Shown here piece by piece: positions 1 through 64,000 of a stretch of 64,000 nucleotides of DNA (the stretch's first letter is position 1; each line of letters opens with the position of its first letter). The position numbers and the translations under genes are program-made. The stretch lies in the NCBI RefSeq assembly GCF_947501405.1, contig NZ_CANMVK010000002.1:1178001-1242000 (forward strand). The letters run 5' to 3'. The notes beneath the pieces were generated by a model. The model was not told the origin of the DNA, searched no databases, and was given only the letters and a program-made list of their open reading frames with translations. Origin of the DNA: an uncultured Hoeflea sp. Lineage in GTDB: Bacteria > Pseudomonadota > Alphaproteobacteria > Rhizobiales > Rhizobiaceae.

Positions 1-100
1 CGGTGACGGCTAGGTTGGAGCCGGTCATGACATGGAAGAACACCGGGCTTGCCTCTCCAAGCTCCTGCCCGGCATCGGCGGTTGCACGCATATCATCCAT
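1..100 (-). CDS. Hypothetical protein, N-terminal part only (cut by window edge)
   Basis: An open minus-strand frame runs off the left edge. It begins at an ATG at 98-100, just after an in-frame TGA, and has a GGGGGCG ribosome-binding site a few bases upstream. The 33 visible residues start MDDMRATADAGQELGEAS and continue with a hydrophobic PVFFHVMTGS stretch. I do not recognise the family. The good start signal and alphaproteobacterial codon use make it a probable real gene, but only its start lies in the window. Confidence 0.45.
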   Translation of the reverse strand, partial: MDDMRATADAGQELGEASPVFFHVMTGSNLAVT

Positions 101-588
101 AATCGCCCCCACGGCGTCAGGTGTTCAGTAAACCGGCCACAATTGCCGTATCCCCCCGGACCACATCCCTCGGAGGCGAGCCTGATCAGCGGCGGTTTTG
201 TTCCATCCAGTCTTCACCTCAGGCGTGTGCTGTCAATGTCAGATCTGGCATCCGACGATGAAAAACAAAACCCGAAGCCGCCGCCGCGTGCATCTTGCGC
301 TGTTGTGTCGCGAAGCTGTCTGAAATCCCCTGAGAAGGCCGGAAGAGCGCCTTGTTGTATTGGCGTTAACGGCTGTCGGCAGTCACGGAAGAGGCCCACT
401 AGTCACTGAAAACAAAAGGTATTTTCCGAACGCCGATCGACACGCAATTTCCGGATTTTGCGAACTAGGTCAAGCTGGCGTCAACTGAATCTGTCCGCCA
501 CCGTTGTCAGCCAATGCCGGTCGTGCTTTCCTTTGATCAACAGGGCGGATGGTGAGGCGCGGCGGTTGGCCGCAAACTGGGCGGGATC
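101..588. other. Intergenic region, no gene supported
   Basis: This stretch separates the left-edge gene (leaving to the left) from the secreted-protein gene at 589. Short open frames exist on both strands, but none has a ribosome-binding site together with a recognisable protein. It must contain the promoters of both divergent flanking genes. I see no confident -35/-10 pair, terminator or repeat. Confidence 0.5.
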
Positions 589-2103
589 ATGAAACTGCGA
601 CTGAGCCTGATGGCATTGTTGGTGACGGGCGCGCCGGCGCTGGCCGATGTTTGGACCTTTGAAACGCCATCACAGAACATTCAATGCAGCGTTGGCGAGA
701 GCCCCGGTGCCTCCGACATTCGCTGTACGATCATCGAGCGACAGGGCGCACCGGCCTTGCCAAGACCGGACAATTGCCGGGCCGGTTGGGGTCATACATT
801 CGAGATGAACGACCGTGGCCTTGTGCGGATGGTCTGCGAGCCCCTGGACCGCACAAAGGGCGGACAATCCGTTGCCGATTACGGCGTGCGTGGCGAGTTC
901 GGCGGTTTTGTGTGTGACTCGTCGACCCGCGGGCTTGAGTGCGTCAACCGCGATGGCAACGGCTTTCGGCTGGCCCGCCGAAGCCAGGCGATCCTGGGCA
1001 GTGCGGAAACGACACCTCGGGCAGCGCCCGCACCGGCCGCGCCGGTCGCGGAGCTCCCGGTCAAAACCTTCGAAGAGCCCGCCCGCACCGTCGAGCACCA
1101 GCGCCGCGTCGAGGAGCTGCTGGACGCGCTCGGTTTCGATATCGGCGTCGTCGATGGCATAGCCGACGGCAAGACAATTGCGGCGATCAATGCGTTCCAG
1201 CGCACCAATGGGCTTGAAGTCCTGGACTGGATCGAGCGCCAGCACCTCGATCTTCTCGAGGCGCGGGTTGCCACGCTGCGCGGACGGAATTCCGGGACGC
1301 CCGCCGTCGCTCCGGTCGCGCCTGAACCGGACGCCGGGATCGCTGCGCCCGAAGAACGGCCTATCGATCTCGATCTGCTTTTGGACATGGCCGACGGCGT
1401 CCGGGCACGGGTGTTGTTCGATCCCGATCCGGTCAAGCAGTTGATCGCGGGAATCCATGTTCTTGGCCCGGTCGGCGTGCTTGCGCAAACCGAGGCGTTC
1501 GAGACGGTCCTTCGCACCTCGATCCCCGCTGCCGGCTGCGTCTTCGATCAGCTCAATGTGTTTGGTTACTATCACGTCGGACAGCATCTGTGGACGGTTC
1601 TGTGGGTTGACCGCGCAACGGGGCGGATTGTCGACGCGCGGCTTTCGACGGGCTTCGTGCCAAAGGGCGGGCAGGGCGTCACGTCCTGGTACGAGTTGAT
1701 CGATGCAGACTCAACCTTCCTGGAGAGCATGCGCCAATCAGTGTCGATCCAGCTTGATGCATTCGGCACCATCTTCCCGGTTGAAGACTGCGCGCCGGTC
1801 GACGCTCTGGAAACGCTGTTTGCCGGCAACCGCGCGCTGGCGGAGATGGCCGCGCACCAGCAAGGCCTGCCCGACAATGCCGCGCGAATTCTGACCCCCA
1901 TCCGCACCGGCATTGCCGAGCGGTATGGCGTCGCCCGGCCTAAACGTCTGCTGTTGAGTTTCTTTGTCGCCTATGGCCAAGACACCGCCTTGGCCGGCTT
2001 CGTCGACAGCGGCGCGCCCACTCGCATCTTCGTCGATCGCCTGGAGCAATCGGGGGCCGACTGGCAATCCGTCAGCTCCGGCGCAGGCAACCTGATTGAG
2101 TGA
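589..2103 (+). CDS. Secreted protein with DUF6636-like and peptidoglycan-binding-like domains
   Basis: The 504-residue product has a clear signal peptide (about residues 1-19, ending ALA). Residues 20-130 resemble DUF6636-type domains: they open F-TPSQNIQC and carry six cysteines (about 33, 46, 63, 83, 109 and 118), which suggests three disulfides in the periplasm. After a Pro/Ala linker, residues 172-212 look like a peptidoglycan-binding_1 repeat (LLDALGFDIGVVDGIADGKT followed by an AFQ motif). The remaining ~290 residues match nothing I know. The gene overlaps or abuts the next secreted-protein gene, so the pair is probably one operon. Periplasmic location is well supported; attachment to cell wall is an inference from the linker domain; the role is unknown. 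Confidence 0.75.
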   Translation: MKLRLSLMALLVTGAPALADVWTFETPSQNIQCSVGESPGASDIRCTIIERQGAPALPRPDNCRAGWGHTFEMNDRGLVRMVCEPLDRTKGGQSVADYGVRGEFGGFVCDSSTRGLECVNRDGNGFRLARRSQAILGSAETTPRAAPAPAAPVAELPVKTFEEPARTVEHQRRVEELLDALGFDIGVVDGIADGKTIAAINAFQRTNGLEVLDWIERQHLDLLEARVATLRGRNSGTPAVAPVAPEPDAGIAAPEERPIDLDLLLDMADGVRARVLFDPDPVKQLIAGIHVLGPVGVLAQTEAFETVLRTSIPAAGCVFDQLNVFGYYHVGQHLWTVLWVDRATGRIVDARLSTGFVPKGGQGVTSWYELIDADSTFLESMRQSVSIQLDAFGTIFPVEDCAPVDALETLFAGNRALAEMAAHQQGLPDNAARILTPIRTGIAERYGVARPKRLLLSFFVAYGQDTALAGFVDSGAPTRIFVDRLEQSGADWQSVSSGAGNLIE

Positions 2104-2107
2104 TGCC

Positions 2108-3403
2108 ATGAAGCAGAGACCGCCAATGCCCACCACCCGTCGATCTCGACGCCTGCAATTGGCGTTCATCGCATTGCTGCTGTCAGGCGGCACGGTCTTG
2201 GCGCAGGCTCAGGAGTTTGGAAACGAACCCTTGGTGCCGGACTGGACCGGCGGCAAGGTCGCCAAAGACCAGGGCGCCGTGCCGGATGTGATCGGGGACG
2301 GTGTCGGCATAAGCGCGGGCCTGACCAAGGCCGCAAGATTGAAGGACCTCTCCAAAGGGTTGGGCGGACTGGATACATTGTTTGACGTGTCCGAAATCGG
2401 CAACGAGTTGAGCGATGGCGATGTTGCCGGCGCGGTCGGCAAGGGTGTCGAGGCTGCCGTCGGCCGCTATCTCGTTCCGGCCTGTGCATTCACCGGCGGG
2501 GCCGCAGGCGCCGTTGTGGGCGGCGGGGCAAGCGCCGGTGTTCTGGCGGTACCGGGGGCTGCGGTGGGCGCGGTTGGCGGCGCGGCCTTCTGCCAGAAGC
2601 GGGCCAGGGACGCCGGACAGATGGCCGAGAATGTGGTGCGTCCCGTGGCCGATCTGTTTATTGACGATCGGCCGGAATTGATCCGCCGCCTGGAGCAAGC
2701 CGGGATCGATCGCAACGAGTTTTTCGATCGCAACCTGAACGGCAGTGTTTACGAACGCGACGAGCGGCTTCGTGTCGAAGCCGAGATGTTCAGGGAGTTG
2801 AGTGCCCGTGAGGGCGAGATGGCCCGGGCAAGAGGTGAATCCTTCTTTCCCGACCCCGTAATCAAGCAGCGCATTGCGGAAATTGACGCTCATCTCGCCT
2901 CAAAACGGGCGCTGGCGTCCGCGGGATCGCAGACGCCCAGCTTTATCCCCTATTCAGTGGGTCGGGGCATCAAATGCGGACCGATACATTCAGCCGAGCG
3001 GACCCAACTGCGAAACAAATACGGTGCCGAATGGGACAACATCGAACACGATTTGAAGGCCTGGCGCTCCAATCTTCGGTCTGCTGCGAAATCCAAAAAT
3101 GATTTCGAATCCATGGGCGTTAATCCAGGAACCGCGATTATAAACGACTATGAAAACAGCAAGCGCGCATTCGAGGAGGCACGCAGCAATTATCGCAGGG
3201 CCTTGATCGGATTGCGTGAGGCCAATGGGCGCTGCCCGGCGCCGGTCGGACCGAGAGCCCCGAATCCGGATGGCGCAACTCCCTCGGGAGGCACTGCAGC
3301 ACCGGGCGGGGCGGCTTCGGCCTCCAATCCGGAGCCGCGGTGGCGAAACTCCAACAAGTGCTTCAAGCAAGAATCATATGGTGACGTCGTCAATATCTGC
3401 TGA
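2108..3403 (+). CDS. Secreted hypothetical protein with glycine-rich segment
   Basis: The frame is open from a TTG at 2096, which would overlap the previous stop. I prefer ATG 2108, giving 431 residues; ATG 2126 is also possible. A basic start (TTRRSRRLQ) followed by a hydrophobic core and a cut near AQA is a signal peptide. Residues 129-162 are rich in Gly and Ala and flanked by two cysteines, like a glycine-zipper membrane or pore segment. Around residues 207-218 the run DRNLNGSVYERD resembles a degenerate calcium-binding loop. The middle is charged and helical, and a Pro/Gly-rich linker precedes a C-terminal tail with two cysteines. No family recognised. Four bases separate it from the upstream secreted protein, so the two may act together. 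Confidence 0.65.
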   Translation: MKQRPPMPTTRRSRRLQLAFIALLLSGGTVLAQAQEFGNEPLVPDWTGGKVAKDQGAVPDVIGDGVGISAGLTKAARLKDLSKGLGGLDTLFDVSEIGNELSDGDVAGAVGKGVEAAVGRYLVPACAFTGGAAGAVVGGGASAGVLAVPGAAVGAVGGAAFCQKRARDAGQMAENVVRPVADLFIDDRPELIRRLEQAGIDRNEFFDRNLNGSVYERDERLRVEAEMFRELSAREGEMARARGESFFPDPVIKQRIAEIDAHLASKRALASAGSQTPSFIPYSVGRGIKCGPIHSAERTQLRNKYGAEWDNIEHDLKAWRSNLRSAAKSKNDFESMGVNPGTAIINDYENSKRAFEEARSNYRRALIGLREANGRCPAPVGPRAPNPDGATPSGGTAAPGGAASASNPEPRWRNSNKCFKQESYGDVVNIC

Positions 3404-3923
3404 ATCGCAACCCGCAGTCTGATGCAGCCCACAAAGGGCCGGATTCCGTCAATCCTCCGACAGCCACGCTCATGCCAAGCAGCCAGCGAAAACAAATCCT
3501 CCGGCTCTGTTCGTCATGGGTTTCGCGCAGGGTGAGGCGTCTATTCCGGCGTTGGACGACGCCATCTCCCAAGCGCGGCGCGCGCATCATCAAACCTTTC
3601 ACAGGCGCCGGTGCCCGGCCAACCTGACCGGGATGTGCGCCCACGCACCGGACATTCGGTTTCACGCCTGCGACGACCACCGCTGCTTTGGTGCCAATGC
3701 GCGGCGAAGACACAATGCGGCACTCGCCGACCATCCGCACCCGTTGCCAGCACCCAAAGTCTTGAAATCTCCTCCCGCCGCTGGCAGGATTGGTGTGCCC
3801 GCCAAGGGGGCATCCGGGTCCGCGGAAAGCGCTGGCGCACCTTGTATGACATCGTTCACAGCCGGTTTTTCTCCCCTGTGCCCGATCAAGCGGACCATTG
3901 GGCCTTATGGAGGGAAAAGCCCA
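3404..3923. other. Intergenic region, no gene supported
   Basis: The plus-strand frame of the ankyrin gene stays open here, but the good start (GGAGGGA ribosome site, ATG 3924) is at the far end. Minus-strand frames across this stretch have no recognisable domains. A decayed gene cannot be excluded: the composition is coding-like and one minus frame has a hydrophobic stretch near 3420-3480. Confidence 0.45.
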
Positions 3924-5444
3924 ATGGCTCAGGATCTTGAAACCTGTCGCAATGCCGCCCGTCGCCTGAAAAAGGCCTATGCCGCAGGGACGGCCGAGGC
4001 CGTCGAGCGCGTCAAAGCTCATATTCCGGCGGACAGGCCGCCCCGGCATGCCGATTTTCTGCATGTCATCGCCCGCGAGGCCGGCGAGGCCAGTTGGCCG
4101 CAGCTCAAATTCGCTCTCGATACCTTGACCCGATCCCGGGACCATCGCGCCGAACGCCTCAAGATTGCGCTCTATGAGGGGCAAAACTGGCGGATTGCCC
4201 GGCTGCTTGAGCAGGACCCCGGTCTTGCCGCCCATAATCTGGGCCTGCAGATCGCGCTCTACGACCAGCCGGCCGTGGAGGCGGCGCTGGCCCGCGATCC
4301 GTCGGCCGCAACCCGTGTGATCGGGGTGCGCACGCCCTTGCTGCACCTGGCTTTTTCCAGGGAAATCCACCGCAGTCCCGAAAAACGCGCCGCCATGATG
4401 GCGATTGCTGCGGCGCTGGTGGCCCATGGCGCTGATGTGAATGAGGGCTATCCCGCCGAACCGGGGTCAGATCACAAATTGTCGGCGCTTTACGGGGCGC
4501 TGTGCCATGCCGGTAACCTCGAACTGGGGCGGTGGTTGCTCGAACACGGCGCTGACCCGAACGACAATGAATGCGCCTATCACGCGACCGAGCTTGGGCA
4601 GCTCGACACACTCAAGTTGCTGATGAGATATGGCGTCAGATTGAGCGGCACCAACGCCTTGCCAAGGGCGCTTGATTTCCGGAACCTGGAGATGGTGCGG
4701 CTGTTGCTCGATTATGGCGCCGATCCGAATGAAGCGGTTCAGGGCCACCCCAGCGGGCAGCCGGTGGATTCCATACCCGCTTTGCATCAGGCGGCGCGGC
4801 GCTGGTGTCCGGGCGATATCGCCACGCTGCTGCTCGACCACGGCGCTGATCCCATGGCCCCGTGGAACGGCCACACGCCCTATGCCACGGCGCGGATTTA
4901 CGGCAATGCCGGCATTGCCGCCGTTCTTGAAAGCCGCAGTGCGGCCTCTGCACTGACAAAGGGTGAGCAGCTTCTGGCGGCCTGCGCTGAAGGGCGGGTC
5001 TTGCCCGAGCGGATCGATCCCGCCTTGCTGCAGCCCGAAGACCACCTCCTGTTGACCCGGCTGGTGTTCGAACCGCACCGGCTTGAGCACTTCAAGGCGC
5101 TGGTGGCTGCGGGACTTGATCCCGGCCGGGCCGACGAGATGGGATTGACGCCGCTTCATTCAGCCGGTTGGGCCGGCCTGCCAGAAGCCGTTGAATTCCT
5201 GCTGACGCTGGGCCCGGATCTTGATTGGGTGAACGGCTTCGGTGGTGATGCGCTGGGATCTGTGATTCACGGATCCGAACATCGTCTCGACCGGCACGTG
5301 CGCGATCACATCGGCTGCGCGAGACTGCTGCTTGAAGCCGGAGCAAAACTTCCCGACGCCTATATCGACGGCTGCGGCGACGAAGCCATGGCGGCGTTTC
5401 TGGAGGGGTGGCGCGACGGCGGGTCCCGGACAGGGGCCGGCTAG
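3924..5444 (+). CDS. Ankyrin repeat protein
   Basis: The product has 506 residues from ATG 3924, which has a GGAGGGA site nine bases upstream; the longer open frame from 3516 lacks such a site and its extra residues are low quality. An N-terminal helical segment of ~80 residues (CRNAARRLKKAY, HADFLHVIAREAG) is typical of rhizobial ankyrin proteins. From about residue 85 there are multiple ankyrin repeats, visible as LLxHGADPN, LLxYGADPN, LLLDHGADPM and LTPLHSAGWAG. No signal peptide, so it is probably cytoplasmic. Ankyrin repeats mediate protein-protein contact; the partner is unknown. It is followed 78 bases later by a convergent MAPEG gene. Confidence 0.85.
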   Translation: MAQDLETCRNAARRLKKAYAAGTAEAVERVKAHIPADRPPRHADFLHVIAREAGEASWPQLKFALDTLTRSRDHRAERLKIALYEGQNWRIARLLEQDPGLAAHNLGLQIALYDQPAVEAALARDPSAATRVIGVRTPLLHLAFSREIHRSPEKRAAMMAIAAALVAHGADVNEGYPAEPGSDHKLSALYGALCHAGNLELGRWLLEHGADPNDNECAYHATELGQLDTLKLLMRYGVRLSGTNALPRALDFRNLEMVRLLLDYGADPNEAVQGHPSGQPVDSIPALHQAARRWCPGDIATLLLDHGADPMAPWNGHTPYATARIYGNAGIAAVLESRSAASALTKGEQLLAACAEGRVLPERIDPALLQPEDHLLLTRLVFEPHRLEHFKALVAAGLDPGRADEMGLTPLHSAGWAGLPEAVEFLLTLGPDLDWVNGFGGDALGSVIHGSEHRLDRHVRDHIGCARLLLEAGAKLPDAYIDGCGDEAMAAFLEGWRDGGSRTGAG

Positions 5445-5522
5445 AGCAGGAGGGGCGGAAAAGACCGGGAAGAAGCGGGTGCTGGACGGGTTTGTGAAGC
5501 GGGCGGGTAGAAGAGGGTTACC

Positions 5523-5939
5523 TCACCCCACCATCACCCATATCCCGTGCCCCAACAGCCCCAGCAGCAGCACGATCTGGGCCACAAAGGCCAGGCCGAA
5601 GCCGCCGAAGCGGGTTTTGAACGAGGCGTCTTCCTGGATGAAATGCCAGGCATGCGCCGCGCGGCCGGCGGTGAACACCAGGCCCAGCAGATGGATGGCG
5701 ATCACCGGCATGCCCATCAGCGCTGCGACCATCAGCATGATCAGGAACATCGGCATGTTCTCGATAGCATTGGCGTGGCCGCGGATGATCCGGGTGAGAT
5801 GTTTGATGCCGCCATCGCCAACGGCGACCTTGTGTTTGCGCCTGAGCTTGCCGGTCTCGTTGGCAAGCCAGATCAGGATCGCCATATTCAGCGCGGCGTA
5901 GATGCCGACCGCGGAAAGGCCGGGGGTCAAAGCGTTCAT
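5523..5939 (-). CDS. MAPEG family membrane protein
   Basis: The product has 138 residues from the ATG at 5939, which has GGAGACC eight bases upstream. A longer frame to 5981 adds an unlikely extension. It has about four membrane segments (near 6-26, 60-80, 81-97 and 112-134). The first loop carries the MAPEG signature Arg53, Asn57, Glu60, Pro63 within RGHANAIENMP. Family members are membrane glutathione-dependent or eicosanoid-type enzymes; most bacterial members have no assigned substrate. It stands alone and converges on the ankyrin gene. Confidence 0.85.
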   Translation of the reverse strand: MNALTPGLSAVGIYAALNMAILIWLANETGKLRRKHKVAVGDGGIKHLTRIIRGHANAIENMPMFLIMLMVAALMGMPVIAIHLLGLVFTAGRAAHAWHFIQEDASFKTRFGGFGLAFVAQIVLLLGLLGHGIWVMVG

Positions 5940-6096
5940 GGGTCCGGGTCTCCATTTTGCCGATGTGGTGACGCGGGGCACGCGGCCCCTTTGCGTCGTG
6001 CTACCGTATCCACCTGTTCGCGGTCACCGTCAAACGTTAACCGGTCCCGGCCTTTTCAACCCATGGCTTCCACCATCGCCTGCTCGGATCAACCGG

Positions 6097-6203
6097 CTAG
6101 CGCATTTCCACTCGAAGTTGGGTCGGAAATTGCTGCCGCACGCGATGCTCGCTCGCATTTTCTGACACGCTACTGATTCAAACCGAAGTGGAATTGCGCT
6201 AGA
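6097..6203. repeat. RIME-like palindromic intergenic element, copy 1
   Basis: This ~107 bp element is bounded by CTAG at both ends. Its outer arms pair (CTAGCGCATTTCCACT with AGTGGAATTGCGCTAG), and inside them a second pair is formed by GGTCGGAAA and TTTTCTGACA plus a central GCGATGCTCGC stretch. Two closely similar copies lie at 38316-38421 (inverted) and 42082-42186 (same orientation). Size, double-palindrome form and intergenic location fit the Rhizobium-specific intergenic mosaic elements (RIME). This copy lies in the 347-base gap between the MAPEG gene and the DUF2164 gene; nothing else is evident in that gap. Confidence 0.85.
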
Positions 6204-6286
6204 CTCCAACCGGTTGCAGCAGGTGCGCGCGCGTACGGGGAACTGATCGAACGGTGCGCGGCTGACGACTGCCTCGGCGTTGTCGC

Positions 6287-6541
6287 TCAGCGCAAATGCC
6301 GGGTCGGCTGTTCGAGCGCAAGCAGGTCGTCGGTAAGTGTCTCTACGCGTGCGGCGATTGCCGTCTGCGCATCGTAGAGACCGCGATTGTAGAAATAGCC
6401 GCCAATCCGGTCGGCAAAGAACCGCATCAGCATCTCTGCCGGCATCGCGCCGATGGTCTGGTCCATTTCGTCAGAAAAATACTCCTGGATCTCGGCGACC
6501 ATCGCCCTGGTCTCCTCGCGGCTGAACGTCACCGGTTTCAT
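6287..6541 (-). CDS. DUF2164 family protein
   Basis: Small cytoplasmic protein of 84 residues beginning MKPVTFSREETRAMV. I chose the ATG at 6541 because the GAAGAGAG site lies six bases upstream; ATG 6547 sits directly on that site. Residues such as IQEYFSDEMDQTIG, the ADRIGGYFYNRGLYDAQ segment and the total length match DUF2164 proteins. Function is unknown in the family. It is upstream of, and not obviously in operon with, the ClC gene, which lies on the same strand and ends farther right. Confidence 0.8.
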   Translation of the reverse strand: MKPVTFSREETRAMVAEIQEYFSDEMDQTIGAMPAEMLMRFFADRIGGYFYNRGLYDAQTAIAARVETLTDDLLALEQPTRHLR

Positions 6542-6641
6542 CGCCATCTCTCTTCGTCCCAACTTTTCTCAAGAAACCAAACAAATTCAAATATTTGATG
6601 CGAAGCCTTGAATCTGTCCCCGAGGCAGATGACTCATTTTG

Positions 6642-8276
6642 TCAACGATGCTCTTCCTCGCTTGCCGCGATCAGCCGCCGGTTGAAGTGGCCCAGCGCCT
6701 GAACCTGCTCGGCCCAGCCGATGATGCGGCCGTCCTTGCCTTCCGCCACCACCGGAAGCCTTGTGTGGCCACCTGTATCGAAGACCCGAAGTGCGGTCTC
6801 GAGCGTATCCTGGGGCTTGAGCGGAGTGGTACCGGCGTCCGGGTCGAAATATTCGGGCTCGGCGTCTTCCTCGGGCAGGGTCATGAAATCCATCACCCGC
6901 GCATTGCGAAGCACAGTACGGTGCGGCCCGTCCTGCACGAACAGCCCGCGCATCTCCAGTTGCCACTGAAAATAGGAGTGTCCGTGCAAGGCCTGGGTGA
7001 TGCCGTGGGCGATGGCGACGGAAAGCAAGAGCGCAATCGACAGCGCATAGCCGCCGGTCAGTTCAAACACGATCACCGTGGTCGAGATCGGCGCGCCCAG
7101 CACCGCGCCCGCCACAGCACCCATGCCGAGGATCGAGTAGAGCGCCTGGCTGGAGGCGAGATCGGGAAACACGCTTGCCGCGATGATGCCGAAGGCCCCC
7201 CCGGTCATCGCCCCCAGATAGAGCGAGGGGGAGAAGATGCCGCCGCCGAATCGTGCCGCCAGCGTGATGGCGGTGGCGAGCGTCTTCATGACAATCAGCG
7301 TGAGCATCAGCATCAGCGGCACCTGACCCCACAGCGCCAGATCTGTGGTTTCGTATCCAACCCCGAGGATATGCGGAAAGGCCACACCCATCGCACCAAC
7401 CATCAACCCGCCGATGATCGGCAGCGCCCAGACCGGGATTGGCGTGCGCCGGGCGACATAGTCTGCGGCAAACAGCGCGAATTGAAACGCCACCGCGACG
7501 ACCGCGCAGACCACGCCCAGAAGCGCGAAGGCGGGAAACTCGAAATACGAGGTGATCTGGTATTCGGGCACGATGAAGGCCGCTGCGTCGCCGAACCAGG
7601 CCCGCGACAGAATCCCACCCGCCGCCGAGGAAATGACGATCGGTACGAAGGCGCGCATGGCGTAGTGGCCCAAAATCACCTCATGGGCGAACAGCACGCC
7701 GGCGATCGGTGCGTTGAAGCTTGCCGAAATCGCCGAGGCGACGCCCGCCGCGAGCAATGTGCGCCGTGACCAGTCGGGCAGCGACATGCGTTCTCCCACG
7801 GCGCTTGCCAGCGTCGCGCCGAGATGAATGACCGGACCCTCGCGGCCCGCGCTGGCGCCCGATCCGAGCGAAAACGCGGTGGCGAAAGCGCTGACGATAC
7901 CCTCGCGCAGGCTCAGGCGCCGCCCCGCCAGCGCCCGGGCCTCGATGACATCGGCCACACCGCCGGTGCGCCGGGCAGGCAGAAACTTCGTGATGATGAT
8001 GCCCACCACGATGCCGCCGATCAGCGGACCGGCCATGATCATGTACCACGGCGTCTGCCGCGCAGCCGAAAGCACCTGTTCGGTGGTGTCGCCCAGCCAG
8101 TAGAGCTGCACGGCTCCGATCAGCAGCCGGAACCCGATCGCCGCAAGCGCCACCGACAGCCCGATCACCAGCGACAACAGCCAGATCATCGGCTGCCGGT
8201 TCTCCAGATAGGCGCGGATGTTGGGAGTAACCCATTGCCGGATCCGTGCTGGCATGGCGCGGAGCACATCGAGCAT
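6642..8276 (-). CDS. ClC-type chloride channel/antiporter with C-terminal CBS region
   Basis: The 544-residue protein has the ten-plus membrane helices of the ClC family, which move chloride across the inner membrane, often in exchange for protons. Signature motifs are GSGASAGREGP (residues 138-148, with the gating glutamate Glu146), GGGIFSPS, and a GAVLGAPIST stretch typical of the pore. The ion-binding GSGxP is altered to GSGAS, which is frequent in subfamilies and may affect anion choice. The last ~60 residues (LETALRVFDTGGHTRLPVVA) look like a single CBS motif, an adenosyl-ligand sensor. The start lies six bases after the stop of the thioesterase gene, so the two are one transcription unit. 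Confidence 0.9.
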   Translation of the reverse strand: MLDVLRAMPARIRQWVTPNIRAYLENRQPMIWLLSLVIGLSVALAAIGFRLLIGAVQLYWLGDTTEQVLSAARQTPWYMIMAGPLIGGIVVGIIITKFLPARRTGGVADVIEARALAGRRLSLREGIVSAFATAFSLGSGASAGREGPVIHLGATLASAVGERMSLPDWSRRTLLAAGVASAISASFNAPIAGVLFAHEVILGHYAMRAFVPIVISSAAGGILSRAWFGDAAAFIVPEYQITSYFEFPAFALLGVVCAVVAVAFQFALFAADYVARRTPIPVWALPIIGGLMVGAMGVAFPHILGVGYETTDLALWGQVPLMLMLTLIVMKTLATAITLAARFGGGIFSPSLYLGAMTGGAFGIIAASVFPDLASSQALYSILGMGAVAGAVLGAPISTTVIVFELTGGYALSIALLLSVAIAHGITQALHGHSYFQWQLEMRGLFVQDGPHRTVLRNARVMDFMTLPEEDAEPEYFDPDAGTTPLKPQDTLETALRVFDTGGHTRLPVVAEGKDGRIIGWAEQVQALGHFNRRLIAASEEEHR

Positions 8277-8282
8277 GCCGGA

Positions 8283-8777
8283 TCAGGCCTCGCTTGATGG
8301 TTTGCGGGAAATTCCGATTGCGCGGCCGGCGCGCTCGGGCCGGGGCAGGCCGGCATGGGCAGCCGCCATGTCCTCGATTTTCGCGTGGATGTCGTCGGGC
8401 ATCGCAGCCGCGCGCGGGACGCTCATGTCGACATGCAAAAGCAAGGTCTCCGAAGTGGCCGAGAGCCAGCCTTCCCGGTGCCGGATTTCCTGAAACAGAT
8501 GCAGCCGCTTGGCGTCGAAATCAAGAACCTGGGCGCTTGCCGTGACGATCGCGTCGGGCTTGAGCTCGCGCAGATAGCACACATGCGCTTCGGCGGTGAA
8601 AAAGCTCATATTGCGTGCCGCCAGATAGCCTGGCCCGCAGCCGATCAATTCGAACACATGGTCGACCGTCTGGTCGAACAGCACGTTGTAATAGGCCATG
8701 TTGAGATGACCGTTGTAATCGAGCCAGGCCGGATCCAGTCCCCGCGCGGGCGCGATCACCGGAGCATCAAACGACAT
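8283..8777 (-). CDS. Hotdog-fold thioesterase (acyl-CoA thioesterase-like)
   Basis: Product of 164 residues from the ATG at 8777, with GGGGGAGA four bases upstream; a longer frame to 8843 is less likely. WLDYNGHLNMAYYNVLFD near the start is the hotdog/4-hydroxybenzoyl-CoA thioesterase pattern (D/N-x-NGH-x-N-x-x-Y). FFTAEAHVCYLRELKPD and LHLFQEIRHREG complete the hotdog core. Such proteins hydrolyse acyl-CoA thioesters in the cytoplasm; the closest named group is the betainyl/carnitine-type thioesterases, but the substrate cannot be fixed from sequence. It is the promoter-proximal gene of a pair with the ClC channel and is divergent from the FAD oxidase gene. Confidence 0.85.
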   Translation of the reverse strand: MSFDAPVIAPARGLDPAWLDYNGHLNMAYYNVLFDQTVDHVFELIGCGPGYLAARNMSFFTAEAHVCYLRELKPDAIVTASAQVLDFDAKRLHLFQEIRHREGWLSATSETLLLHVDMSVPRAAAMPDDIHAKIEDMAAAHAGLPRPERAGRAIGISRKPSSEA

Positions 8778-8924
8778 GCCGTCTCCCCCACATTCCCTGG
8801 CTGCGGCCCCGCTTTGACTGGACAACCGCGCCGCAGTTTGCACATTACCTGATCAGGCTTGCGCGGCAAGCACTTGGCTGGCAACGCGGTAAACGCGTAC
8901 CCGGCATGCAAGGGAGCAAAACCG

Positions 8925-10340
8925 ATGGGATTGAGCGACGTTGAGGCGGGCTTTCGCAACGAGGCGGGAATTCAAACCGTCGTCGCGGTTTTACGCCAGC
9001 GTCTTGGCGAACGGCTGCAGACCGGCGAGGCGCTGCGCGCCCAGCACGCCCACACCACCACCTATATCCCCGCGCAGTTGCCCGATGCGGTGGCGTTCCC
9101 GCAATCGGCCGAGGAGATCCGGCTGATCGTGCGCGCCTGCGCCGATCACCAGGTGCCGATCATTCCCTTCGGCGCGGGCACCTCGCTCGAAGGTCACGTC
9201 AATGCACCCCATGGCGGCATTTCGCTCGATATGGCGCAGATGAACCGGGTGCTGGAAGTCAATCCCGAGGATCTTGACTGCACGGTCGAACCCGGCGTTA
9301 CCCGCGAGCAACTCAACACCGATCTGCGCGACACCGGCCTGTTCTTTCCGATCGATCCGGGCGCCAACGCCTCGATCGGCGGCATGACCGCCACCCGGGC
9401 TTCCGGCACCAATGCGGTGCGCTACGGCACCATGCGCGACAATGTGATGGCGGTCACCGCGGTGACGGCGACCGGCGAGGAAATCCGCACGGCGCGCCGC
9501 GCCCGCAAATCATCGGCCGGATATGATCTTACACGGCTGTTCGTGGGCTCCGAGGGCACGCTTGGCGTGCTGACATCGATCACACTGAGACTGCAGGGCA
9601 TCCCGCAGGCGATCTCGGGTGGCGTCTGTCCGTTTCCAAGCGTCGAAGCGGCCTGCAATGCAGTTATCATGACAATCCAGATGGGCATTCCGGTGGCCCG
9701 GATCGAATTGCTCGACGCGCTGCAGATGAAGGCTTGCAACGCCTATTCCAAGCTCGACTACCCCGAAAGTCCGGCGCTGTTTCTGGAATTCCACGGCACC
9801 GAGGCCGGCGTTGCCGAGCAGGCGGAACTGTTTGGCGAGATCGCCGCGGAATGCGATGGTGGCGAATTCCAGTGGACAACCGAGCCCGAGCGGCGCACAC
9901 AACTCTGGAAGGCCCGGCACAACGCCTATTGGGCGGCGCTGCAACTGCGTCCGGGGGCAAAAGGCATCTCCACCGATGTTTGCGTGCCGATTTCGCGACT
10001 GGCCGAATGTGTGGTCGCCACCCAGGACGACATCGCCGCAAACGGGCTGATCGCACCGATCGTCGGCCATGCCGGCGACGGCAATTTTCATGTGCTGGTT
10101 CTCATCGATACCGACGAGCCCGCCGAAATTGCCGCTGCGGAGGGATTCGTCGAGCGTCTCAATGCGCGGGCGCTCGACATGGATGGAACCTGCACCGGAG
10201 AACATGGGATCGGGCAGGGCAAGCGGCCCTATCTGAACCTCGAAATGGGCGAGGGCGTCGCCATGATGCGGCAGATCAAACAGGCGCTTGATCCCGACAA
10301 CATCATGAATCCGGGCAAGGTGTTTTCATTCGACCGATGA
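8925..10340 (+). CDS. FAD-binding oxidoreductase, D-lactate dehydrogenase/glycolate oxidase (GlcD/DLD) type
   Basis: 471 residues from ATG 8925, with AGGGAGC seven bases upstream. The N-terminal FAD_binding_4 (PCMH) domain shows PFGAGTSLEGHVNAPHGGIS and DPGANASIGGMTATRASGT. The C-terminal FAD-oxidase_C domain shows GHAGDGNFHV and the closing CTGEHGIGQGKRPYL motif. The family oxidises 2-hydroxyacids (D-lactate, glycolate, D-2-hydroxyglutarate) with FAD and passes electrons to cytochrome c or quinone. There is no GlcE/GlcF partner next door, which favours a stand-alone D-lactate dehydrogenase (cytochrome) over glycolate oxidase; the substrate is inferred. Confidence 0.88.
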   Translation: MGLSDVEAGFRNEAGIQTVVAVLRQRLGERLQTGEALRAQHAHTTTYIPAQLPDAVAFPQSAEEIRLIVRACADHQVPIIPFGAGTSLEGHVNAPHGGISLDMAQMNRVLEVNPEDLDCTVEPGVTREQLNTDLRDTGLFFPIDPGANASIGGMTATRASGTNAVRYGTMRDNVMAVTAVTATGEEIRTARRARKSSAGYDLTRLFVGSEGTLGVLTSITLRLQGIPQAISGGVCPFPSVEAACNAVIMTIQMGIPVARIELLDALQMKACNAYSKLDYPESPALFLEFHGTEAGVAEQAELFGEIAAECDGGEFQWTTEPERRTQLWKARHNAYWAALQLRPGAKGISTDVCVPISRLAECVVATQDDIAANGLIAPIVGHAGDGNFHVLVLIDTDEPAEIAAAEGFVERLNARALDMDGTCTGEHGIGQGKRPYLNLEMGEGVAMMRQIKQALDPDNIMNPGKVFSFDR

Positions 10341-10391
10341 CGCCGCAGCCGGATTTGAGCCGCAACAGGCAGATCTGAGGAGGAACAGCAA

Positions 10392-13300
10392 CTGGTTCGC
10401 GTTTTCGTCGCCCTCGGTGGTCTGTTGGTGATGGCGCTGTTTGCGGCGCTGATCGCCCCGTACTTCATCGACTGGTCGAGCTACCGCACCGCCTTCGAGG
10501 CGGAAGCCGGCCGCATCATCGGCCAGCCGGTCAAGGTGCGCGGCGATGCGGATGCGCGGTTGTTGCCGTTCCCCTCGGTCACCTTCAACGAAGTGGTGGT
10601 TGGCGACGACGCCGAACCGGCAATGACCATCAGCCGCTTTTCCATGGATGCGGAACTGGCGCCGTTCCTGCGCGGCGAAGTGCGGATTTTCGACATGCGC
10701 GTGGATCAGCCGGCCGCGGTGGTGCGCATTCTCGATGATGGCCGGCTTGACTGGGCGCTCAAGCGCAAACCGTCGCCGCCGGGTGACCTGGTGGTGCTCG
10801 AAAAGGTCTCCATCACCGATGCCGACATCACCATTGTCGACGAGCAGAACGGCCGCATGCATCATGTCCGTGACATCGAGGCGCTGGTCTCGGCGGGCTC
10901 GCTGTCGGGTCCCTGGAGCATTGAGGCCGAAGGCGAGATCGAGGGTCATCGCGGCGGTGTGTCGATCACCACCGGGTTGGCGCGCAGCGACGGATCGCTG
11001 CGGATGCGCGTGCGCCTGGCGCCCGATGAATGGCCGGCGATGCTTGAAACCGAGGGCGAGGCGCGCATTGAGGACAACAAACCGCTCTACGATGGGTTGT
11101 TCACTTTCACCGGCCTGTCGGGCGATGGTGGTTCCGCCAATGCCGAGCGGCCGCTGATTGTCGCAAAGGGCGATTTCGCCGCCACCAATGAACGTCTGTC
11201 GATCAACGAGTGGCGCGCCGAGATCGGCCTGTCTGAAGATCCGTATATCGTCACCGGCCAGGCCACCATCGATACCGGCCCGAACCCCGATTTCCTGCTG
11301 ATCGCTGACGGTCAGCAAATCAATATGGACCGGCTTGGCGCGGGCGCGGAACAGACCGGAGGCAGTGCCGCGGTTCCCATCGGGGACCGGCTTGCGGTTT
11401 TCAATGCGTTGATCGACCGGCTGCCGCCGCCGCCGCTGCCTGGCCGGATCTCGCTCAATCTGCCGGCCATCGTCGCTGGCGACACCACGCTGCGCGAGAT
11501 CTCGCTCAACGCCCGGCCCGATGGCGAAGCCTGGCTGATCGACAAGTTCTCGGCCAATCTGCCCGGCCGCACCATTGTCGAGGCGCGCGGCCGGCTGGTT
11601 TCGGGTGACAATGCAAGTTTCGATGGCGCGCTCACCGTGGCCTCGACCCAACCCTCGGGTCTCGCCAACTGGCTGGCCGGCGATGTCGATCCTGTCATCC
11701 GGCGTCTGGGTGCCGCGGGTTTTTCGGCCAATGTCAGCCTTTCGGCGGCGCTGCAGCGTTTCGAGGCGCTGGAAGTGGCCGTCGGCCCGGCAATCCTCAA
11801 GGGGCGGCTGGAGCGGGAACTGCCGTCCCAGGGACGTCCGTCACTGTCGGTGGAGCTTTCCGGTGACACTTTCGATGTCGACGCGGTCCGGGCGCTGGCG
11901 GTGTTGGCGGGCGCCGGCCGCGGCACATCGGGACCGTTGACCGATTACAATCTCGCAGCCCGGATCAAGGCGGGCACGCTGACACAAGGCGCCTACAGCG
12001 CCGATGGGGTGGAGGCGTCGCTGCTCTGGCGCGACCAAGCACTGACGCTCGAAAGGCTGACCTTTGATGATCTCGCCGGCGCGTCAGGCCGCTTTTCGGC
12101 AAGCCTTGCGGACTTCGAAACGCAGGCCACGGGCCGCATCGAAGGCGAGATCAGTGCGGCCAGCGCGCAAGGCCTGTTCCGGCTTGCCGGACAACTCACC
12201 GGCGGTCATGCGCTGGTTCAGCGGCTGGCACAGAGTGCCTATGCTTATGATGACCTCGAGGCCGCGATCACGCTCGATCTCGACGCCGGGACCGGTCTTG
12301 ATTTGACTGTGAACGGCGAGGCGAGCGGCAGCACGTTTTCGCTGCACGCCAACGGGCCTGGCCTGTTGCCCGGCGGCAGCGGCGGAGCACGTATGATCAG
12401 TCTGGAAATCGACAATCCCGAGGCCTATCGCCTGTTGGAACAGGCGGGGTTCGCGGTGCTGCCGCTTGAAGGCGAGGGCCCGGCCTCCGCGCGCCTCGAT
12501 GTCTCGGGGAACGGCGAAGGCGAGGATCTGGCAATTGCCGCGACGCTGCGCTCCGGCTCGTCCTCCCTGACCCTTCAGGGAACCGGCAAGGCGCCCTCTG
12601 ATGGTCCCCCGGACGGACAGTTTTCACTTGCGCTTGAGAGCCCTGATGTCGAGCCTTTCGCGGTTATGTTCAGCCTGGCGCTGCCCGGGGCGGGGGCCGG
12701 ATTGCCCTTGGCGCTGAGCGCGGCGCTCGACGCGGACAGGGACAAGATCGTGCTGAGCGATCTCGCCGGATCCGCTGCCGGGAACCGGTTTTCCGGAGAA
12801 CTGGAGGTTGAACGCGGAGCCGAGCCGCTGGCGGTCACCGGCGCGCTTGGTCTCGATCACGCCGACATCGCCTGGCTCTCCGAGGTGGCGCTGGGCCCGT
12901 CGCTGCTGGCTTCGGACGGCGCGACCTGGAACTCCGAACCGTTTTTGCCGCCGGCGCCCGGGACGCCGGATCTCAAGATCGCGCTTGAGGCTGACCGGTT
13001 CGATTTGGGCCGTGGCGGCCTCGCCACCGGCTTCAAGGCGGACCTGACGACCGCCAGCGGGATCATCTCGCTGGCCGAAGTCGAGGCCGATTGGTTCGGC
13101 GGGCGGATTGGCGGCGACATGTCGCTGACCAACGCCGATGGCGCGGCCTTCCTGCTGGGAAGGGTCGAAGTCGCCGGCGCTGATCTTTCGGCGCTCGACC
13201 AGGCGGTGCGGGGCACCCGCAACCTCAAAGGCGTGCTCGATGCCGGTGTCAGTCTTGAAGGCACAGGCACGTCGATGCGTGATGTGGTGGCGTCACTGGC

Positions 13301-14267
13301 AGGCGGCGGTCAGTTGGTGGCTCGGGAGCTCACGCTTGACGGCGTCGATCCTGGAGCGTTCGCGCGCATTCTCGGCGCTGCCGACCGCGAAAGCTTTGCG
13401 ATCGAGACCGGCGCGGTGAGCGACATGGTGGCCCGTTTCATGGTCGGCGGCGAGATCGGCACCGATCGCCTCGAGATGCCGTTTACCCTGACCGGCGGCG
13501 TGCTCAGATTTTCCAGCACCGCCATCGATGCGGTTGCCGCCGCCCTGTCCGGCGACGCTCGGGTCGATCTGCTCGGACTCAAGCTGCAATCGGATTGGCG
13601 GCTCGCCTTCGATCCCGGCGTCGAGGCAATCGCCGGCGGCGATCCTTCGGTGGTGCTGAGCCTTGCCGGACTGCTGGTCGATCCGGCGCTGTCGATCGAG
13701 GCATCGCAGATGACCAATTATTTGTCGATGCGCGCTTTTGAACGCGAGCGTCGCAAGGTCGAATTGCTGCAGGCAGGCGTCGTGGAAAAACAGCGCCTGC
13801 GCCGCGAAGTGGCGCTTCTGCGGGAACGTCAAGCGGAGCGCGAAGCGGCGGAAGCCGCAAGGATCGCCGCCGAAGAGGCTGCACGGCTGGCGGCGGAGGA
13901 GGCAGCCCGGCGGGCCGCTGAAGCCGCAGCCCTGGAGGCGCAGAGAGCCCGCGAGGCTGAAGCCGCGGCACTGGCAGAGGCCCGGGCGCGGGAGGAGGCT
14001 GCCAGAGCAGCAGCCAGGGAAGCGGCACGAGAGGCAGAGCGGGAGGCGGAGAGACAAGGCGCGGGGGATGTGGTGAATCCGCCGGTTATCGAACGCCGCC
14101 CGCTTGCCCCGCCGGTCATGGAACGATCGCCAATCGAACCCGCGATCCCCGATCCGCCCTCGGCCATTGCTGACGAACCGCCGCCACCGGGCCTGCCCGA
14201 ATTGCAGTTTGACGATTTGCCGGGCGTGAATGACCCGATCCGCAGCCTGATTGCGCCGGACGGTTAA
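10392..14267 (+). CDS. AsmA family outer-membrane biogenesis/lipid-transfer-like protein, probable CTG start
   Basis: Large protein (1291 residues with the start proposed here). A textbook AGGAGG (10378-10383) lies eight bases before CTG 10392; starting there gives MVRVFVALGGLLVMALFAA, the usual N-terminal anchor of rhizobial AsmA proteins, whereas TTG 10425 or ATG 10431 would cut into the membrane segment. The rest shows AsmA features: the N-terminal segment APYFIDWSSYRTAFEAEAGR, long beta-rich repeats, and the C-terminal AsmA_2 region (VASLAGGGQLVARELTLDGV, VLRFSSTAIDAV). AsmA-like proteins bridge the envelope and are implicated in phospholipid supply to the outer membrane. From about residue 1116 to 1223 there is an Ala/Glu/Arg coiled coil, then a Pro-rich tail, not part of the AsmA core. 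Confidence 0.88.
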   Translation: MVRVFVALGGLLVMALFAALIAPYFIDWSSYRTAFEAEAGRIIGQPVKVRGDADARLLPFPSVTFNEVVVGDDAEPAMTISRFSMDAELAPFLRGEVRIFDMRVDQPAAVVRILDDGRLDWALKRKPSPPGDLVVLEKVSITDADITIVDEQNGRMHHVRDIEALVSAGSLSGPWSIEAEGEIEGHRGGVSITTGLARSDGSLRMRVRLAPDEWPAMLETEGEARIEDNKPLYDGLFTFTGLSGDGGSANAERPLIVAKGDFAATNERLSINEWRAEIGLSEDPYIVTGQATIDTGPNPDFLLIADGQQINMDRLGAGAEQTGGSAAVPIGDRLAVFNALIDRLPPPPLPGRISLNLPAIVAGDTTLREISLNARPDGEAWLIDKFSANLPGRTIVEARGRLVSGDNASFDGALTVASTQPSGLANWLAGDVDPVIRRLGAAGFSANVSLSAALQRFEALEVAVGPAILKGRLERELPSQGRPSLSVELSGDTFDVDAVRALAVLAGAGRGTSGPLTDYNLAARIKAGTLTQGAYSADGVEASLLWRDQALTLERLTFDDLAGASGRFSASLADFETQATGRIEGEISAASAQGLFRLAGQLTGGHALVQRLAQSAYAYDDLEAAITLDLDAGTGLDLTVNGEASGSTFSLHANGPGLLPGGSGGARMISLEIDNPEAYRLLEQAGFAVLPLEGEGPASARLDVSGNGEGEDLAIAATLRSGSSSLTLQGTGKAPSDGPPDGQFSLALESPDVEPFAVMFSLALPGAGAGLPLALSAALDADRDKIVLSDLAGSAAGNRFSGELEVERGAEPLAVTGALGLDHADIAWLSEVALGPSLLASDGATWNSEPFLPPAPGTPDLKIALEADRFDLGRGGLATGFKADLTTASGIISLAEVEADWFGGRIGGDMSLTNADGAAFLLGRVEVAGADLSALDQAVRGTRNLKGVLDAGVSLEGTGTSMRDVVASLAGGGQLVARELTLDGVDPGAFARILGAADRESFAIETGAVSDMVARFMVGGEIGTDRLEMPFTLTGGVLRFSSTAIDAVAAALSGDARVDLLGLKLQSDWRLAFDPGVEAIAGGDPSVVLSLAGLLVDPALSIEASQMTNYLSMRAFERERRKVELLQAGVVEKQRLRREVALLRERQAEREAAEAARIAAEEAARLAAEEAARRAAEAAALEAQRAREAEAAALAEARAREEAARAAAREAAREAEREAERQGAGDVVNPPVIERRPLAPPVMERSPIEPAIPDPPSAIADEPPPPGLPELQFDDLPGVNDPIRSLIAPDG

Positions 14268-14311
14268 GGCCCGGCAAGGACGGGTGTCGCGTGCAACGAT
14301 GATTATCCGTT

Positions 14312-14578
14312 TCAGTCTTTAGAGGTTTCGCCGCTGGCCGACACGTGTCGGTTCAGTGCCCAGTCGAGCACCGCCACCCGAATTGCCGAGGAGAGATTGC
14401 CAGGCGTTGCCTGCGCGCTGTCGATTTCGGCGATCAGTGCGGCGACGGCGATGCCGCGTTCAGCCGCCATCTGCCTGAGCGCGTCCATGAAGGCGTCTTC
14501 CAGGGTGATGCTGGTGCGGTGGCCGGCGATGCTGACGGAATGTTTGCGCATGACCGTGGCCGGGCCGGATGCGGGCAT
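14312..14578 (-). CDS. Ribbon-helix-helix domain protein
   Basis: 88 residues from the ATG at 14578; an internal ATG at 14551 (MRKHSVSIAGHRTSIT) matches the more common start, so either may be used. The segment RKHSVSIAGHRTSITLEDAFMDALRQMAAERG is a RHH_4-type ribbon-helix-helix, a DNA-binding fold also found in regulators. Third gene of an sspB-DUF4169-RHH operon that is conserved across Rhizobiales; only three bases separate it from the DUF4169 stop. Its target is unknown. Confidence 0.8.
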   Translation of the reverse strand: MPASGPATVMRKHSVSIAGHRTSITLEDAFMDALRQMAAERGIAVAALIAEIDSAQATPGNLSSAIRVAVLDWALNRHVSASGETSKD

Positions 14579-14581
14579 CGC

Positions 14582-14776
14582 TTAGCGCTTTGGCGCGTCG
14601 CGCTCGCGGCGCGAGGCGTCGTGGTCGCGGGTCGATTTATCGACTTTTGCTCGCGCCAGGTCCCGTTCGGCCTTGGTGCGGCCGTGTTCGAACCGGTTGC
14701 GTTCGGCGGTCGCCTGCTTGTCAGCGCGGTCACGGCGTTTGCGCGCCATGCGCAGATTGACGACTTCGCCGCTCAC
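14582..14776 (-). CDS. DUF4169 family protein
   Basis: Small, very basic protein of 64 residues starting with GTG at 14776 (SGEVVNLRMARKRRDRADKQ). The VNLR-ARK start, the FGRTKAER-like FEHGRTKAERDLARAK segment and the length match DUF4169. More than a third of the residues are Arg, Lys, Asp or Glu, so it is probably helical and soluble. It lies between sspB (stop 14789) and the ribbon-helix-helix gene in what looks like one operon. Function unknown in the family. Confidence 0.75.
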   Translation of the reverse strand: MSGEVVNLRMARKRRDRADKQATAERNRFEHGRTKAERDLARAKVDKSTRDHDASRRERDAPKR

Positions 14777-14788
14777 CGCGCGTGCCCG

Positions 14789-15364
14789 TCAGCTCTTTTT
14801 GCGGAAGGAATCGAGCGAGACCACGTCGGCGCCGGGCTTCTTGTCGTCCCCGTCCCCGTCGCCATCGGCGTCTTCGCTGGGAGCAGCCTCTTCGCTGTCG
14901 GTGGTCTCCTCCTTGGCGGCCGGCTCCACCAGTCGCTCGATGGTGCCCGCCAGTTCGCTGCGCTCATCTTCTTCGGTGTCGCCGCCATCATTGGCGGCGG
15001 TTTCGAGCACCGTGTCGAACTCGAGCTCAAAGTTGACCGAGGGATCGTAAAAGCCGCGGATGGAGGCAAACGGCACCACCAGCTTTTCCGGTTTGTCGGA
15101 AAACGAAAGGCCGATCTCGAACAGCGATTCCGTAACCTTGAGATCCCAGAACTGGTGCTGGACGACAATTGTCATCTGTTCGGGGTAGCGCTCCTTGAGC
15201 TGGGTCGAAATCCGCACGCCCGGCGCTTCAGTCAGAAAGGTGATGAAAAAATGATGATCGCCTGGCAGATAGCCGGTTGCCGCGACCTCGGACAGCACCT
15301 TGCGGATCACGCCGCGCAGCGCGTCCTGGGCAAGAATGTCGTATCGGATGTGGTCTTGCGGCAT
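14789..15364 (-). CDS. sspB: SspB, ClpXP adaptor for ssrA-tagged proteins (alpha-type)
   Basis: 191 residues. The N-terminal ~115 residues form the SspB fold: HIRYDILAQDALRGVIRKVL, HHFFITFLTEAPGVRIS, MTIVVQHQFWDL and VPFASIRGFYDPSVNF. The long acidic linker (about residues 125-175, EEDERSE...EDADGDGDGD) ends in a short conserved C-terminal stretch (VVSLDSFRKKS) that in this family docks on the ClpX zinc domain. It captures stalled-ribosome products carrying the ssrA tag and delivers them to ClpXP in the cytoplasm. Its substrate tag is encoded by the ssrA gene less than 250 bases upstream on the same strand. Confidence 0.92.
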   Translation of the reverse strand: MPQDHIRYDILAQDALRGVIRKVLSEVAATGYLPGDHHFFITFLTEAPGVRISTQLKERYPEQMTIVVQHQFWDLKVTESLFEIGLSFSDKPEKLVVPFASIRGFYDPSVNFELEFDTVLETAANDGGDTEEDERSELAGTIERLVEPAAKEETTDSEEAAPSEDADGDGDGDDKKPGADVVSLDSFRKKS

Positions 15365-15529
15365 CAGCGCGTCTTTCCTGTCTGCTTGCCCTTGCGGGCG
15401 TCTTCTCGCTCAGGCCCGGCGCAACCGCGACAACGGCGCTTGCGAGTCAGCCAACCTCTTTATAAGCGCAAACCGGTGTTCGCGGAAAGCGGTACGAACA
15501 ACATCGCCATGATCGCCGGGGAGTAAAAT

Positions 15530-15860
15530 GGAGGTTTCTGTTGCCAGGTACCTCCGAACCCCGCCCAGGAGTGCGACCCCCTAGGACTTAATGTGAAGTG
15601 TCACACCGCCATTAGGCAGCGAGACGAGCTTCCGCATAGTTGTCGTTTGCAACTACAAGTTTAGCCCGATAACGGTGGTACAATACCGGACAAAAAGTCG
15701 ATCTTTACACCCTCGTCGATCCTGTTTCGCCCCCATCATCATCCGGCCGCAAGGCCTGCCGGCCGTGGTCGCCGGATCATGGTGGAGGCGCCGGGTACCG
15801 CCCCCGGGTCCGAATGGTTTATTGCATCGCTCGTTTATTGTCATAGCTGCTTGCGCAGCA
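15530..15860 (-). ncRNA. ssrA: tmRNA, circularly permuted two-piece alphaproteobacterial form
   Basis: Read on the minus strand, the acceptor piece comes first: a T-arm-like hairpin (CCGGG/CCCGG, 15791-15810 region) and a CGCCTCC acceptor strand followed by an encoded ACCA ending at 15780. After a ~45-base spacer, the coding piece starts at 15734 with GGGGGCG, which pairs with CGCCTCC to form a seven-pair acceptor stem with G3-U70, the alanine identity pair. The tag frame at 15650-15612 is GCA AAC GAC AAC TAT GCG GAA GCT CGT CTC GCT GCC TAA, that is ANDNYAEARLAA. A TATATA box (15866-15871) lies just upstream of the inferred 5' end, and a GGAGGT/ACCTCC hairpin with ATTTTA (15555-15525) may be the terminator. 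The outer ends are approximate. Confidence 0.93.
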
Positions 15861-16013
15861 GCTTCTATATAGGCGCTCCCGCCGGTGATGAAAAGGGTCA
15901 AACCGGCCGCGCCGCTATTGACAGCAACGGAGCGAATGCCAAACATGCGCCCGTTGAATTGCTACTGGGAGGGGGGCGCCCGCGCGTGCCGCTTCCATAA
16001 AAGGGGAAGATCC

Positions 16014-16322
16014 ATGACTGACTACGCAGCCGATGTGAAGAAATACGATTCCGGCGCCTCCGATGAAACCATCAGCAAGATTGTCAAACATCTCGGCATC
16101 GCGCTGCGCAGCCGCGATGCCTCGCTGGTTTCCTGCTCGGATCCGTCGGAACTGGCGCGCGTTGTCGAAAAATGGTGCGGCAAGAAGCTTGGCGTGACCG
16201 GCGACGCTGCCGAAAACGCTGTCGCCGAAGTGTGCGAGATGATGAAGGGCGACAACTCCAAGGCCCGCGTCACCTTCTACTATCTGGTCGCCAAGAAGCT
16301 CGGCAAGCTCGGCGACCTCTGA
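16014..16322 (+). CDS. DUF2853 family protein
   Basis: 102-residue protein from ATG 16014 with AAGGGGAAG upstream. The sequence MTDYAADVKKYDSGASDETI, the SLVSCSDPSELARVVEKWCGKKLG segment and the ending YYLVAKKLGKLGDL match DUF2853, a small helical family common in alphaproteobacteria. No signal peptide. Function unknown. It is followed by a strong intrinsic terminator at 16357-16390, so it is transcribed alone. Confidence 0.85.
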   Translation: MTDYAADVKKYDSGASDETISKIVKHLGIALRSRDASLVSCSDPSELARVVEKWCGKKLGVTGDAAENAVAEVCEMMKGDNSKARVTFYYLVAKKLGKLGDL

Positions 16323-16356
16323 CGGTTTCAGACCTGCAATCACTGCGATTGACATG

Positions 16357-16390
16357 CCCCGCACCGGCCAGATGGCTGGCGCGGGGTTTT
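16357..16390 (+). terminator. Rho-independent terminator after the DUF2853 gene
   Basis: CCCCGC (16357-16362) pairs with GCGGGG (16381-16386), an inner GCCAG/CTGGC stem closes an ATGG loop, and TTTT follows directly. It lies 35 bases after the stop codon of the DUF2853 gene. Confidence 0.85.
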
Positions 16391-16488
16391 CTCCGTGGTG
16401 CCGCAGCAATCGGGGCCTAAGATGAGCCGCGGCTAGGCAGGCAAGGCGGCCAATGGTATTCTGACCTTGGTTTGCCGGAGCTTGTCCC

Positions 16489-17652
16489 ATGTCTCACCAT
16501 GATCTCGCACTCCTTGTCGGTACCACCAAGGGCGCCTTTGTGATCGACAGTCACGGCCGCGACGACTGGCGCGTCAGGGGGCCGTTCTGCGACGGCGCCC
16601 CGATCAATCACATGATCGGCGACGCTCGGAGCGGCAGGCTGTGGGCTGGCGGTGGCGGTGAATGGGAAGGGGCTGCGGTGTGGGTCTCCGAGGACCACGG
16701 CGACAGTTGGCAGAGGACCCGGCTGACCCGCGGTCAACAAGATGAATGGGCGGCCAACGACCCCGATTTCGCAAAAATGATCGGCTGGACGGACGAGCCG
16801 CTTCCTTTCGATGGCGAGTTTTCGCAAATCTGGTCGCTGGGGCTCGCCGGCGGGACGCTTTACGCCGGAGCCAAACCCGCGACCCTGCTTGCAAGCCGAG
16901 ATGGCGGCAGCACCTTTTCCAAGGTCGAGGCGCTGACCGACCACCCGTCCGCAGAGGATTGGAATCCCGGTGCGGCGGGGCTGGTGCTGCACACCATCGT
17001 CTCCGACCCGTCCAATCCACAAAAGCTGTGGATCGGGATCTCCGCCGCCGGGGTCTTCGCCAGCGAGGATGGCGGCCAAAGCTGGGAGCGGCGCAACCGG
17101 CTGTCCAACGCCACGGCTTGCGAGCATAGCGATCACCCCGCGGCTCCCCGCGATGGCGAGACCGGCCATTGCGTCCACAACATGATGCGCGCGCCAGGCG
17201 ACGGCGATCTGCTCTACCAGCAAAACCATCACGGTGTCTGGCGTTCAGCCGATGGCGGCCGCAACTGGGACGACATTACCCCGGGCCTTCCTTCCACCTT
17301 CGGCTTTCCGATCCGGGTTCATCCCCGGGATCCCGACACGATCTGGACCCTGCCGCTCAATGGCGACAGCCAGGGCCGCTTTCCGCCCGATACGGCGGCT
17401 GCCGTGTGGCGCTCGCGCGATGGCGGCCGCACCTGGCAGGATCTGCGCAGCGGATTGCCCCAGCAAAGCTGCTATTTCACCGTGCTGCGCCAGGCCATGG
17501 CCGGAGATGCTCGTGATCCGGCCGGGGTCTATTTCGGCACAAATTCCGGTTCGGTCTTCGCAAGCTCGGACGAGGGCGACCAATGGCACGAGATCGCACG
17601 GCATCTGCCCACCATTCTGGCGCTGGAAGTGCTCGACCGCACCGCTAACTGA
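16489..17652 (+). CDS. BNR/Asp-box beta-propeller protein (sialidase/sortilin-like repeats)
   Basis: 387 residues with at least six Asp-box motifs (SxDxGxxW/F): SEDHGDSW, SRDGGSTF, SEDGGQSW, SADGGRNW, SRDGGRTW and SSDEGDQW, spaced as in a seven-bladed-type propeller. No signal peptide, so it is apparently cytoplasmic, in contrast to secreted sialidases. The Asp boxes are structural turns and do not by themselves show an enzyme activity; the sialidase Arg triad is not evident. Proteins like this are usually annotated as WD40/YVTN/BNR-like repeat or exo-alpha-sialidase. It lies 80 bases upstream of thyA on the same strand. Confidence 0.8.
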   Translation: MSHHDLALLVGTTKGAFVIDSHGRDDWRVRGPFCDGAPINHMIGDARSGRLWAGGGGEWEGAAVWVSEDHGDSWQRTRLTRGQQDEWAANDPDFAKMIGWTDEPLPFDGEFSQIWSLGLAGGTLYAGAKPATLLASRDGGSTFSKVEALTDHPSAEDWNPGAAGLVLHTIVSDPSNPQKLWIGISAAGVFASEDGGQSWERRNRLSNATACEHSDHPAAPRDGETGHCVHNMMRAPGDGDLLYQQNHHGVWRSADGGRNWDDITPGLPSTFGFPIRVHPRDPDTIWTLPLNGDSQGRFPPDTAAAVWRSRDGGRTWQDLRSGLPQQSCYFTVLRQAMAGDARDPAGVYFGTNSGSVFASSDEGDQWHEIARHLPTILALEVLDRTAN

Positions 17653-17732
17653 CGGGAAAAGCGTCAGCCAGCGTTTCGACGCCCCGGCAAACCGGCTAGG
17701 ATCGCCGCAACTCGAATCAGCAAGCGACCTTC

Positions 17733-18527
17733 ATGCAGCAATATCACGACCTTCTTCGCCTGGTTCTCGACCAGGGCGCTGACCGGGGCGACCGCACCGG
17801 CACCGGCACCCGCAGCATTTTCGGGCATCAGATGCGCTTTGACCTGGGTGCGGGCTTTCCGGCGCTGACCACCAAAAAGCTGCATCTCAGATCGATCATT
17901 CACGAACTGCTGTGGTTTTTGAAGGGCGACACCAACATCGCCTATCTTAAGGCCAACGGCGTTTCGATCTGGGATGAATGGGCCGATGAAAACGGCGATC
18001 TCGGCCCGGTCTACGGTGCGCAATGGCGGTCCTGGCCGGCCCCCGGCGGCGGCGCGATCGACCAGATCGCCAATGTTGTCGGCCAGATCCGAACCAATCC
18101 GGCCTCGCGCCGCCACATTGTTTCGGCCTGGAATCCGGCGCTGGTGGACGAGATGGCGCTGCCGCCGTGCCACTGCCTGTTCCAGTTCTATGTGGCCGAT
18201 GGCAAGCTCTCGTGCCAGCTCTACCAGCGTTCCGCCGATATCTTTCTGGGCGTGCCGTTCAACATCGCGTCCTATGCGCTGCTGACCATGATGGTGGCGC
18301 AAGTGACCGGACTTGAGCCCGGTGATTTCGTCCATACGCTGGGCGATGCGCATCTTTACACCAACCACTTCGATCAGACGCGCCTGCAGCTTTCCAGAGA
18401 GCCCCGCGCCCTGCCGGTGATGCGGATCAATCCCGATGTGACCGATCTCTTCGCCTTCACATACGATGACTTCAAACTCGAGGGCTACGATCCGCATCCG
18501 GCGATTTCCGCCCCGATCGCCGTTTGA
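17733..18527 (+). CDS. thyA: Thymidylate synthase
   Basis: 264 residues, the length of the Escherichia coli enzyme. It makes dTMP from dUMP using methylenetetrahydrofolate. The catalytic cysteine is Cys146 in [13 protein letters not shown]. Other conserved blocks are [12 protein letters not shown] (phosphate arginine), [59 protein letters not shown] and the C-terminal [14 protein letters not shown], whose last residues close over the active site. It is followed ten bases later by folA, which recycles the dihydrofolate that ThyA produces. The ribosome site is weak. Confidence 0.98.
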
Positions 18528-18537
18528 AGACGCGGCG

Positions 18538-19080
18538 ATGAGCGATACGCAATCCGCTCCCAAAATCCAGATCGTCGTGGCCCGGGCCAGCAATGGCGTA
18601 ATTGGCCGTGATGGCGACATGCCCTGGCGGCTGCCGTCCGATCTCAGGCACTTCAAGGCAGTGACGCTCAACGCTCCGGTGATCATGGGCCGCAAGACCT
18701 TCCAGTCGATTGGCAGACCGTTGCCGGGCCGCGCCAACATCGTGGTGTCGCGATCGGAATTTCAGTCAAGCGGCGTCGAAACCGTCGATAGTCTTGAAGC
18801 TGCATTAGCCCGTGGTGCGGAACTTGCGCGGCAGACCGGCGCCGGCAAGGTCTCGGTGATCGGCGGCGGCGAGATTTACCGCCAGGCGCTGGAGTTTGCT
18901 GATGAGCTGCACATTACCGAAGTCGATGCCGACATCGACGGCGACACGATGTTCCCTGCGCTCGATTCGGATGTCTGGGAAAGGATCAGCACATCCGATC
19001 CGGTAAAGAGCGATAAAGACAGCCACCCGGTCCGCTTTACCCTCTGGCGGCGGCGCCAGGTGCGAATTCCGTCCGAATAA
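18538..19080 (+). CDS. folA: Dihydrofolate reductase
   Basis: 180 residues from ATG 18538; a longer frame back to 18466 overlaps thyA and is not needed. It reduces dihydrofolate to tetrahydrofolate with NADPH. Signatures: VVARASNGVIGRDGDMPWRLPSDLRHF (substrate site, acidic residue after the W), VIMGRKTFQSIGRPLPGR (NADPH site), VSVIGGGEIYRQAL and the TMFPAL ending. It follows thyA directly, so both folate steps are co-transcribed, as in other Rhizobiales. Confidence 0.97.
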   Translation: MSDTQSAPKIQIVVARASNGVIGRDGDMPWRLPSDLRHFKAVTLNAPVIMGRKTFQSIGRPLPGRANIVVSRSEFQSSGVETVDSLEAALARGAELARQTGAGKVSVIGGGEIYRQALEFADELHITEVDADIDGDTMFPALDSDVWERISTSDPVKSDKDSHPVRFTLWRRRQVRIPSE

Positions 19081-19210
19081 GCATCAATCGTCACGCCAAG
19101 GCGCAATGCCGCGTTGAAAGCCGGGGGTCGGGTACCTATAACGAGGTCAGCACGCGTTCTGCCGGATTTTGGCCGGCAGGCGCGATAACACGGTTTGAAA
19201 AGAGGTCTTG

Positions 19211-20332
19211 ATGCCCTGGAGCAATCAAAATGGAGGCGGCGGCGGCCCATGGGGCGGCGGCGGCAATGGAGGCGGCAACAACAATCAGGGGCCATGGGGC
19301 AAGGGTCCGCAGCCGCCACGCGGCGGCGGCAATCCACCCGACCTTGAGGAATTGATTCGCCGCGGCCAGGACCGCCTGCGCCAGGCTATCCCCGGCGGCG
19401 GAGGCGGCGGCGGTGCCGGTGGCGGCAAGCTGATCGTCGGTCTTGTGGCCCTTGGTCTCATCGGTCTCTGGCTCACACAGTCGATCTACACGGTCCAGCC
19501 GGATGAGCGCGGCGTTGAATTGCGCTTCGGTCAGCCCAAGGACGAAGTCTCGCAGCCGGGTCTGCACATGATTTTGTGGCCGTTGGAAACGGTCGAGATT
19601 GCGCGCATTGTCGAGCGCGAAATGAGCACCGGCGGCAGTTCGCGCACCGGCTCCAGCGACGGCCTGATGCTGTCGGGCGATCAGAACATCGTCGATGTCG
19701 AATTCAAACTGCTTTACGCGGTGTCCGATCCCAAGGCGTTCCTGTTCAATCTCGCCGCTCCGGAAGACACCCTGCGCCAGGTCGCAGAAAGCGCCATGCG
19801 TGAAGTGGTGGGCCGCAGGCCCGCGCAAGACATTTTCCGTGACAATCGTGAAGTCATCGCTGCAGAGGTCCAGACCATCATCCAGACTGTGATGGACGGA
19901 TTCCCCTCGGGCATCGAGATCAACCAGGTTTCCATCGAGGACGCGGCGCCGCCGCGTGAAGTGGCCGATGCCTTTGACGAGGTGCAGCGCGCCGAGCAGG
20001 ACGAAGACCGCTTCGTCGAGGAAGCCAACCAGTACGCCAACCAGAAGCTAGGTCAGGCCCGAGGCGAGGCCGCGCAATTGCGCGAAGAGGCCTCCGCTTA
20101 CAAGGACCGCGTCGTCAACGAGGCGACCGGTGAGGCCGGCCGCTTCCTGTCGGTGTACGAGGAATACGCCAAGGCGCCCGAAGTCACGCGCTCGCGGCTT
20201 TATCTCGAAACGCTGGAGAAGGTTCTCGGCGGGTCCGAGAAGGTCATCATTGGCCAGGATGGCGGAGGCTCGGGCGTGATTCCCTACCTGCCATTGCCTG
20301 AAATCCGCAAAAACGCTGGAGACACCAACTAA
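19211..20332 (+). CDS. hflK: FtsH protease modulator HflK
   Basis: 373 residues from ATG 19211 (GAGG site upstream; a TTG three bases earlier is also possible). A long Gly/Asn-rich N-terminal tail (residues 1-60) is followed by one membrane segment (about 70-90) and an SPFH/band-7 domain (VQPDERGVELRFGQPKDEV, GDQNIVDVEFKLLYAV, SAMREVVGR) with a coiled-coil ending. HflK and HflC form a large membrane ring that surrounds FtsH and limits its access to substrates. Its stop overlaps the hflC start by one base (TAATG), so the two are translated together. Confidence 0.96.
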   Translation: MPWSNQNGGGGGPWGGGGNGGGNNNQGPWGKGPQPPRGGGNPPDLEELIRRGQDRLRQAIPGGGGGGGAGGGKLIVGLVALGLIGLWLTQSIYTVQPDERGVELRFGQPKDEVSQPGLHMILWPLETVEIARIVEREMSTGGSSRTGSSDGLMLSGDQNIVDVEFKLLYAVSDPKAFLFNLAAPEDTLRQVAESAMREVVGRRPAQDIFRDNREVIAAEVQTIIQTVMDGFPSGIEINQVSIEDAAPPREVADAFDEVQRAEQDEDRFVEEANQYANQKLGQARGEAAQLREEASAYKDRVVNEATGEAGRFLSVYEEYAKAPEVTRSRLYLETLEKVLGGSEKVIIGQDGGGSGVIPYLPLPEIRKNAGDTN

Positions 20333-21240
20333 TGGCCAATCGTCTTCCCATTATTGGCGGTCTTCTGGCCGTTCTCATCTTCATCGTCTGGTCGTCGATC
20401 TTCGTGGTCAACGAGCGTGAACAGGCCATCGTCGTCCGCTTTGGTGAGATCCAGGACGTCAAGACCGAACCCGGCCTCTATTTCAAGCTGCCGTTTGCGT
20501 TCATCGACGCCGACACTGTGCAATATATCGAGGACCGGGCGCTGCGCTTCGACCTCGAAAACATCCGCGTGCAGGTTTCAGGCGGCAAGTTCTACGAGGT
20601 TGACGCCTTCGTGCTCTACAAGATCACTGACGCGCGGCGGTTCCGCGAAACCGTCTCGGGTGATCTGGTTTCGGCCGAATCCCGGCTCCGCACCCGTTTG
20701 AACTCGGCTCTGCGTACCGTTTACGGTCTGCGCGGCTTCGAGGCGGCGCTATCGGAGGAACGCACCTCGATGATGCGTGAAGTCCGTGACCAGTTGCGTC
20801 CGGAAGCCCAGGCTTTGGGCCTCAGGATCGACGATGTGCGTATCCGCCGCACAGACCTTACCCAGGAAGTCTCGCAACAGACCTTCGAGCGCATGAAGGC
20901 CGAACGTCTGGCTGAAGCCGAACTGATCCGTGCCCGAGGCAACGAGGCTGCGCAGCGTATCCGCGCTATTGCCGACCGTCAGGTCGTCGAGATCGTCTCG
21001 GAAGCCGCCCGCGATTCCGAGATCATCCGAGGCGAGGGCGATGGCGAACGCAACCGCATCTTCGCCGAGGCCTTCAGCCGCGACTCCGAGTTCTTCGAGT
21101 TCTACCGCTCGATGAACGCCTATGCGGAAGCGCTGTCGGATTCGGGCACCACCATGGTGTTGTCGCCGACATCGGAGTTCTTCCGCTTCTTCGGCAGTGC
21201 CGGGGGCGCGGCCGCACCCGCCGCAGCGCCGGCCAATTGA
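20332..21240 (+). CDS. hflC: FtsH protease modulator HflC
   Basis: 302 residues. An N-terminal membrane anchor (PIIGGLLAVLIFIVWSSIFVV) precedes the SPFH domain (NEREQAIVVRFGEIQDVKTEPGLYFKLPF, LEDRALRFDLENIRVQV) and a long helical region with ERMKAERLAEAELIRARGNEAAQRIRA, the coiled coil that stacks against HflK. The C-terminus is Ala/Pro-rich. It overlaps hflK by one base and is followed by a DUF2065 gene and degP, together a membrane protein quality-control operon. Confidence 0.96.
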   Translation: MANRLPIIGGLLAVLIFIVWSSIFVVNEREQAIVVRFGEIQDVKTEPGLYFKLPFAFIDADTVQYIEDRALRFDLENIRVQVSGGKFYEVDAFVLYKITDARRFRETVSGDLVSAESRLRTRLNSALRTVYGLRGFEAALSEERTSMMREVRDQLRPEAQALGLRIDDVRIRRTDLTQEVSQQTFERMKAERLAEAELIRARGNEAAQRIRAIADRQVVEIVSEAARDSEIIRGEGDGERNRIFAEAFSRDSEFFEFYRSMNAYAEALSDSGTTMVLSPTSEFFRFFGSAGGAAAPAAAPAN

Positions 21241-21281
21241 AGACATGGCCCGGTCGCCAGTGAACAGGATGTGAGCGGATT

Positions 21282-21470
21282 GTGAGCACTTTGTTTCTGG
21301 CGATCGGGCTGGTTCTTGTGGTGGAGGGGCTGGCCTATGCGCTGGCCCCTTCCTTTATCCGCCGCATGGCCGAGGAACTGCCCAAGCTCGGCGACGAGCA
21401 GTTGCGGATCTTCGGCGTTGCGGCGCTGGCGATCGGCGTCGGGCTGGTTTACCTGGCGCGGCTTTTTTGA
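21282..21470 (+). CDS. DUF2065 small membrane protein
   Basis: 62 residues starting with GTG at 21282. Two membrane helices (about 3-21 and 41-60) flank a short conserved loop (APSFIRRMAEELPKLGDEQLRIFG), the DUF2065 pattern. Homologues regularly sit beside hflKC; the inferred role is as an accessory to the FtsH-HflKC complex, but this is not shown. 41 bases after hflC and about 105 bases before degP on the same strand. Confidence 0.88.
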   Translation: MSTLFLAIGLVLVVEGLAYALAPSFIRRMAEELPKLGDEQLRIFGVAALAIGVGLVYLARLF

Positions 21471-21575
21471 GCGCCCCGGTCACAATGGCGCGAGGCGGAT
21501 GGCGCGCGCCAGAATAGCGCCATGATTGGCCATCACATCAAACGGCACATACCCGTTGTTCAAGGAGACCGCCCG

Positions 21576-23045
21576 ATGAGGAAATTCCGCTTTCGCCCGG
21601 TGAGGATGGCTTTCGCCGCAGCCATGCTGATGGCTTCGCCGATGGTGGGCGTATCCCATGCGCAAACCGCGCCGGGGCCGGCCTCTGTTGCAGATCTGGC
21701 CGAGGGGCTGCTTGATGCGGTGGTCAACATCTCCACTTCGCAAAGCGTTGATGGCGGGTCCGCGCAACCACGCATGCGCGCCCCTGACGGCTCGCCGTTT
21801 CAGGACTTTTTCGACGAGTTTTTCCGCGAGCGCGATGGCCAGGGTCCACGTAACCGCAAGGTCTCATCGCTCGGCTCTGGCTTTGTCATCGACGCCGCAG
21901 AAGGCATCATCGTTACCAACAACCATGTCATCGAGGGCGCCGATGATATCGAGGTCAATTTCGCCGACGGATCAAAGCTCAGCGCCGAACTGGTGGGCGC
22001 CGACCCGAAGACCGATCTTGCGGTGCTCAAGGTCACGCCGGTAAAACCGCTGACTGAGGCGCGTTTCGGCCAGTCCGAAGGCATGCGCATTGGTGACTGG
22101 GTGATGGCCATCGGCAACCCCTTCGGCCTCGGCGGCACCGTGACCGTCGGCATTATTTCGGCGCGCGGCCGCGACATCAACGCCGGGCCCTATGACAATT
22201 TCATCCAGACCGACGCCGCCATCAACCGCGGCAATTCCGGTGGCCCTTTGTTCAACATGAACGGCGAAGTCATCGGCATCAACACCGCAATCATTTCACC
22301 TTCCGGCGGCTCGATTGGCATCGGCTTTGCGGTACCGACCGAGCTTGCCGTCAACGTCATTGATCAGCTGCGGGAGTTCGGTGAAACCCGCCGTGGGTGG
22401 CTCGGCGTTCGCATTCAGCCGGTCACCGACGATATCGCCGAGAGCCTCGGCATGGACGAGGCTATGGGCGCGCTGGTGGCCGGTGTCATTCGCGGCGGCC
22501 CCGTGGATGATGGATCGATCGAGGCGGGTGACGTGATCATCCGCTTTGACGGCAAGGACATTGACGATATGCGCGATCTGCCGCGCGTCGTCGCGGAAAG
22601 CCCGGTCGGCAAGGCCGTCGACGTGGTGGTGATCCGCAAGGGCGAGGAGGCCACCGTCAAGGTGACACTCGGCCGGTTGGAAGACAGCGAACAATTGGCA
22701 AGTGCTGAAACCGGTGACGAGAATGCTCAGGAGCCCGTTGACGCGGCGGTGGAAATCCTCGGCATGTCGCTGGCGGAGCTAGATGCGTCGGCGCGTGAGG
22801 AGTTCGGCATTGCCGAGGATGTCGAGGGCGTCTTGATCGCCGAGGTCGATCCCGAGTCTCCGGCAGCCGACAAGCGGGTCGAGGCGGGAGATGTGATCGT
22901 TGAAATCGCTCAGGAAGTGGTGACGACCCCGCAAGAGGTCAAGGACCGGATCGCGGCACTCAAACAGGATGGCCGTCGCAATGCGCTGTTGATGTTGGCC
23001 GGCAAGACCGGCGAATTGCGCTTCGTCACGGTCCGGATGGACTAA
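21576..23045 (+). CDS. degP: Periplasmic serine protease DegP/HtrA (Do family)
   Basis: 489 residues from ATG 21576, with AAGGAG nine bases upstream. A signal peptide ends at VSHAQ (~residue 30). The trypsin-like domain has the catalytic triad His117 (TNNHV), Asp147 (KTDLAVLK) and Ser221 (INRGNSGGPL). Two PDZ domains follow (about 290-375 and 395-485; GWLGVRIQPVTD opens the first, EGVLIAEVDPESPA lies in the second). It degrades or refolds misfolded envelope proteins. A strong terminator closes the thyA-to-degP gene run. Confidence 0.96.
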   Translation: MRKFRFRPVRMAFAAAMLMASPMVGVSHAQTAPGPASVADLAEGLLDAVVNISTSQSVDGGSAQPRMRAPDGSPFQDFFDEFFRERDGQGPRNRKVSSLGSGFVIDAAEGIIVTNNHVIEGADDIEVNFADGSKLSAELVGADPKTDLAVLKVTPVKPLTEARFGQSEGMRIGDWVMAIGNPFGLGGTVTVGIISARGRDINAGPYDNFIQTDAAINRGNSGGPLFNMNGEVIGINTAIISPSGGSIGIGFAVPTELAVNVIDQLREFGETRRGWLGVRIQPVTDDIAESLGMDEAMGALVAGVIRGGPVDDGSIEAGDVIIRFDGKDIDDMRDLPRVVAESPVGKAVDVVVIRKGEEATVKVTLGRLEDSEQLASAETGDENAQEPVDAAVEILGMSLAELDASAREEFGIAEDVEGVLIAEVDPESPAADKRVEAGDVIVEIAQEVVTTPQEVKDRIAALKQDGRRNALLMLAGKTGELRFVTVRMD

Positions 23046-23067
23046 GCGGCGTTCCTTCGGAGCAAAC

Positions 23068-23095
23068 AAAAGGCGGCTGCGATGCCGCCTTTTTT
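23068..23095 (+). terminator. Rho-independent terminator after degP
   Basis: AAAAGGCGGC (23068-23077), loop TGCGAT, GCCGCC (23084-23089) and TTTTTT. It lies 22 bases after the degP stop. The symmetrical A and T runs may let it also act against the convergent GNAT transcript. Confidence 0.92.
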
Positions 23096-23137
23096 GATCC
23101 CGGTGTTGGCAATCCAGATAACTTCAGCGCTGGCGTT

Positions 23138-23704
23138 TCAGGGGCGCGGATCGCCGGCGAACATCTCGTAAAACACATGGTGTCTGAGCTGCGGATGGGT
23201 GTCGGGCACGCCGGGATGGTCGAAGTCAAGCTCGGGCCGCGCTGTCATGCCGATGCGCTGCATCACCGCGATCGACGCCTGATTGCTGTCAACCGCAAAG
23301 GCTATGATGCGGTCAAGCCCGAGCTCATCGAAACCATGGGCGAGCAGCGCCCGTGCGGCTTCGCTGGCAAGCCCATTGCCCCAGCTTTCAGGCACGTAGC
23401 GCCAGCCGATCTCGACCGCGCCGGCGGCGATGCTGTCATCGTGCAACCGCGATAGCCCGGTAAAGCCAACGGGTGTGCCGCTGTCTCTCATTTCCGCCAC
23501 CGCCCAGCCGAAGCCGACCTCGGCAGCACGCGCCCGGATCTGGTCGAGTTTCTCGTCCGCTTCCTCGCGGGTCTGCCGCCAGGGATAGAACCGCATCACC
23601 TGTTCATCGTGATTGATGCGATGGAAGAACCTCCGGTCGGCTTCCGTGTCGTGCCAGGGCCGGATCCGCAACCGCGCGGTCTCAAGGGTTCCGTCGGCTT
23701 TCAT
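23138..23704 (-). CDS. GNAT acetyltransferase, RimJ/RimL-like
   Basis: 188 residues. ETARLRIRPWHDTEADRRFF at the start and AVEIGWRYVPESWGNGLASEAARALLAHGF, which includes the acetyl-CoA pyrophosphate loop (WGNGLA), are typical of the RimJ/RimL group that acetylates N-termini or small molecules. It ends FAFAVDSNQASIAVMQRIGM, the usual GNAT helix. The start overlaps the serB stop by four bases (ATGA), so both are translated from one message. The acceptor substrate cannot be told. Confidence 0.88.
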   Translation of the reverse strand: MKADGTLETARLRIRPWHDTEADRRFFHRINHDEQVMRFYPWRQTREEADEKLDQIRARAAEVGFGWAVAEMRDSGTPVGFTGLSRLHDDSIAAGAVEIGWRYVPESWGNGLASEAARALLAHGFDELGLDRIIAFAVDSNQASIAVMQRIGMTARPELDFDHPGVPDTHPQLRHHVFYEMFAGDPRP

Positions 23705-24591
23705 GTGTGCACGAAGTCGCTTTTACGGTAGCCTTGCAGATAAAGCAGAGCCGTAAGATCGCTGTGATCGATGCGGATATCGGCCTGGGCTGCGACCGAC
23801 GGCTTGGCGTGCAGCGCCACCCCGGATCCCGCCCGGCCCAGCATGCCCAGATCATTGGCGCCGTCACCGACCGCCAGCGCATCCTCGGGATCAAGCCCAA
23901 GCCGTTGGGCGATTTCCTCCAGTGCGCCGACCTTGGCCTGCTTGCCCAGGATCGGTTCCCGCACCGTGCCGCTGAGCAGGCCATCGGCATGTTCGAGAAT
24001 GTTGGCGCGATTTTCATCAAAGCCGATCTTCGCCGAAACCATTTCGGTAAAGGCGGTGAAACCACCCGAGACCAGCGCCGTGTGCGCGCCATGGGCCCTC
24101 ATGGTGGCCACCAGCTCCTTGCCGCCCGGGGTAAGCGTGATGCGGCTCTCGATCACTTCACGGATGACGCCGACCGGCAATCCGGCAAGCAGCGCCACCC
24201 GTTCGCGCAACGCCGGCTCAAAGGCGATCTCGCCATTCATGGCCCGGGCGGTGATTTCGGAGACCTTGTCCTTGAGCCCGACTTCGGCCGCCAGCTCGTC
24301 AATGCACTCCTGGCCGATCATGGTCGAATCCATATCGGCAATCAGGATCTTCTTGCGGCGGTCCTCGGCAATCTGCACCGCCATGTCGACGGGCGCGGCG
24401 CCAATTACTGTCGCAAGCGCGGTCTTCACTGCGTCCGGATCGGCGTCGTCCCTGAGCACGATGTCGCAGGCGATCCCGTCGGCCAGCCAGTAAAGACCCG
24501 CCCCCGAAACCGCATCGAAGGCGGCTTCGCCGAGCGCTGGCGTCAGCACCGGATTTGACGGATTGGCGATAAGCGTGGCAACGAGGGCCAT
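23701..24591 (-). CDS. serB: Phosphoserine phosphatase SerB
   Basis: 296 residues from the ATG at 24591, with a GGAG ten bases upstream. It removes phosphate from L-phosphoserine in the last step of serine synthesis. The HAD motif I is D86MD88STMIGQECIDELA; motif II is TALVSGGFTAF; the motif III lysine is in GKQAKVGAL; motif IV is AVGDGANDLGML. The N-terminal ~75 residues are an ACT-like regulatory region, as in other SerB proteins. The gene is divergent from miaA, and the two start codons share the palindrome CATG. Confidence 0.96.
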   Translation of the reverse strand: MALVATLIANPSNPVLTPALGEAAFDAVSGAGLYWLADGIACDIVLRDDADPDAVKTALATVIGAAPVDMAVQIAEDRRKKILIADMDSTMIGQECIDELAAEVGLKDKVSEITARAMNGEIAFEPALRERVALLAGLPVGVIREVIESRITLTPGGKELVATMRAHGAHTALVSGGFTAFTEMVSAKIGFDENRANILEHADGLLSGTVREPILGKQAKVGALEEIAQRLGLDPEDALAVGDGANDLGMLGRAGSGVALHAKPSVAAQADIRIDHSDLTALLYLQGYRKSDFVHT

Positions 24592-25489
24592 GTTCAATAA
24601 TCTCCGGCGACAGGATATCTCGGCGCTTCTGATAGCCGGGCCAACGGCGAGCGGCAAGTCCGCGCTGGCGCTCGATCTGGCAAGCCAGCATGGCGGCGAA
24701 ATCGTCAACGCCGATTCCATGCAGGTCTATGACGTGCTTGACGTTCTGACCGCCCGCCCGGCTGCCGCCGATCTCGCGCAGGCTCCGCACCATCTTTATG
24801 GCCATGTCGATCCGCGCACGGCCTATTCCACGGGCCTGTGGATGGAGGAGGCCGCGCGGAAAATCGCTGATATTCAAGCCCGGGGCGCCTTGCCGATCGT
24901 GGTTGGCGGCACAGGCCTCTATTTCAGGGCGCTGACCGGCGGTTTGTCGGACATGCCGCCCATCCCCGACGAAATCCGCCAAACCTTGCGTGATCGACTG
25001 GAGACAGAGGGTGTGGCCATACTTCATGCCGAACTCGCCCGGTTGGATCCGGACATGGCGGCGCGGCTGAGGCCCGCTGATCGCCAGCGTATTTTACGTG
25101 CGCTGGAGGTGGTCAAGGCGACCGGCCGCTCGATCCAGGCATTTCAGGGCCGGGGAAAGCCCGCGGTCGTCGATCCCGACCGGACCCGGCGTATCGTGCT
25201 TGATCCGGACCGCAAGGTTTTGCATACGCGGATCAATGCGCGCTTTGAAAAAATGGTGGAAGCCGGCGCGCTTGAAGAAGTCATCCAATTGTTATCGCTT
25301 GATATTTCCCCGCAAAACCCGGCGATGAAAGCCATTGGCGTGGCACAGTTGGCCGAGTTTCTGGCCGGTCGAATGACCATGGATCACGCCATTGAGCGCG
25401 CCAGCGCGGCCACCCGGCAATATGCCAAACGCCAGCTTACCTGGTTCCGTAACCAGCTTGGTTCAGATTGGGATCGCGTTCAATCATGA
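24590..25489 (+). CDS. miaA: tRNA dimethylallyltransferase MiaA
   Basis: 299 residues from ATG 24590; TTG 24563 and GTG 24575 lie upstream in frame but are less usual. It adds dimethylallyl to A37 of tRNAs that read codons starting with U. P-loop GPTASGKS (17-24), NADSMQVYDVLDVLTARP, the VGGTGLYFRAL block and the C-terminal TRQYAKRQLTWFRN segment identify the family. The ribosome site (GAGGG, two bases before ATG) is close and weak, and the start overlaps the divergent serB start. Confidence 0.96.
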   Translation: MFNNLRRQDISALLIAGPTASGKSALALDLASQHGGEIVNADSMQVYDVLDVLTARPAAADLAQAPHHLYGHVDPRTAYSTGLWMEEAARKIADIQARGALPIVVGGTGLYFRALTGGLSDMPPIPDEIRQTLRDRLETEGVAILHAELARLDPDMAARLRPADRQRILRALEVVKATGRSIQAFQGRGKPAVVDPDRTRRIVLDPDRKVLHTRINARFEKMVEAGALEEVIQLLSLDISPQNPAMKAIGVAQLAEFLAGRMTMDHAIERASAATRQYAKRQLTWFRNQLGSDWDRVQS

Positions 25490-25598
25490 GTAGAAATTTC
25501 ATACTTCAAAGTACCATGTTTGGGGTGTGACGTTAAAGCAAAGCTAACGGGTTCGCCCTACGCTCGGGTGGATCGAATTCTGAACATCCGTTGGAACC

Positions 25599-26372
25599 AT
25601 GCGCTTTCACAAGGCAGAGCTGTTCTTCTTTTTGCTGATCGGGCTCGTCGCCCTGGGCGGAGGATTCGCATGGGCGGCATTTTCGGCCGCGACCGGCGGC
25701 ACCATTGTGGGCGGCGTTGAAACCGCGGCCAATTTCGCCTTCATGAGCACGGTTCTGTCCGGACTTTCGGTGGTGTGCGGCGTGGTTTTGATCTTCCCGA
25801 TCATGTCGCGCGGGCTGCGTGAGCGCGGCAAGCTGCAGGAAATGACTGAATCACTGTCGGTGCGATCGCAATCGCTGGAACACGCCGCCGTCACCGACAG
25901 CCTGACCGGCATGTACAATCGCCGCTATTTCGACGATGCGCTGACCGAATATCTCAATGCCTTCCGCCGCATCGAAAAGCCGATCGGCATGGCGATCCTC
26001 GATCTCGATCACTTCAAGAAGGTCAATGACACCCACGGCCATGACGTCGGTGACGAGGTGCTGCGCCAGGTGGCCGGCTGCCTGCAGGTCTACACACGCT
26101 ATCACGATGTGGTGGCGCGCCTGGGCGGCGAGGAATTCGCCATCCTGTCGCCCAACATCACCGAACAGCAATTGCACGTTCTGGCCGATCGCATCCGGCT
26201 TGCCGTGTCCCAGCTCAACGTCAAGACCGGCAATGTCACGCTTCGTGTGACCGTCAGCGTCGGTGTTGCGATCTGGGACGGCCTGGAATCCGGTGAAGAG
26301 CTCTATCGCCGCGCCGACAAGCAGCTCTATGAAGCCAAGCGCCAGGGCCGCAACCGGGTCTGCGCGGCGTAG
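25599..26372 (+). CDS. Membrane-bound diguanylate cyclase (GGDEF)
   Basis: 257 residues: two N-terminal membrane helices (about 8-30 and 46-68), a short coiled linker and a C-terminal GGDEF domain (about 95-255). The active-site motif is GGEEF (176-180), expected to be active in making c-di-GMP from two GTP. The inhibitory I-site RYHD (167-170) lies exactly five residues before it, so product inhibition is expected. The metal-binding block LDLDHFKKVNDTHGHDVGD is complete. No sensor domain beyond the membrane helices. It follows miaA by 109 bases on the same strand. Confidence 0.93.
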   Translation: MRFHKAELFFFLLIGLVALGGGFAWAAFSAATGGTIVGGVETAANFAFMSTVLSGLSVVCGVVLIFPIMSRGLRERGKLQEMTESLSVRSQSLEHAAVTDSLTGMYNRRYFDDALTEYLNAFRRIEKPIGMAILDLDHFKKVNDTHGHDVGDEVLRQVAGCLQVYTRYHDVVARLGGEEFAILSPNITEQQLHVLADRIRLAVSQLNVKTGNVTLRVTVSVGVAIWDGLESGEELYRRADKQLYEAKRQGRNRVCAA

Positions 26373-26615
26373 CACAAGCCTTTAGCCAATCTCATGCAAG
26401 GATCAATCCGCTGAGGCGGCTGATCGCCCGTGCCGGCAAAGCTGCTTAAGGCCGGATCGGCAAGACCCGCTTCGGCTGAGGGCAGGGAGCACACGGCAAC
26501 CCCGTCCGGTTAGGCAGCCGTAAGCGTGTCGGTCTGTGAGGTGGAAATCACTGGTGGGCCGCAGCCTTGCATCAAACCCGCTGGGCCATTTGGTTCCAGC
26601 CGGGCATGCGGGTCT

Positions 26616-28682
26616 TCAGCGGTCAGGCTTGATCAGCGACGACAGCGGCTTTTTGAGAAGGCTCGAGCGGATCGAACGCAAATCATCGCGTGGCGTCGCT
26701 TGCGCATGCCGCGGCTCGGCGGCGGCGTGAGTGTCCCGTGTGGGTTCGGGCGCGACCGGGGCCGCTGCGGACGGCTCGGCGCGCTCGACAGCCGGTGCGA
26801 AGGCGGCGGTCCGGGGCGGAGATTCGGTGGGCGGAAAAGCCGGCGGGGCCGGGGGATCGTCTGACCGCCGGCCTGTCGCCGGTGCGCCCGGATCCTTGGC
26901 CGGGTCGATTGACGGCGCCTGGCTCAGCGCCTGCGCAGCCGGCTCGCCGGGTGTCGGGTCGAATTTCTCGGAAGAAGGCGTTGCCAGGCGCTCGGCATCG
27001 TCGATGTGGCGCATCCGCATAACGATCTTGCGCAAATCGACGCTGTTGGGGTCGCCGCGATGCACGGGCTGCAGTCCGGAATTGGCGCGCGGCAGCACGG
27101 TTTCGGACACCCGCTCGAACACCATGCGCATCGGCACCGCCACGGCTTCTCCGAATGCGATCGCCTCGCCATTGCCGATGGACGACAGAAAACTCATGGT
27201 CGAGGCCGAAGAATCGGGGATTGCCGACCGGATAATATCCTGGTCGCGATCATTGGACAGTCGCATGGCAAACACCGTCGAGCACTGCGACAGGATGGTC
27301 GGATCAAGCTCGCCCGGCCGCTGCGTGATCACACCCAGGCTCACGCCATATTTGCGTCCTTCCTTTGCGATGCGTGAAATCGCCTGCCTGGTCGGGAAGA
27401 AGCCGAGCTTCGGGTCTGCCGGCACATAGCGGTGGGCCTCTTCGCAGACCACAAGAATCCGCACCCCGCCCGCGCTCCACAACGCGATCTCAAAGGCCAT
27501 GCGGCAAAGGATCGACGCGACTGAATTGACGACTTCCGAAGGAATGCCCGCCAGTTGGAAGGTGGTCACCGGCTTGCCACCGCCCGGAATGCGGAAAATA
27601 TGGCTGATGGTGGTCAGGATGTTGTCGTGAATGGTGTTGGACGAGAACATGAATTCGTAGCGCGGATCGTTGATCGCGGCCTGGACGCGCACCTTGAGAG
27701 AGCGCAAATGCGGCTTCTCGCTGCGGCCTTCCAGCTTGCCGATGCGTTCGTCGATCAATGCCAGCAGATCGGCGACCCGGTACGGCACCGGCGTGTCCGC
27801 GGTCAGCGACGAGCGTTCCTGGGCGCGGCGGATCAGCGCCGTGTCGGTGCCGCCCTTGAACATCCGCTTGGCCTCGGGAATGAGGTCGCGGAGCACATCG
27901 GTTTCCTCGGCCACAGGCGGGCGCCCGCGAAACAGCACCTCGGTGAATTCCTCCAGCCGGAAAAGCCAGAACGGCAGATCCAGCGTGTCGGTATCAATCA
28001 CCACCGATTCCGAAGGGAAGGCGGCGGCAAACTCATTGTGCGGGTCGAGGATCAGCACCCTGAGCGACGGATCGGCTCTCAGCGCCTTGTGCAGGAGCAG
28101 CGTCACCGCCGTGGTCTTGCCCACCCCGGTCGTTCCGACCACGGCAAAGTGCCGCGATAGCAAGGAGGGAACATGAATGAGCGCGCCCAGCGACGTATCC
28201 TGGGTCAGCTGGCCGATTACTGCGGTGTCGGTTTCGCCCGGGTCGTAGATAATCGCTAGGTCCGAAGAGCGCATGCGGTGCACGACTGCGCCCAGATACG
28301 GATACTGGGTGATGCCGGCGCTGAACTCCGTCTTGCCGGAAATACCGGTGTGGATCTCGCCCACCAGTTCGACCTCGATATGCATGACATTGTCGTCATC
28401 CTCGGCCCAGACGGATGCATCGGTCTCCATCGAGCACACCAGCGCGACGACACGGTTGTCACCGACGCTGATCGAGATCAGCCGGCCCACCGACCACAAT
28501 TCGGCAAGCCCGTTGCCATCCTTTGCGGCATAGGCGCTCACTGTGGCCTTGGAGCCCGAGCAGCCGATCACGCGGCCCAGCATCCGGTTGCCCGGGGCCA
28601 TCGCATCGCGGCGTTCTGAGTTTTCTTCAAGGTCCGGGGCGGGTGAGTGCATTTCGCCGTCCATGGTGTGATTTCCGATCAT
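26616..28682 (-). CDS. HerA-like ATPase (DUF87 family)
   Basis: 688 residues. An N-terminal HAS-barrel-like region (GRVIGCSGSKATVSAY, ~35-130) precedes the ATPase: Walker A is GTTGVGKTT and Walker B is RILVVCEEAHRYVP, with GVSLGVITQRPGELDPTILSQC as the sensor segment. HerA/DUF87 ATPases are hexameric DNA translocases or related motors. The last ~130 residues are Pro/Ala-rich and disordered, ending in SLLKKPLSSLIKPDR. The start at 28682 has GGGAGGA almost touching it, so the internal ATG at 28664 may be used instead. No NurA nuclease gene is adjacent. It is divergent from the ilv leader. Confidence 0.85.
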   Translation of the reverse strand: MIGNHTMDGEMHSPAPDLEENSERRDAMAPGNRMLGRVIGCSGSKATVSAYAAKDGNGLAELWSVGRLISISVGDNRVVALVCSMETDASVWAEDDDNVMHIEVELVGEIHTGISGKTEFSAGITQYPYLGAVVHRMRSSDLAIIYDPGETDTAVIGQLTQDTSLGALIHVPSLLSRHFAVVGTTGVGKTTAVTLLLHKALRADPSLRVLILDPHNEFAAAFPSESVVIDTDTLDLPFWLFRLEEFTEVLFRGRPPVAEETDVLRDLIPEAKRMFKGGTDTALIRRAQERSSLTADTPVPYRVADLLALIDERIGKLEGRSEKPHLRSLKVRVQAAINDPRYEFMFSSNTIHDNILTTISHIFRIPGGGKPVTTFQLAGIPSEVVNSVASILCRMAFEIALWSAGGVRILVVCEEAHRYVPADPKLGFFPTRQAISRIAKEGRKYGVSLGVITQRPGELDPTILSQCSTVFAMRLSNDRDQDIIRSAIPDSSASTMSFLSSIGNGEAIAFGEAVAVPMRMVFERVSETVLPRANSGLQPVHRGDPNSVDLRKIVMRMRHIDDAERLATPSSEKFDPTPGEPAAQALSQAPSIDPAKDPGAPATGRRSDDPPAPPAFPPTESPPRTAAFAPAVERAEPSAAAPVAPEPTRDTHAAAEPRHAQATPRDDLRSIRSSLLKKPLSSLIKPDR

Positions 28683-28767
28683 TCCTCCCAGTATCGCACC
28701 ACAGGGTTAACGCCGCGTTTCAATACTATTCGGGGGTACGGCGTAATATCCGCAGTCAACAAAGCCG

Positions 28768-28796
28768 TTGACCTTGGCCGATTGAGGCGATACCAA
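28768..28796 (+). promoter_or_regulatory. Candidate sigma-70-type promoter of the ilvBN leader
   Basis: TTGACC (28768-28773), a 17-base spacer, then TACCAA (28791-28796). The predicted transcription start is at or next to base 28803, the A of the leader-peptide ATG, so the transcript may begin directly with that codon. The -35 is good and the -10 moderate. Confidence 0.55.
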
Positions 28797-28802
28797 GAAC
28801 CG

Positions 28803-28859
28803 ATGACACAGATTGCGAACATTCTCGTGGTAGGAAAGCGCATGGGCAGGGTGGCGTAG
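28803..28859 (+). CDS. Branched-chain leader peptide of the ilvBN attenuator
   Basis: An 18-codon open frame, MTQIANILVVGKRMGRVA, contains a cluster of regulatory codons (Ile, Ile-Leu-Val-Val within six residues). It has no ribosome-binding site but the predicted transcript starts at its ATG. Its stop lies inside the first hairpin of the attenuator. Position, codon content and the terminator just before ilvB are the hallmarks of ribosome-mediated attenuation by isoleucine, leucine and valine supply. Expressed as a short peptide, if at all, for regulation only. Confidence 0.8.
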   Translation: MTQIANILVVGKRMGRVA

Positions 28860-28914
28860 CCACCCGGCGAAAGCACCCATGCGCGACACAAGGCTCCGAA
28901 AGGAGCCTTTTTTT
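28838..28914 (+). promoter_or_regulatory. Attenuator of the ilvBN operon (leader hairpins and terminator)
   Basis: The 3' part of the leader frame and the following bases fold into GCGCATGGG (28838-28846) with CCCATGCGC (28876-28884), enclosing GGGTGGC/GCCACCC (28849-28865). Just downstream GGCTCC-GAAA-GGAGCC plus seven T (28892-28914) is an intrinsic terminator before ilvB. A ribosome stalled on the Ile/Leu/Val codons would cover the region just before the first arm and change the folding. I could not find an unambiguous antiterminator by eye, so the exact switch is inferred. Confidence 0.75.
28892..28914 (+). terminator. Intrinsic terminator of the ilv attenuator
   Basis: Six-pair G/C-rich stem GGCTCC/GGAGCC with a GAAA loop, followed by TTTTTTT. 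It lies 35 bases before the first ilvB start codon, so it must be conditional. Confidence 0.88.
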
Positions 28915-28948
28915 ATGGCGAAATCCGGGCTATGAGCCCGACAACACG

Positions 28949-30745
28949 ATGGCACAAGGGGCAGGCGATATGGCCGGCAAGCAAATGGAAATGACAGGTG
29001 CGGAAATAGTTCTGCAGGCGCTGAAGGACAACGGCGTCGAGCACATCTTCGGCTATCCAGGCGGCGCGGTGCTGCCGATCTATGATGAACTCCACCAGCA
29101 GGACGCCATCGAGCACATCCTGGTTCGCCACGAACAGGGCGCCGGTCACATGGCCGAAGGCTACGCCCGGTCCACCGGAAAGCCCGGCGTGGTTCTGGTC
29201 ACCTCCGGGCCCGGCGCCACCAATGTGGTGACGGCGCTGCAGGATGCGCTGATGGATTCGATCCCGCTGGTCTGCATCACGGGTCAGGTTCCCACCTCGC
29301 TGATCGGATCGGACGCCTTCCAGGAATGCGACACTGTTGGCATCACCCGGCCGTGCACCAAGCACAATTGGCTGGTCAAGGATGTCAACGAGCTCTCGCG
29401 CGTCATCCATGAAGCGTTCCGCATCGCCACCACCGGCCGGCCCGGCCCGGTGGTTGTTGATATCCCCAAGGATGTCCAGTTCGCCACCGGCACCTACATG
29501 CCGCCATCGCCGGTGATCGAGCAGAAGAGCTACCAGCCAAAGCTCTCCGGTGATCTCGAAAAGATCCGCGCGGCGATCGATTTGATGGCGAGCGCCAAGT
29601 GTCCGGTCATCTATTCGGGCGGCGGGGTCATCAATTCGGGCCGCGAGGCCAGCCAGTTGCTGCGCGAACTTGTGGAACTGACCGGATTTCCCATCACCTC
29701 GACCCTGATGGGGCTGGGCGCATACCCGGCGTCGGGCAAGAACTGGCTTGGCATGCTGGGCATGCACGGCACCTATGAAGCCAACATGGCAATGCATGAT
29801 TGCGATGTGATGATTTGCATCGGCGCGCGTTTTGATGACCGCATCACCGGTCGCCTCAACGCGTTTTCGCCCAATTCCAAGCGAATCCATATCGACATCG
29901 ATCCGTCTTCGATCAACAAGAATGTCCATACCGATATCGGCATTCTGGGCGATGTCGGCCATGTGCTCGAAGACATGGTGCGGCTGTGGCGGGCGTCGAA
30001 AAAGACCGACCGCTCGCAACTCGCCGACTGGTGGACGCAGATCGCCAAATGGAAGGCGCGCAATTCGCTCGCCTACCCGGAAAACAAAGATGTGATCATG
30101 CCGCAATACGCGATCCAGCGGCTCTATGAGCTGACCAAGGACCGCGACACCTTCATCACCACCGAAGTTGGCCAGCACCAGATGTGGGCGGCACAATTTT
30201 ATGGCTTCGAAGAGCCCAACCGCTGGATGACATCGGGCGGTCTGGGCACCATGGGGTATGGTTTCCCGGCGGCGATCGGTGTGCAGGTGGCGCATCGCGA
30301 CAGCCTGGTGATCGACATCGCCGGCGACGCCTCGATCCAGATGTGCATTCAGGAAATGTCCTGCGCCGTTCAGTATGAGCTGCCGGTCAAGATCTTCATC
30401 TTGAACAACCAGTATATGGGCATGGTGCGGCAGTGGCAGCAATTGCTGCATGGCAACCGGCTGTCGCACTCCTACACCGAATCCATGCCCGATTTCGTGG
30501 TTCTGGCCGAGGCCTATGGCGGCGTCGGCATAAGATGCGACAAGCCCGGTGATCTCGATGAGGCGATCACCAGGATGATCGACACGCCGCGGCCGGTGAT
30601 TTTCGATTGCCGCGTGGCCGCACTCGCCAACTGCTTCCCGATGATTCCCTCGGGCAAGGCGCATAACGAGATGCTGCTGCCCGATGAAGCCACCGACGAG
30701 GCCGTCGCCAACGCCATTGATGCAAAGGGCAAGGCGCTCGTCTGA
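28949..30745 (+). CDS. ilvB: Acetolactate synthase, large (catalytic) subunit
   Basis: 598 residues from ATG 28949; ATG 28970 has a better AAGGGG site and may be the true start (591 residues). It condenses two pyruvates, or pyruvate and 2-ketobutyrate, in the first common step of valine/leucine/isoleucine synthesis, using thiamine diphosphate, Mg and FAD. Signatures: GYPGGAVLPIYDEL, the catalytic Glu in RHEQGAGHMAEGYAR, SGPGATNVVTALQDALMDS, and the ThDP motif GDAS...NNQYMGMV near the C-terminus. Co-transcribed with ilvN, downstream of the attenuator. Confidence 0.97.
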   Translation: MAQGAGDMAGKQMEMTGAEIVLQALKDNGVEHIFGYPGGAVLPIYDELHQQDAIEHILVRHEQGAGHMAEGYARSTGKPGVVLVTSGPGATNVVTALQDALMDSIPLVCITGQVPTSLIGSDAFQECDTVGITRPCTKHNWLVKDVNELSRVIHEAFRIATTGRPGPVVVDIPKDVQFATGTYMPPSPVIEQKSYQPKLSGDLEKIRAAIDLMASAKCPVIYSGGGVINSGREASQLLRELVELTGFPITSTLMGLGAYPASGKNWLGMLGMHGTYEANMAMHDCDVMICIGARFDDRITGRLNAFSPNSKRIHIDIDPSSINKNVHTDIGILGDVGHVLEDMVRLWRASKKTDRSQLADWWTQIAKWKARNSLAYPENKDVIMPQYAIQRLYELTKDRDTFITTEVGQHQMWAAQFYGFEEPNRWMTSGGLGTMGYGFPAAIGVQVAHRDSLVIDIAGDASIQMCIQEMSCAVQYELPVKIFILNNQYMGMVRQWQQLLHGNRLSHSYTESMPDFVVLAEAYGGVGIRCDKPGDLDEAITRMIDTPRPVIFDCRVAALANCFPMIPSGKAHNEMLLPDEATDEAVANAIDAKGKALV

Positions 30746-30773
30746 GCCGTTTGCCGAACCAGGATTTGTTCCC

Positions 30774-31346
30774 ATGAATGCTCAACATCAACCCACCGGC
30801 TCGGCCTACTTCATTGCCGCCGAGACCGCCCGGCCCGAAAGCCACACGCTATCAGTGCTGGTCGACAACGAACCGGGCGTGCTTGCCCGGGTGATCGGCC
30901 TGTTTTCGGGCCGCGGCTACAACATAGAAAGCCTGACGGTGTCGGAAACCGAGCACGAGGCGCACCTGTCGCGTATCACCATCGTGACCACCGCCACGCC
31001 CAATGTGCTCGAACAGATCAAGTCGCAGCTTGAGCGCATTGTGCCGGTTCACCGGGTGGTCGATCTGACGGTGCGCTCGGCCGAACTCGGCCACGAAAAG
31101 CCGCTGGAGCGCGAACTGGCGCTGATCAAGGTTTCCGGCGCCGGCGACGACCGGGTCGAGGCGCTTCGTCTCGCCGATGCGTTTCGCGCCCAGGTGATCG
31201 ATGCCAACACCGAGCACTTCATTTTCGAAATCACCGGCCGGGTTTCCAAGATCGAGCAGTTCATTTCCATCATGCGGCCGCTCGGTCTGGTGGAAATCTG
31301 CCGCACCGGCATCGCCGCGATGAACCGCGGCTCCCAGGGGATGTAA
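30774..31346 (+). CDS. ilvN: Acetolactate synthase, small regulatory subunit
   Basis: 190 residues from ATG 30774, AGGA about ten bases upstream. An N-terminal ACT domain (HTLSVLVDNEPGVLARVIGLFSGRGYNIESLTV) binds valine for feedback control; the C-terminal ALS_ss_C domain (ELALIKVSGAGDDRVEALRLADAFRAQVID, EITGRVSKIEQFISIMRPLG) contacts IlvB. The gene, also called ilvH, follows ilvB by 28 bases, and the product is needed for full activity of the large subunit. Confidence 0.97.
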   Translation: MNAQHQPTGSAYFIAAETARPESHTLSVLVDNEPGVLARVIGLFSGRGYNIESLTVSETEHEAHLSRITIVTTATPNVLEQIKSQLERIVPVHRVVDLTVRSAELGHEKPLERELALIKVSGAGDDRVEALRLADAFRAQVIDANTEHFIFEITGRVSKIEQFISIMRPLGLVEICRTGIAAMNRGSQGM

Positions 31347-31386
31347 CAAGCGATCTGGCCGCGCGAGGGCGATCCGGGTATTTGGC

Positions 31387-32232
31387 TCAGATCACCTCCA
31401 GCGCCTGCGGTGAGTTCGGCGGCGCAAACATCCTGTCCAGTTGGGCGAGCTCATCCGTGCTCAGCATGATGTCGGCGCTGGCGCGATTTTCGCGAACCCG
31501 CTCCGGGCTCGAGGATTTGGGGATGGCGATCACATTGTCGCGGCTGAGCACAAAGGCCAAGGCCAGTTGCGCTGCGGTGACGCCGAGCCCCTCGGCCATC
31601 TGCCGTAAACCGGAATGATTGAGCAGCCGTCCTTCATCGAGCGGCGAATAGGCCATCATCGGCATCGAGCGCTCACCCATCCAGGGGAGCAGGTCGAACT
31701 CGATGCCCCGGGTCGTAAGATTGTAAAGCACCTGATTGGCTGCACAATTGTCGCCCGAGGGCAGGGCATTCAATGCACGCATGGCGGAGACATCAAAGTT
31801 GGACACGCCCCAGCGCCTGATCTTTCCCGCCGCGCGAAGGTCCTCAAACGCCGCGATCGTGTGGTCAAGCGGATGTCGGCCGGGCCAGTGCAGCAGATAG
31901 AGATCGATACGGTCAGTGCCCAGTCGCTTGAGGCTGGCTTCGCAGGCGGCGATTGTGCCATGGCGGCTGGCGTTCGATGGCAGGACCTTCGAAACCAGAA
32001 AAACATCCGCTCTGCGGCCCTTTATCGCCGCGCCGGTGATTTCCTCGGCACCGCCCGCCGCATACATCTCCGCTGTGTCAATCAGCGTCATGCCGCAATC
32101 GATACCGACTTGCAGCGAGTGGATCTCGGCGCGCGCTTGCGCCGGGCGCTCGCCCATGTGCCAGGTGCCGAGTCCGAGAGCCGGCACGACGTCACCATCG
32201 GCAAAGCGAACAGTAGGGATTGGCTCGGTCAT
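31387..32232 (-). CDS. Aldo/keto reductase
   Basis: 281 residues from the ATG at 32232 (AAAGGGC upstream). It is a soluble NADPH-dependent TIM-barrel reductase. The catalytic tetrad is visible as Asp and Tyr in LIDTAEMY, Lys in [10 protein letters not shown] and His in [14 protein letters not shown] is held by the [15 protein letters not shown] segment. The closest group is the 2,5-diketo-gluconate reductase/AKR5-like class, but the carbonyl substrate is not predictable. It is divergent from a LysE exporter gene. Confidence 0.92.
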
Positions 32233-32354
32233 GAAATGCCCTTTCAGCTTGCGGACCATCATATTCTTCAATGCAGGTATGACCACAATTTGTTGGTCAG
32301 ACGGCGCAGGCATTGTATCAACACCCGCTATGGTGCCCCGCCGGTAGATCGATC

Positions 32355-32948
32355 ATGACCTATGACACTTTCCTTGCGCTCGTCCTGTTTGCCTTTGTCA
32401 CCTCGGTGACGCCGGGGCCGAACAATATGATGCTGTTTGCCTCGGGCGTGAATTTCGGGTTTCGCCGGACGCTGCCGCATATGCTGGGCATCGGCGGCGG
32501 CTTTTTCTCGCTGCTGCTCGGCGTCGGTTTCGGCCTTGGTGCGCTGCTTGAAGCTGTGCCTGCGCTCTACACCGCGCTCAAGTTTCTCGGCGGTGGCTAC
32601 CTGTTGTTCATTGCCTGGAAGATCGGTGCGTCGCGGGCGCTGCCTGATGGCAAGGTCGGCGGGCAGCCGATGACATTTCTGCAAGCCGCCGCCTTTCAAT
32701 GGGTCAACCCCAAGGCCTGGGTGATGGCGGTGACCGCCATGACGATTTACACCGATCCCGACCGCTATGCGCTCTCTGTGCTGCTGGTTGGTCTTGCCTT
32801 TGCACTCACCAACATGCCCAGCGTATCCACCTGGGCCGGCTTCGGCACAGTCATGCGGCAATGGCTGGCCGATCCGGTGCGGCTCAAATGGTTCAACATC
32901 ACCATGGCTGTGCTGCTGGTGCTCAGCCTGTGGCCGATGCTGAAATAG
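32355..32948 (+). CDS. LysE/RhtB family amino-acid exporter
   Basis: 197 residues with six predicted membrane helices. The N-terminal VTPGPNNMMLFASGVNFGFRRTLPHMLGIGGGF matches the LysE signature (TPGPxxxxxxxxGxxxG). GGGYLLFIAWKIG and QWVNPKAWVMAVTA are further family blocks. It exports amino acids or related compounds across the inner membrane; substrate unknown. Start at ATG 32355 lacks a strong ribosome site. Divergent from the aldo/keto reductase gene, 122 bases away. Confidence 0.9.
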   Translation: MTYDTFLALVLFAFVTSVTPGPNNMMLFASGVNFGFRRTLPHMLGIGGGFFSLLLGVGFGLGALLEAVPALYTALKFLGGGYLLFIAWKIGASRALPDGKVGGQPMTFLQAAAFQWVNPKAWVMAVTAMTIYTDPDRYALSVLLVGLAFALTNMPSVSTWAGFGTVMRQWLADPVRLKWFNITMAVLLVLSLWPMLK

Positions 32949-33018
32949 CCGAAGCCAATGCATGTCGCGCTCAACCGAATTCAACTGAGCGATAACGTAC
33001 ATGCATCATTTCAAGCTG

Positions 33019-33492
33019 CTACAGCGCCAGTTCGGGGCGGGTCAGCATCAGCCAGAAAATTCCGAGCACCGCGAAAAACGCCGGGAAGCCGAAGGCAAAC
33101 CAGATCCGGTAGAGCCGGTCAAAGGCCGGGAGCAACGGCTCCCCACGGCCGGCGGAGCGGCGCGCGAGTTCTCTGAGCCGGATCTGGATCCACACCACCG
33201 GCAGCCAGAACAGGCCGACGATCACATAAAGCATCAGCGACAACACGATCCAGCCTTCGCCAAGCGACCATCCGATCTGGCGCGCCAGCAAATAACCGGT
33301 GATCGGCTGCACCACCACTGCCGTGGCAGTAAACAGCACATCTGCGACAACCACGGTGCCCGACACATGCGCAATCAGGGCGGGATCGCGGGTTCTGACC
33401 GCCATTACCATGAAAAAGGCGATGCCCGCGCCGGTGCCGAGCAGCACCGCCGCACCGATGACATGAGCGAAGCGCAACACTTCCTCGGCCAT
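33019..33492 (-). CDS. DUF2269 family membrane protein
   Basis: 157 residues with four membrane helices (about 8-30, 44-64, 80-102 and 130-150). The segments HVIGAAVLLGTGAGIAFFMV, TAVVVQPITGYLLA and the RIWFAFGFPAFFAVLGIFWLM ending match DUF2269. Its ATG overlaps the stop of the SDR-DoxX gene (ATGA), so the two are translationally coupled. Function unknown; the coupling suggests a membrane partner for the DoxX part. Confidence 0.85.
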   Translation of the reverse strand: MAEEVLRFAHVIGAAVLLGTGAGIAFFMVMAVRTRDPALIAHVSGTVVVADVLFTATAVVVQPITGYLLARQIGWSLGEGWIVLSLMLYVIVGLFWLPVVWIQIRLRELARRSAGRGEPLLPAFDRLYRIWFAFGFPAFFAVLGIFWLMLTRPELAL

Positions 33493-34793
33493 CAGCGTTC
33501 GTCCAGGATTGCCAGCGCGACGAGCGTCAGCCCCAGCGAGGGTAGCACCTTGACCAGCGGTCCCAGCGGATCGAGCCACAGGACCGGCTGTGCAAAGCTG
33601 GCGGCCAGAAGATAGACCAGGCTCGTGACGATCATTGCCAACAGCGCCAGCCGCGCCGCCGGCCGGTAAAGCACACCAAGCCCCAACGCCACATCGAGCA
33701 AAGAGGCGGCAAGCACGGCAATGAGCGCCGGTCCGGGCGACAGGAAGGCTTCGAAGTGAGCCGCGGCGACCGCATAACGGACCAGCGGAACCAGACCCGA
33801 AGTCAGCCAGAACATCGACAGAGCGAGGAGAATCGGCGCCTTGAGAAGATAGAGCCGCGCAAACCACAGGTCCTGAACGCCCGCCGGGTGTTCTCCCAGC
33901 GTTTTCGTAAGATTCTTGAGCTTGAAGGGCGCGCCATCGCCATCGGGCCGCCGCGTCACGCCATCGGCCATCACCGCCATGGCTGTCGATCTGAGCGGCG
34001 AGCGCCAGCCGAGCCGGCCTGCAATGTCGGCAAGGGCCGCTACCGGCCGCGCCAGCCATTGCGGCACATTGACAACGGATTTCGCAGCGGGGAGCCCCAG
34101 CCATTTCCGGTGAGCGGTCACCGCTTCTTCCAGTGTCATTTCAGGCTCTGCCGCCAGATCGAGATCGGCCCCGGCCGCGATACGGCCATCCACCGCCCGC
34201 GCCACGGCTTCCGCCACATCCTCAAGCGCCACGGTTTGCACCGGCCGCCCGCCGTGCATCAGGGGCAGATAACGCGGAAACGCGGCCAGTGCGCGCAATA
34301 GTGCCGTGCCGCCATGGGCGTTGCGGCCGACCACCAGCGCAGGGCGCAAAATGACATGGTCGAGGCCCGAGGATTTGAGAGCCGCATCAGCGCGTCCCTT
34401 GGTCTTGAGGAAGGCCAGATCGCGGCCGCCGCCATCAAGCCGGGCAGAAATCTGGATCACCAGCCGGTCTCCGGCCAGCCCGGCCGCCTGGTAAAGCGCG
34501 AGCATGGCGCGCTCCTGCACAGCCGCGAGATCATCCTGCAATCCGTCCTGCAGCGCGCCGGCTGAATTGACGATCACATCATGGCCCTCAACCAGCGCCG
34601 TCCAGTCTTCGGGCGATTGCATCCGCGACAGATCCGCCTGCACGAATTCCACATCCGGATGCTGTCTTTGCGCGCGACCGACATTGCGCCCCAGCCCGGT
34701 GACCTGATGGCCATCTGCGCAAAGCCTGGCCACCAGCGCGGAGCCGATGAAACCGGCGCCGCCGAGAACAAGTATCTTGCGCGTCTGTGACAA
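33492..34793 (-). CDS. NAD(P)-binding SDR fused to DoxX-like membrane domain
   Basis: 433 residues. Residues 1-290 are an atypical short-chain dehydrogenase/NmrA-like domain with the GGAGFIG nucleotide motif (11-17) and LEDVAEAVARAVDG. The last ~130 residues have four membrane helices (LYLLKAPILLALSMFWLTSG, LIAVLAASLLDVALGLGVL and others), a DoxX-like module. The arrangement is a known fusion in proteobacteria, proposed to serve redox processes at the membrane, but no substrate is proven. It precedes a translationally coupled DUF2269 gene. Confidence 0.88.
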   Translation of the reverse strand: MSQTRKILVLGGAGFIGSALVARLCADGHQVTGLGRNVGRAQRQHPDVEFVQADLSRMQSPEDWTALVEGHDVIVNSAGALQDGLQDDLAAVQERAMLALYQAAGLAGDRLVIQISARLDGGGRDLAFLKTKGRADAALKSSGLDHVILRPALVVGRNAHGGTALLRALAAFPRYLPLMHGGRPVQTVALEDVAEAVARAVDGRIAAGADLDLAAEPEMTLEEAVTAHRKWLGLPAAKSVVNVPQWLARPVAALADIAGRLGWRSPLRSTAMAVMADGVTRRPDGDGAPFKLKNLTKTLGEHPAGVQDLWFARLYLLKAPILLALSMFWLTSGLVPLVRYAVAAAHFEAFLSPGPALIAVLAASLLDVALGLGVLYRPAARLALLAMIVTSLVYLLAASFAQPVLWLDPLGPLVKVLPSLGLTLVALAILDER

Positions 34794-34852
34794 GGGCAGG
34801 TCCTGGCTCTTAACCTCGTAAGGGCAGTTTTGGGGGTCGAACCCGATCCTGG

Positions 34853-35188
34853 CTAGGCCTTGATCGGGTAACGGTCGGGTTCCTCGAAGACATCGATCAC
34901 CCGTGTTCCCGCTTTGATGAGGGCGCCATGTTCGACGCCTGCCGGGATCGAGTAGCTGTCACCGGGCCGGTACAGTTTTGTCTCGCCGCCGATGGTCAGT
35001 TCGATCTCCCCTTCCACGACCGTCCCCCACTGCGCGCCGTGAGAATGGGCGGGAAGCTCCATGTCCTTCAGGAATGTGAAAAAGGCCACCAGACCGGCGT
35101 CGGATCGCACCACCGCGGTTTCAACAACGTCGTCGGGAAACGGCACGTCCAGACCTGGAAAGGCTCTGATGAAGTCCGGATAGGGCAT
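34853..35188 (-). CDS. Cupin-domain protein
   Basis: Short 111-residue single cupin. Metal ligands appear in motif 1 (PAHSHGAQWGTVVEGE; two His and one Glu) and motif 2 (GDSYSIPAGVEHGALIKAG; one His). Cupins of this size bind a metal and small molecules; no specific enzyme is recognised. It is on the opposite strand from the nitrile hydratase genes, whose start is 205 bases away, and may share their promoter region. Confidence 0.85.
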   Translation of the reverse strand: MPYPDFIRAFPGLDVPFPDDVVETAVVRSDAGLVAFFTFLKDMELPAHSHGAQWGTVVEGEIELTIGGETKLYRPGDSYSIPAGVEHGALIKAGTRVIDVFEEPDRYPIKA

Positions 35189-35393
35189 GGCAAACTCTTT
35201 CTCGGTTGACGCACCATGTTGGGTTCAGTGTTGGCCGACGATGTCAGAGCCGCCCGGCTTTGGCAATTCGCGCCGTCAGCCGCGCATGATAACCAAGCTC
35301 TGAGGCATTGCATTCACAACTGTGCCGGCCGGGCTTGGCAGTCGCTCCGGCCGCAGGTAACAATCGGTGTGATCCTATCAAAGGGGGTTTTGC

Positions 35394-36074
35394 GTGTCTG
35401 ACGACCACAACCATGAGCACGGCCATCATCACGACAACGAGCTTGATCCCTTCGCTGCAAGGGTCAAGGCGCTGGAAACCATTCTGACCGAAAAGGGATT
35501 GATCGATCCCGCGGCGGTGGACGCCATCATCGATACCTATGAGCACAAGATCGGCCCGCGCAACGGTGCCAGGGTCGTTGCCAAGGCCTGGGTGGACCCT
35601 GAATTCGCCGAGTGGCTCAAGCGTGACGCCACCGCGGCGATCGCTTCGCTCGGTTACACCGGCCGCCAGGGCGAGCACATGCAGGCGGTGTTCAACGCCG
35701 CCGACACCCACAACCTCATCGTCTGCACGCTGTGCTCCTGCTATCCCTGGACGGTGCTCGGCGTTCCGCCGACATGGTACAAGGCGCCGCCCTATCGCAG
35801 TCAGGCGGTGATCGACCCGCGCAGTGTGCTGGCCGAGTTCGGCCTCAAATTGCCTGAAGCGATCCGGGTCCGGGTTTGGGATTCAACTGCCGAGTTGCGT
35901 TACATGGTGGTGCCGATGCGGCCTGTTGAAACCGACAATTTGACCGAAGATGAACTGGCCCGTCTGGTTACCCGCGATTCCATGATCGGCACCGGCCTGC
36001 CGCTGAGGCCCGGATCGCTTGATCCGGGAGCGCTGTGGCCGGCGACTGACAATGAAGGTGGGAGCGGGTCATGA
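35394..36074 (+). CDS. nthA: Nitrile hydratase alpha subunit (cobalt type)
   Basis: 226 residues starting with GTG at 35394 (AAGGGGG upstream). It hydrates nitriles to amides. The metal-binding claw is Cys111-Thr-Leu-Cys114-Ser-Cys116; Thr at the second place marks the cobalt type (iron enzymes have Ser), and Cys114 and Cys116 are the ones oxidised after metal loading. Further blocks are [17 protein letters not shown] and the NLIV lead-in to the claw. The first 15 residues are His-rich ([10 protein letters not shown]), a likely metal-binding tail. It overlaps nthB by four bases. Confidence 0.96.
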
Positions 36075-36730
36075 ACGGTCCGCACGATCTGGGCGGGCAG
36101 ATGGGATTTGGGCCGGTGGCGCCGGATCCGCTTGAGCCGAAATTTCATGCCGAATGGGAGCGCCGGGCGCTGGGCGTCACGCTCGCAACCGGCGCCATGG
36201 GCGCCTGGAACATCGATGAAAGCCGGCATATGCGCGAAAGCCTGCATCCCGCACTTTATTACAATGCGAGTTACTACGAGATCTGGATCAGGGCGCTGGA
36301 GAAGCTCTTGGAGCGGCACGGCTTCATCAGCGCCGATGAACGCGCGGCGGGCCACGGCATCTGGCCGGGGGTCAAGCCGCTCAGGGTGCCGAAGGCCGCC
36401 GATGTGCCTGGCGTGCTGGCCCGCGGCGCTCCCTGTGACCGGCCCGTCAAAGCCGCGCCCAAATTCGAGCCGGGCCAACAGGTGCGGATGATCAATGAGC
36501 ATCCGACCGGCCATACGCGGTTGCCCCGCTATGCGCGCGGCAAGCTTGGGGTGATCGAGGCGGTGCGCGGCGGCTATGTTTTTCCCGACACCAACGCGCA
36601 CGCCAAGGGCGAGAACCCGGAACATCTCTATACGGTGGTCTTCGACGGTCGCGAGTTGTGGGGCAAGCGCGGCGATCCGGCGCTCAGCGTGTCGATTGAC
36701 GCCTGGGAGAGTTACATTGAGCCCGCGTGA
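36071..36730 (+). CDS. nthB: Nitrile hydratase beta subunit
   Basis: 219 residues. It begins [16 protein letters not shown], the conserved beta-subunit start. Other blocks are [54 protein letters not shown] and [14 protein letters not shown]. Conserved arginines in this subunit contact the oxidised cysteines of the alpha subunit. ATG overlaps the nthA stop (ATGA). Beta-before-alpha order is common in cobalt enzymes; here alpha comes first. Confidence 0.96.
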
Positions 36731-37142
36731 TTCCGCCAGAGATCCGGCCCGAAGCGCCGGCGGCGATGCGGTATCGGGCGAACGGTTCGTTCTGCCCGAG
36801 CCGCTCGCGAAGGCCAATCCTAACACGCCGGATGCCCCGGTGTTTGCCGAGCCCTGGCAGGCGCAGGCCTTCGCGTTGGCCGTAGCGCTTCATGAGCGCG
36901 GGCTGTTTACCTGGAGCGAATGGGCGCAGGCGCTGTCGCGGGAAGTCTCCAGGCCGGATGCCGCGCCCGATGGCAGCGATTACTACCGGCACTGGCTGGC
37001 CGCGCTCGAGACGCTGATTGCTCAAAAGGGCGTGGCCGGGTCTGAACTCGTGGACGGCATTGCCGCCTCCTGGCAACGGGCAGCTCACGCCACCCCGCAC
37101 GGCCAGCCAATCTCGCTGGAAAACGATCCGGAGCGCGGATAG
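36717..37142 (+). CDS. Nitrile hydratase accessory protein (metal-insertion activator)
   Basis: 141 residues from a TTG at 36717 that lies inside the end of nthB; a GGGAGAG site (36705-36711) is five bases upstream, and no ATG fits. The product resembles the beta-like activator (P14K/NhlE type) that forms a complex with the alpha subunit and loads cobalt: VFAEPWQAQAFALAVALHERGLFTWSEWAQALS and YRHWLAALETLIAQKGV are the family blocks. It completes the three-gene nitrile hydratase operon. No amidase or cobalt transporter gene is next to it. Confidence 0.88.
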   Translation: MSPRDSARDPARSAGGDAVSGERFVLPEPLAKANPNTPDAPVFAEPWQAQAFALAVALHERGLFTWSEWAQALSREVSRPDAAPDGSDYYRHWLAALETLIAQKGVAGSELVDGIAASWQRAAHATPHGQPISLENDPERG

Positions 37143-37235
37143 TTCCGGGGCGAGCTCAGTTCGCTCACCCGCCATACTTGAGGGGCTCGGCGCTACATCA
37201 AGGAAGCCAGACGGTTCCGATCTTTCACATCGGCC

Positions 37236-37694
37236 TCAGTCCAGCCACTCCGGCGGCCGGTTGAATGGCGTGCCGAACCGCGACAGCCAAAGGCTGCGCG
37301 CGATGCGCCGGGCGGTCATCAGGATCGGGGCGGCGGTTCGCGGTTCGAACAACCGGTCGGTGGTGGCCTCGAACAACTCCAGCCACAGCCGGAAATCGTC
37401 CTCTTCCAGCCCCGGCAGACTGTTGTGCTTGGCGACCGGTTGACCTGAATATTCGCCCGAATGCAGCAGAACAGAACGCCAGAACCGGTTCATTCGGTCG
37501 AGATGCGGCTCCCATTGTCCGGCAAGCTTGGCCTCAAACAGCGGTCCCAGCCGCTCATGGCGGCGAATGGCGCTATAGAACTGGTCGACCAGATCGGCAA
37601 TTTGCTCAGGCGCAATCATTACGGTCGGCTTGCGCGGCGGCGCGGCGCGAGCGGCAATGACCCGCGGGGCAGGGCGCTCAGACATATCAGACAT
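37236..37694 (-). CDS. Group III truncated haemoglobin
   Basis: 152 residues; a smaller start at 37685 is possible and none has a clear ribosome site, in keeping with coupling to the upstream small gene. The globin core (IADLVDQFYSAIRRHERLGPLF, HLDRMNRFWRSVLLHSGEYSGQPVAKHNSLPGLEEDDFRLWLELFEAT) is the group III form; the proximal His lies in AKHNSLPG. Such proteins bind oxygen and nitric oxide in the cytoplasm. The start overlaps the stop of the 51-residue membrane protein by eight bases. The divergent Rrf2 gene encodes an NsrR-like regulator. Confidence 0.92.
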   Translation of the reverse strand: MSDMSERPAPRVIAARAAPPRKPTVMIAPEQIADLVDQFYSAIRRHERLGPLFEAKLAGQWEPHLDRMNRFWRSVLLHSGEYSGQPVAKHNSLPGLEEDDFRLWLELFEATTDRLFEPRTAAPILMTARRIARSLWLSRFGTPFNRPPEWLD

Positions 37695-37842
37695 AGTTGA
37701 GTGCGATCAGCAGCGCGATCGTTCCCCAGACACACATGTTGATGAAGGAGCGGATCAATCCGCCATCCTGCTCAACGGTGATGCCGAGCTTCTGGCGCAC
37801 CAGATCGCCGGGGAGCAGAAACAGCCAAAGAATCGTTTTCAT
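37687..37842 (-). CDS. Small membrane protein of unknown function, 51 residues
   Basis: Starts at the ATG at 37842 with AAGGGAA eight bases upstream. Two membrane helices (about 2-14 and 33-49) flank a conserved-looking loop, LVRQKLGITVEQDGGLIRSF. The frame extends further upstream, but this is the only good start. It is first in a two-gene unit with the truncated haemoglobin and diverges from the Rrf2 gene. No family name recognised; by context possibly tied to NO or respiratory metabolism. Confidence 0.65.
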   Translation of the reverse strand: MKTILWLFLLPGDLVRQKLGITVEQDGGLIRSFINMCVWGTIALLIALNYV

Positions 37843-37868
37843 GACATTCCCTTTTGAGGTATTTGAGC

Positions 37869-37918
37869 TACCACTATTCCCGATCCATGATAAAAGCAAT
37901 AGATTAAATACCACTATT
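37869..37918. promoter_or_regulatory. Direct repeat TACCACTATT in the Rrf2/haemoglobin divergent promoter
   Basis: The ten bases TACCACTATT occur twice, at 37869-37878 and 37909-37918, exactly 40 bases apart, in the 87-base gap between the Rrf2 gene and the haemoglobin unit. The second is preceded by AAA, whose inverse GGTATTT lies at 37858-37864, so an inverted relation also exists. One copy lies close to each start codon. They are good candidates for binding sites of the Rrf2 product. Confidence 0.5.
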
Positions 37919-37929
37919 AGGACGCTCCC

Positions 37930-38319
37930 ATGCGATTAACGCTTCACACCGACTATGCCTTCCGGATTCTGATGGCGCTGGCGCGAACCCCGAACCAGGT
38001 GATCTCGGTCGAGGAGCTGGCGGCCGAGTTCCGGGTCTCCAAGAACCACCTGATGAAGGTCGCGCAAAACCTTACCGCCGGTGGCTTCGTGGGCACCGTG
38101 CGCGGCCGCAATGGCGGGCTCAAACTCGCAAGGCCACCGCGCGAGATCAATCTCAAATCGGTGGCGCTGCACATGGAGCCCGATTTCGCCATTGCCGAAT
38201 GCTTCGCCAACCGCGAGTGCTCGTTTTTGCCGCGCTGCGGGCTCAAGGGCGTGCTCGCCGATGCCAGGCGAGCCTTTCTCGACACGCTTGACGGGCACGA
38301 TCTGCAATCGATCCTCTAG
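37930..38319 (+). CDS. nsrR: Rrf2 family regulator, NsrR-like
   Basis: 129 residues. Winged helix-turn-helix N-terminus (HTDYAFRILMALARTPNQVISVEELAAEFRVSKNHLMKV). Three cysteines, Cys91, Cys97 and Cys103 in ECFANRECSFLPRCGLK, match the iron-sulfur ligands of NsrR (91, 96 and 102 in Escherichia coli). NsrR senses nitric oxide and represses NO-detoxifying genes, in line with the divergent haemoglobin unit. The stop TAG belongs to RIME copy 2, and a second copy of the gene's 3' end lies at 40254-40343. The nsrR name is by similarity. Confidence 0.85.
   Translation: MRLTLHTDYAFRILMALARTPNQVISVEELAAEFRVSKNHLMKVAQNLTAGGFVGTVRGRNGGLKLARPPREINLKSVALHMEPDFAIAECFANRECSFLPRCGLKGVLADARRAFLDTLDGHDLQSIL
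38230..38315 (+). repeat. 3' end of the Rrf2 gene, left copy of an 86-bp direct repeat
   Basis: These 86 bases inside the Rrf2 gene are repeated at 40254-40339 in the same orientation with a single mismatch that I can see (G versus T at the twelfth base). The copies diverge again right after ATCCT: the left continues CTAG (RIME copy 2) and the right TTTAA. Between them lies the ankyrin-serine hydrolase gene. Confidence 0.92.
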
Positions 38320-38421
38320 CGCAATTCCACTTCAGCTTGAATCAGTAGCGTGTCAGAAAATGCGGGCGAGCATCGCGAGCGGCAGCAATTTCTGACCCAA
38401 CTTCCAGTGGAAATGCGCTAG
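38316..38421. repeat. RIME-like palindromic element, copy 2 (inverted)
   Basis: This ~106 bp copy is inverted relative to copies 1 and 3. It begins CTAGCGCAATTCCACTTCAG and ends AGTGGAAATGCGCTAG, with the inner TCAGAAA/TTTCTGA arms and the GCGAGCATCGCGAGC core intact. Its first TAG (38317-38319) is the stop codon of the Rrf2 gene, so the element begins exactly where the gene ends. Confidence 0.9.
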
Positions 38422-38495
38422 CCTCCGGCCCCAACCAGGAGGCAGCCGATTTGACCAGACCGCTCGACCTCCCGTGACCGGGTGTGAGCGCACGA

Positions 38496-40076
38496 TTACG
38501 GCAGCAGGGATATGAACTTGCCGGCCAGATTGAGATGCGACCGCTCATGCATCCAGTTCTCGCCGTCATGCTCGAGCCATGCCGGGTAGGCGGTGATGAC
38601 GAGCACCAGATCCAATTCGTCGATTAGAACGATCAACTGGCCTCCATGGCCCGAGGCGTAGTTCACCCGGCGGTTCCCCACATTTGCCTGCCACCACTGA
38701 TAACCATAGCCGAGATTACGGAAATAGCGGCCAGCGCGGGTTTTGCGTTCAAGCGTCACCCATACGTCGTCGGAATAGTTCGCAAGCGACGTGGCGACCC
38801 AGTCTTTCCCAATCACCCGCCTGCCGTCAGCGATCCCGCCGTTGAGATAGAGCATGCCGAACTTGGCGTGGGTTCGCGCGGTGGCCTCGAGCACGGGATG
38901 ATGTTGGCCTTGCGGATCGCGCGCCCAATCGCCAAGCACGCCGCCAATTGGTCCGATCACGGAGCTCTCGGCGAATGTCCGCAAGTCGGTGTCACAGGCA
39001 CGCTCGACAATAACCCCGAGCAGCCGGGTCGACAGGTTGGAATAGTTGAACGCGCCCCCCGGGGCATTCACCAGCGCGTACTCCGCCAGAAGCTGCAGAT
39101 TGTCATCCTGGACGAGTTTGTCCCACAGCACCGGATCGGTCTCTTCCCACGGAAGCCCGCTGCGCATCTGCAACAGATGACGGATCGTGATTTTCGAGGT
39201 CCTGGGATCGGTGATCCGGTCGGCATATTCGGGAAAGAACTCCACCACGGCCTGGTCGAGATCAGGCAGGCAGCCGCGTTCATGGGCAACGCCGACAAGG
39301 GCAGAGAAATAGGATTTTACCACCGACTGCATCAGCGACGGCGTGTCGATACCGCCTTCATTGAAGTATTTCTCGGCCACCAGTCTGCCGTTCTTGACCA
39401 ACAGCAGGCTGAAAAGCCTCGGCAGCGCCTCGGCATCCCGGTACATCTCGGCCACCGGTTCGGGATCCAGCCCCTCGGCTTCGGGTGTCGATACAGCAAA
39501 GCCGACGCGTTTGACAGGTGCGAGGTTCACGCCGCGCAACTCCGAGGCTGGAGACCTCAACATCTGCGCGATCTCAGGCCTGGCGGCCGCGACTTCGATG
39601 TCGTCCAATCGGAATCCGATCGGTGCGAGTCGGTCGCGAAGCTGGTCGAGGATTGCCCGCTCTTCGCGCAACGGAGCGGCTGCATAGTCAAACGCCATCG
39701 CGCCGCTTGCGCTTCGCGCATACCGGTCAGCTCCGCCCTCAAGCAGGCTCCGGACAACCTCGGTGCGACCCAGAAGGGCGGCTATGTGCAATGGACTTGA
39801 CCCTTGAGGGTCGCGCAAAGTTGAATCCGCGCCCGCCGCAAGCAGAGCCTCCGCCACCCTTGGCCTGTCGAAAACGGCTGCGATGATCAAGGGTGTCGAG
39901 CCGAACGTATCGCGCTGGTTCAAATCCGCTCCGGTCGCAATATGCTGCTTAACTGCGGCGATATCTCCGCGAACCACCGCCAGGGGCAACGGCACGTCCG
40001 GTCGCGTGTCATCGGCCAACGCACCCGCTGGAAACAGCAGAAACAACAGCGCGATCATCAGTGTTGGCATCTTCAT
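38496..40076 (-). CDS. Periplasmic ankyrin-serine hydrolase fusion (beta-lactamase/DD-peptidase fold)
   Basis: About 526 residues from the ATG at 40076 (another lies six bases later). A signal peptide (MPTLMIALLFLLFPAGALA) leads into three to four ankyrin repeats (about 30-140; GADLNQRDTFGSTPLIIAA, GADSTLRDPQGSSPLHIAA). The C-terminal ~300 residues are a class C beta-lactamase-like serine hydrolase: S251-V-V-K254 (MQSVVKS), Y345-S-N and a HGG motif (ASGHGGQ) for the KTG box. Relatives include peptidoglycan DD-peptidases, esterases and 6-aminohexanoate hydrolases. Fusion with ankyrin repeats in the periplasm is unusual. It sits between duplicated Rrf2 ends, which suggests it was acquired. Confidence 0.82.
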   Translation of the reverse strand: MKMPTLMIALLFLLFPAGALADDTRPDVPLPLAVVRGDIAAVKQHIATGADLNQRDTFGSTPLIIAAVFDRPRVAEALLAAGADSTLRDPQGSSPLHIAALLGRTEVVRSLLEGGADRYARSASGAMAFDYAAAPLREERAILDQLRDRLAPIGFRLDDIEVAAARPEIAQMLRSPASELRGVNLAPVKRVGFAVSTPEAEGLDPEPVAEMYRDAEALPRLFSLLLVKNGRLVAEKYFNEGGIDTPSLMQSVVKSYFSALVGVAHERGCLPDLDQAVVEFFPEYADRITDPRTSKITIRHLLQMRSGLPWEETDPVLWDKLVQDDNLQLLAEYALVNAPGGAFNYSNLSTRLLGVIVERACDTDLRTFAESSVIGPIGGVLGDWARDPQGQHHPVLEATARTHAKFGMLYLNGGIADGRRVIGKDWVATSLANYSDDVWVTLERKTRAGRYFRNLGYGYQWWQANVGNRRVNYASGHGGQLIVLIDELDLVLVITAYPAWLEHDGENWMHERSHLNLAGKFISLLP

Positions 40077-40253
40077 AACAGTTGCTGCCGGAAACAGGGC
40101 CAACCGCCACAAGGCCGGGCAAGCCGGATAAAACAATCCGAATTGTCTCGCTTTTAATGATCGTCGCCGCATTGATGCGGATCATGCCGGTCGGTATTCC
40201 GGTTCGGTATCTGCGAAATACATCTCTGGAATGCCGCCTTTGCGCGGGTGGAG

Positions 40254-40343
40254 CCGCGCTGCGGTCTCAAGGGCGTGCTCGCCGATGCCAGGCGAGCCTT
40301 TCTCGACACGCTTGACGGGCACGATCTGCAATCGATCCTTTAA
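40254..40343 (+). pseudogene. Fragment of a Rrf2 regulator gene (3' end only)
   Basis: These bases encode RCGLKGVLADARRAFLDTL and DGHDLQSIL followed by TAA, the same C-terminus as the intact Rrf2 gene at 37930-38319. No start or DNA-binding part precedes them: upstream the sequence loses similarity, apart from a possible GAATGC trace of the cysteine region. It is either the remnant of a tandem paralogue or the original 3' end displaced by an insertion. Not expected to be functional. Confidence 0.88.
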
Positions 40344-40435
40344 TGCCCCCTTGAGTAAATCCCGCGCCCGGCCAATATCCTCTCATTCGGCGCTCTGGTC
40401 CGCCGCCGCAAACTCCGTCGAAACGGGATCCGCTC

Positions 40436-40897
40436 ATGCCATTGCAAATTGTCATTCGGCCAATCCGGCCACAGGACCACAAGCAATGGAGTGCTCTTTG
40501 GAAGGGCTACAACGCTTTTTACGGACGAGAGGGCGCCAGCGCATTGACGGAAGATGTCATCCAGACAACCTGGAACCGGCTGATCTCGGAGGCTGAGCCA
40601 ATTCATGGTCTGGTTGCAGAATCAGACCACGGCCTCGTCGGGCTCGCCCATATCATCTTTCATCCCAACACCATTCACATCGAAGACACCTGTTATCTTC
40701 AGGACCTGTTCACGGAAGAAGAATGCCGCGGGCGCGGTGTCGCCCGGCAATTGGTCGAGGCCGTCCATGAGACCTGCCGCACCAGAGGCGTGTCGAGCAT
40801 TTACTGGCACACCCATGAGTCCAATACGACCGCCCGGCTGCTTTATGACAAGCTCGCAACAAACACCGGCTTTCTGGTCTATCGCACAACAGGCTGA
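40436..40897 (+). CDS. GNAT acetyltransferase
   Basis: 153 residues, starting MPLQIVIRPIRPQDHKQW. The GNAT acetyl-CoA motif is LQDLFTEEECRGRGVARQLVEAVHETC, with the pyrophosphate loop RGRGVA. The SSIYWHTHESNTTARLLYDKLA segment is the final conserved helix-strand. Substrate not evident; similar enzymes acetylate small amines or antibiotics. It lies 60 bases upstream of the RecD-like helicase gene on the same strand, which may be cotranscribed. Confidence 0.88.
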   Translation: MPLQIVIRPIRPQDHKQWSALWKGYNAFYGREGASALTEDVIQTTWNRLISEAEPIHGLVAESDHGLVGLAHIIFHPNTIHIEDTCYLQDLFTEEECRGRGVARQLVEAVHETCRTRGVSSIYWHTHESNTTARLLYDKLATNTGFLVYRTTG

Positions 40898-40956
40898 CAG
40901 TCTTCGCGGCACGTTTGCCGGGTCGCATAGCCTTACCGAATCTGCCAAGAGGATGT

Positions 40957-42084
40957 ATGCAGTTTTCTCCCCAACAGGATGAGGCGCTCAAGGCCGTCTC
41001 GCGCTGGCTCAAGGATGGCCGCTCGCAGCTCTTCCGGCTGTTCGGCTATGCCGGCACCGGCAAGACCACCCTGGCCCGGCACTTTGCCGAAAATGTCGAC
41101 GGCGAGGTGCTGTTTGCAGCCTTCACCGGCAAGGCGGCGCAGGTGCTGCGTGCCCGCGGCGCAAAGAACGCCCGCACCATTCATTCGCTGATCTACCGGC
41201 CCCGCGGCGAGGAGGAAGTGTCGGATGAAGAGACCGGCAAGACCACGATTTCGCCGATGTTTTCCATCAACCGGCAAAGCCCGCTGGCCCAGGCCGCGCT
41301 GATCATTATCGACGAATGCTCGATGGTCGACGAGGCCCTGGGCAAGGACCTGATGAGTTTCGGCACGCCGATATTGGTTCTGGGCGACCCCGGACAGTTG
41401 CCGCCAATCTCCGGCGGCGGCTTTTTCACCGAGCATGAACCCGATATCCTGCTCACCGAGATCCACCGTCAGGCCCGCGACAATCCGATCATCGATCTGG
41501 CCATGCAGGTGCGTGAGGGCCGCGAGATCATGCATGGCGATTATGGCGCCGCAAAGGTGATCGGCAAGGCCGATGTCGAGCGCGACATGGTGCTCGATGC
41601 TGATCAGGTTCTGGTCGGCACCAACCGCACCAGGCGGCGCTACAACCAGCGTCTGCGCCAACTCAAGGGCTTTACCCAGGACGTCCCCCAGGCCGGCGAC
41701 AAGCTGGTATGCCTCAGGAACGATCCTTCCAAGGGCCTGCTCAACGGGTCGCTGTGGCAGGTGATGACTGCTTCCAAGGAGACCGTCAAACCCGGCATCA
41801 ACCTGATGGTGCGGCCCGAAGACGACGACATGGATCGCGGCGCGGCCAAGATCAAGCTGCTCAAAAGCGTGTTCGAGGATCCGGGCCTCGAAGTGCCCTG
41901 GTCGACCAAGAAGCGCTATGATGATTTCGACTACGGCTATGCGCTTACTGTCCACAAGGCGCAAGGTTCGCAATGGAACTCGGTGGTGCTGTTTGACGAG
42001 AGTTTCGCCTTCCGCGACACGCGCGAGCGCTGGCTCTACACGGCGATCACCCGCGCTGCCGAGACGCTGGTGATCGTCCGGTAG
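40957..42084 (+). CDS. RecD-like superfamily 1 DNA helicase
   Basis: 375 residues from ATG 40957, AAGAGG upstream. Walker A is GYAGTGKTT (30-38); motif II is IIIDECSMVD; motif III is LGDPGQLPP; the C-terminal UvrD_C_2 motif is YALTVHKAQGSQWNSVVL, and TAITRAAETLVIV closes it. It is an ATP-dependent 5'-3' type helicase with only the ATPase core and no N-terminal RecD2 region, and is often annotated ATP-binding/AAA protein or phage-type Dda-like helicase. The stop TAG is the first TAG of RIME copy 3. Confidence 0.9.
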   Translation: MQFSPQQDEALKAVSRWLKDGRSQLFRLFGYAGTGKTTLARHFAENVDGEVLFAAFTGKAAQVLRARGAKNARTIHSLIYRPRGEEEVSDEETGKTTISPMFSINRQSPLAQAALIIIDECSMVDEALGKDLMSFGTPILVLGDPGQLPPISGGGFFTEHEPDILLTEIHRQARDNPIIDLAMQVREGREIMHGDYGAAKVIGKADVERDMVLDADQVLVGTNRTRRRYNQRLRQLKGFTQDVPQAGDKLVCLRNDPSKGLLNGSLWQVMTASKETVKPGINLMVRPEDDDMDRGAAKIKLLKSVFEDPGLEVPWSTKKRYDDFDYGYALTVHKAQGSQWNSVVLFDESFAFRDTRERWLYTAITRAAETLVIVR

Positions 42085-42186
42085 CGCATTTCCACTCGAA
42101 GTTGGGTCAGAAATTGCTGCCGCTCGCGATGCTCGCCCGTATTTTCTGACACGCTACTGATTCAAGCTGAAGTGGAATTGCGCTAG
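42082..42186. repeat. RIME-like palindromic element, copy 3
   Basis: This 105-base copy, in the same orientation as copy 1, runs from TAGCGCATTTCCACT to AGTGGAATTGCGCTAG. The inner arms GTCAGAAA and TTTTCTGAC pair perfectly here. Its first three bases are the stop codon of the helicase gene, and it separates that gene from the convergent TauE-type gene. Confidence 0.9.
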
Positions 42187-42234
42187 AGGCCGGAGTCCGG
42201 CTGGTCGCACTGTCCGCGCCCTATGGGCGAGCCC

Positions 42235-42975
42235 TCACATCTGATTGCACAGCAGGATCGAGAGCCCGACCAGGCTCAGCGCCGTCAGCAGCGCCAGCGT
42301 GGCGCGGCGGAACTGTGCATCGCTGGCGCCAAGAAAGCGCCGTGAGCCGATCACAATGCCGATACCGACCAGCGGCAAAGCGTAAAGCGTTTGCCACAGC
42401 ACTTCGGCGCCGATCATGCCGCGCCAGCCAAGCAGCCCTGCGGCGTAGAGATCGGAGAAAAAGAAATAGGCCACCAGTGTGGCTCGCAGCCGCGCCGGCG
42501 CGATGCCCGCAATGGTCATCACGGCAACGATGAACAGTCCGGAAAGTGCGGTCGCGCCGTTGACGATTCCGGCGCCCAGGGCAACAGCAAACCAGGCGCT
42601 ACCGGAAAGCTCGATGCGCAGCGGCCGAATGAAGGTCAGCACAGCCGCAACCATCAGCAAGAACGCGTAGACTGCCGCCTTCAGTGCGGTCTCCGGCGCG
42701 ATTTGCAGGATCCACACGCCGACCGGGTTGCCGACCAAGCCGCCCGCCAACAGCACCATCGTGTTACGCCAGTCGACATCGCGGAACACCGAACGGGCCT
42801 GGAACAGGCTCGCGGCGATTTCCAGAAGGATCGCCGTGGCCACTGCCGTGGCCGGGCTCACGACAAAGGACAGGCCAACCACGGTCACCGCCGAAAAACC
42901 GAATCCGGAATAGCCGCGCGCAAATCCCGCGACCAGAAACACCAGACCGATCCAGCCGGCAATCACAAGGCTCAT
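42235..42975 (-). CDS. TauE/SafE family membrane exporter (TSUP)
   Basis: 246 residues from the ATG at 42975, with TGGAG four bases upstream; a longer frame to 43020 is less likely. Eight or so membrane helices in two repeats: GFARGYSGFGFSAVTVVGLSFVVSPATAVATAILLEI opens the first and GIVNGATALSGLFIVAVMTIAGIAPARLRATLVAYFFFSD the second. TSUP proteins carry anions such as sulfite, sulfoacetate or organosulfur compounds. The substrate is unknown. It is convergent with the RND operon, and the flanking gap holds nothing else visible. Confidence 0.88.
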   Translation of the reverse strand: MSLVIAGWIGLVFLVAGFARGYSGFGFSAVTVVGLSFVVSPATAVATAILLEIAASLFQARSVFRDVDWRNTMVLLAGGLVGNPVGVWILQIAPETALKAAVYAFLLMVAAVLTFIRPLRIELSGSAWFAVALGAGIVNGATALSGLFIVAVMTIAGIAPARLRATLVAYFFFSDLYAAGLLGWRGMIGAEVLWQTLYALPLVGIGIVIGSRRFLGASDAQFRRATLALLTALSLVGLSILLCNQM

Positions 42976-43128
42976 CCGCTCCACCCCATCAGCCGTTTTC
43001 AGAACGGTCCGAATTCGCACCCTTTGCCATGTCTTGGCATGCCGGTGTTTGATGGGGCAACCGGGGGCTGCTTCTGGCCTTATCGATTCTGGCTGGGAGC
43101 CGCGGCACCGGAAGGCAGCGCCAACCGA

Positions 43129-46100
43129 CTATTCCGCGGCGATCGGCCTGGCTTCGTCCAGATTTGCGGCAGGCGCCGGGTAGGGGCGTTGTGGCAGTGT
43201 CGCGGTATCCTCCGCGCGGGGTTTGCGACGGTAAATCAGCGCAAACATCGGCGGCGTGAAGTAGAACGAGATCACAGTCGACAAAAGCACACCGCCGGCC
43301 ACCGCCATGGCGAAGGGCGGCCAGAATCCGCCGCCTGCCAGGATCAACGGCAAGAAGCCGCCAAAGGTCGTCACCGTGGTGGAGACGATGTGGCGGCTTG
43401 AACCCATCACCACATCCACCATGGCTTCGCGGTCGCCCTGGCTTGCGCGTGCGTTTTCCTGCAGCCCGGTCATGATGATGATCGCAGCATTGATCGACAC
43501 GCCGATCGAGCCGATGACGCCGATGATGGCGTTGATGCCGAAGGGGAACTGGAACACCGCCAGCGACAGGATCGACAGCCCGGCTGACAGCACGCAGACT
43601 ACCAGCGCCACCACGGATAGCCGGAAGGAATTGAAGGTCATGACGATGGTGGCGATCGTCAGTGTGACGATCAATCCGATCGAGGCCATCAGATTGTTGA
43701 GTGTGCTCGAGCGCGCATCGGCATCGCCGCCGATTTCAAGCCGGTAGCCCGGCGGCAGCGCGATGGGATTTTCCGCAAGATCGGCCTGAACCACCTTCAG
43801 CGCTTCCTCCGGCAAAACAGCACGCAGTGTAAATCCCTGAACGGTGTTGGCCCGCTCGCCGTTGCGGCGGTTGATCGCGGCGTCGCTGGGCAACAGCGAG
43901 ATCTCGGCAATCGCCGACAGCGGGATCGCCGCGAACGCTCCTGTCGCCGCCTGTGCGCGGGTTTGCGGGGACACGATCGGAAGATCGCGGATCAGGTTGA
44001 GATTGCCGCGCACATCATCGCCAAGCCGCACCCGGACCGGAAGTTGCTCGGAACCTTCGACCAGCGAGCCGCCGGTCACACCCTCAAGGCTCGCATTGAG
44101 CTGCCCGGCGACCGAGGACAAATCGAGCCCCAGCGCCCGGGCGCGCGCCTCATCGACATCGACCACCAGTTTGGGCGCCCCACCTGTCGACGTGGTGCGC
44201 GCCAGAATGATGCTGTCGACCGATGCAAGCCGCGTCATCAGATCATCGCCGATCTCGCGCAACCGGTCGAGATCCGGCCCCACCACGCGCAGCTCCACGG
44301 GTGCCGCCACCGGCGGCCCCTGTACCAGGCCGCGCACCAGAATCTGGGCGCTTGGCGCTTCGTCGCCGAGCGTCCGTTCCAGCCGCGCAATCAGCGCTTC
44401 GGTCGCAGCCGGTGAGGCCGTGGTGATCATCGCCTGGGCATAGCCCGGCGCATTGTCGCGGCCGCCGGTGACGTTGTAATAAAATGCCGGCGCGGATCTG
44501 CCGATGGTCCAGAACACCTGGCTGATGTCTTCCTCGCCGCGAAGCTGCGCGTCAAGGCGCTCTACCAGACGCTCGGTTTCGCCAATCGCGGTGCCCGGCG
44601 GCATGTCAAGCTCGATGTAGAACTGGTCGCGGTCGGTGCCCGGAAAGAACTGCGCCGTGAGCGACGACATCGACATGAAGCCCATGACCGGCAGCACCAG
44701 CGACAGCGCGATGGTGCGCACCGGGTAGTGAACCGCAAGCCGCAGCGTCCACGCAAATACGCGCGCCAGCGGGCCACCGGACACGCCCGAATTGAACCAA
44801 TTGGTCTGGCCGCTTTGCGGCATCACCCAGCCGGCGATTGCCGGGGTCACGGTGACTGCGATTGCGAAAGACCACATCAGCATGATGACCACCGCCATGG
44901 CGATGGAGCCGACAAAATCGCCCGCCGGGCCGGGCAGCAGGATCATTGGAGTAAAGGCCAATGCCGTGGTCAGTGTCGAGGCAAACAGCGGCGCCATCAA
45001 CCGGCTGACCGATTGGCGAACCGCCTCCACCCGGCTTATGCCTTCGCGGATTCGGCGCGCCACCTCGTCGGTCATCACGATGCCCGCGTCGACCAGCAGT
45101 CCCAGCGCCACAATCAACCCGGTCACCGACATCTGATGAATGGCAAGGCCCAAAAAGTTCATCGTCGCAAGGGTGGCGAAGGTGACCACCGGCAGGATGA
45201 CCGCAACAATCAACGCGGCGCGGAAGCCGAGCGTGATCAGCAGCACGCCCACCACCAGCGTCACGCCGATCGCCATATTGAGGCCGACCTCGGTCAAGCG
45301 GTCCGTGGTATAGCCCGATTGATCGAAAACCAGATCAAGCGAAAGGCCCTTGGGGATCCGGCTGCCGAACGTTTCAACGGTCTCGCGCATATAACCGGAC
45401 CAGACATCGATCTGCAGCCCGTCTTCAAGAACCGCGCCGACAAGAATCGCCGGCCTGCCGTTGTAGATCGCCATTTCGGTGAGCGGCTGCCGTTTGCCGC
45501 GTGTGATCGTGGCGATGTCCGACAGTCGCGCCGCCACGGTGCCGTCGCCCTCGCGCACCACGATGTTGCGCAACCGGTCGAGCGTCTTGATCTCGCCGGC
45601 GACTTCGAAAATCAGGTCATTGGACTGATCGCGCAGGCGCCCGGCCTGGGTCTTTGCGTCACCGGCGCGGATTGCCGCCGACACCATGTCCGGGCTCAGA
45701 CCCAGCGAGGCTGCGCGCTCGGCGTTGAGCGTGACCAGGATTTCTTCTTCGGGCGCGCCGAATTGTTCGACCACCTTGGTTCCGGGAATGCCGCGCAACT
45801 GGTCCGCCAGATCATCGGCATAGCGCGATGCAATGCTCAACGGCGCGTTGTCGTTGCGGAAGCTCAGAGCCAGAATAGCGGCATAGGCCGACACCCCGTC
45901 GCCGTCGAATTCCGGCGTCATCGCGCCTGGCGGGAAATTCGCCTCCGCATCCGCCAGCGCATCGCGGATTTCGGACCATACCTGCTCGATCCGGTCATCG
46001 GCGAGCGTCTCCTGCAACTCGATCGAAATGATCGAAATGCCGGTGCCGGATGTCGAGTTGATGGTGTCGATCTCCGCGATCTCCTGCAGCACCTCCTCGA

Positions 46101-46305
46101 TCTCCGTGGTGACGAGGGTCTCGACCCGCTCAGGCGCCGCGCCCGGGAAATTGGTCGTCACAGTGGCGAACAGATTGGTGATGGTGGGGTCTTCCTGACG
46201 CCCGATGCCGATCAGCGCCGACAGACCCGAGGCAATGAGCACCATCAGCACCAGAAACACCAGCCGCGGCTGCCGGAAGGGCAGGGTGGACAGCGACCCC
46301 GGCAT
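43129..46305 (-). CDS. RND efflux transporter, permease subunit
   Basis: 1058 residues, the usual length. Twelve membrane helices, with the large periplasmic loops after helices 1 and 7. The N-terminus (PFRQPRLVFLVLMVLIASGL) and TM4 (GLIVALGLLVDAGIVMTDEV) are the RND signatures, the latter with the proton-relay Asp. The pump takes up substrates from periplasm or inner leaflet and works with an adaptor and an outer-membrane channel. Start overlaps the adaptor stop by one base. No TolC-like gene is in the operon, so a TolC elsewhere is probably used. It is regulated by the divergent TetR gene. Confidence 0.95.
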   Translation of the reverse strand: MPGSLSTLPFRQPRLVFLVLMVLIASGLSALIGIGRQEDPTITNLFATVTTNFPGAAPERVETLVTTEIEEVLQEIAEIDTINSTSGTGISIISIELQETLADDRIEQVWSEIRDALADAEANFPPGAMTPEFDGDGVSAYAAILALSFRNDNAPLSIASRYADDLADQLRGIPGTKVVEQFGAPEEEILVTLNAERAASLGLSPDMVSAAIRAGDAKTQAGRLRDQSNDLIFEVAGEIKTLDRLRNIVVREGDGTVAARLSDIATITRGKRQPLTEMAIYNGRPAILVGAVLEDGLQIDVWSGYMRETVETFGSRIPKGLSLDLVFDQSGYTTDRLTEVGLNMAIGVTLVVGVLLITLGFRAALIVAVILPVVTFATLATMNFLGLAIHQMSVTGLIVALGLLVDAGIVMTDEVARRIREGISRVEAVRQSVSRLMAPLFASTLTTALAFTPMILLPGPAGDFVGSIAMAVVIMLMWSFAIAVTVTPAIAGWVMPQSGQTNWFNSGVSGGPLARVFAWTLRLAVHYPVRTIALSLVLPVMGFMSMSSLTAQFFPGTDRDQFYIELDMPPGTAIGETERLVERLDAQLRGEEDISQVFWTIGRSAPAFYYNVTGGRDNAPGYAQAMITTASPAATEALIARLERTLGDEAPSAQILVRGLVQGPPVAAPVELRVVGPDLDRLREIGDDLMTRLASVDSIILARTTSTGGAPKLVVDVDEARARALGLDLSSVAGQLNASLEGVTGGSLVEGSEQLPVRVRLGDDVRGNLNLIRDLPIVSPQTRAQAATGAFAAIPLSAIAEISLLPSDAAINRRNGERANTVQGFTLRAVLPEEALKVVQADLAENPIALPPGYRLEIGGDADARSSTLNNLMASIGLIVTLTIATIVMTFNSFRLSVVALVVCVLSAGLSILSLAVFQFPFGINAIIGVIGSIGVSINAAIIIMTGLQENARASQGDREAMVDVVMGSSRHIVSTTVTTFGGFLPLILAGGGFWPPFAMAVAGGVLLSTVISFYFTPPMFALIYRRKPRAEDTATLPQRPYPAPAANLDEARPIAAE

Positions 46306-47453
46306 CAGTCCTGCACCCGCACGGACTGGCCCGCGGCAACACGGTGCACGCCGGTGTCGATGAACCGGTCGCCATCACTGAAGGTGCCGCGCACATAGGC
46401 GTTTTCGCCGTCGGCATGGATGATCTCCACACCTTCGATCGCCACCTCATAAGGTTCGGCGCCGGGGATGGTTTTGATGGTCCACAGGCCGCGGATCCCG
46501 TCTTCAAGCGCCGCGACCGGCACCCAGCTGCCACGGCTTTCGACGGTCTCATAAAGCACTGCTTCGCCCGATTGTCCGAAAGCCAGATCGGTTTTGGCGT
46601 CGAGCCGCGCCCGCACCACCCGGGTTCGGGTCACCGGATCGATCTGCGGCAAAATGGCGATGATTTCGGCGCGGCGGGTTTTGCCTTCGAGCATCACCTG
46701 CATCGCGCTGCCGGATTGCAATTGATTGATCAGGTCGGGCGCCACGCCCACCCGGAAAACCGGCGGGCCGTCCTCCACCAGGGTCAGAACCGTTTGACCG
46801 GCGGCCACAGTGCTGCCCGGATCGATCATCCGAGCATTCACCCGGCCATCGAAAGGCGCGCGGATGACGGTTTTTTCAAGCCGGACCGAGGCCGCCAGAA
46901 TGCTGGCCTCGATCTCGGCCAGCCGCGCGGTCAATTCGGTGATGGTGAGCCGGGTCTGATCGGCCGTCTGCGCACTGGCAAAGCCCTTTTTCTGAAGTTC
47001 AGCCTGCCTGGCATCGGTGAGCTTTGCCAGTTCAAGCTGCGCCTCAAGCGCCGCCCTGGAAGCGGTAAGCCGTGCCACATCGGCGCTGAGCAAGCGGTCG
47101 TCCAGCATCGCCAGCGCTTCGCCCGTTTGAACCGTGTCGCCATCGTCAACCATGACGGTTTCAAGCGTACCGCCCTGTTCAAACGACACGGACGCGCTCT
47201 GCGGCGCTTCGATCTGGCCGGTGAAGCGGCGCTCGACCTGGTAGCTGTCCAAAATCTTGATCGGGCTCACCGACACCGCAATGTGTTCGGTCGGAGCCGG
47301 GGTTTCCACCGCCGCGGCGCGTTGGGCGATCACCACGGAGCCTTTCCAGATCGCTCCGCCGGCGAGAAGCAGAACCAGGCCGGTGCCCGTAAGCGCTGCC
47401 GTCAAACGGACTGATTTTTGAAAGAAGGTGCGAGGGGGTTGATCATTGCTCAT
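46305..47453 (-). CDS. RND efflux periplasmic adaptor subunit (HlyD/AcrA type)
   Basis: 382 residues from the ATG at 47453. An N-terminal membrane anchor (SVRLTAALTGTGLVLLLAGGAIW) is followed by the lipoyl half-motif TVQTGEALAMLDDRLLSADVARL, a coiled-coil hairpin (~110-190), the second half-motif VIRAPFDGRVNARMIDPGSTVAAGQTVLTLV, a barrel and a membrane-proximal domain. It connects the RND permease to an outer-membrane channel. It is the first gene of the pump operon and lies divergent from TetR with tandem operator-like palindromes between. Confidence 0.94.
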   Translation of the reverse strand: MSNDQPPRTFFQKSVRLTAALTGTGLVLLLAGGAIWKGSVVIAQRAAAVETPAPTEHIAVSVSPIKILDSYQVERRFTGQIEAPQSASVSFEQGGTLETVMVDDGDTVQTGEALAMLDDRLLSADVARLTASRAALEAQLELAKLTDARQAELQKKGFASAQTADQTRLTITELTARLAEIEASILAASVRLEKTVIRAPFDGRVNARMIDPGSTVAAGQTVLTLVEDGPPVFRVGVAPDLINQLQSGSAMQVMLEGKTRRAEIIAILPQIDPVTRTRVVRARLDAKTDLAFGQSGEAVLYETVESRGSWVPVAALEDGIRGLWTIKTIPGAEPYEVAIEGVEIIHADGENAYVRGTFSDGDRFIDTGVHRVAAGQSVRVQD

Positions 47454-47491
47454 CGCGTAAGCCTCGGTTGCAGTGGCCGCTCGGATCATCT

Positions 47492-47529
47492 ATGTAAGTG
47501 GCGTAAACATATGTAAGCGACGCTAACAT
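47492..47529. promoter_or_regulatory. Two adjacent 19-bp operator-like palindromes between the RND operon and tetR
   Basis: ATGTAAGTGGCGTAAACAT (47492-47510) and ATGTAAGCGACGCTAACAT (47511-47529) are imperfect palindromes that touch end to end. The second is nearly perfect (ATGTAAGCG against ATGTTAGCG); the first keeps the ATGT/ACAT ends. A weaker, related sequence, ATGTTAATGATACTTACTT, follows at 47539-47557. This is the pattern of a TetR-family operator array controlling both divergent transcripts. Confidence 0.65.
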
Positions 47530-47566
47530 TGTCAAGCCATGTTAATGATACTTACTTGAAAGGCGA

Positions 47567-48217
47567 TTGGATCACCCGGTGAGCGATTTCGGTAAAACGC
47601 CCGAGACTGCAGTGGAGGCCAAGGCGGGTTATCACCATGGTGATTTGCGCGCGGCCCTGCTTGGCGCCGTGCGTGGGCTGGTGGAGGAGCGCGGGTCGCA
47701 AAACTTCTCGATTGCTGAAGCGGCCCGCAAGGCCGGCGTCAGCAGCGCCGCCCCCTATCGTCATTTCAAGGACAAGCCCGATATTCTCAAGGCACTTGTG
47801 ATGGAGGCGATGCAGGACATGGCGCGCAACATGCGCGCTGTGATGGCCCCCTATCCGCCCGAATCGATCGAGCGCATCAATGCGCTTGGCCGGTGCTATA
47901 TCGACTTTGCCCGCCAGCATCCCGGTCTGTTCCGGTTGGTTTTCGGAGTATCCGAGTGCCATGAAGGCGACGCGGAACTGCAAGGGCAGGGGCAAAACGT
48001 GTTTGGCGTGGTTATCGAGACCGTCGCCAACTATCTGGGCATTGATCCAGCCGATCCCGAGGCCAAGCTGCGAGCCTATATGCTGTGGACCGTGGTCCAT
48101 GGCCATTCCTGGTTGGCGATCGATGGCAAAGCCAGGCAGAAGAACATCGATATTCCTGAAGACGAGTTTCTCCGGCAGATTTCCGCCGGTCTGATTGTGC
48201 CCTATCGCCGGGCGTGA
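47567..48217 (+). CDS. TetR family repressor of the RND pump
   Basis: 216 residues, probably starting with TTG at 47567 (AAAGG upstream); a GTG at 47579 is the alternative. The N-terminal helix-turn-helix is in GYHHGDLRAALLGAVRGLVEERGSQNFSIAEAARKAGVSSAAPYRHFKDKPDIL. The C-terminal ligand-binding part (LFRLVFGVSECHEGDAE, YMLWTVVHGHSWLAID) has the TetR_C_33-like pattern. It likely represses the divergent pump until a substrate binds, and itself through the same operators. Confidence 0.92.
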   Translation: MDHPVSDFGKTPETAVEAKAGYHHGDLRAALLGAVRGLVEERGSQNFSIAEAARKAGVSSAAPYRHFKDKPDILKALVMEAMQDMARNMRAVMAPYPPESIERINALGRCYIDFARQHPGLFRLVFGVSECHEGDAELQGQGQNVFGVVIETVANYLGIDPADPEAKLRAYMLWTVVHGHSWLAIDGKARQKNIDIPEDEFLRQISAGLIVPYRRA

Positions 48218-48306
48218 ATGCCAGTCCCGGCCCTTGCAAATCCGCGGCTTTGCCGGCAATAGGCTGCCAACGCCGCCATCCCTTGCGATCCTGGAAGGAC
48301 GCGAAG

Positions 48307-48984
48307 ATGCTCCCCTGGATACATCTCGACACCGCCGAACTTGAAGATGGGCAATCGCTCCGGCTGAAGAGCCGCGGGTCCGAGTTCTCGATCATGCTGG
48401 GATCAAACGAGCTCATGAACAGCAGGCTGAGCGGTTCCGAGGAAGCCCTGGCGAGACTGACCCTTGCCAAGCTTGGGGGCCGTGAAGCACCGCGCATTCT
48501 GATCGGCGGGCTCGGCATGGGGTTCACCCTGCGCTCCGCGCTGAAGGAGGTGGGTGAGACTGCGCAGCTCACCGTCGCCGAACTGGTGCCGCAGGTGATT
48601 GACTGGGCCCGCGGGCCAATGGCCGACGTGTTTGCAGGCAGCCTCGATGACCCGCGCGTCAGCTTGTATCAGGGCGACGTGGCCGAAGCCATTGATGCGG
48701 GTGGTTGGGATGCGATCCTGCTTGATGTCGACAACGGCCCTGACGGCCTCACACGCGAGAGCAACGATGCGCTCTACCTGGCCCATGGCCTCGCAGCCGC
48801 GTTTCGGGGCCTCACACCCGCCGGGGTCTTGTCTGTCTGGTCATCCGCACCGGATCCGGCCTTCACACGGCGGCTTGCAAAAGCGGGTTTTACGGTCGAG
48901 GAAGCGCCGACCCGCGCCAGCACCAGAAAACGCGGCGCCCGCCACATGATCTGGCTGGCGCAAAAGCCGGACGGGAGGCCATAG
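48307..48984 (+). CDS. Spermidine synthase-like methyltransferase-fold protein
   Basis: 225 residues from ATG 48307 (GGAAGG upstream). The class I nucleotide-binding motif is ILIGGLGMGFTLRSAL, followed by TVAELVPQVIDWAR (acidic residue for ribose) and DAILLDVDNGPDGL. This is the SpeE-like fold. The usual polyamine-binding D/Y residues are not clearly present, so aminopropyl transfer is not assured and a plain methyltransferase is possible. Cytoplasmic. It stands alone between the TetR gene and the Tag-like glycosylase gene. Confidence 0.82.
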   Translation: MLPWIHLDTAELEDGQSLRLKSRGSEFSIMLGSNELMNSRLSGSEEALARLTLAKLGGREAPRILIGGLGMGFTLRSALKEVGETAQLTVAELVPQVIDWARGPMADVFAGSLDDPRVSLYQGDVAEAIDAGGWDAILLDVDNGPDGLTRESNDALYLAHGLAAAFRGLTPAGVLSVWSSAPDPAFTRRLAKAGFTVEEAPTRASTRKRGARHMIWLAQKPDGRP

Positions 48985-49090
48985 CGGCGCTGACCCGCCG
49001 CTTCCGCTCCGCCAATCCCCGACAGCCTCGCAATCACCCACTGTGTGGTCTATTTTCATGGACCGATTGATCCGGATCCGGGAGGGTGCG

Positions 49091-49756
49091 ATGCGAAGTT
49101 TTGATGAAATTTTTGAAATCGCGGCAAACCGCAAGGGCGGCGCGGAGGCGCTGGAGGCCTTGCTGTCCGGCCCGAAAAGCGAGGCCGAAATCGCCGCCAT
49201 TCCCGATGACCGCTGGCTGGCAGCCATGACCCGCGGCGTGTTTCAGGCCGGTTTCAACTGGAAAGTCGTAGACGCCATGTGGCCAGGCTTCGAAGCCGCC
49301 TTTGACGGCTTCGACGTGGGCAGATGCGCCATGCTCAATGAGGAGGATTTCGAGCGCCTGGTCTCCGACACCCGCATCATTCGCAATGGCGCAAAGATCA
49401 GGTCAGTGCAGCACAACGCTGTTTTCGTTCAGTCGCTGAGCGCCGAACATGGCAGTGCCGGCAAGGCCATCGCCGCCTGGCCCGAAACAGATTTCATCGG
49501 ATTGCTGGAACTGTTGAAGAAAGGCGGAAGCCGGCTTGGCGGAACCACCGGGCAATATCTGCTGCGCAGCCAGGGAAAAGATAGTTTCATTCTGACCCAG
49601 AGTGTGATCGCCCGGCTGATCGCCGAGGGTGTGATCGACAAGCCGCCGACCTCGAAGAAGGCTCAGGCCGATGTCCAGGCGGCCTTCAATGCGTGGATGG
49701 AGCAGTCCGGCCGCTCGCTCACGGAAATCAGCCGTGTTCTCGCCATGAGCGTTTAG
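49091..49756 (+). CDS. DNA-3-methyladenine glycosylase I-like protein (divergent Tag)
   Basis: 221 residues from ATG 49091 (GGGAGGG upstream; a longer frame from 49043 is less likely). The blocks AGFNWKVVDAMWPGFEAAFDGFDV and FERLVSDTRIIRNGAKIRSVQHNA align with Tag proteins, which excise 3-methyladenine. However, the usual zinc ligands (Cys4, His17, His175 and Cys179 in Escherichia coli Tag) are missing, and the position of Glu38, which recognises the base, is not Glu here. This is a recognised zinc-free subgroup of Tag homologues or a paralogue with another substrate; activity is unproven. Confidence 0.75.
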   Translation: MRSFDEIFEIAANRKGGAEALEALLSGPKSEAEIAAIPDDRWLAAMTRGVFQAGFNWKVVDAMWPGFEAAFDGFDVGRCAMLNEEDFERLVSDTRIIRNGAKIRSVQHNAVFVQSLSAEHGSAGKAIAAWPETDFIGLLELLKKGGSRLGGTTGQYLLRSQGKDSFILTQSVIARLIAEGVIDKPPTSKKAQADVQAAFNAWMEQSGRSLTEISRVLAMSV

Positions 49757-50189
49757 TCGCGGGCGAGATGTCCCGCCAATGCTCGCGGGCGCACGTCGCG
49801 CAATCGTCGCCACATGCGAAAGCCACGCAAGTCCGGATTCCAGACGCCTGAAGCTGGCCCGGTCGGAGTGCGGAGGACTGCTCCTGTTCGCACCTGCGAA
49901 AGCGCATGTTCCCGCAAAGCGCGCAACGCAATCCGGCTGTCATGCACGCGAGATTGTTCGGAGCTCGGCCGAAAGGTCGGGTTTGCCCCTTCCGGAAATT
50001 TGAATCGGGATTTTTGAGAAATGCAATCAAAACGTGTATTCGCGCAATGCGAGAACTTGTGGCGTATGTTCACCTGTAGTTAACCGACTTCTAAAATACT
50101 TAATAATGAGACTATGAAAGTCTGACGACACTCCCTGACAGCGGCGAATGACAAGGCTGCGCTCGGAGCGAAAGATCGGGATCGTCTCA
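49757..50189. other. Intergenic region upstream of the globin-coupled chemoreceptor
   Basis: No gene is supported: the open frames here on either strand show no domain and no ribosome site. The last ~150 bases (50020-50140) are clearly AT-rich relative to the rest and contain TAATAATGAG-like tracts, so the promoter of the chemoreceptor gene is probably there. A TCGC/GCGA inverted repeat is at 50039-50051. Confidence 0.5.
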
Positions 50190-51764
50190 ATGAGCGGTGA
50201 CACAAACAACGCAAACAAAATCAATCAGAAGCTCGAATTTATTGAGATGGATCAGGCCCAGCGTAGGGCGCTGGCAGGTCTCAAGCCGACCATCGAGCGG
50301 ACCATCGGTGAAGCACTGGACAGGTTTTACAGCAAGGTCAGAACCACGCCGGAAACTGCTGCGTTCTTTCGCGATGACACCCATATCGAACACGCCAAAT
50401 CCAAGCAGATGGATCACTGGTCGCTGATTTCTTCCGGCGCCTTCGATGGAGATTATGTTGATGCGGTGACCCGTATCGGCAATGTCCACGCCAAGCTTGG
50501 CCTTGAGCCCAATTGGTACATCGGCGGTTACACCTTCATTCTCGATGCGCTGCTGACCGAAATCATCACCAGCCAGCTCGGCGGCGCCTTCGGCCGCACC
50601 CGCAAGGCTCAAGCCACCAGCCAGGGGATTTCGGCGGTCGTCAAGGCGGCGATGATCGACATGGACTACGCAATCTCGGTCTATCTCGACGCCCTGGCAA
50701 CTGAACGGGCAAAAGTGGAGGCCGAGAAAGCCCAGGCCAAGGCCGAGCAGGACCAGGCCGTCCAGGCGATCAATCATGCGCTGGAACGGCTGTCCAAAGG
50801 CGATCTCGAATTCAAGATCGAGGAAACCCTTCCCGAGGGTTTCGTGGCCATGGGCGAGAATTACAATTCGGCGGTGGAAGCCCTGCGTCTGACCCTTTCC
50901 GAGGTCCGCACCACATCGGTCAAGATCGATTCGGCGACCAACAATCTCTCGGCCTCTGCCGATAGCCTGTCGGGCCGCACGGAACAGCAGGCGGCGAGCC
51001 TGGAGCAGAGCTCGGCCGCCTTGCACCAGCTCAATGAGAGCATGAATTCAACCTCCAAGACCGCATCCGATGCCGCTCACCGTGTCGATGAGGCGGAGAT
51101 CCAGGCGCGGAGTTCAGGCGAGATTGTCGACAAGGCCGTCTCCGCCATGGGCCTGATCAGTTCCTCATCCTCGAAGATCGGCTCGATCATCGGCGTTATT
51201 GATGACATCGCCTTTCAAACCAATCTGCTGGCCCTCAATGCCGGCGTCGAGGCGGCTCGCGCCGGCGAGGCCGGCAAGGGCTTCGCCGTCGTTGCCCAGG
51301 AAGTGCGCGATCTGGCGCAACGCTGCGCGAGCGCGGCAAATGAAATCAAAGGGTTGATTACCGAATCCGCAGGCCAGGTCAAAACCGGCGTGACGCTGGT
51401 GGAGGAAACCGGAAATGCGCTGGGCGAAATCATCGAGTCCTTCTCCTCGGTTCAGGAACTGGTTTCCGCCATTTCAATGGCTGTGCAGCAGCAAACCAGC
51501 GGCCTTGCCGAGATCAGCGGCGCGGTCAGTCAGATGGATCAGATTACCCAGCACAACGCCGCGATGGTTCAGGATAACGCCAATGAAATCCATGGCCTGC
51601 GCAGAGATGCCGATGTTCTGATGAACAAGGTCAACCAGTTCCTCACGCGTGTTCCCGGCACGCAATCGATGCCTGCCGGGCAGGAACGACGCTTTATCAC
51701 CGTGGATCCGAATTCAGAGCAGGCCTCCGACATTCCCGGTGCAAGCCGGAGTGATGCCGCCTGA
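50190..51764 (+). CDS. Globin-coupled methyl-accepting chemotaxis protein (HemAT-like)
   Basis: 524 residues from ATG 50190 (GGAT site, weak). The N-terminal ~170 residues are a protoglobin/globin-coupled sensor domain: [58 protein letters not shown]; the proximal haem ligand is likely His100. A helical linker follows and then the MCP signalling domain with the hairpin tip [42 protein letters not shown]. No membrane helices, so it is a soluble oxygen sensor for aerotaxis that feeds CheA. No che genes are adjacent. Confidence 0.93.
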
Positions 51765-51858
51765 TTGCGAAACCTGCCGCGCCTGACCGCGCAAGCGGTC
51801 GGGCGGGCATCGCTTGATCGGTTTGAGTTGTTTCAGACAGCCGCGGGGAGTGTCGCAC

Positions 51859-52515
51859 TCACGCCCCGGTCTTTTGGTCCAGCGCGCGGGTGCGTTCATC
51901 CACCTGCGCGCGGATCGCCGCAAGCAGCGCGTGCCGAGCGGTGGCGGCGCGGCCATAGTCGAGATTGAACCCGTAGTCGAAATCAGCCGCATTGCGGCCG
52001 GTCGAATGGGTCAGCATGGTCTCGATCTTGTCGAAGCCCTTGGCAAGTACGGCTTCGGGTGAGCCACCGGCGGCATAGTCGTCCCAAAGCGCGATGATCT
52101 CGGCGCGCAGATCCACGGGCAGGGGCGCGCACAATGTGACGAGATCGGCGCGTTCGCGCGCTGCACGGTCGTCATCGGCGCGTTGATGAATCGCAGGGAT
52201 ATCGCCCGAGATTGCCTCGCCAAGATCATGCACCAGACAGATCTTGATCAATCTGAACAGATCGACGCCCTGAAGCTCCTCGCCAAACAGCATGACCATC
52301 AGGCAAAGCCGCCAGGTATGTTCGGCCGTGCTTTCCTGCCGGCCTTCCGGCGTGTGACCGCTGCGCAGAGTGTCTTTCAGCCGGTTGGCCTGGTCCATGA
52401 AGGTCAGGATTGCGGCGATCCGTTCGTCCGAAGCCATGTGCGGTGCAGCCCCGGGGGCGTCATTGGCCGGCGGCGCGCCGTCCGGACGGATAGGTGTGAC
52501 AGGGCCGTCGCTCAC
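51859..52515 (-). CDS. HD-domain phosphohydrolase (YfbR/HDDC2-like)
   Basis: 218 residues. Metal ligands are visible: His in STAEHTWRLCLMV, His-Asp in KICLVHDLGEAISGDIPA and Asp in FDKIETMLTH. Length and motif spacing fit the HDDC2/YfbR group, which removes phosphate from deoxynucleoside 5'-monophosphates. Its start overlaps the AlkB stop by four bases, so the two are translationally coupled. The link between an HD phosphohydrolase and an alkane hydroxylase is not obvious. Confidence 0.88.
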   Translation of the reverse strand: MSDGPVTPIRPDGAPPANDAPGAAPHMASDERIAAILTFMDQANRLKDTLRSGHTPEGRQESTAEHTWRLCLMVMLFGEELQGVDLFRLIKICLVHDLGEAISGDIPAIHQRADDDRAARERADLVTLCAPLPVDLRAEIIALWDDYAAGGSPEAVLAKGFDKIETMLTHSTGRNAADFDYGFNLDYGRAATARHALLAAIRAQVDERTRALDQKTGA

Positions 52516-53684
52516 GCGGCTATCCCGGCGGTGCGGTGGTAGTGATCAGCCCGGTTCGGATCGAGATTGGTCCTGGCCAGATCGCCGCCCGCCCAATCGA
52601 GCACCTTCGGATCCATCACCTTGAACCAAAGCGGCGGGATCGCGGCGAGCAGGAAGCTGCCGGGATAGCCCGACGGCAGGGTCGGCAACTGATCGAAGGA
52701 GCGCAGCGCCTGATAGGGCCTGAGCGGATTGGCATGATGGTCGGAATGGCGCTGCAGGTGAAACAGCATCAGATTGGTGACGATGTGATTGGTGTTCCAC
52801 GAATGCCGCGGCTCGCATGGCCCGTAACGGCCATCTGGCCGGAGATCGCGCTTGAGCCCGTAATGCTCGACATAGTTGGCGAAGGTCAGGTGCAGCCAGC
52901 CGATGAGATTGTGCAACAGCAGGAAGGGGATCATGGTCCAGCCGAAGGCCGCGACAAGCGCCGCACCGACGCTAAGCGTAATCGCGTAGCCCTGTAAAAT
53001 GTCGTTGCGCCAGTGCCAGAATCCGAGCCCCTTTTGCGCCAGCCGCTTCCGCTCCATCTCCCAGCCGCGCCGCGCCGCACCCGGGATTTCGCGCAGCGCA
53101 AACCGCCACAGGCTTTCGCCCAGCCGCGCCGAGGCCGGATCTTCGGGGGTGGCCACCAGAACATGGTGGCCACGATTGTGTTCTATGCAGAAATGGCCGT
53201 AGCCGGACACGGCGTTGGCAAGCTTGGCGCCCCACTGATCGAGCCGGTTGAGCTTGTGTCCGAGTTCATGGCCCACGGTGATCGCGGTTCCGGCGCTGAC
53301 GCCCGCGCTCACCGCAAGCCCGAGCCACACCAGAAACGATGTCTGCGGCTGGCCCGCGGCGATGGCGCAGGCGAGAAAGGAAAACCAGAACACCGGTAGC
53401 GATAAAAACAGCAAAACCCGGTAGTAGGGGTCGGAGGCCATCTGCTCGACCACCTCTTCGGGCGGATTGTTGGGATCAACCCCGATAAGATGATCGGCGA
53501 CGACGAACACGCCGTAGTAAAACACCACCGGCGCCAGCACCCACCAGCCATTGCCGCTTGCGAGATAGGCCACGGCTGCCAGTCCTGGCAGCGACGGCGC
53601 AAGCACCGACAGGATCCAGAGCCAGCGCTTGCCGTCGCGGTACTCAATGGTGTCACCGGTCTTGGTGGTGGTGATGAAAATCAT
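52512..53684 (-). CDS. alkB: Alkane 1-monooxygenase (membrane diiron hydroxylase)
   Basis: 390 residues from the ATG at 53684 (GGAGAG upstream). About six membrane helices and the histidine boxes of the integral-membrane diiron hydroxylases: HELGHK (139-144), EHNRGHH (168-174) and HLQRHSDHH (309-317), plus the AlkB-specific NYVEHYGL (270-277). It oxidises medium-chain alkanes at the terminal carbon with oxygen, electrons coming from rubredoxin. No rubredoxin or rubredoxin reductase gene is adjacent, so electron donors must be elsewhere. Confidence 0.94.
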   Translation of the reverse strand: MIFITTTKTGDTIEYRDGKRWLWILSVLAPSLPGLAAVAYLASGNGWWVLAPVVFYYGVFVVADHLIGVDPNNPPEEVVEQMASDPYYRVLLFLSLPVFWFSFLACAIAAGQPQTSFLVWLGLAVSAGVSAGTAITVGHELGHKLNRLDQWGAKLANAVSGYGHFCIEHNRGHHVLVATPEDPASARLGESLWRFALREIPGAARRGWEMERKRLAQKGLGFWHWRNDILQGYAITLSVGAALVAAFGWTMIPFLLLHNLIGWLHLTFANYVEHYGLKRDLRPDGRYGPCEPRHSWNTNHIVTNLMLFHLQRHSDHHANPLRPYQALRSFDQLPTLPSGYPGSFLLAAIPPLWFKVMDPKVLDWAGGDLARTNLDPNRADHYHRTAGIAA

Positions 53685-53785
53685 CTGCACGCTCTCCGAG
53701 GTTACCCGGATGGTAGGCAGGCAATGCGTTGCACGCAAGGACAGTTTGTGGACGGATGCGCGCGTGGGGCGCGCTCAGGCCGCGC

Positions 53786-55171
53786 TCAGGCCGCGCTCAT
53801 GACAAAACGGTTTCGGCCGGCGTCCTTGGCCTGATAAAGTGCTGTATCGGCGCGCTTCATCATCCCGGCCAGGGTATCGCCGGGCACGCACTGCGCGATA
53901 CCGATGCTCACGGTTGCCCTGATCAATAGCCCCTCATGCTCAAATGGCAGCTCGGCGATGGATTGCCGCAGACGTTCGGCGGTCCGCAGTGCTCCATTCC
54001 CGTCAACCTCGGGAAGCAGAATGACGAATTCTTCGCCGCCAATCCGGCCGATCATGTCATGTGAACGCAGTGTTTTCTTCCAGCGTTGAACCAGCCCGGA
54101 GAGCACGGCGTCGCCTGCCGCATGGCCATTGCGGTCATTGATGGTCTTGAAATTGTCAGCATCAAGCACGAGCAGCGACATGTCGCAGCCATGCCGGCGG
54201 GCGCGGTCCAGTTCGCTTTCGGCCTGCTCCATGAAGCGTCGCCGGTTCATCGCACCGGTCAGGCTGTCGGTCCAGGCCAGCCGCTCAAGTTCCCGTTCCT
54301 GCCGTTTCAGTTTGGTGATGTCCACCCGGAATCCAACCCGGCCCCCCTCGCTGGTTCGCCGCTCCTGAATGCTCAGCCAGCGGTCACCGGGCAGTTGCTG
54401 CTCGATGGGCTCTCCGGGGTTTTTGTGCATGTCCAGCCGTTCGGCGATCCAGGCTTCTTCGCAGCCCGCCGCATCGGGATATTGCCCCTTCTGAACGCCC
54501 CCGCGAATGATGTCTTCGAACTTCATGCCGGGAACGATGAGGCTGGCGCTGTCGGCGTAAATCTCCCGGTATTTTGAATTGCACAGCACCAGCCGGTCGT
54601 CCTTGTCATAAAGCACGAAGCCATCGGCCAGCGACTCCATGGCATCGACAAGACGCTCTTCGGCGCGCTCTGCGTGTTCGATCAGCAAGCGTGATTCCAG
54701 CGTGTGAACAACCATTTCGGCAAGGTCTGAAAGAGACTGCCGTTGCTCAGATTCAAACACTCTGGGTTTCGTGTCGGTAATGGCGATGGTGCCGATGTTC
54801 ATTCCGCCCGGTGCCCGCAGCGGCGCGCCTGCATAAAACCTGAGGTGGGCGTCACCGGTGACGAAGGGATTGTCCGAAAATGTTGCGTTCCGGGTGGCGT
54901 CCTCGATGACGAACACATCGTCCTGACAGATTGTGTGAGCGCAAAAGGAGATCTTGCGGGGCGCTTCCTCAGCATCGATTCCGACTTTGGCCTTGAACCA
55001 CTGGCGCTCGCCCTCAATCAGCGAGATTAGAGCCACCGGCGTATCGAAAACGATTGTCGCCAGGCGGGTGAGACGGTCATAGGCCGCTTCCGGAACGCTA
55101 TCGAGAATCCGGTACTCGCAAAGTTTGGCAAGCCGTTTGGCCTCATTGTCGGGAATTGGAACCTGTAGCAT
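53786..55171 (-). CDS. GAF-PAS-GGDEF diguanylate cyclase
   Basis: 461 residues from the ATG at 55171, which has GGAG six bases upstream; ATGs at 55183 and 55234 are possible. An N-terminal GAF domain (about 5-165, CAHTICQDDVFVIEDATRNATFSDNPFV) is followed by a PAS domain (about 175-290, ESLADGFVLYDKDDRLVLCN) and a GGDEF domain (about 300-458). The active motif is GGEEF, with an I-site RSHD five residues before it, so it should make c-di-GMP with product inhibition. No membrane segment: a soluble sensor. Ligands unknown. Confidence 0.92.
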   Translation of the reverse strand: MLQVPIPDNEAKRLAKLCEYRILDSVPEAAYDRLTRLATIVFDTPVALISLIEGERQWFKAKVGIDAEEAPRKISFCAHTICQDDVFVIEDATRNATFSDNPFVTGDAHLRFYAGAPLRAPGGMNIGTIAITDTKPRVFESEQRQSLSDLAEMVVHTLESRLLIEHAERAEERLVDAMESLADGFVLYDKDDRLVLCNSKYREIYADSASLIVPGMKFEDIIRGGVQKGQYPDAAGCEEAWIAERLDMHKNPGEPIEQQLPGDRWLSIQERRTSEGGRVGFRVDITKLKRQERELERLAWTDSLTGAMNRRRFMEQAESELDRARRHGCDMSLLVLDADNFKTINDRNGHAAGDAVLSGLVQRWKKTLRSHDMIGRIGGEEFVILLPEVDGNGALRTAERLRQSIAELPFEHEGLLIRATVSIGIAQCVPGDTLAGMMKRADTALYQAKDAGRNRFVMSAA

Positions 55172-55453
55172 TTCAGTCTCCATCTCAAACCGCGCCTTGG
55201 GCGTATGCAGCGGTTCGATCGATCTGTTGTCCAAACCGGTTCTAGGCTTTGGCGGCTAGCCTCCCGTAAAGACTTCAGTCAGTCTCTGCCGGCTGCGTCA
55301 GATGCCAATGCACGTTTTGCGAGCTTACAGGGTCAATTTGCGCGTAAACTCCTAAGAAAGCGATACCGGCCGCGCGATACGTCAGATCAGGATTGACAAC
55401 TTCTTTACCGGAGCCCGTTACCATCACCATCCGTGCAATTCAGGGATTAGCCC

Positions 55454-55729
55454 ATGCGTAACTATCTGGCGGCCAGTGCGGCACTTGCGATCCTTGTCAT
55501 CGCGTCACCCGCTCAAGCGTTTGAATTCAAGCAATTGCTGACGCAGGTGTTCGGCTCGTCCGATCCGAGCGATCTTGGCGGTCCGATCTTCGTGCTGATC
55601 CTGCTGGCGGCGGTGTTGTTTTTCTGGGTCGCGCTGAGGATCGGCAGGAAACGCCAGAAGCGGATGATCGATTCCTATGATGAACAATTGCAGGATTACG
55701 CAAGCCGTCTGCGCCGCGGCAAGATCTGA
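55454..55729 (+). CDS. Hypothetical small membrane protein with signal peptide
   Basis: 91 residues from ATG 55454 (AGGGAT upstream). A signal peptide (YLAASAALAILVIASPAQA) is followed by a short periplasmic stretch, one membrane helix (PIFVLILLAAVLFFWVALRI) and a charged cytoplasmic tail (GRKRQKRMIDSYDEQLQDYA). No family recognised. It stands alone on its strand, 250 bases before pdxJ, and opposite the GAF-PAS-GGDEF gene. Confidence 0.7.
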   Translation: MRNYLAASAALAILVIASPAQAFEFKQLLTQVFGSSDPSDLGGPIFVLILLAAVLFFWVALRIGRKRQKRMIDSYDEQLQDYASRLRRGKI

Positions 55730-55979
55730 TCCGCGGCAGCCAGCCCCGACACAACCGGGAAGAGCCAGATCGTGCCAGACCAGGTCGCGATAGGGCAGGG
55801 CCACAGCCACCGGGCTCGCTCACACCCGCGCATGGATGCGGTGTAGCGCCTTCCGGATGAGCCACCCATTCCCGCCACGAATGCGAACTTTCCCGAAATT
55901 CATTTTCACATCGCCGGGCAATGCTTTAGGAACTCCGCAAGGCCCACGGGCCCGCGATGACTGAATTCACGAGGCCACC

Positions 55980-56723
55980 ATGCCCGCCAAGCTGTCCGTC
56001 AATCTCAACGCCGTGGCGATGCTCCGCAACCGCCGCGATTTACCCTGGCCGAGCGTTACCGGGCTTGGCCGCATGGCGCTTGCGGCCGGCGCCCATGGCC
56101 TGACGGTGCATCCGCGGCCCGACCAGCGCCACATCCGTTTTTCCGACCTGCCCGAAATCCGGGCGCTCATCGATGATGAGTTTCCGGACGCGGAATTCAA
56201 CATCGAGGGCTACCCGACCGATGCGTTTCTCGACCTCGCGGAAGCCAACGAGCCCGAGCAGGTGACGCTCGTTCCCGACGATCCGGCCCAGGCGACGTCC
56301 GATCACGGCTGGGATTTCCAGGGCAAGGGCAATCTGCTGCGCGCAGTGGTGCAGCGGCTGAAATCCCGCGGCATTAGGGTGTCGTTGTTTTGTGATCCCG
56401 ATGCCAACCGCGCCGCGCTGGAGGCCGCAAAGGCCACTGGAGCGGACCGGGTGGAGTTTTACACCGGACCTTATGGCAGCACTTACGACGATCCTGCGCG
56501 GGCTGCCGAAGAGCTTGAAAAGCTGCAAATCTCGGGCCGCATCGCCGCGGAACTGGGCCTGGGCGTAAATGCCGGCCATGATTTGACCGTCGACAATCTG
56601 CCGGGTCTGGCCGGCGCCATCCCCGAGCTACTGGAAGTCTCCATCGGCCACGGGTTGACAGCGGATGCGCTGGAACACGGCATGGCCGGGACGGTGCGTC
56701 GCTTCGTCAAAGCTTGCGGATAA
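55980..56723 (+). CDS. pdxJ: Pyridoxine 5'-phosphate synthase
   Basis: 247 residues, normal family length. It condenses 1-deoxyxylulose 5-phosphate with the aminoacetone phosphate made by PdxA to form the vitamin B6 ring. Signatures: the opening [56 protein letters not shown] and the closing [19 protein letters not shown] (phosphate loop). The bacterial octameric TIM-barrel enzyme. It has no acpS neighbour as seen in Escherichia coli. Confidence 0.96.
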
Positions 56724-56851
56724 AGCACAGCAGCCTTTCGCCAACAGGCATATTGTTGAAATTCCGCTGCGTCGCGCCATAATTCTGGTGACGGATCAGC
56801 GCCGGGCTATGCCCGGCCGGTCCTATCGAGAACGCGCAGGAGGCGGCAATC

Positions 56852-57859
56852 ATGTCAAACAGAGCGATCACCCGCAGGCACGCGCTGCTGTCGGCCGGCG
56901 CATTGGCGCTGGTCGGCTTGGGCGGCCCATCGTCGGCGCAGACCGAAAAGCCCGCCGCTGATCTCAAGCCCGGGGAGTGGACCTGGTATCCCGAACGCGC
57001 CCTGAGCGGACCCGTGGCGGTGATCGTTTCGCTGTCGGATCAACTGGCCTTCGTCTATCGCAACGGCGTTCGCATCGGGGTCTCCACGGTTTCAACCGGC
57101 CGCAAGGGATATGAGACGCCCACCGGCGTCTTTACCGTGCTGATCAAGGAGAAGATGCACCACTCGCGCGCCTACAACAACGCCGCCATGCCCGACAGCC
57201 AGTTCTTTTTCGGTGGCTGCGCACTGCATGCGGGGGGCTTGCCGGGATACCCCAGCTCACATGGCTGCGTGCACCTGCCACGCGCCTTTGCCGATCTGGT
57301 GTTCGGTGTTACCCATAACGGCACGCCGGTCATTGTTACCAATGAACGCTCCGGCGTCGGTTCGCTGAGCCATGCCGGGCTGGTGCTGACCAACTCCGAT
57401 CTCAAGGCGGTGGAACAGCTCACCGGGCATATTGCCGGAAAGAAGCTTCCGACCGACAGGAAGGGCAGCGATCAGGATGCGCTGGCGATTGTGGTGAGCG
57501 GCGCTGACAGCCGGCTGATCGCGCTGAAAAACGGCGAGGAGTTCATCAACACGGCGATTGGCATCGACCGGCCGCGCTTTCCGCTCGGGACCCACGCCTA
57601 TTTGCTCAAGGGCGTAGATGCGGCCACACACACATATGACTGGATGGCAGTTGGCCTTGGCACCGGCCACGAGGAAAAGATCGATCGGCAACGCGAAATC
57701 GCCGCGTCGGCCCGTCTGGTGATCCCGCCGGAGGTCTATGCGAAGATCGCTCGCAATCTGCATCCCGGGGCGACCATGATGATCACCGATCTGCCCGCCC
57801 ATCCCGGCACCCGCAGCGGCGCGGACTTTGTGATCATGCGCGATTCCGCACCTGCCTGA
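56852..57859 (+). CDS. L,D-transpeptidase (YkuD domain)
   Basis: 335 residues from ATG 56852 (GGAGG upstream). The start SNRAITRRHALLSAGALALVG is Tat-like (twin Arg) and cut near SAQ. The YkuD domain (about 55-165) has the catalytic His126 and the HGCxxLP motif (SSHGCVHLP, His137, Cys139); the nucleophile is Cys139. Such enzymes form 3-3 peptidoglycan crosslinks or attach lipoproteins in the periplasm. The C-terminal ~130 residues repeat part of the fold (RFPLGTHAYLLKGVD) but lack the Cys, so they are probably a second, inactive copy. Confidence 0.92.
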   Translation: MSNRAITRRHALLSAGALALVGLGGPSSAQTEKPAADLKPGEWTWYPERALSGPVAVIVSLSDQLAFVYRNGVRIGVSTVSTGRKGYETPTGVFTVLIKEKMHHSRAYNNAAMPDSQFFFGGCALHAGGLPGYPSSHGCVHLPRAFADLVFGVTHNGTPVIVTNERSGVGSLSHAGLVLTNSDLKAVEQLTGHIAGKKLPTDRKGSDQDALAIVVSGADSRLIALKNGEEFINTAIGIDRPRFPLGTHAYLLKGVDAATHTYDWMAVGLGTGHEEKIDRQREIAASARLVIPPEVYAKIARNLHPGATMMITDLPAHPGTRSGADFVIMRDSAPA

Positions 57860-58306
57860 CAGCCTCTGGACCGGGATTGAGCGGTCCGCGACCGGCGATG
57901 CCGCCGGGAATTAACCAGGATCTTTCCCACCCGGCGCTATGACAGATCGACCGTTGCCGGAAAATGGCCCGATGCCGCATGCAGCAGCTTTATGGGGTTT
58001 GGCAGCATCGCGTTGGTGTGATCAAAGATGTCGCCAAACCATTCGAGATTACAGATACACAGTCCAAAGGACATGGCAGAACTTCCTCACCATGGGTCTT
58101 GCCGCCGGATGCAACTTGCTGTGAAGTTGCGCGGCTCGAAAATGCAATCAAGGCAAGAAAGCGGACGGCGCGCCCGCGGACCCCATCGCCGGACGGTTCC
58201 ACCGGCAGCTTGCGGCGCACAGAGGAATCATTGCATTTGTGACGCCGAAATGACGATGCGGTCGACCCGGGGCAGGGGGGCTGGCTCGTCCGGGGACGCG
58301 GGCACG
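57860..58306. other. Intergenic region, no gene supported
   Basis: A 447-base gap between the L,D-transpeptidase gene and a lipoprotein gene. Frames on both strands are open in parts, but none has both a ribosome site and a recognisable protein. The plus frame leading into the lipoprotein has no start signal here. No hairpin with a T run was found. Confidence 0.45.
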
Positions 58307-58789
58307 ATGGTTGACAGAAAACTGGTTATCCTCATTGGCGCGCTCACGCTTGCGGGTTGTGTGGCCCAATCCGGCGGGCCGGCAAAAAAGCGTGCAGTGC
58401 CGGACAATTTTCACTCGCTGATGCCGCCGCAGAGCCTGTTGCGTGAGGATACGGCGGAAGCCGCCACCCACGACCGCAGCGCCAGCCGTCTCGCCTATGT
58501 CGGCGTCTGGGCAACCAGCCCCGACAAATGCGCGATGATGGACCAGACAGCGTTTGACGGCTACGCGGTGATTACGCCCCAAAGCCTGCGCCAGTCCGGT
58601 GAGACCTGCACGTTCGAGCCGGGCCTGACCGGGCAGGGCGCGCTCACATTTCAGGCCAGTTGCAAGGCGGGGCGCAAGAAAATGAGCCGCACCATAACTG
58701 TCGCCATGCAAAACAGCGAACGTCTTACCTTGGCTGTTGGCGGCGCTGCCCCCGGCCGCACCTATGTGAGATGTCATCTGCCCAAGTGA
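58307..58789 (+). CDS. Putative lipoprotein
   Basis: 160 residues from ATG 58307. A lipobox LTLAGC at residues ~12-17 directs acylation of the cysteine and release of the signal peptide by Lsp. The mature part has a compact sequence RLAYVGVWATSPDKCAMMDQ...CTFEPGL...SCKAGRKKM with conserved-looking cysteines and a basic patch. It resembles small C-lectin-free beta-sandwich lipoproteins of Rhizobiales but no named family. The frame continues upstream to 58028, which adds residues of poor quality. Confidence 0.7.
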   Translation: MVDRKLVILIGALTLAGCVAQSGGPAKKRAVPDNFHSLMPPQSLLREDTAEAATHDRSASRLAYVGVWATSPDKCAMMDQTAFDGYAVITPQSLRQSGETCTFEPGLTGQGALTFQASCKAGRKKMSRTITVAMQNSERLTLAVGGAAPGRTYVRCHLPK

Positions 58790-58862
58790 CCGGCCAGGCT
58801 GCGGCCTGCCCTCGCGCCTTGCAATGGCGCTCTCGGGGGACATTTGAAAACAATCAAAAGTT

Positions 58863-58882
58863 GTTGTAATTTGAATTGCAAC
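58863..58882. promoter_or_regulatory. 20-bp imperfect palindrome upstream of the Cys-rich secreted protein
   Basis: GTTGTAATTTGAATTGCAAC reads the same on both strands at 16 of 20 positions. It lies in the AT-rich promoter gap, 118 bases before the ATG at 59000. It is the size of a dimeric repressor or activator site. No cognate regulator is next to it. Confidence 0.35.
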
Positions 58883-58999
58883 CGTAGTGTCGGGGCCGGA
58901 GATTTTTTGTGTCTAAGCAGCGGGCGGATCAGCCCGTATTTGCGTGTGCCCGGGCAATGCGCAAGCAGCATTTATTGAAACAGTGATTTGGGGAGTGAA

Positions 59000-59452
59000 A
59001 TGATGATGTTACGTGCAATCCTGATCAGTGCCCTGGGTTTCTTTGCCGCGTCTGCGGCCGCCCATGCCTGCGGAACCAACACGGGGTCCAACATGGGACC
59101 TTTGGGAAGTTATACCGCCACGTGTTCGACCTATATGGAGTTCGAAGGTGTGGTCTACGCCTTATGCCCCCCGGCAGGCGGTGGATGTTCGACCACCTTT
59201 TCGGTACTTCCGCTGGACGGTTTTTCTTGCGGGACAGTTCACAACATCAACGGGGTGCTGGAATGCGGGGCCGCGTCGATACCGGCAAGCTTCACCGAAA
59301 GCAGTGATTGCAGTTGGTACATGACCTCCGGTGGCAGCTTTGAGATCAATTGCGGCAGTTCCCCGGATCCCACTGTATTCCAGTTGCCCCAAGTTATCAC
59401 TGACTGCCCGAATGGCATCATCAATGAGAAAGGCGTGGTGACCTGCGGTTAA
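59000..59452 (+). CDS. Cysteine-rich secreted protein of unknown function
   Basis: 150 residues from ATG 59000 with GGGGAG five bases upstream. A signal peptide (LRAILISALGFFAASAAAHA) precedes a mature part with ten cysteines, evenly spread (AHACG, TATCST, YALCPPAGGGCSTT, GFSCGT, LECGAA, SSDCSW, EINCGS, ITDCPN, VTCG). That suggests five disulfides in the periplasm or outside the cell. It contains Gly- and Ser-rich stretches, no known domain. Not seen as a family I can name. An AT-rich region with a palindrome precedes it. Confidence 0.7.
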   Translation: MMMLRAILISALGFFAASAAAHACGTNTGSNMGPLGSYTATCSTYMEFEGVVYALCPPAGGGCSTTFSVLPLDGFSCGTVHNINGVLECGAASIPASFTESSDCSWYMTSGGSFEINCGSSPDPTVFQLPQVITDCPNGIINEKGVVTCG

Positions 59453-59649
59453 CCAGGTCGGTTGTGCAATGGCCATCTGATGGCAGGCAGCATTGAGATT
59501 GCGGCGCATCGCGGTGCGCCGCAGTTTCAATGTGCGCGATCCGCCAATCATGCGCCGATTAATCCGGCGGACCGTGATCAATCAGTTCCAATCCCCGAGC
59601 TTGGTCAGATGTAAACAGGCGCCAGGGTGGGTCCGGCACCAGCGCCGCA

Positions 59650-60228
59650 TCATGGCATCAAATCATCAGGTATCCTGTGCGGACGGTAAGTCTCGCCGGT
59701 GTTGGCCGATAGCAGTTTGAAGAGCGGCCAGATCAGGAAGACTCCGCCAAGACCGAGGATGATCATGATTTCGGCCGTGATCTTGTTCATGTTCCAAAGC
59801 ACCGCGCCGGCGCCGGCGATGACCATCGCCATCATCAAGGCTCCAGCAAAACGCGCGGCATTGTTGTTCATTCCGCCGGTGGTGAATCTGATGTTTCGGA
59901 TCGATTCCTGCGGGATCGCTTCGTGCAGTGCCGAGACGAAACTCCGGTAGGTCCGGCTGCGCTGCGCGTCGAACCTTCCCACCGCATCGGCGGAAAAGAC
60001 AGTGAGCGTGGTTCCGTTCCGGAACCACAATACCATGATGCCCACCACCTGGTGGCGTCCGCCGAGATTGACTTTCAGGTTCACGCTGCGCAGATCCTTC
60101 AGCCAAGCTGACCGCTCCCGGCCGCGCTCGGTCCAGAAAAGCTGACCGTCCCGCAGCTCCACGCCTTCCTCGTTCAGCCGGAAATACATCCGGACCTCAC
60201 CGGCTTTTGTGTACAGAAGGTATTTCAT
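59650..60228 (-). CDS. Membrane protein with PH-like N-terminal domain
   Basis: 192 residues from the ATG at 60228 (GGAG seven bases upstream); an ATG at 60189 is possible. Residues ~1-120 have a beta-rich pattern (GVELRDGQLFWTERGRERSAWLKDLRSVNLKV, VGIMVLWFRNGTTLTVFSADAV) reminiscent of bacterial PH-like domains. Two membrane helices follow (FAGALMMAMVIAGAGAVLW and AEIMIILGLGGVFLIWPLFKLL). No name applies. It is divergent from the TetR gene at 60390 and separate from it by 161 bases. Confidence 0.65.
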   Translation of the reverse strand: MKYLLYTKAGEVRMYFRLNEEGVELRDGQLFWTERGRERSAWLKDLRSVNLKVNLGGRHQVVGIMVLWFRNGTTLTVFSADAVGRFDAQRSRTYRSFVSALHEAIPQESIRNIRFTTGGMNNNAARFAGALMMAMVIAGAGAVLWNMNKITAEIMIILGLGGVFLIWPLFKLLSANTGETYRPHRIPDDLMP

Positions 60229-60353
60229 CCGACAGACTCCGGACTGCCTCCCCGAAATCGATACTAGCAGGCGATCAACCGTTCCGGAATGCCCGACTGT
60301 ATGCGCAACAACCGGCACTATGTCGTCAGAAGCCCGAACGCTCACCATGACTA

Positions 60354-60382
60354 TTGACTGTGTACCGTACGGTACGGTACAG
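60354..60382 (+). promoter_or_regulatory. Promoter of the TetR gene with operator in the spacer
   Basis: TTGACT (60354-60359) and, 17 bases on, GTACAG (60377-60382; TACAGC with an 18-base spacer) form a plausible promoter. The spacer contains the perfect palindrome GTACCGTACGGTAC (60362-60375), extended by CGGTAC to 60380. The predicted transcription start falls on or next to the ATG at 60390. Confidence 0.6.
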
Positions 60383-60389
60383 CACTTCC

Positions 60390-62218
<1,829 letters not shown>

Positions 62219-62245
62219 TCCATCACCGGATTGGTGCAAATCTGG

Positions 62246-62272
62246 AAGCCGGGGAGCGATCCCCGGCTTTTT
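62246..62272 (+). terminator. Rho-independent terminator after ilvC
   Basis: AAGCCGGGG (62246-62254), loop AGCGAT, CCCCGGCTT (62261-62269) and a run of T to 62272. It lies 27 bases after the ilvC stop. Confidence 0.93.
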
Positions 62273-62477
62273 GCTTATGTACGTTGGTGTGGCAGCCCGC
62301 ACGCTTCGGACTTGGGGCTGCAATCCACGATGGGCCCTGGCTCGTTCGCGCGTTCGGAATCACCAGGATTAAACCGGCCCGATCTCCAAAGACCGACAAT
62401 GCCCATTGTTCGCGGGCAGTTTGGAGTGTGCGCGAAACCTGCCTTGCCTGCATGATCCCATTCGCTACATTTACGCG

Positions 62478-62957
62478 ATGTATATCATTGAGATGACAAC
62501 CCGGTTGCCTGCGGATCCGGACCGTGTCTGGCAGGAGGTCAACAAGCCGCGTCTGCTGTTTCATGTCGCGCACCCGCTGATCCAATTCTCCGCGGTCGAT
62601 CCCCTCGATCTTCCCGACCGGTGGGAGGAGCGCGAATATCTCTTGAGAATGCGGCTCTACGGATTTGTGTCGCTGGGTCGTCAGGTGGTCTCCATCTCCC
62701 GTCCCGAACCGTCCGGAAAAATCCTGTTCCTGCGCGACAACGGACACAGTTCTTTAATCCGCCGATGGGACCATCTGATCACGGTGGCACCTGATGGGGC
62801 CGCTACGCTCTATACGGACCGGATCGAAATAGATGCCGGCATTCGAACTCCGGTCGTCGCTGCGTTTGCCCGCATCTTTTACGCACATCGCCAAAGACGA
62901 TGGCGGCAACTTGTGGAGGCGGATTTCAACTACGCGTCAAAGCGGCCTGGGACATGA
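62478..62957 (+). CDS. SRPBCC-fold protein (polyketide cyclase/START-like)
   Basis: 159 residues from ATG 62478. The opening MYIIEMTTRLPADPDRVWQEVNKPRLLFHVAHPLI is the usual first strand and helices of the SRPBCC (START) fold. The rest alternates beta strands (YLLRMRLYGFVSLGRQVVSI, HLITVAPDGAATLYTDRIEI) before a last long helix (ARIFYAHRQRRWRQLVEADF). These proteins bind hydrophobic ligands; no catalytic residues identify a reaction. No close operon partner. Confidence 0.78.
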   Translation: MYIIEMTTRLPADPDRVWQEVNKPRLLFHVAHPLIQFSAVDPLDLPDRWEEREYLLRMRLYGFVSLGRQVVSISRPEPSGKILFLRDNGHSSLIRRWDHLITVAPDGAATLYTDRIEIDAGIRTPVVAAFARIFYAHRQRRWRQLVEADFNYASKRPGT

Positions 62958-63239
62958 ACAAATGGTGCAATTGCCAGTATCGACTATCCGCTTGGCCCGA
63001 ATTGGACTCCATCTGCCATCTTGTCTTCGGCGCGGATAACAACATCATTGAGTTTTGCGGCCACGGTCGCTTCGGTGATTGAGTGCAGCACGCGCAAGGC
63101 GGATGTCATGTCTGGTGCGATGCCCAGCATTTCAAAATGCACGAGAAACACAATTGACGCTCGTCGACGAGGAACCGTTAAGGGATGCGGGCGCAAACCG
63201 GCAAGGCGGATTATTGTGTAGGCTTTTCAAGCATATGGC

Positions 63240-64000
63240 TCACGCCCCAGCGATCTTCTCGCGCACCACCACCGACACCGGGAAATGATCCGAGAAGCCG
63301 TCCGTGTTGACGTTCCTGGCGGCATTGCCCTTGGACATGCCGAACCGGACCGGGCCCTCGTTCTTGGAGTTTGAGGTCATTTCCGGATAGGCCTCGATGC
63401 GCACGGTGTCCTCGAGCACCTTGAACGGGGTGTTGCCCTTGAGCAGCGAGCGCGACACCAGGATCTGGTCGAACAGATTGCCATCCCCCTTGAAATAGAG
63501 CGTGCCGTAGAGTGTGCGCTTGCGCCCCGATTTGCTGGTCACCGTCTGCCTGAGCAGGTTCCAGGTCAAATTGTAGAACATCGCAGAGGTCGAGCCCTCC
63601 ACATCATCGCGCTCGCGCCGGGCATTGGCATGCACCATCACCGAGGCGTCTGACGGATCGTCATTCATATCGCCCATGGCGATGACGGCGACATCCTTAC
63701 TGCGCTCCTCGCGGATGCGTTCATGCCAGTAGCCCAACGTTTCGCCTGCCGTCATCCGGTAACCGGCACTTTCCACCGTGCCGCCCGACCGTGACGGCCA
63801 GTGATTGGACAAGGCCACGAACTGGTTTCCGGAATTGGTCACGAAGGTGCACTGGGTGATATCGCGGGTGCCGGTGCGGCGCATCACGAAATGGCTGAAA
63901 ATCTCGGTCTCGATGACGGCCAGCCGCCGCTTGTCATAGATGAAGGCGGTGTCGATGCCGCGCTTGTCCTTGGTGGAATCGGCGTGAACGATGGAGTAGT
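63240..64000 (-). CDS. Endonuclease/exonuclease/phosphatase family protein (C-terminal part; cut by window edge)
   Basis: The minus-strand frame continues to the right edge, so the N-terminus is missing (about 253 codons seen). Conserved blocks are DKRGIDTAFIYDKRRLAVIETEIFSHF at the edge, FVALSNHWPSRSGG (catalytic His and Asn), VAVIAMGDMNDDPSD (metal/active-site Asp-Asn) and TDGFSDHFPVSVVV (catalytic Asp-His). These are the DNase I/exonuclease III-like fold motifs. The enzyme would cleave phosphoester bonds of nucleic acid or phospholipid; which is unclear. Preceded by no visible signal, as the start is absent. Confidence 0.9.
   Translation of the reverse strand, partial: YSIVHADSTKDKRGIDTAFIYDKRRLAVIETEIFSHFVMRRTGTRDITQCTFVTNSGNQFVALSNHWPSRSGGTVESAGYRMTAGETLGYWHERIREERSKDVAVIAMGDMNDDPSDASVMVHANARRERDDVEGSTSAMFYNLTWNLLRQTVTSKSGRKRTLYGTLYFKGDGNLFDQILVSRSLLKGNTPFKVLEDTVRIEAYPEMTSNSKNEGPVRFGMSKGNAARNVNTDGFSDHFPVSVVVREKIAGA

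Follow-up and report, generated by a model that had tools for sequence, protein, structure and literature searches.

The window, by which we mean the whole 64,000-nucleotide stretch of DNA analysed here, carries a complete regulator gene, an ankyrin-serine hydrolase gene on the opposite strand and then an orphan second copy of the regulator's own 3' end. The regulator (37930..38319, forward strand) belongs to the Rrf2 family (PF02082, E 1.5e-29), and its best solved relative is NsrR (5n07, E 1.7e-11). Since it scored below cut-off against the NCBIfam equivalogs for both NsrR (93.9 bits, cut-off 182) and RirA (106.5 bits, cut-off 193), we file it only as an Rrf2 regulator, NsrR/RirA-like, and call it nsrR for short. 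Ahead of it, on the reverse strand, lies a gene (37236..37694) resembling group III truncated haemoglobins (phmmer to 2ig3, E 1.1e-18; no Pfam match), a kind of protein often tied to nitric-oxide stress; 13 of 14 congener loci also have it next to nsrR, and the remaining locus is truncated by the end of its contig.

On the far side of the orphan gene end (copy 2, 40253..40342, forward strand, without the 5' part of the gene) come the ancestral spacer between nsrR and its neighbour (40343..40435, forward strand), of which 40344-40435 aligns with the spacer of the congener G014, and a GNAT acetyltransferase gene (40436..40897, forward strand; PF00583, E 1.3e-15) with an 83% identical counterpart in the same place in G014. 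The insert between the two gene ends is about 1.9 kb long and holds one recognisable gene, the six other open reading frames of this region having no Pfam match. Neither border of the insert led back to a source: the left flank (38422..38495), searched as 38422-38500, found nothing in 20 relatives with an E value under 0.067 and has no likeness to the G014 spacer, while the right end (40191..40252) has no similarity to nsrR, and nothing in the 20 relatives reached E<=0.001 for the longer segment 40077-40252, whose best match other than to this genome had E 0.0015 across 26 nt.

The inserted hydrolase gene and its distribution

The inserted gene (38496..40076, reverse strand) encodes a protein of 526 residues, with an N-terminal hydrophobic segment that by eye is of the export type, followed by ankyrin repeats (PF12796, E 9.7e-14) and a beta-lactamase-fold serine hydrolase domain (PF00144, E 3.3e-27; 96 bits vs. 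a cut-off of 27). The motifs SxxK (251-254), YSN (345-347) and HGG (477-479), which we take to be catalytic, are invariant in nine aligned sequences; with both domains present and all three motifs intact, the protein is like other PF00144 beta-lactamase-fold hydrolases with ankyrin repeats, and it matches NCBIfam equivalogs only far below their cut-offs. Against three relatives, pN was 0.12-0.15 vs. a pS of 0.53-0.57, which points to purifying selection on the gene. About 100 bp before its start is a conserved box (40160..40190, reverse strand; TGAyC..rTCAA, then GCGG), presumably Crp/Fnr-like, that is kept in the window, in two Marimonas species and in the genome G062.

The preliminary description had called this gene foreign-looking, a view that its distribution bears out and its composition does not, the GC content being ordinary (0.610 vs. 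0.622 for the window). The closest relatives found, at 74-78% identity, are those of the two Marimonas species (74 and 78%), members of the Rhodobacterales and thus of another order, and that of G062 (76%), a genome from one other genus of the same family, which has in addition a second copy at 43%. A threshold of E<=1e-60 left two hydrolase-bearing genomes, this one and G062, among 394 from the family and only this one among 385 from the class; of 61 genomes drawn from genus, family and order and counting this one, 44 had some match at E<=0.001, the best of them outside this genome covering the hydrolase domain only, at 36%. Genome contigs yielded eight hydrolase loci, comprising the two in Marimonas (74 and 78%) and six at 47-50% in distant groups. 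Similarity at the DNA level to Marimonas and G062 is limited to the gene and the short upstream box, so that the hydrolase seems to travel as a gene plus promoter. Carriage by phage or plasmid was considered and rejected: 104 plasmid and 6 phage records matched, none covering 80% of the protein, and no match was confirmed among viral contigs.

The duplicated gene end and the empty site

The 3' end of nsrR is present as a 90-nt direct repeat of 98% identity, copy 1 (38229..38318, forward strand) closing the complete gene and copy 2 (40253-40342) standing at a spacing of 2024 nt. The preliminary description had reported the duplication as 86 bp with one mismatch (38230-38315 and 40254-40339), and this holds, the repeat extending to 90 nt. 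Read through the stop codon, the copies differ in three places, GGG/GGT, CTC/CTT and TAG/TAA, all of them synonymous (P 0.018-0.029 under random change), with two of the three falling in the last two codons. Differences that are synonymous throughout would fit the meeting of two working alleles, with n at a small three; the final two of them might instead be part of the insert, which weakens this argument.

The 90-nt repeat is beyond chance. When 40 segments of this genome, each 20 kb long, and the window (864 kb together) were each compared with themselves (BLAST E<=1e-8, at least 40 nt, at least 85% identity), two non-palindrome repeat pairs were spaced by more than 1 kb, namely the nsrR-end pair and one beside an SDR gene; short-spaced repeats (69-504 nt) occurred in three further places. 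At the SDR locus (L126), a 79-nt, 92% repeat of the gene's 5' end lies around a membrane-protein-like gene. We considered this locus as a second insertion of the same kind and set it aside as not clean, given that G001 has the gene-end fragment and no membrane-protein-like gene, and that in G002, over the 1.5 kb examined, a relative of the latter adjoins the SDR gene and the fragment is missing.

A dispersed palindromic repeat of 106 bp (38316..38421), a candidate RIME element, begins in the nsrR stop codon and shares 3 nt with copy 1. The genome holds 16 copies at 94-100% identity, and the predicted RNA fold has an energy of -41.6 kcal/mol (z -4.96). In 11 of the 16 copies the terminal TAG closes a predicted stop-to-stop open frame of at least 100 codons; random CTAG sites would give an expected 0.38 per element (P 0.014). 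At the helicase gene, the corresponding codon in congeners is TAG at 9 of 14 loci and TGA or TAA at 5, and none of the 40-nt tails at these helicase ends resembles the palindrome by eye. With congener helicase ends already reading TAG without a palindrome, the repeat seems to enter at pre-existing TAG codons, and the contrast that the preliminary description had drawn between the two copies, one going on with CTAG and the other with TTTAA, is hence most readily explained by a separate event. The downstream DNA does differ, as had been stated; the match between the copies, however, continues through the stop codon with synonymous changes only, and CTAG is the end of the palindrome. The palindrome was rejected as a cause of the repeat boundary, because most of its copies are found at TAG stop codons. 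For the palindrome itself, a 3-bp target duplication (CCT) was not borne out at other copies, and an Rfam mir-507 match on a palindrome copy (28 bits vs. a gathering score of 79) is taken as chance.

The same region was compared among the 17 other genomes of the genus, drawn from collections that hold one genome per species. At the DNA level nsrR is near full length in 13 of them and a contig begins inside the gene in G008, whereas three lack a gene of that length, two having no match and G006 a 68-nt match only. In the resulting 14 loci (tblastn with ten window proteins, E<=1e-6), a RecD-like helicase gene follows nsrR in every case, each locus has one nsrR match, and the hydrolase is absent from all. 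The gap from nsrR to the next conserved gene is at most about 560 bp in these 14 loci, and thus no island sits behind nsrR there.

Among these loci, G014 is the informative one, with a single nsrR, the acetyltransferase gene 95 bp after the nsrR stop and then the helicase gene. Alignment to the G014 spacer gives a score of 75 for the DNA that follows copy 2 (shuffle maximum 31, 0 of 500 as good) and of 12 for the DNA that follows copy 1 (480 of 500 shuffles as good). Because the spacer matches what follows copy 2 and not what follows copy 1, the ankyrin-hydrolase segment was added between the two; G014 is, on this alignment, the empty site, an assignment that rests on one congener. The preliminary description had expected an empty site to show a single Rrf2 end followed by TTTAATGCCCCC: the single end is there, but the bases that follow it are homologous rather than identical.

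We also scanned 13 loci for a duplicated nsrR end (50 shuffles each; L091, which has part of the gene only, was left out). G015 scored 30 vs. a shuffle maximum of 28 and carries a partial tandem, decayed copy of its own nsrR end and following spacer repeat, with no inserted gene; L086 scored 22 vs. 21 through an 11-nt match away from the gene end, which we dropped as trivial. The partial duplication in G015 suggests that duplication at the nsrR end is possible without an inserted gene and could precede an insertion.

Routes of insertion

An insertion that left nsrR whole and its end duplicated is supported by these data. With a probability of roughly 0.6, we surmise that a horizontally acquired single-gene segment entered behind nsrR by homology, without a dedicated recombinase, through a single crossover. 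The arriving molecule, circularised or else held at one of its ends, would have borne the hydrolase gene with its own promoter, preceded by some 90 bp from the 3' terminus of a closely related nsrR allele that ended in CTC TAG. Its integration would have taken one crossover within the shared gene end, which attached the incoming end to the resident 5' part of the gene as copy 1 and displaced the chromosome's own end, CTT TAA, to the far side as copy 2, in its ancestral context; the palindromic repeat would have inserted at the TAG later. The locus has the features of a Campbell-type integration, with the shared segment present in direct orientation on either side of the insert and a one-copy empty site in G014. 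A crossover in the last 90 bp lets the gene survive, so that selection rather than an enzyme may explain why the repeat stops at the stop codon; this stop is also what would be expected if alleles with different downstream DNA had recombined within the gene. The preliminary description had noted that no recombinase is present, and we likewise found no PF00589 integrase in the window (7 lie elsewhere in the genome; the search left out serine recombinases) and no recombinase or transposase domain in the hydrolase frame or the six other frames of the insert. The donor allele, with the hydrolase behind nsrR, was not found in the collections of one genome per species.

A product of this sort has been described in E. 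coli: after conjugational transfer of a molecule carrying a lacZ end, PCR indicated a duplication in 56 of 60 Lac- clones, and 14 sequenced clones had the lacZ end twice, over 109-950 bp. The authors attributed this to one crossing-over event with a circular molecule that had been shortened, most likely through trimming and re-circularisation (PMC3240628). Our locus is like those clones as they are described there in having one insert, a partial duplication of the target end and no site-specific recombinase; unlike them, as they were picked for being Lac-, the regulator here is whole, the repeat is 90 bp and a circle would be our reading (PMC3240628). The same source, where it treats homology-facilitated illegitimate recombination, gives a very low frequency and, as the usual product, an insertion with a deletion of similar size, whereas DNA is duplicated here (PMC3240628). 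That mechanism has also been proposed, in the relevant part of a study of V. cholerae, for T6SS modules with older genes shifted downstream, and our locus resembles that proposal in that a homologous anchor and a non-homologous join would add a module and push gene ends downstream (PMC5361080). In a survey of variable segments, 10-18% were reported to have flanking repeats, of which 66-94% were shorter than 30 bp, and this places a 90-bp repeat at the long end (PMC2884548).

Genomic islands placed by integrases at gene 3' ends also rebuild the gene end and leave the displaced end on the far side. The preliminary description had pointed to this likeness, and it holds for the layout: here too the gene end is rebuilt and the displaced end is on the far side of the insert. 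The locus could accordingly be the relic of such an island, whose attP carried the nsrR end and which later lost its integrase and most of its cargo, leaving the hydrolase between attL and attR. A repeat ending at the stop codon is what such islands show, an att-borne gene end would likewise change only synonymously, and an element-borne att site would give the same picture as the one we see. We nevertheless hold this origin to be unlikely, because: 1) the window is without a PF00589 integrase in a search that left serine recombinases out; 2) no island is found here in the 14 congener loci; 3) an exact search of viral contigs with a 26-nt piece of the gene end returned nothing; and 4) the segment is about 1.9 kb long and has a single recognisable gene. 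Thus, of the features of an integrase island, the direct 3'-end repeat at both borders and the intact gene are seen, but not the tyrosine integrase or reuse of the site in relatives.

Somewhat less probable, in our view, is that foreign DNA was captured at a staggered break or by a template switch, with 86-90 bp of the target copied on both sides as a very long target duplication. This would explain the near-identical direct repeats together with the missing recombinase, and Ku was found in 10 of 18 genomes of the genus, so that end joining does exist in the lineage. On the other hand, this genome has no Ku match, for which reason Ku-type end joining was rejected as the default route, and a random duplication need neither stop at a stop codon nor differ synonymously.

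We give still less credence to a history in which the duplication came first, as a partial or full tandem copy of nsrR, the hydrolase then landing between the copies and the second copy decaying. The decayed tandem nsrR end with spacer repeat in G015 speaks for it, as does the SDR-locus fragment in G001 without an extra gene. Against it, the DNA upstream of copy 2 has no nsrR similarity, local alignment giving shuffle level both for the nsrR body (224 of 500 shuffles as good) and for the promoter side (184 of 500); the DNA after copy 1 has no trace of that following copy 2 (294 of 500); and none of the 14 congener loci has two nsrR matches. The preliminary description had offered, as its alternative, a tandem Rrf2 paralogue mostly deleted, to be recognised by two complete Rrf2 genes around the hydrolase in a relative. 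No such arrangement occurs among the 14 congener loci, and one nsrR in each of them together with no remnant before copy 2 makes paralogue decay unlikely. Insertion by a transposon finds no support either: there is no transposase domain in the seven frames of the insert, none of the 20 inverted pairs listed brackets its borders, and the repeat is 90 bp rather than short.

Function and significance of the insertion

The surroundings of the hydrolase offer a lead on its function. In Marimonas arenosa its neighbours are a CbbQ/NirQ/NorQ-type AAA protein, COX1-type and COX3-type subunits and a Crp-like regulator, while the neighbours examined in M. lutisalis and G062 give no nitric-oxide hint; thus nitric-oxide-type genes are near the hydrolase in two of the four close contexts seen. 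From its position near nor-type and Crp-like genes in M. arenosa, and near the nsrR-like regulator and truncated haemoglobin gene here, we speculate that the protein may be a serine hydrolase that is exported and takes part in the response to nitric oxide or low oxygen, which we put forward as a lead only. Among the papers listed on nsrR, denitrification, beta-lactamase and ankyrin, none looked relevant. A broader extension, which we regard as unlikely, is that gene 3' ends like that of nsrR might serve as landing pads free of recombinases, where arriving DNA that shares a few dozen bases with the end would integrate through a single crossover and keep the gene intact, and that a nitric-oxide-response hydrolase with its promoter might spread in this manner as a bare one-gene unit, landing beside nitric-oxide regulators.

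The insertion scar itself is real; most likely it arose by a recombinase-free, homology-anchored event and is a further example of an already known process. As a well-preserved scar, it suggests that a single foreign gene can enter a genome without the machinery of a mobile element and without breaking its target gene. Any genome can be searched by computer for this pattern, in which a solitary foreign gene separates a gene from an orphan copy of its own end, and counting such scars would measure gene gain that bypasses integrases. In addition, the presence of this rare ankyrin-serine hydrolase near nitric-oxide-type genes provides a testable lead to what it may do.

The 106-bp palindrome and TAG stop codons

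Analysis of the whole source genome revealed 16 copies of the 106-bp dispersed palindrome, three of which reside in the window (38316-38421, 42082-42187 and 6097-6202). In 11 of these 16 genomic copies, the terminal TAG of the palindrome ends a long open frame, i.e., a stop-to-stop frame of at least 100 codons. TAG stop codons seem to be the sites at which this palindrome inserts; among the papers listed by a literature search, no description of palindrome insertion at TAG stop codons was apparent. Within the window, the RecD-like helicase gene terminates in the copy at 42082-42187, and among the 14 nsrR loci from other genomes of the genus, each with this helicase gene downstream, 9 terminate the gene with TAG at the same codon.

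Duplicated gene ends at other loci

In one congener (G015, L080:3880-4265), the 3' end of nsrR, the Rrf2-family gene, lies together with a REP-like repeat in a decayed tandem copy, with no intervening gene. Elsewhere in the source genome (L126:7488-8949, corresponding to G000:C1:307488-308949), a membrane-protein-like gene is situated between two copies of the 5' end of an SDR gene (79 nt, 92%). The SDR-gene fragment is present in the relative G001 without the membrane-protein-like gene; in G002, a relative of the membrane-protein-like gene is present and the SDR-gene fragment is absent within the 1.5 kb examined.

Ku and hydrolase genes in the genus and beyond

Ku was found in 10 of the 18 genus genomes searched, with no match in the source genome; in four congeners (G003, G011, G013 and G015), it lies ~24-27 kb from the nsrR locus on the same contig. 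Another beta-lactamase-fold hydrolase gene of the source genome (L092:5122-6890; G000:C1, about 60.1-61.9 kb) adjoins, in divergent orientation, a RirA gene scoring above the cut-off; of the 17 remaining genomes of the genus, 16 likewise have adjacent Rrf2 and hydrolase matches. In an Ignavibacteriales relative (L096:6001-7500), the hydrolase part comes first and the same reading frame continues into an ankyrin part and the beginning of the linker, an arrangement that may represent either a swapped order or a tandem fusion.
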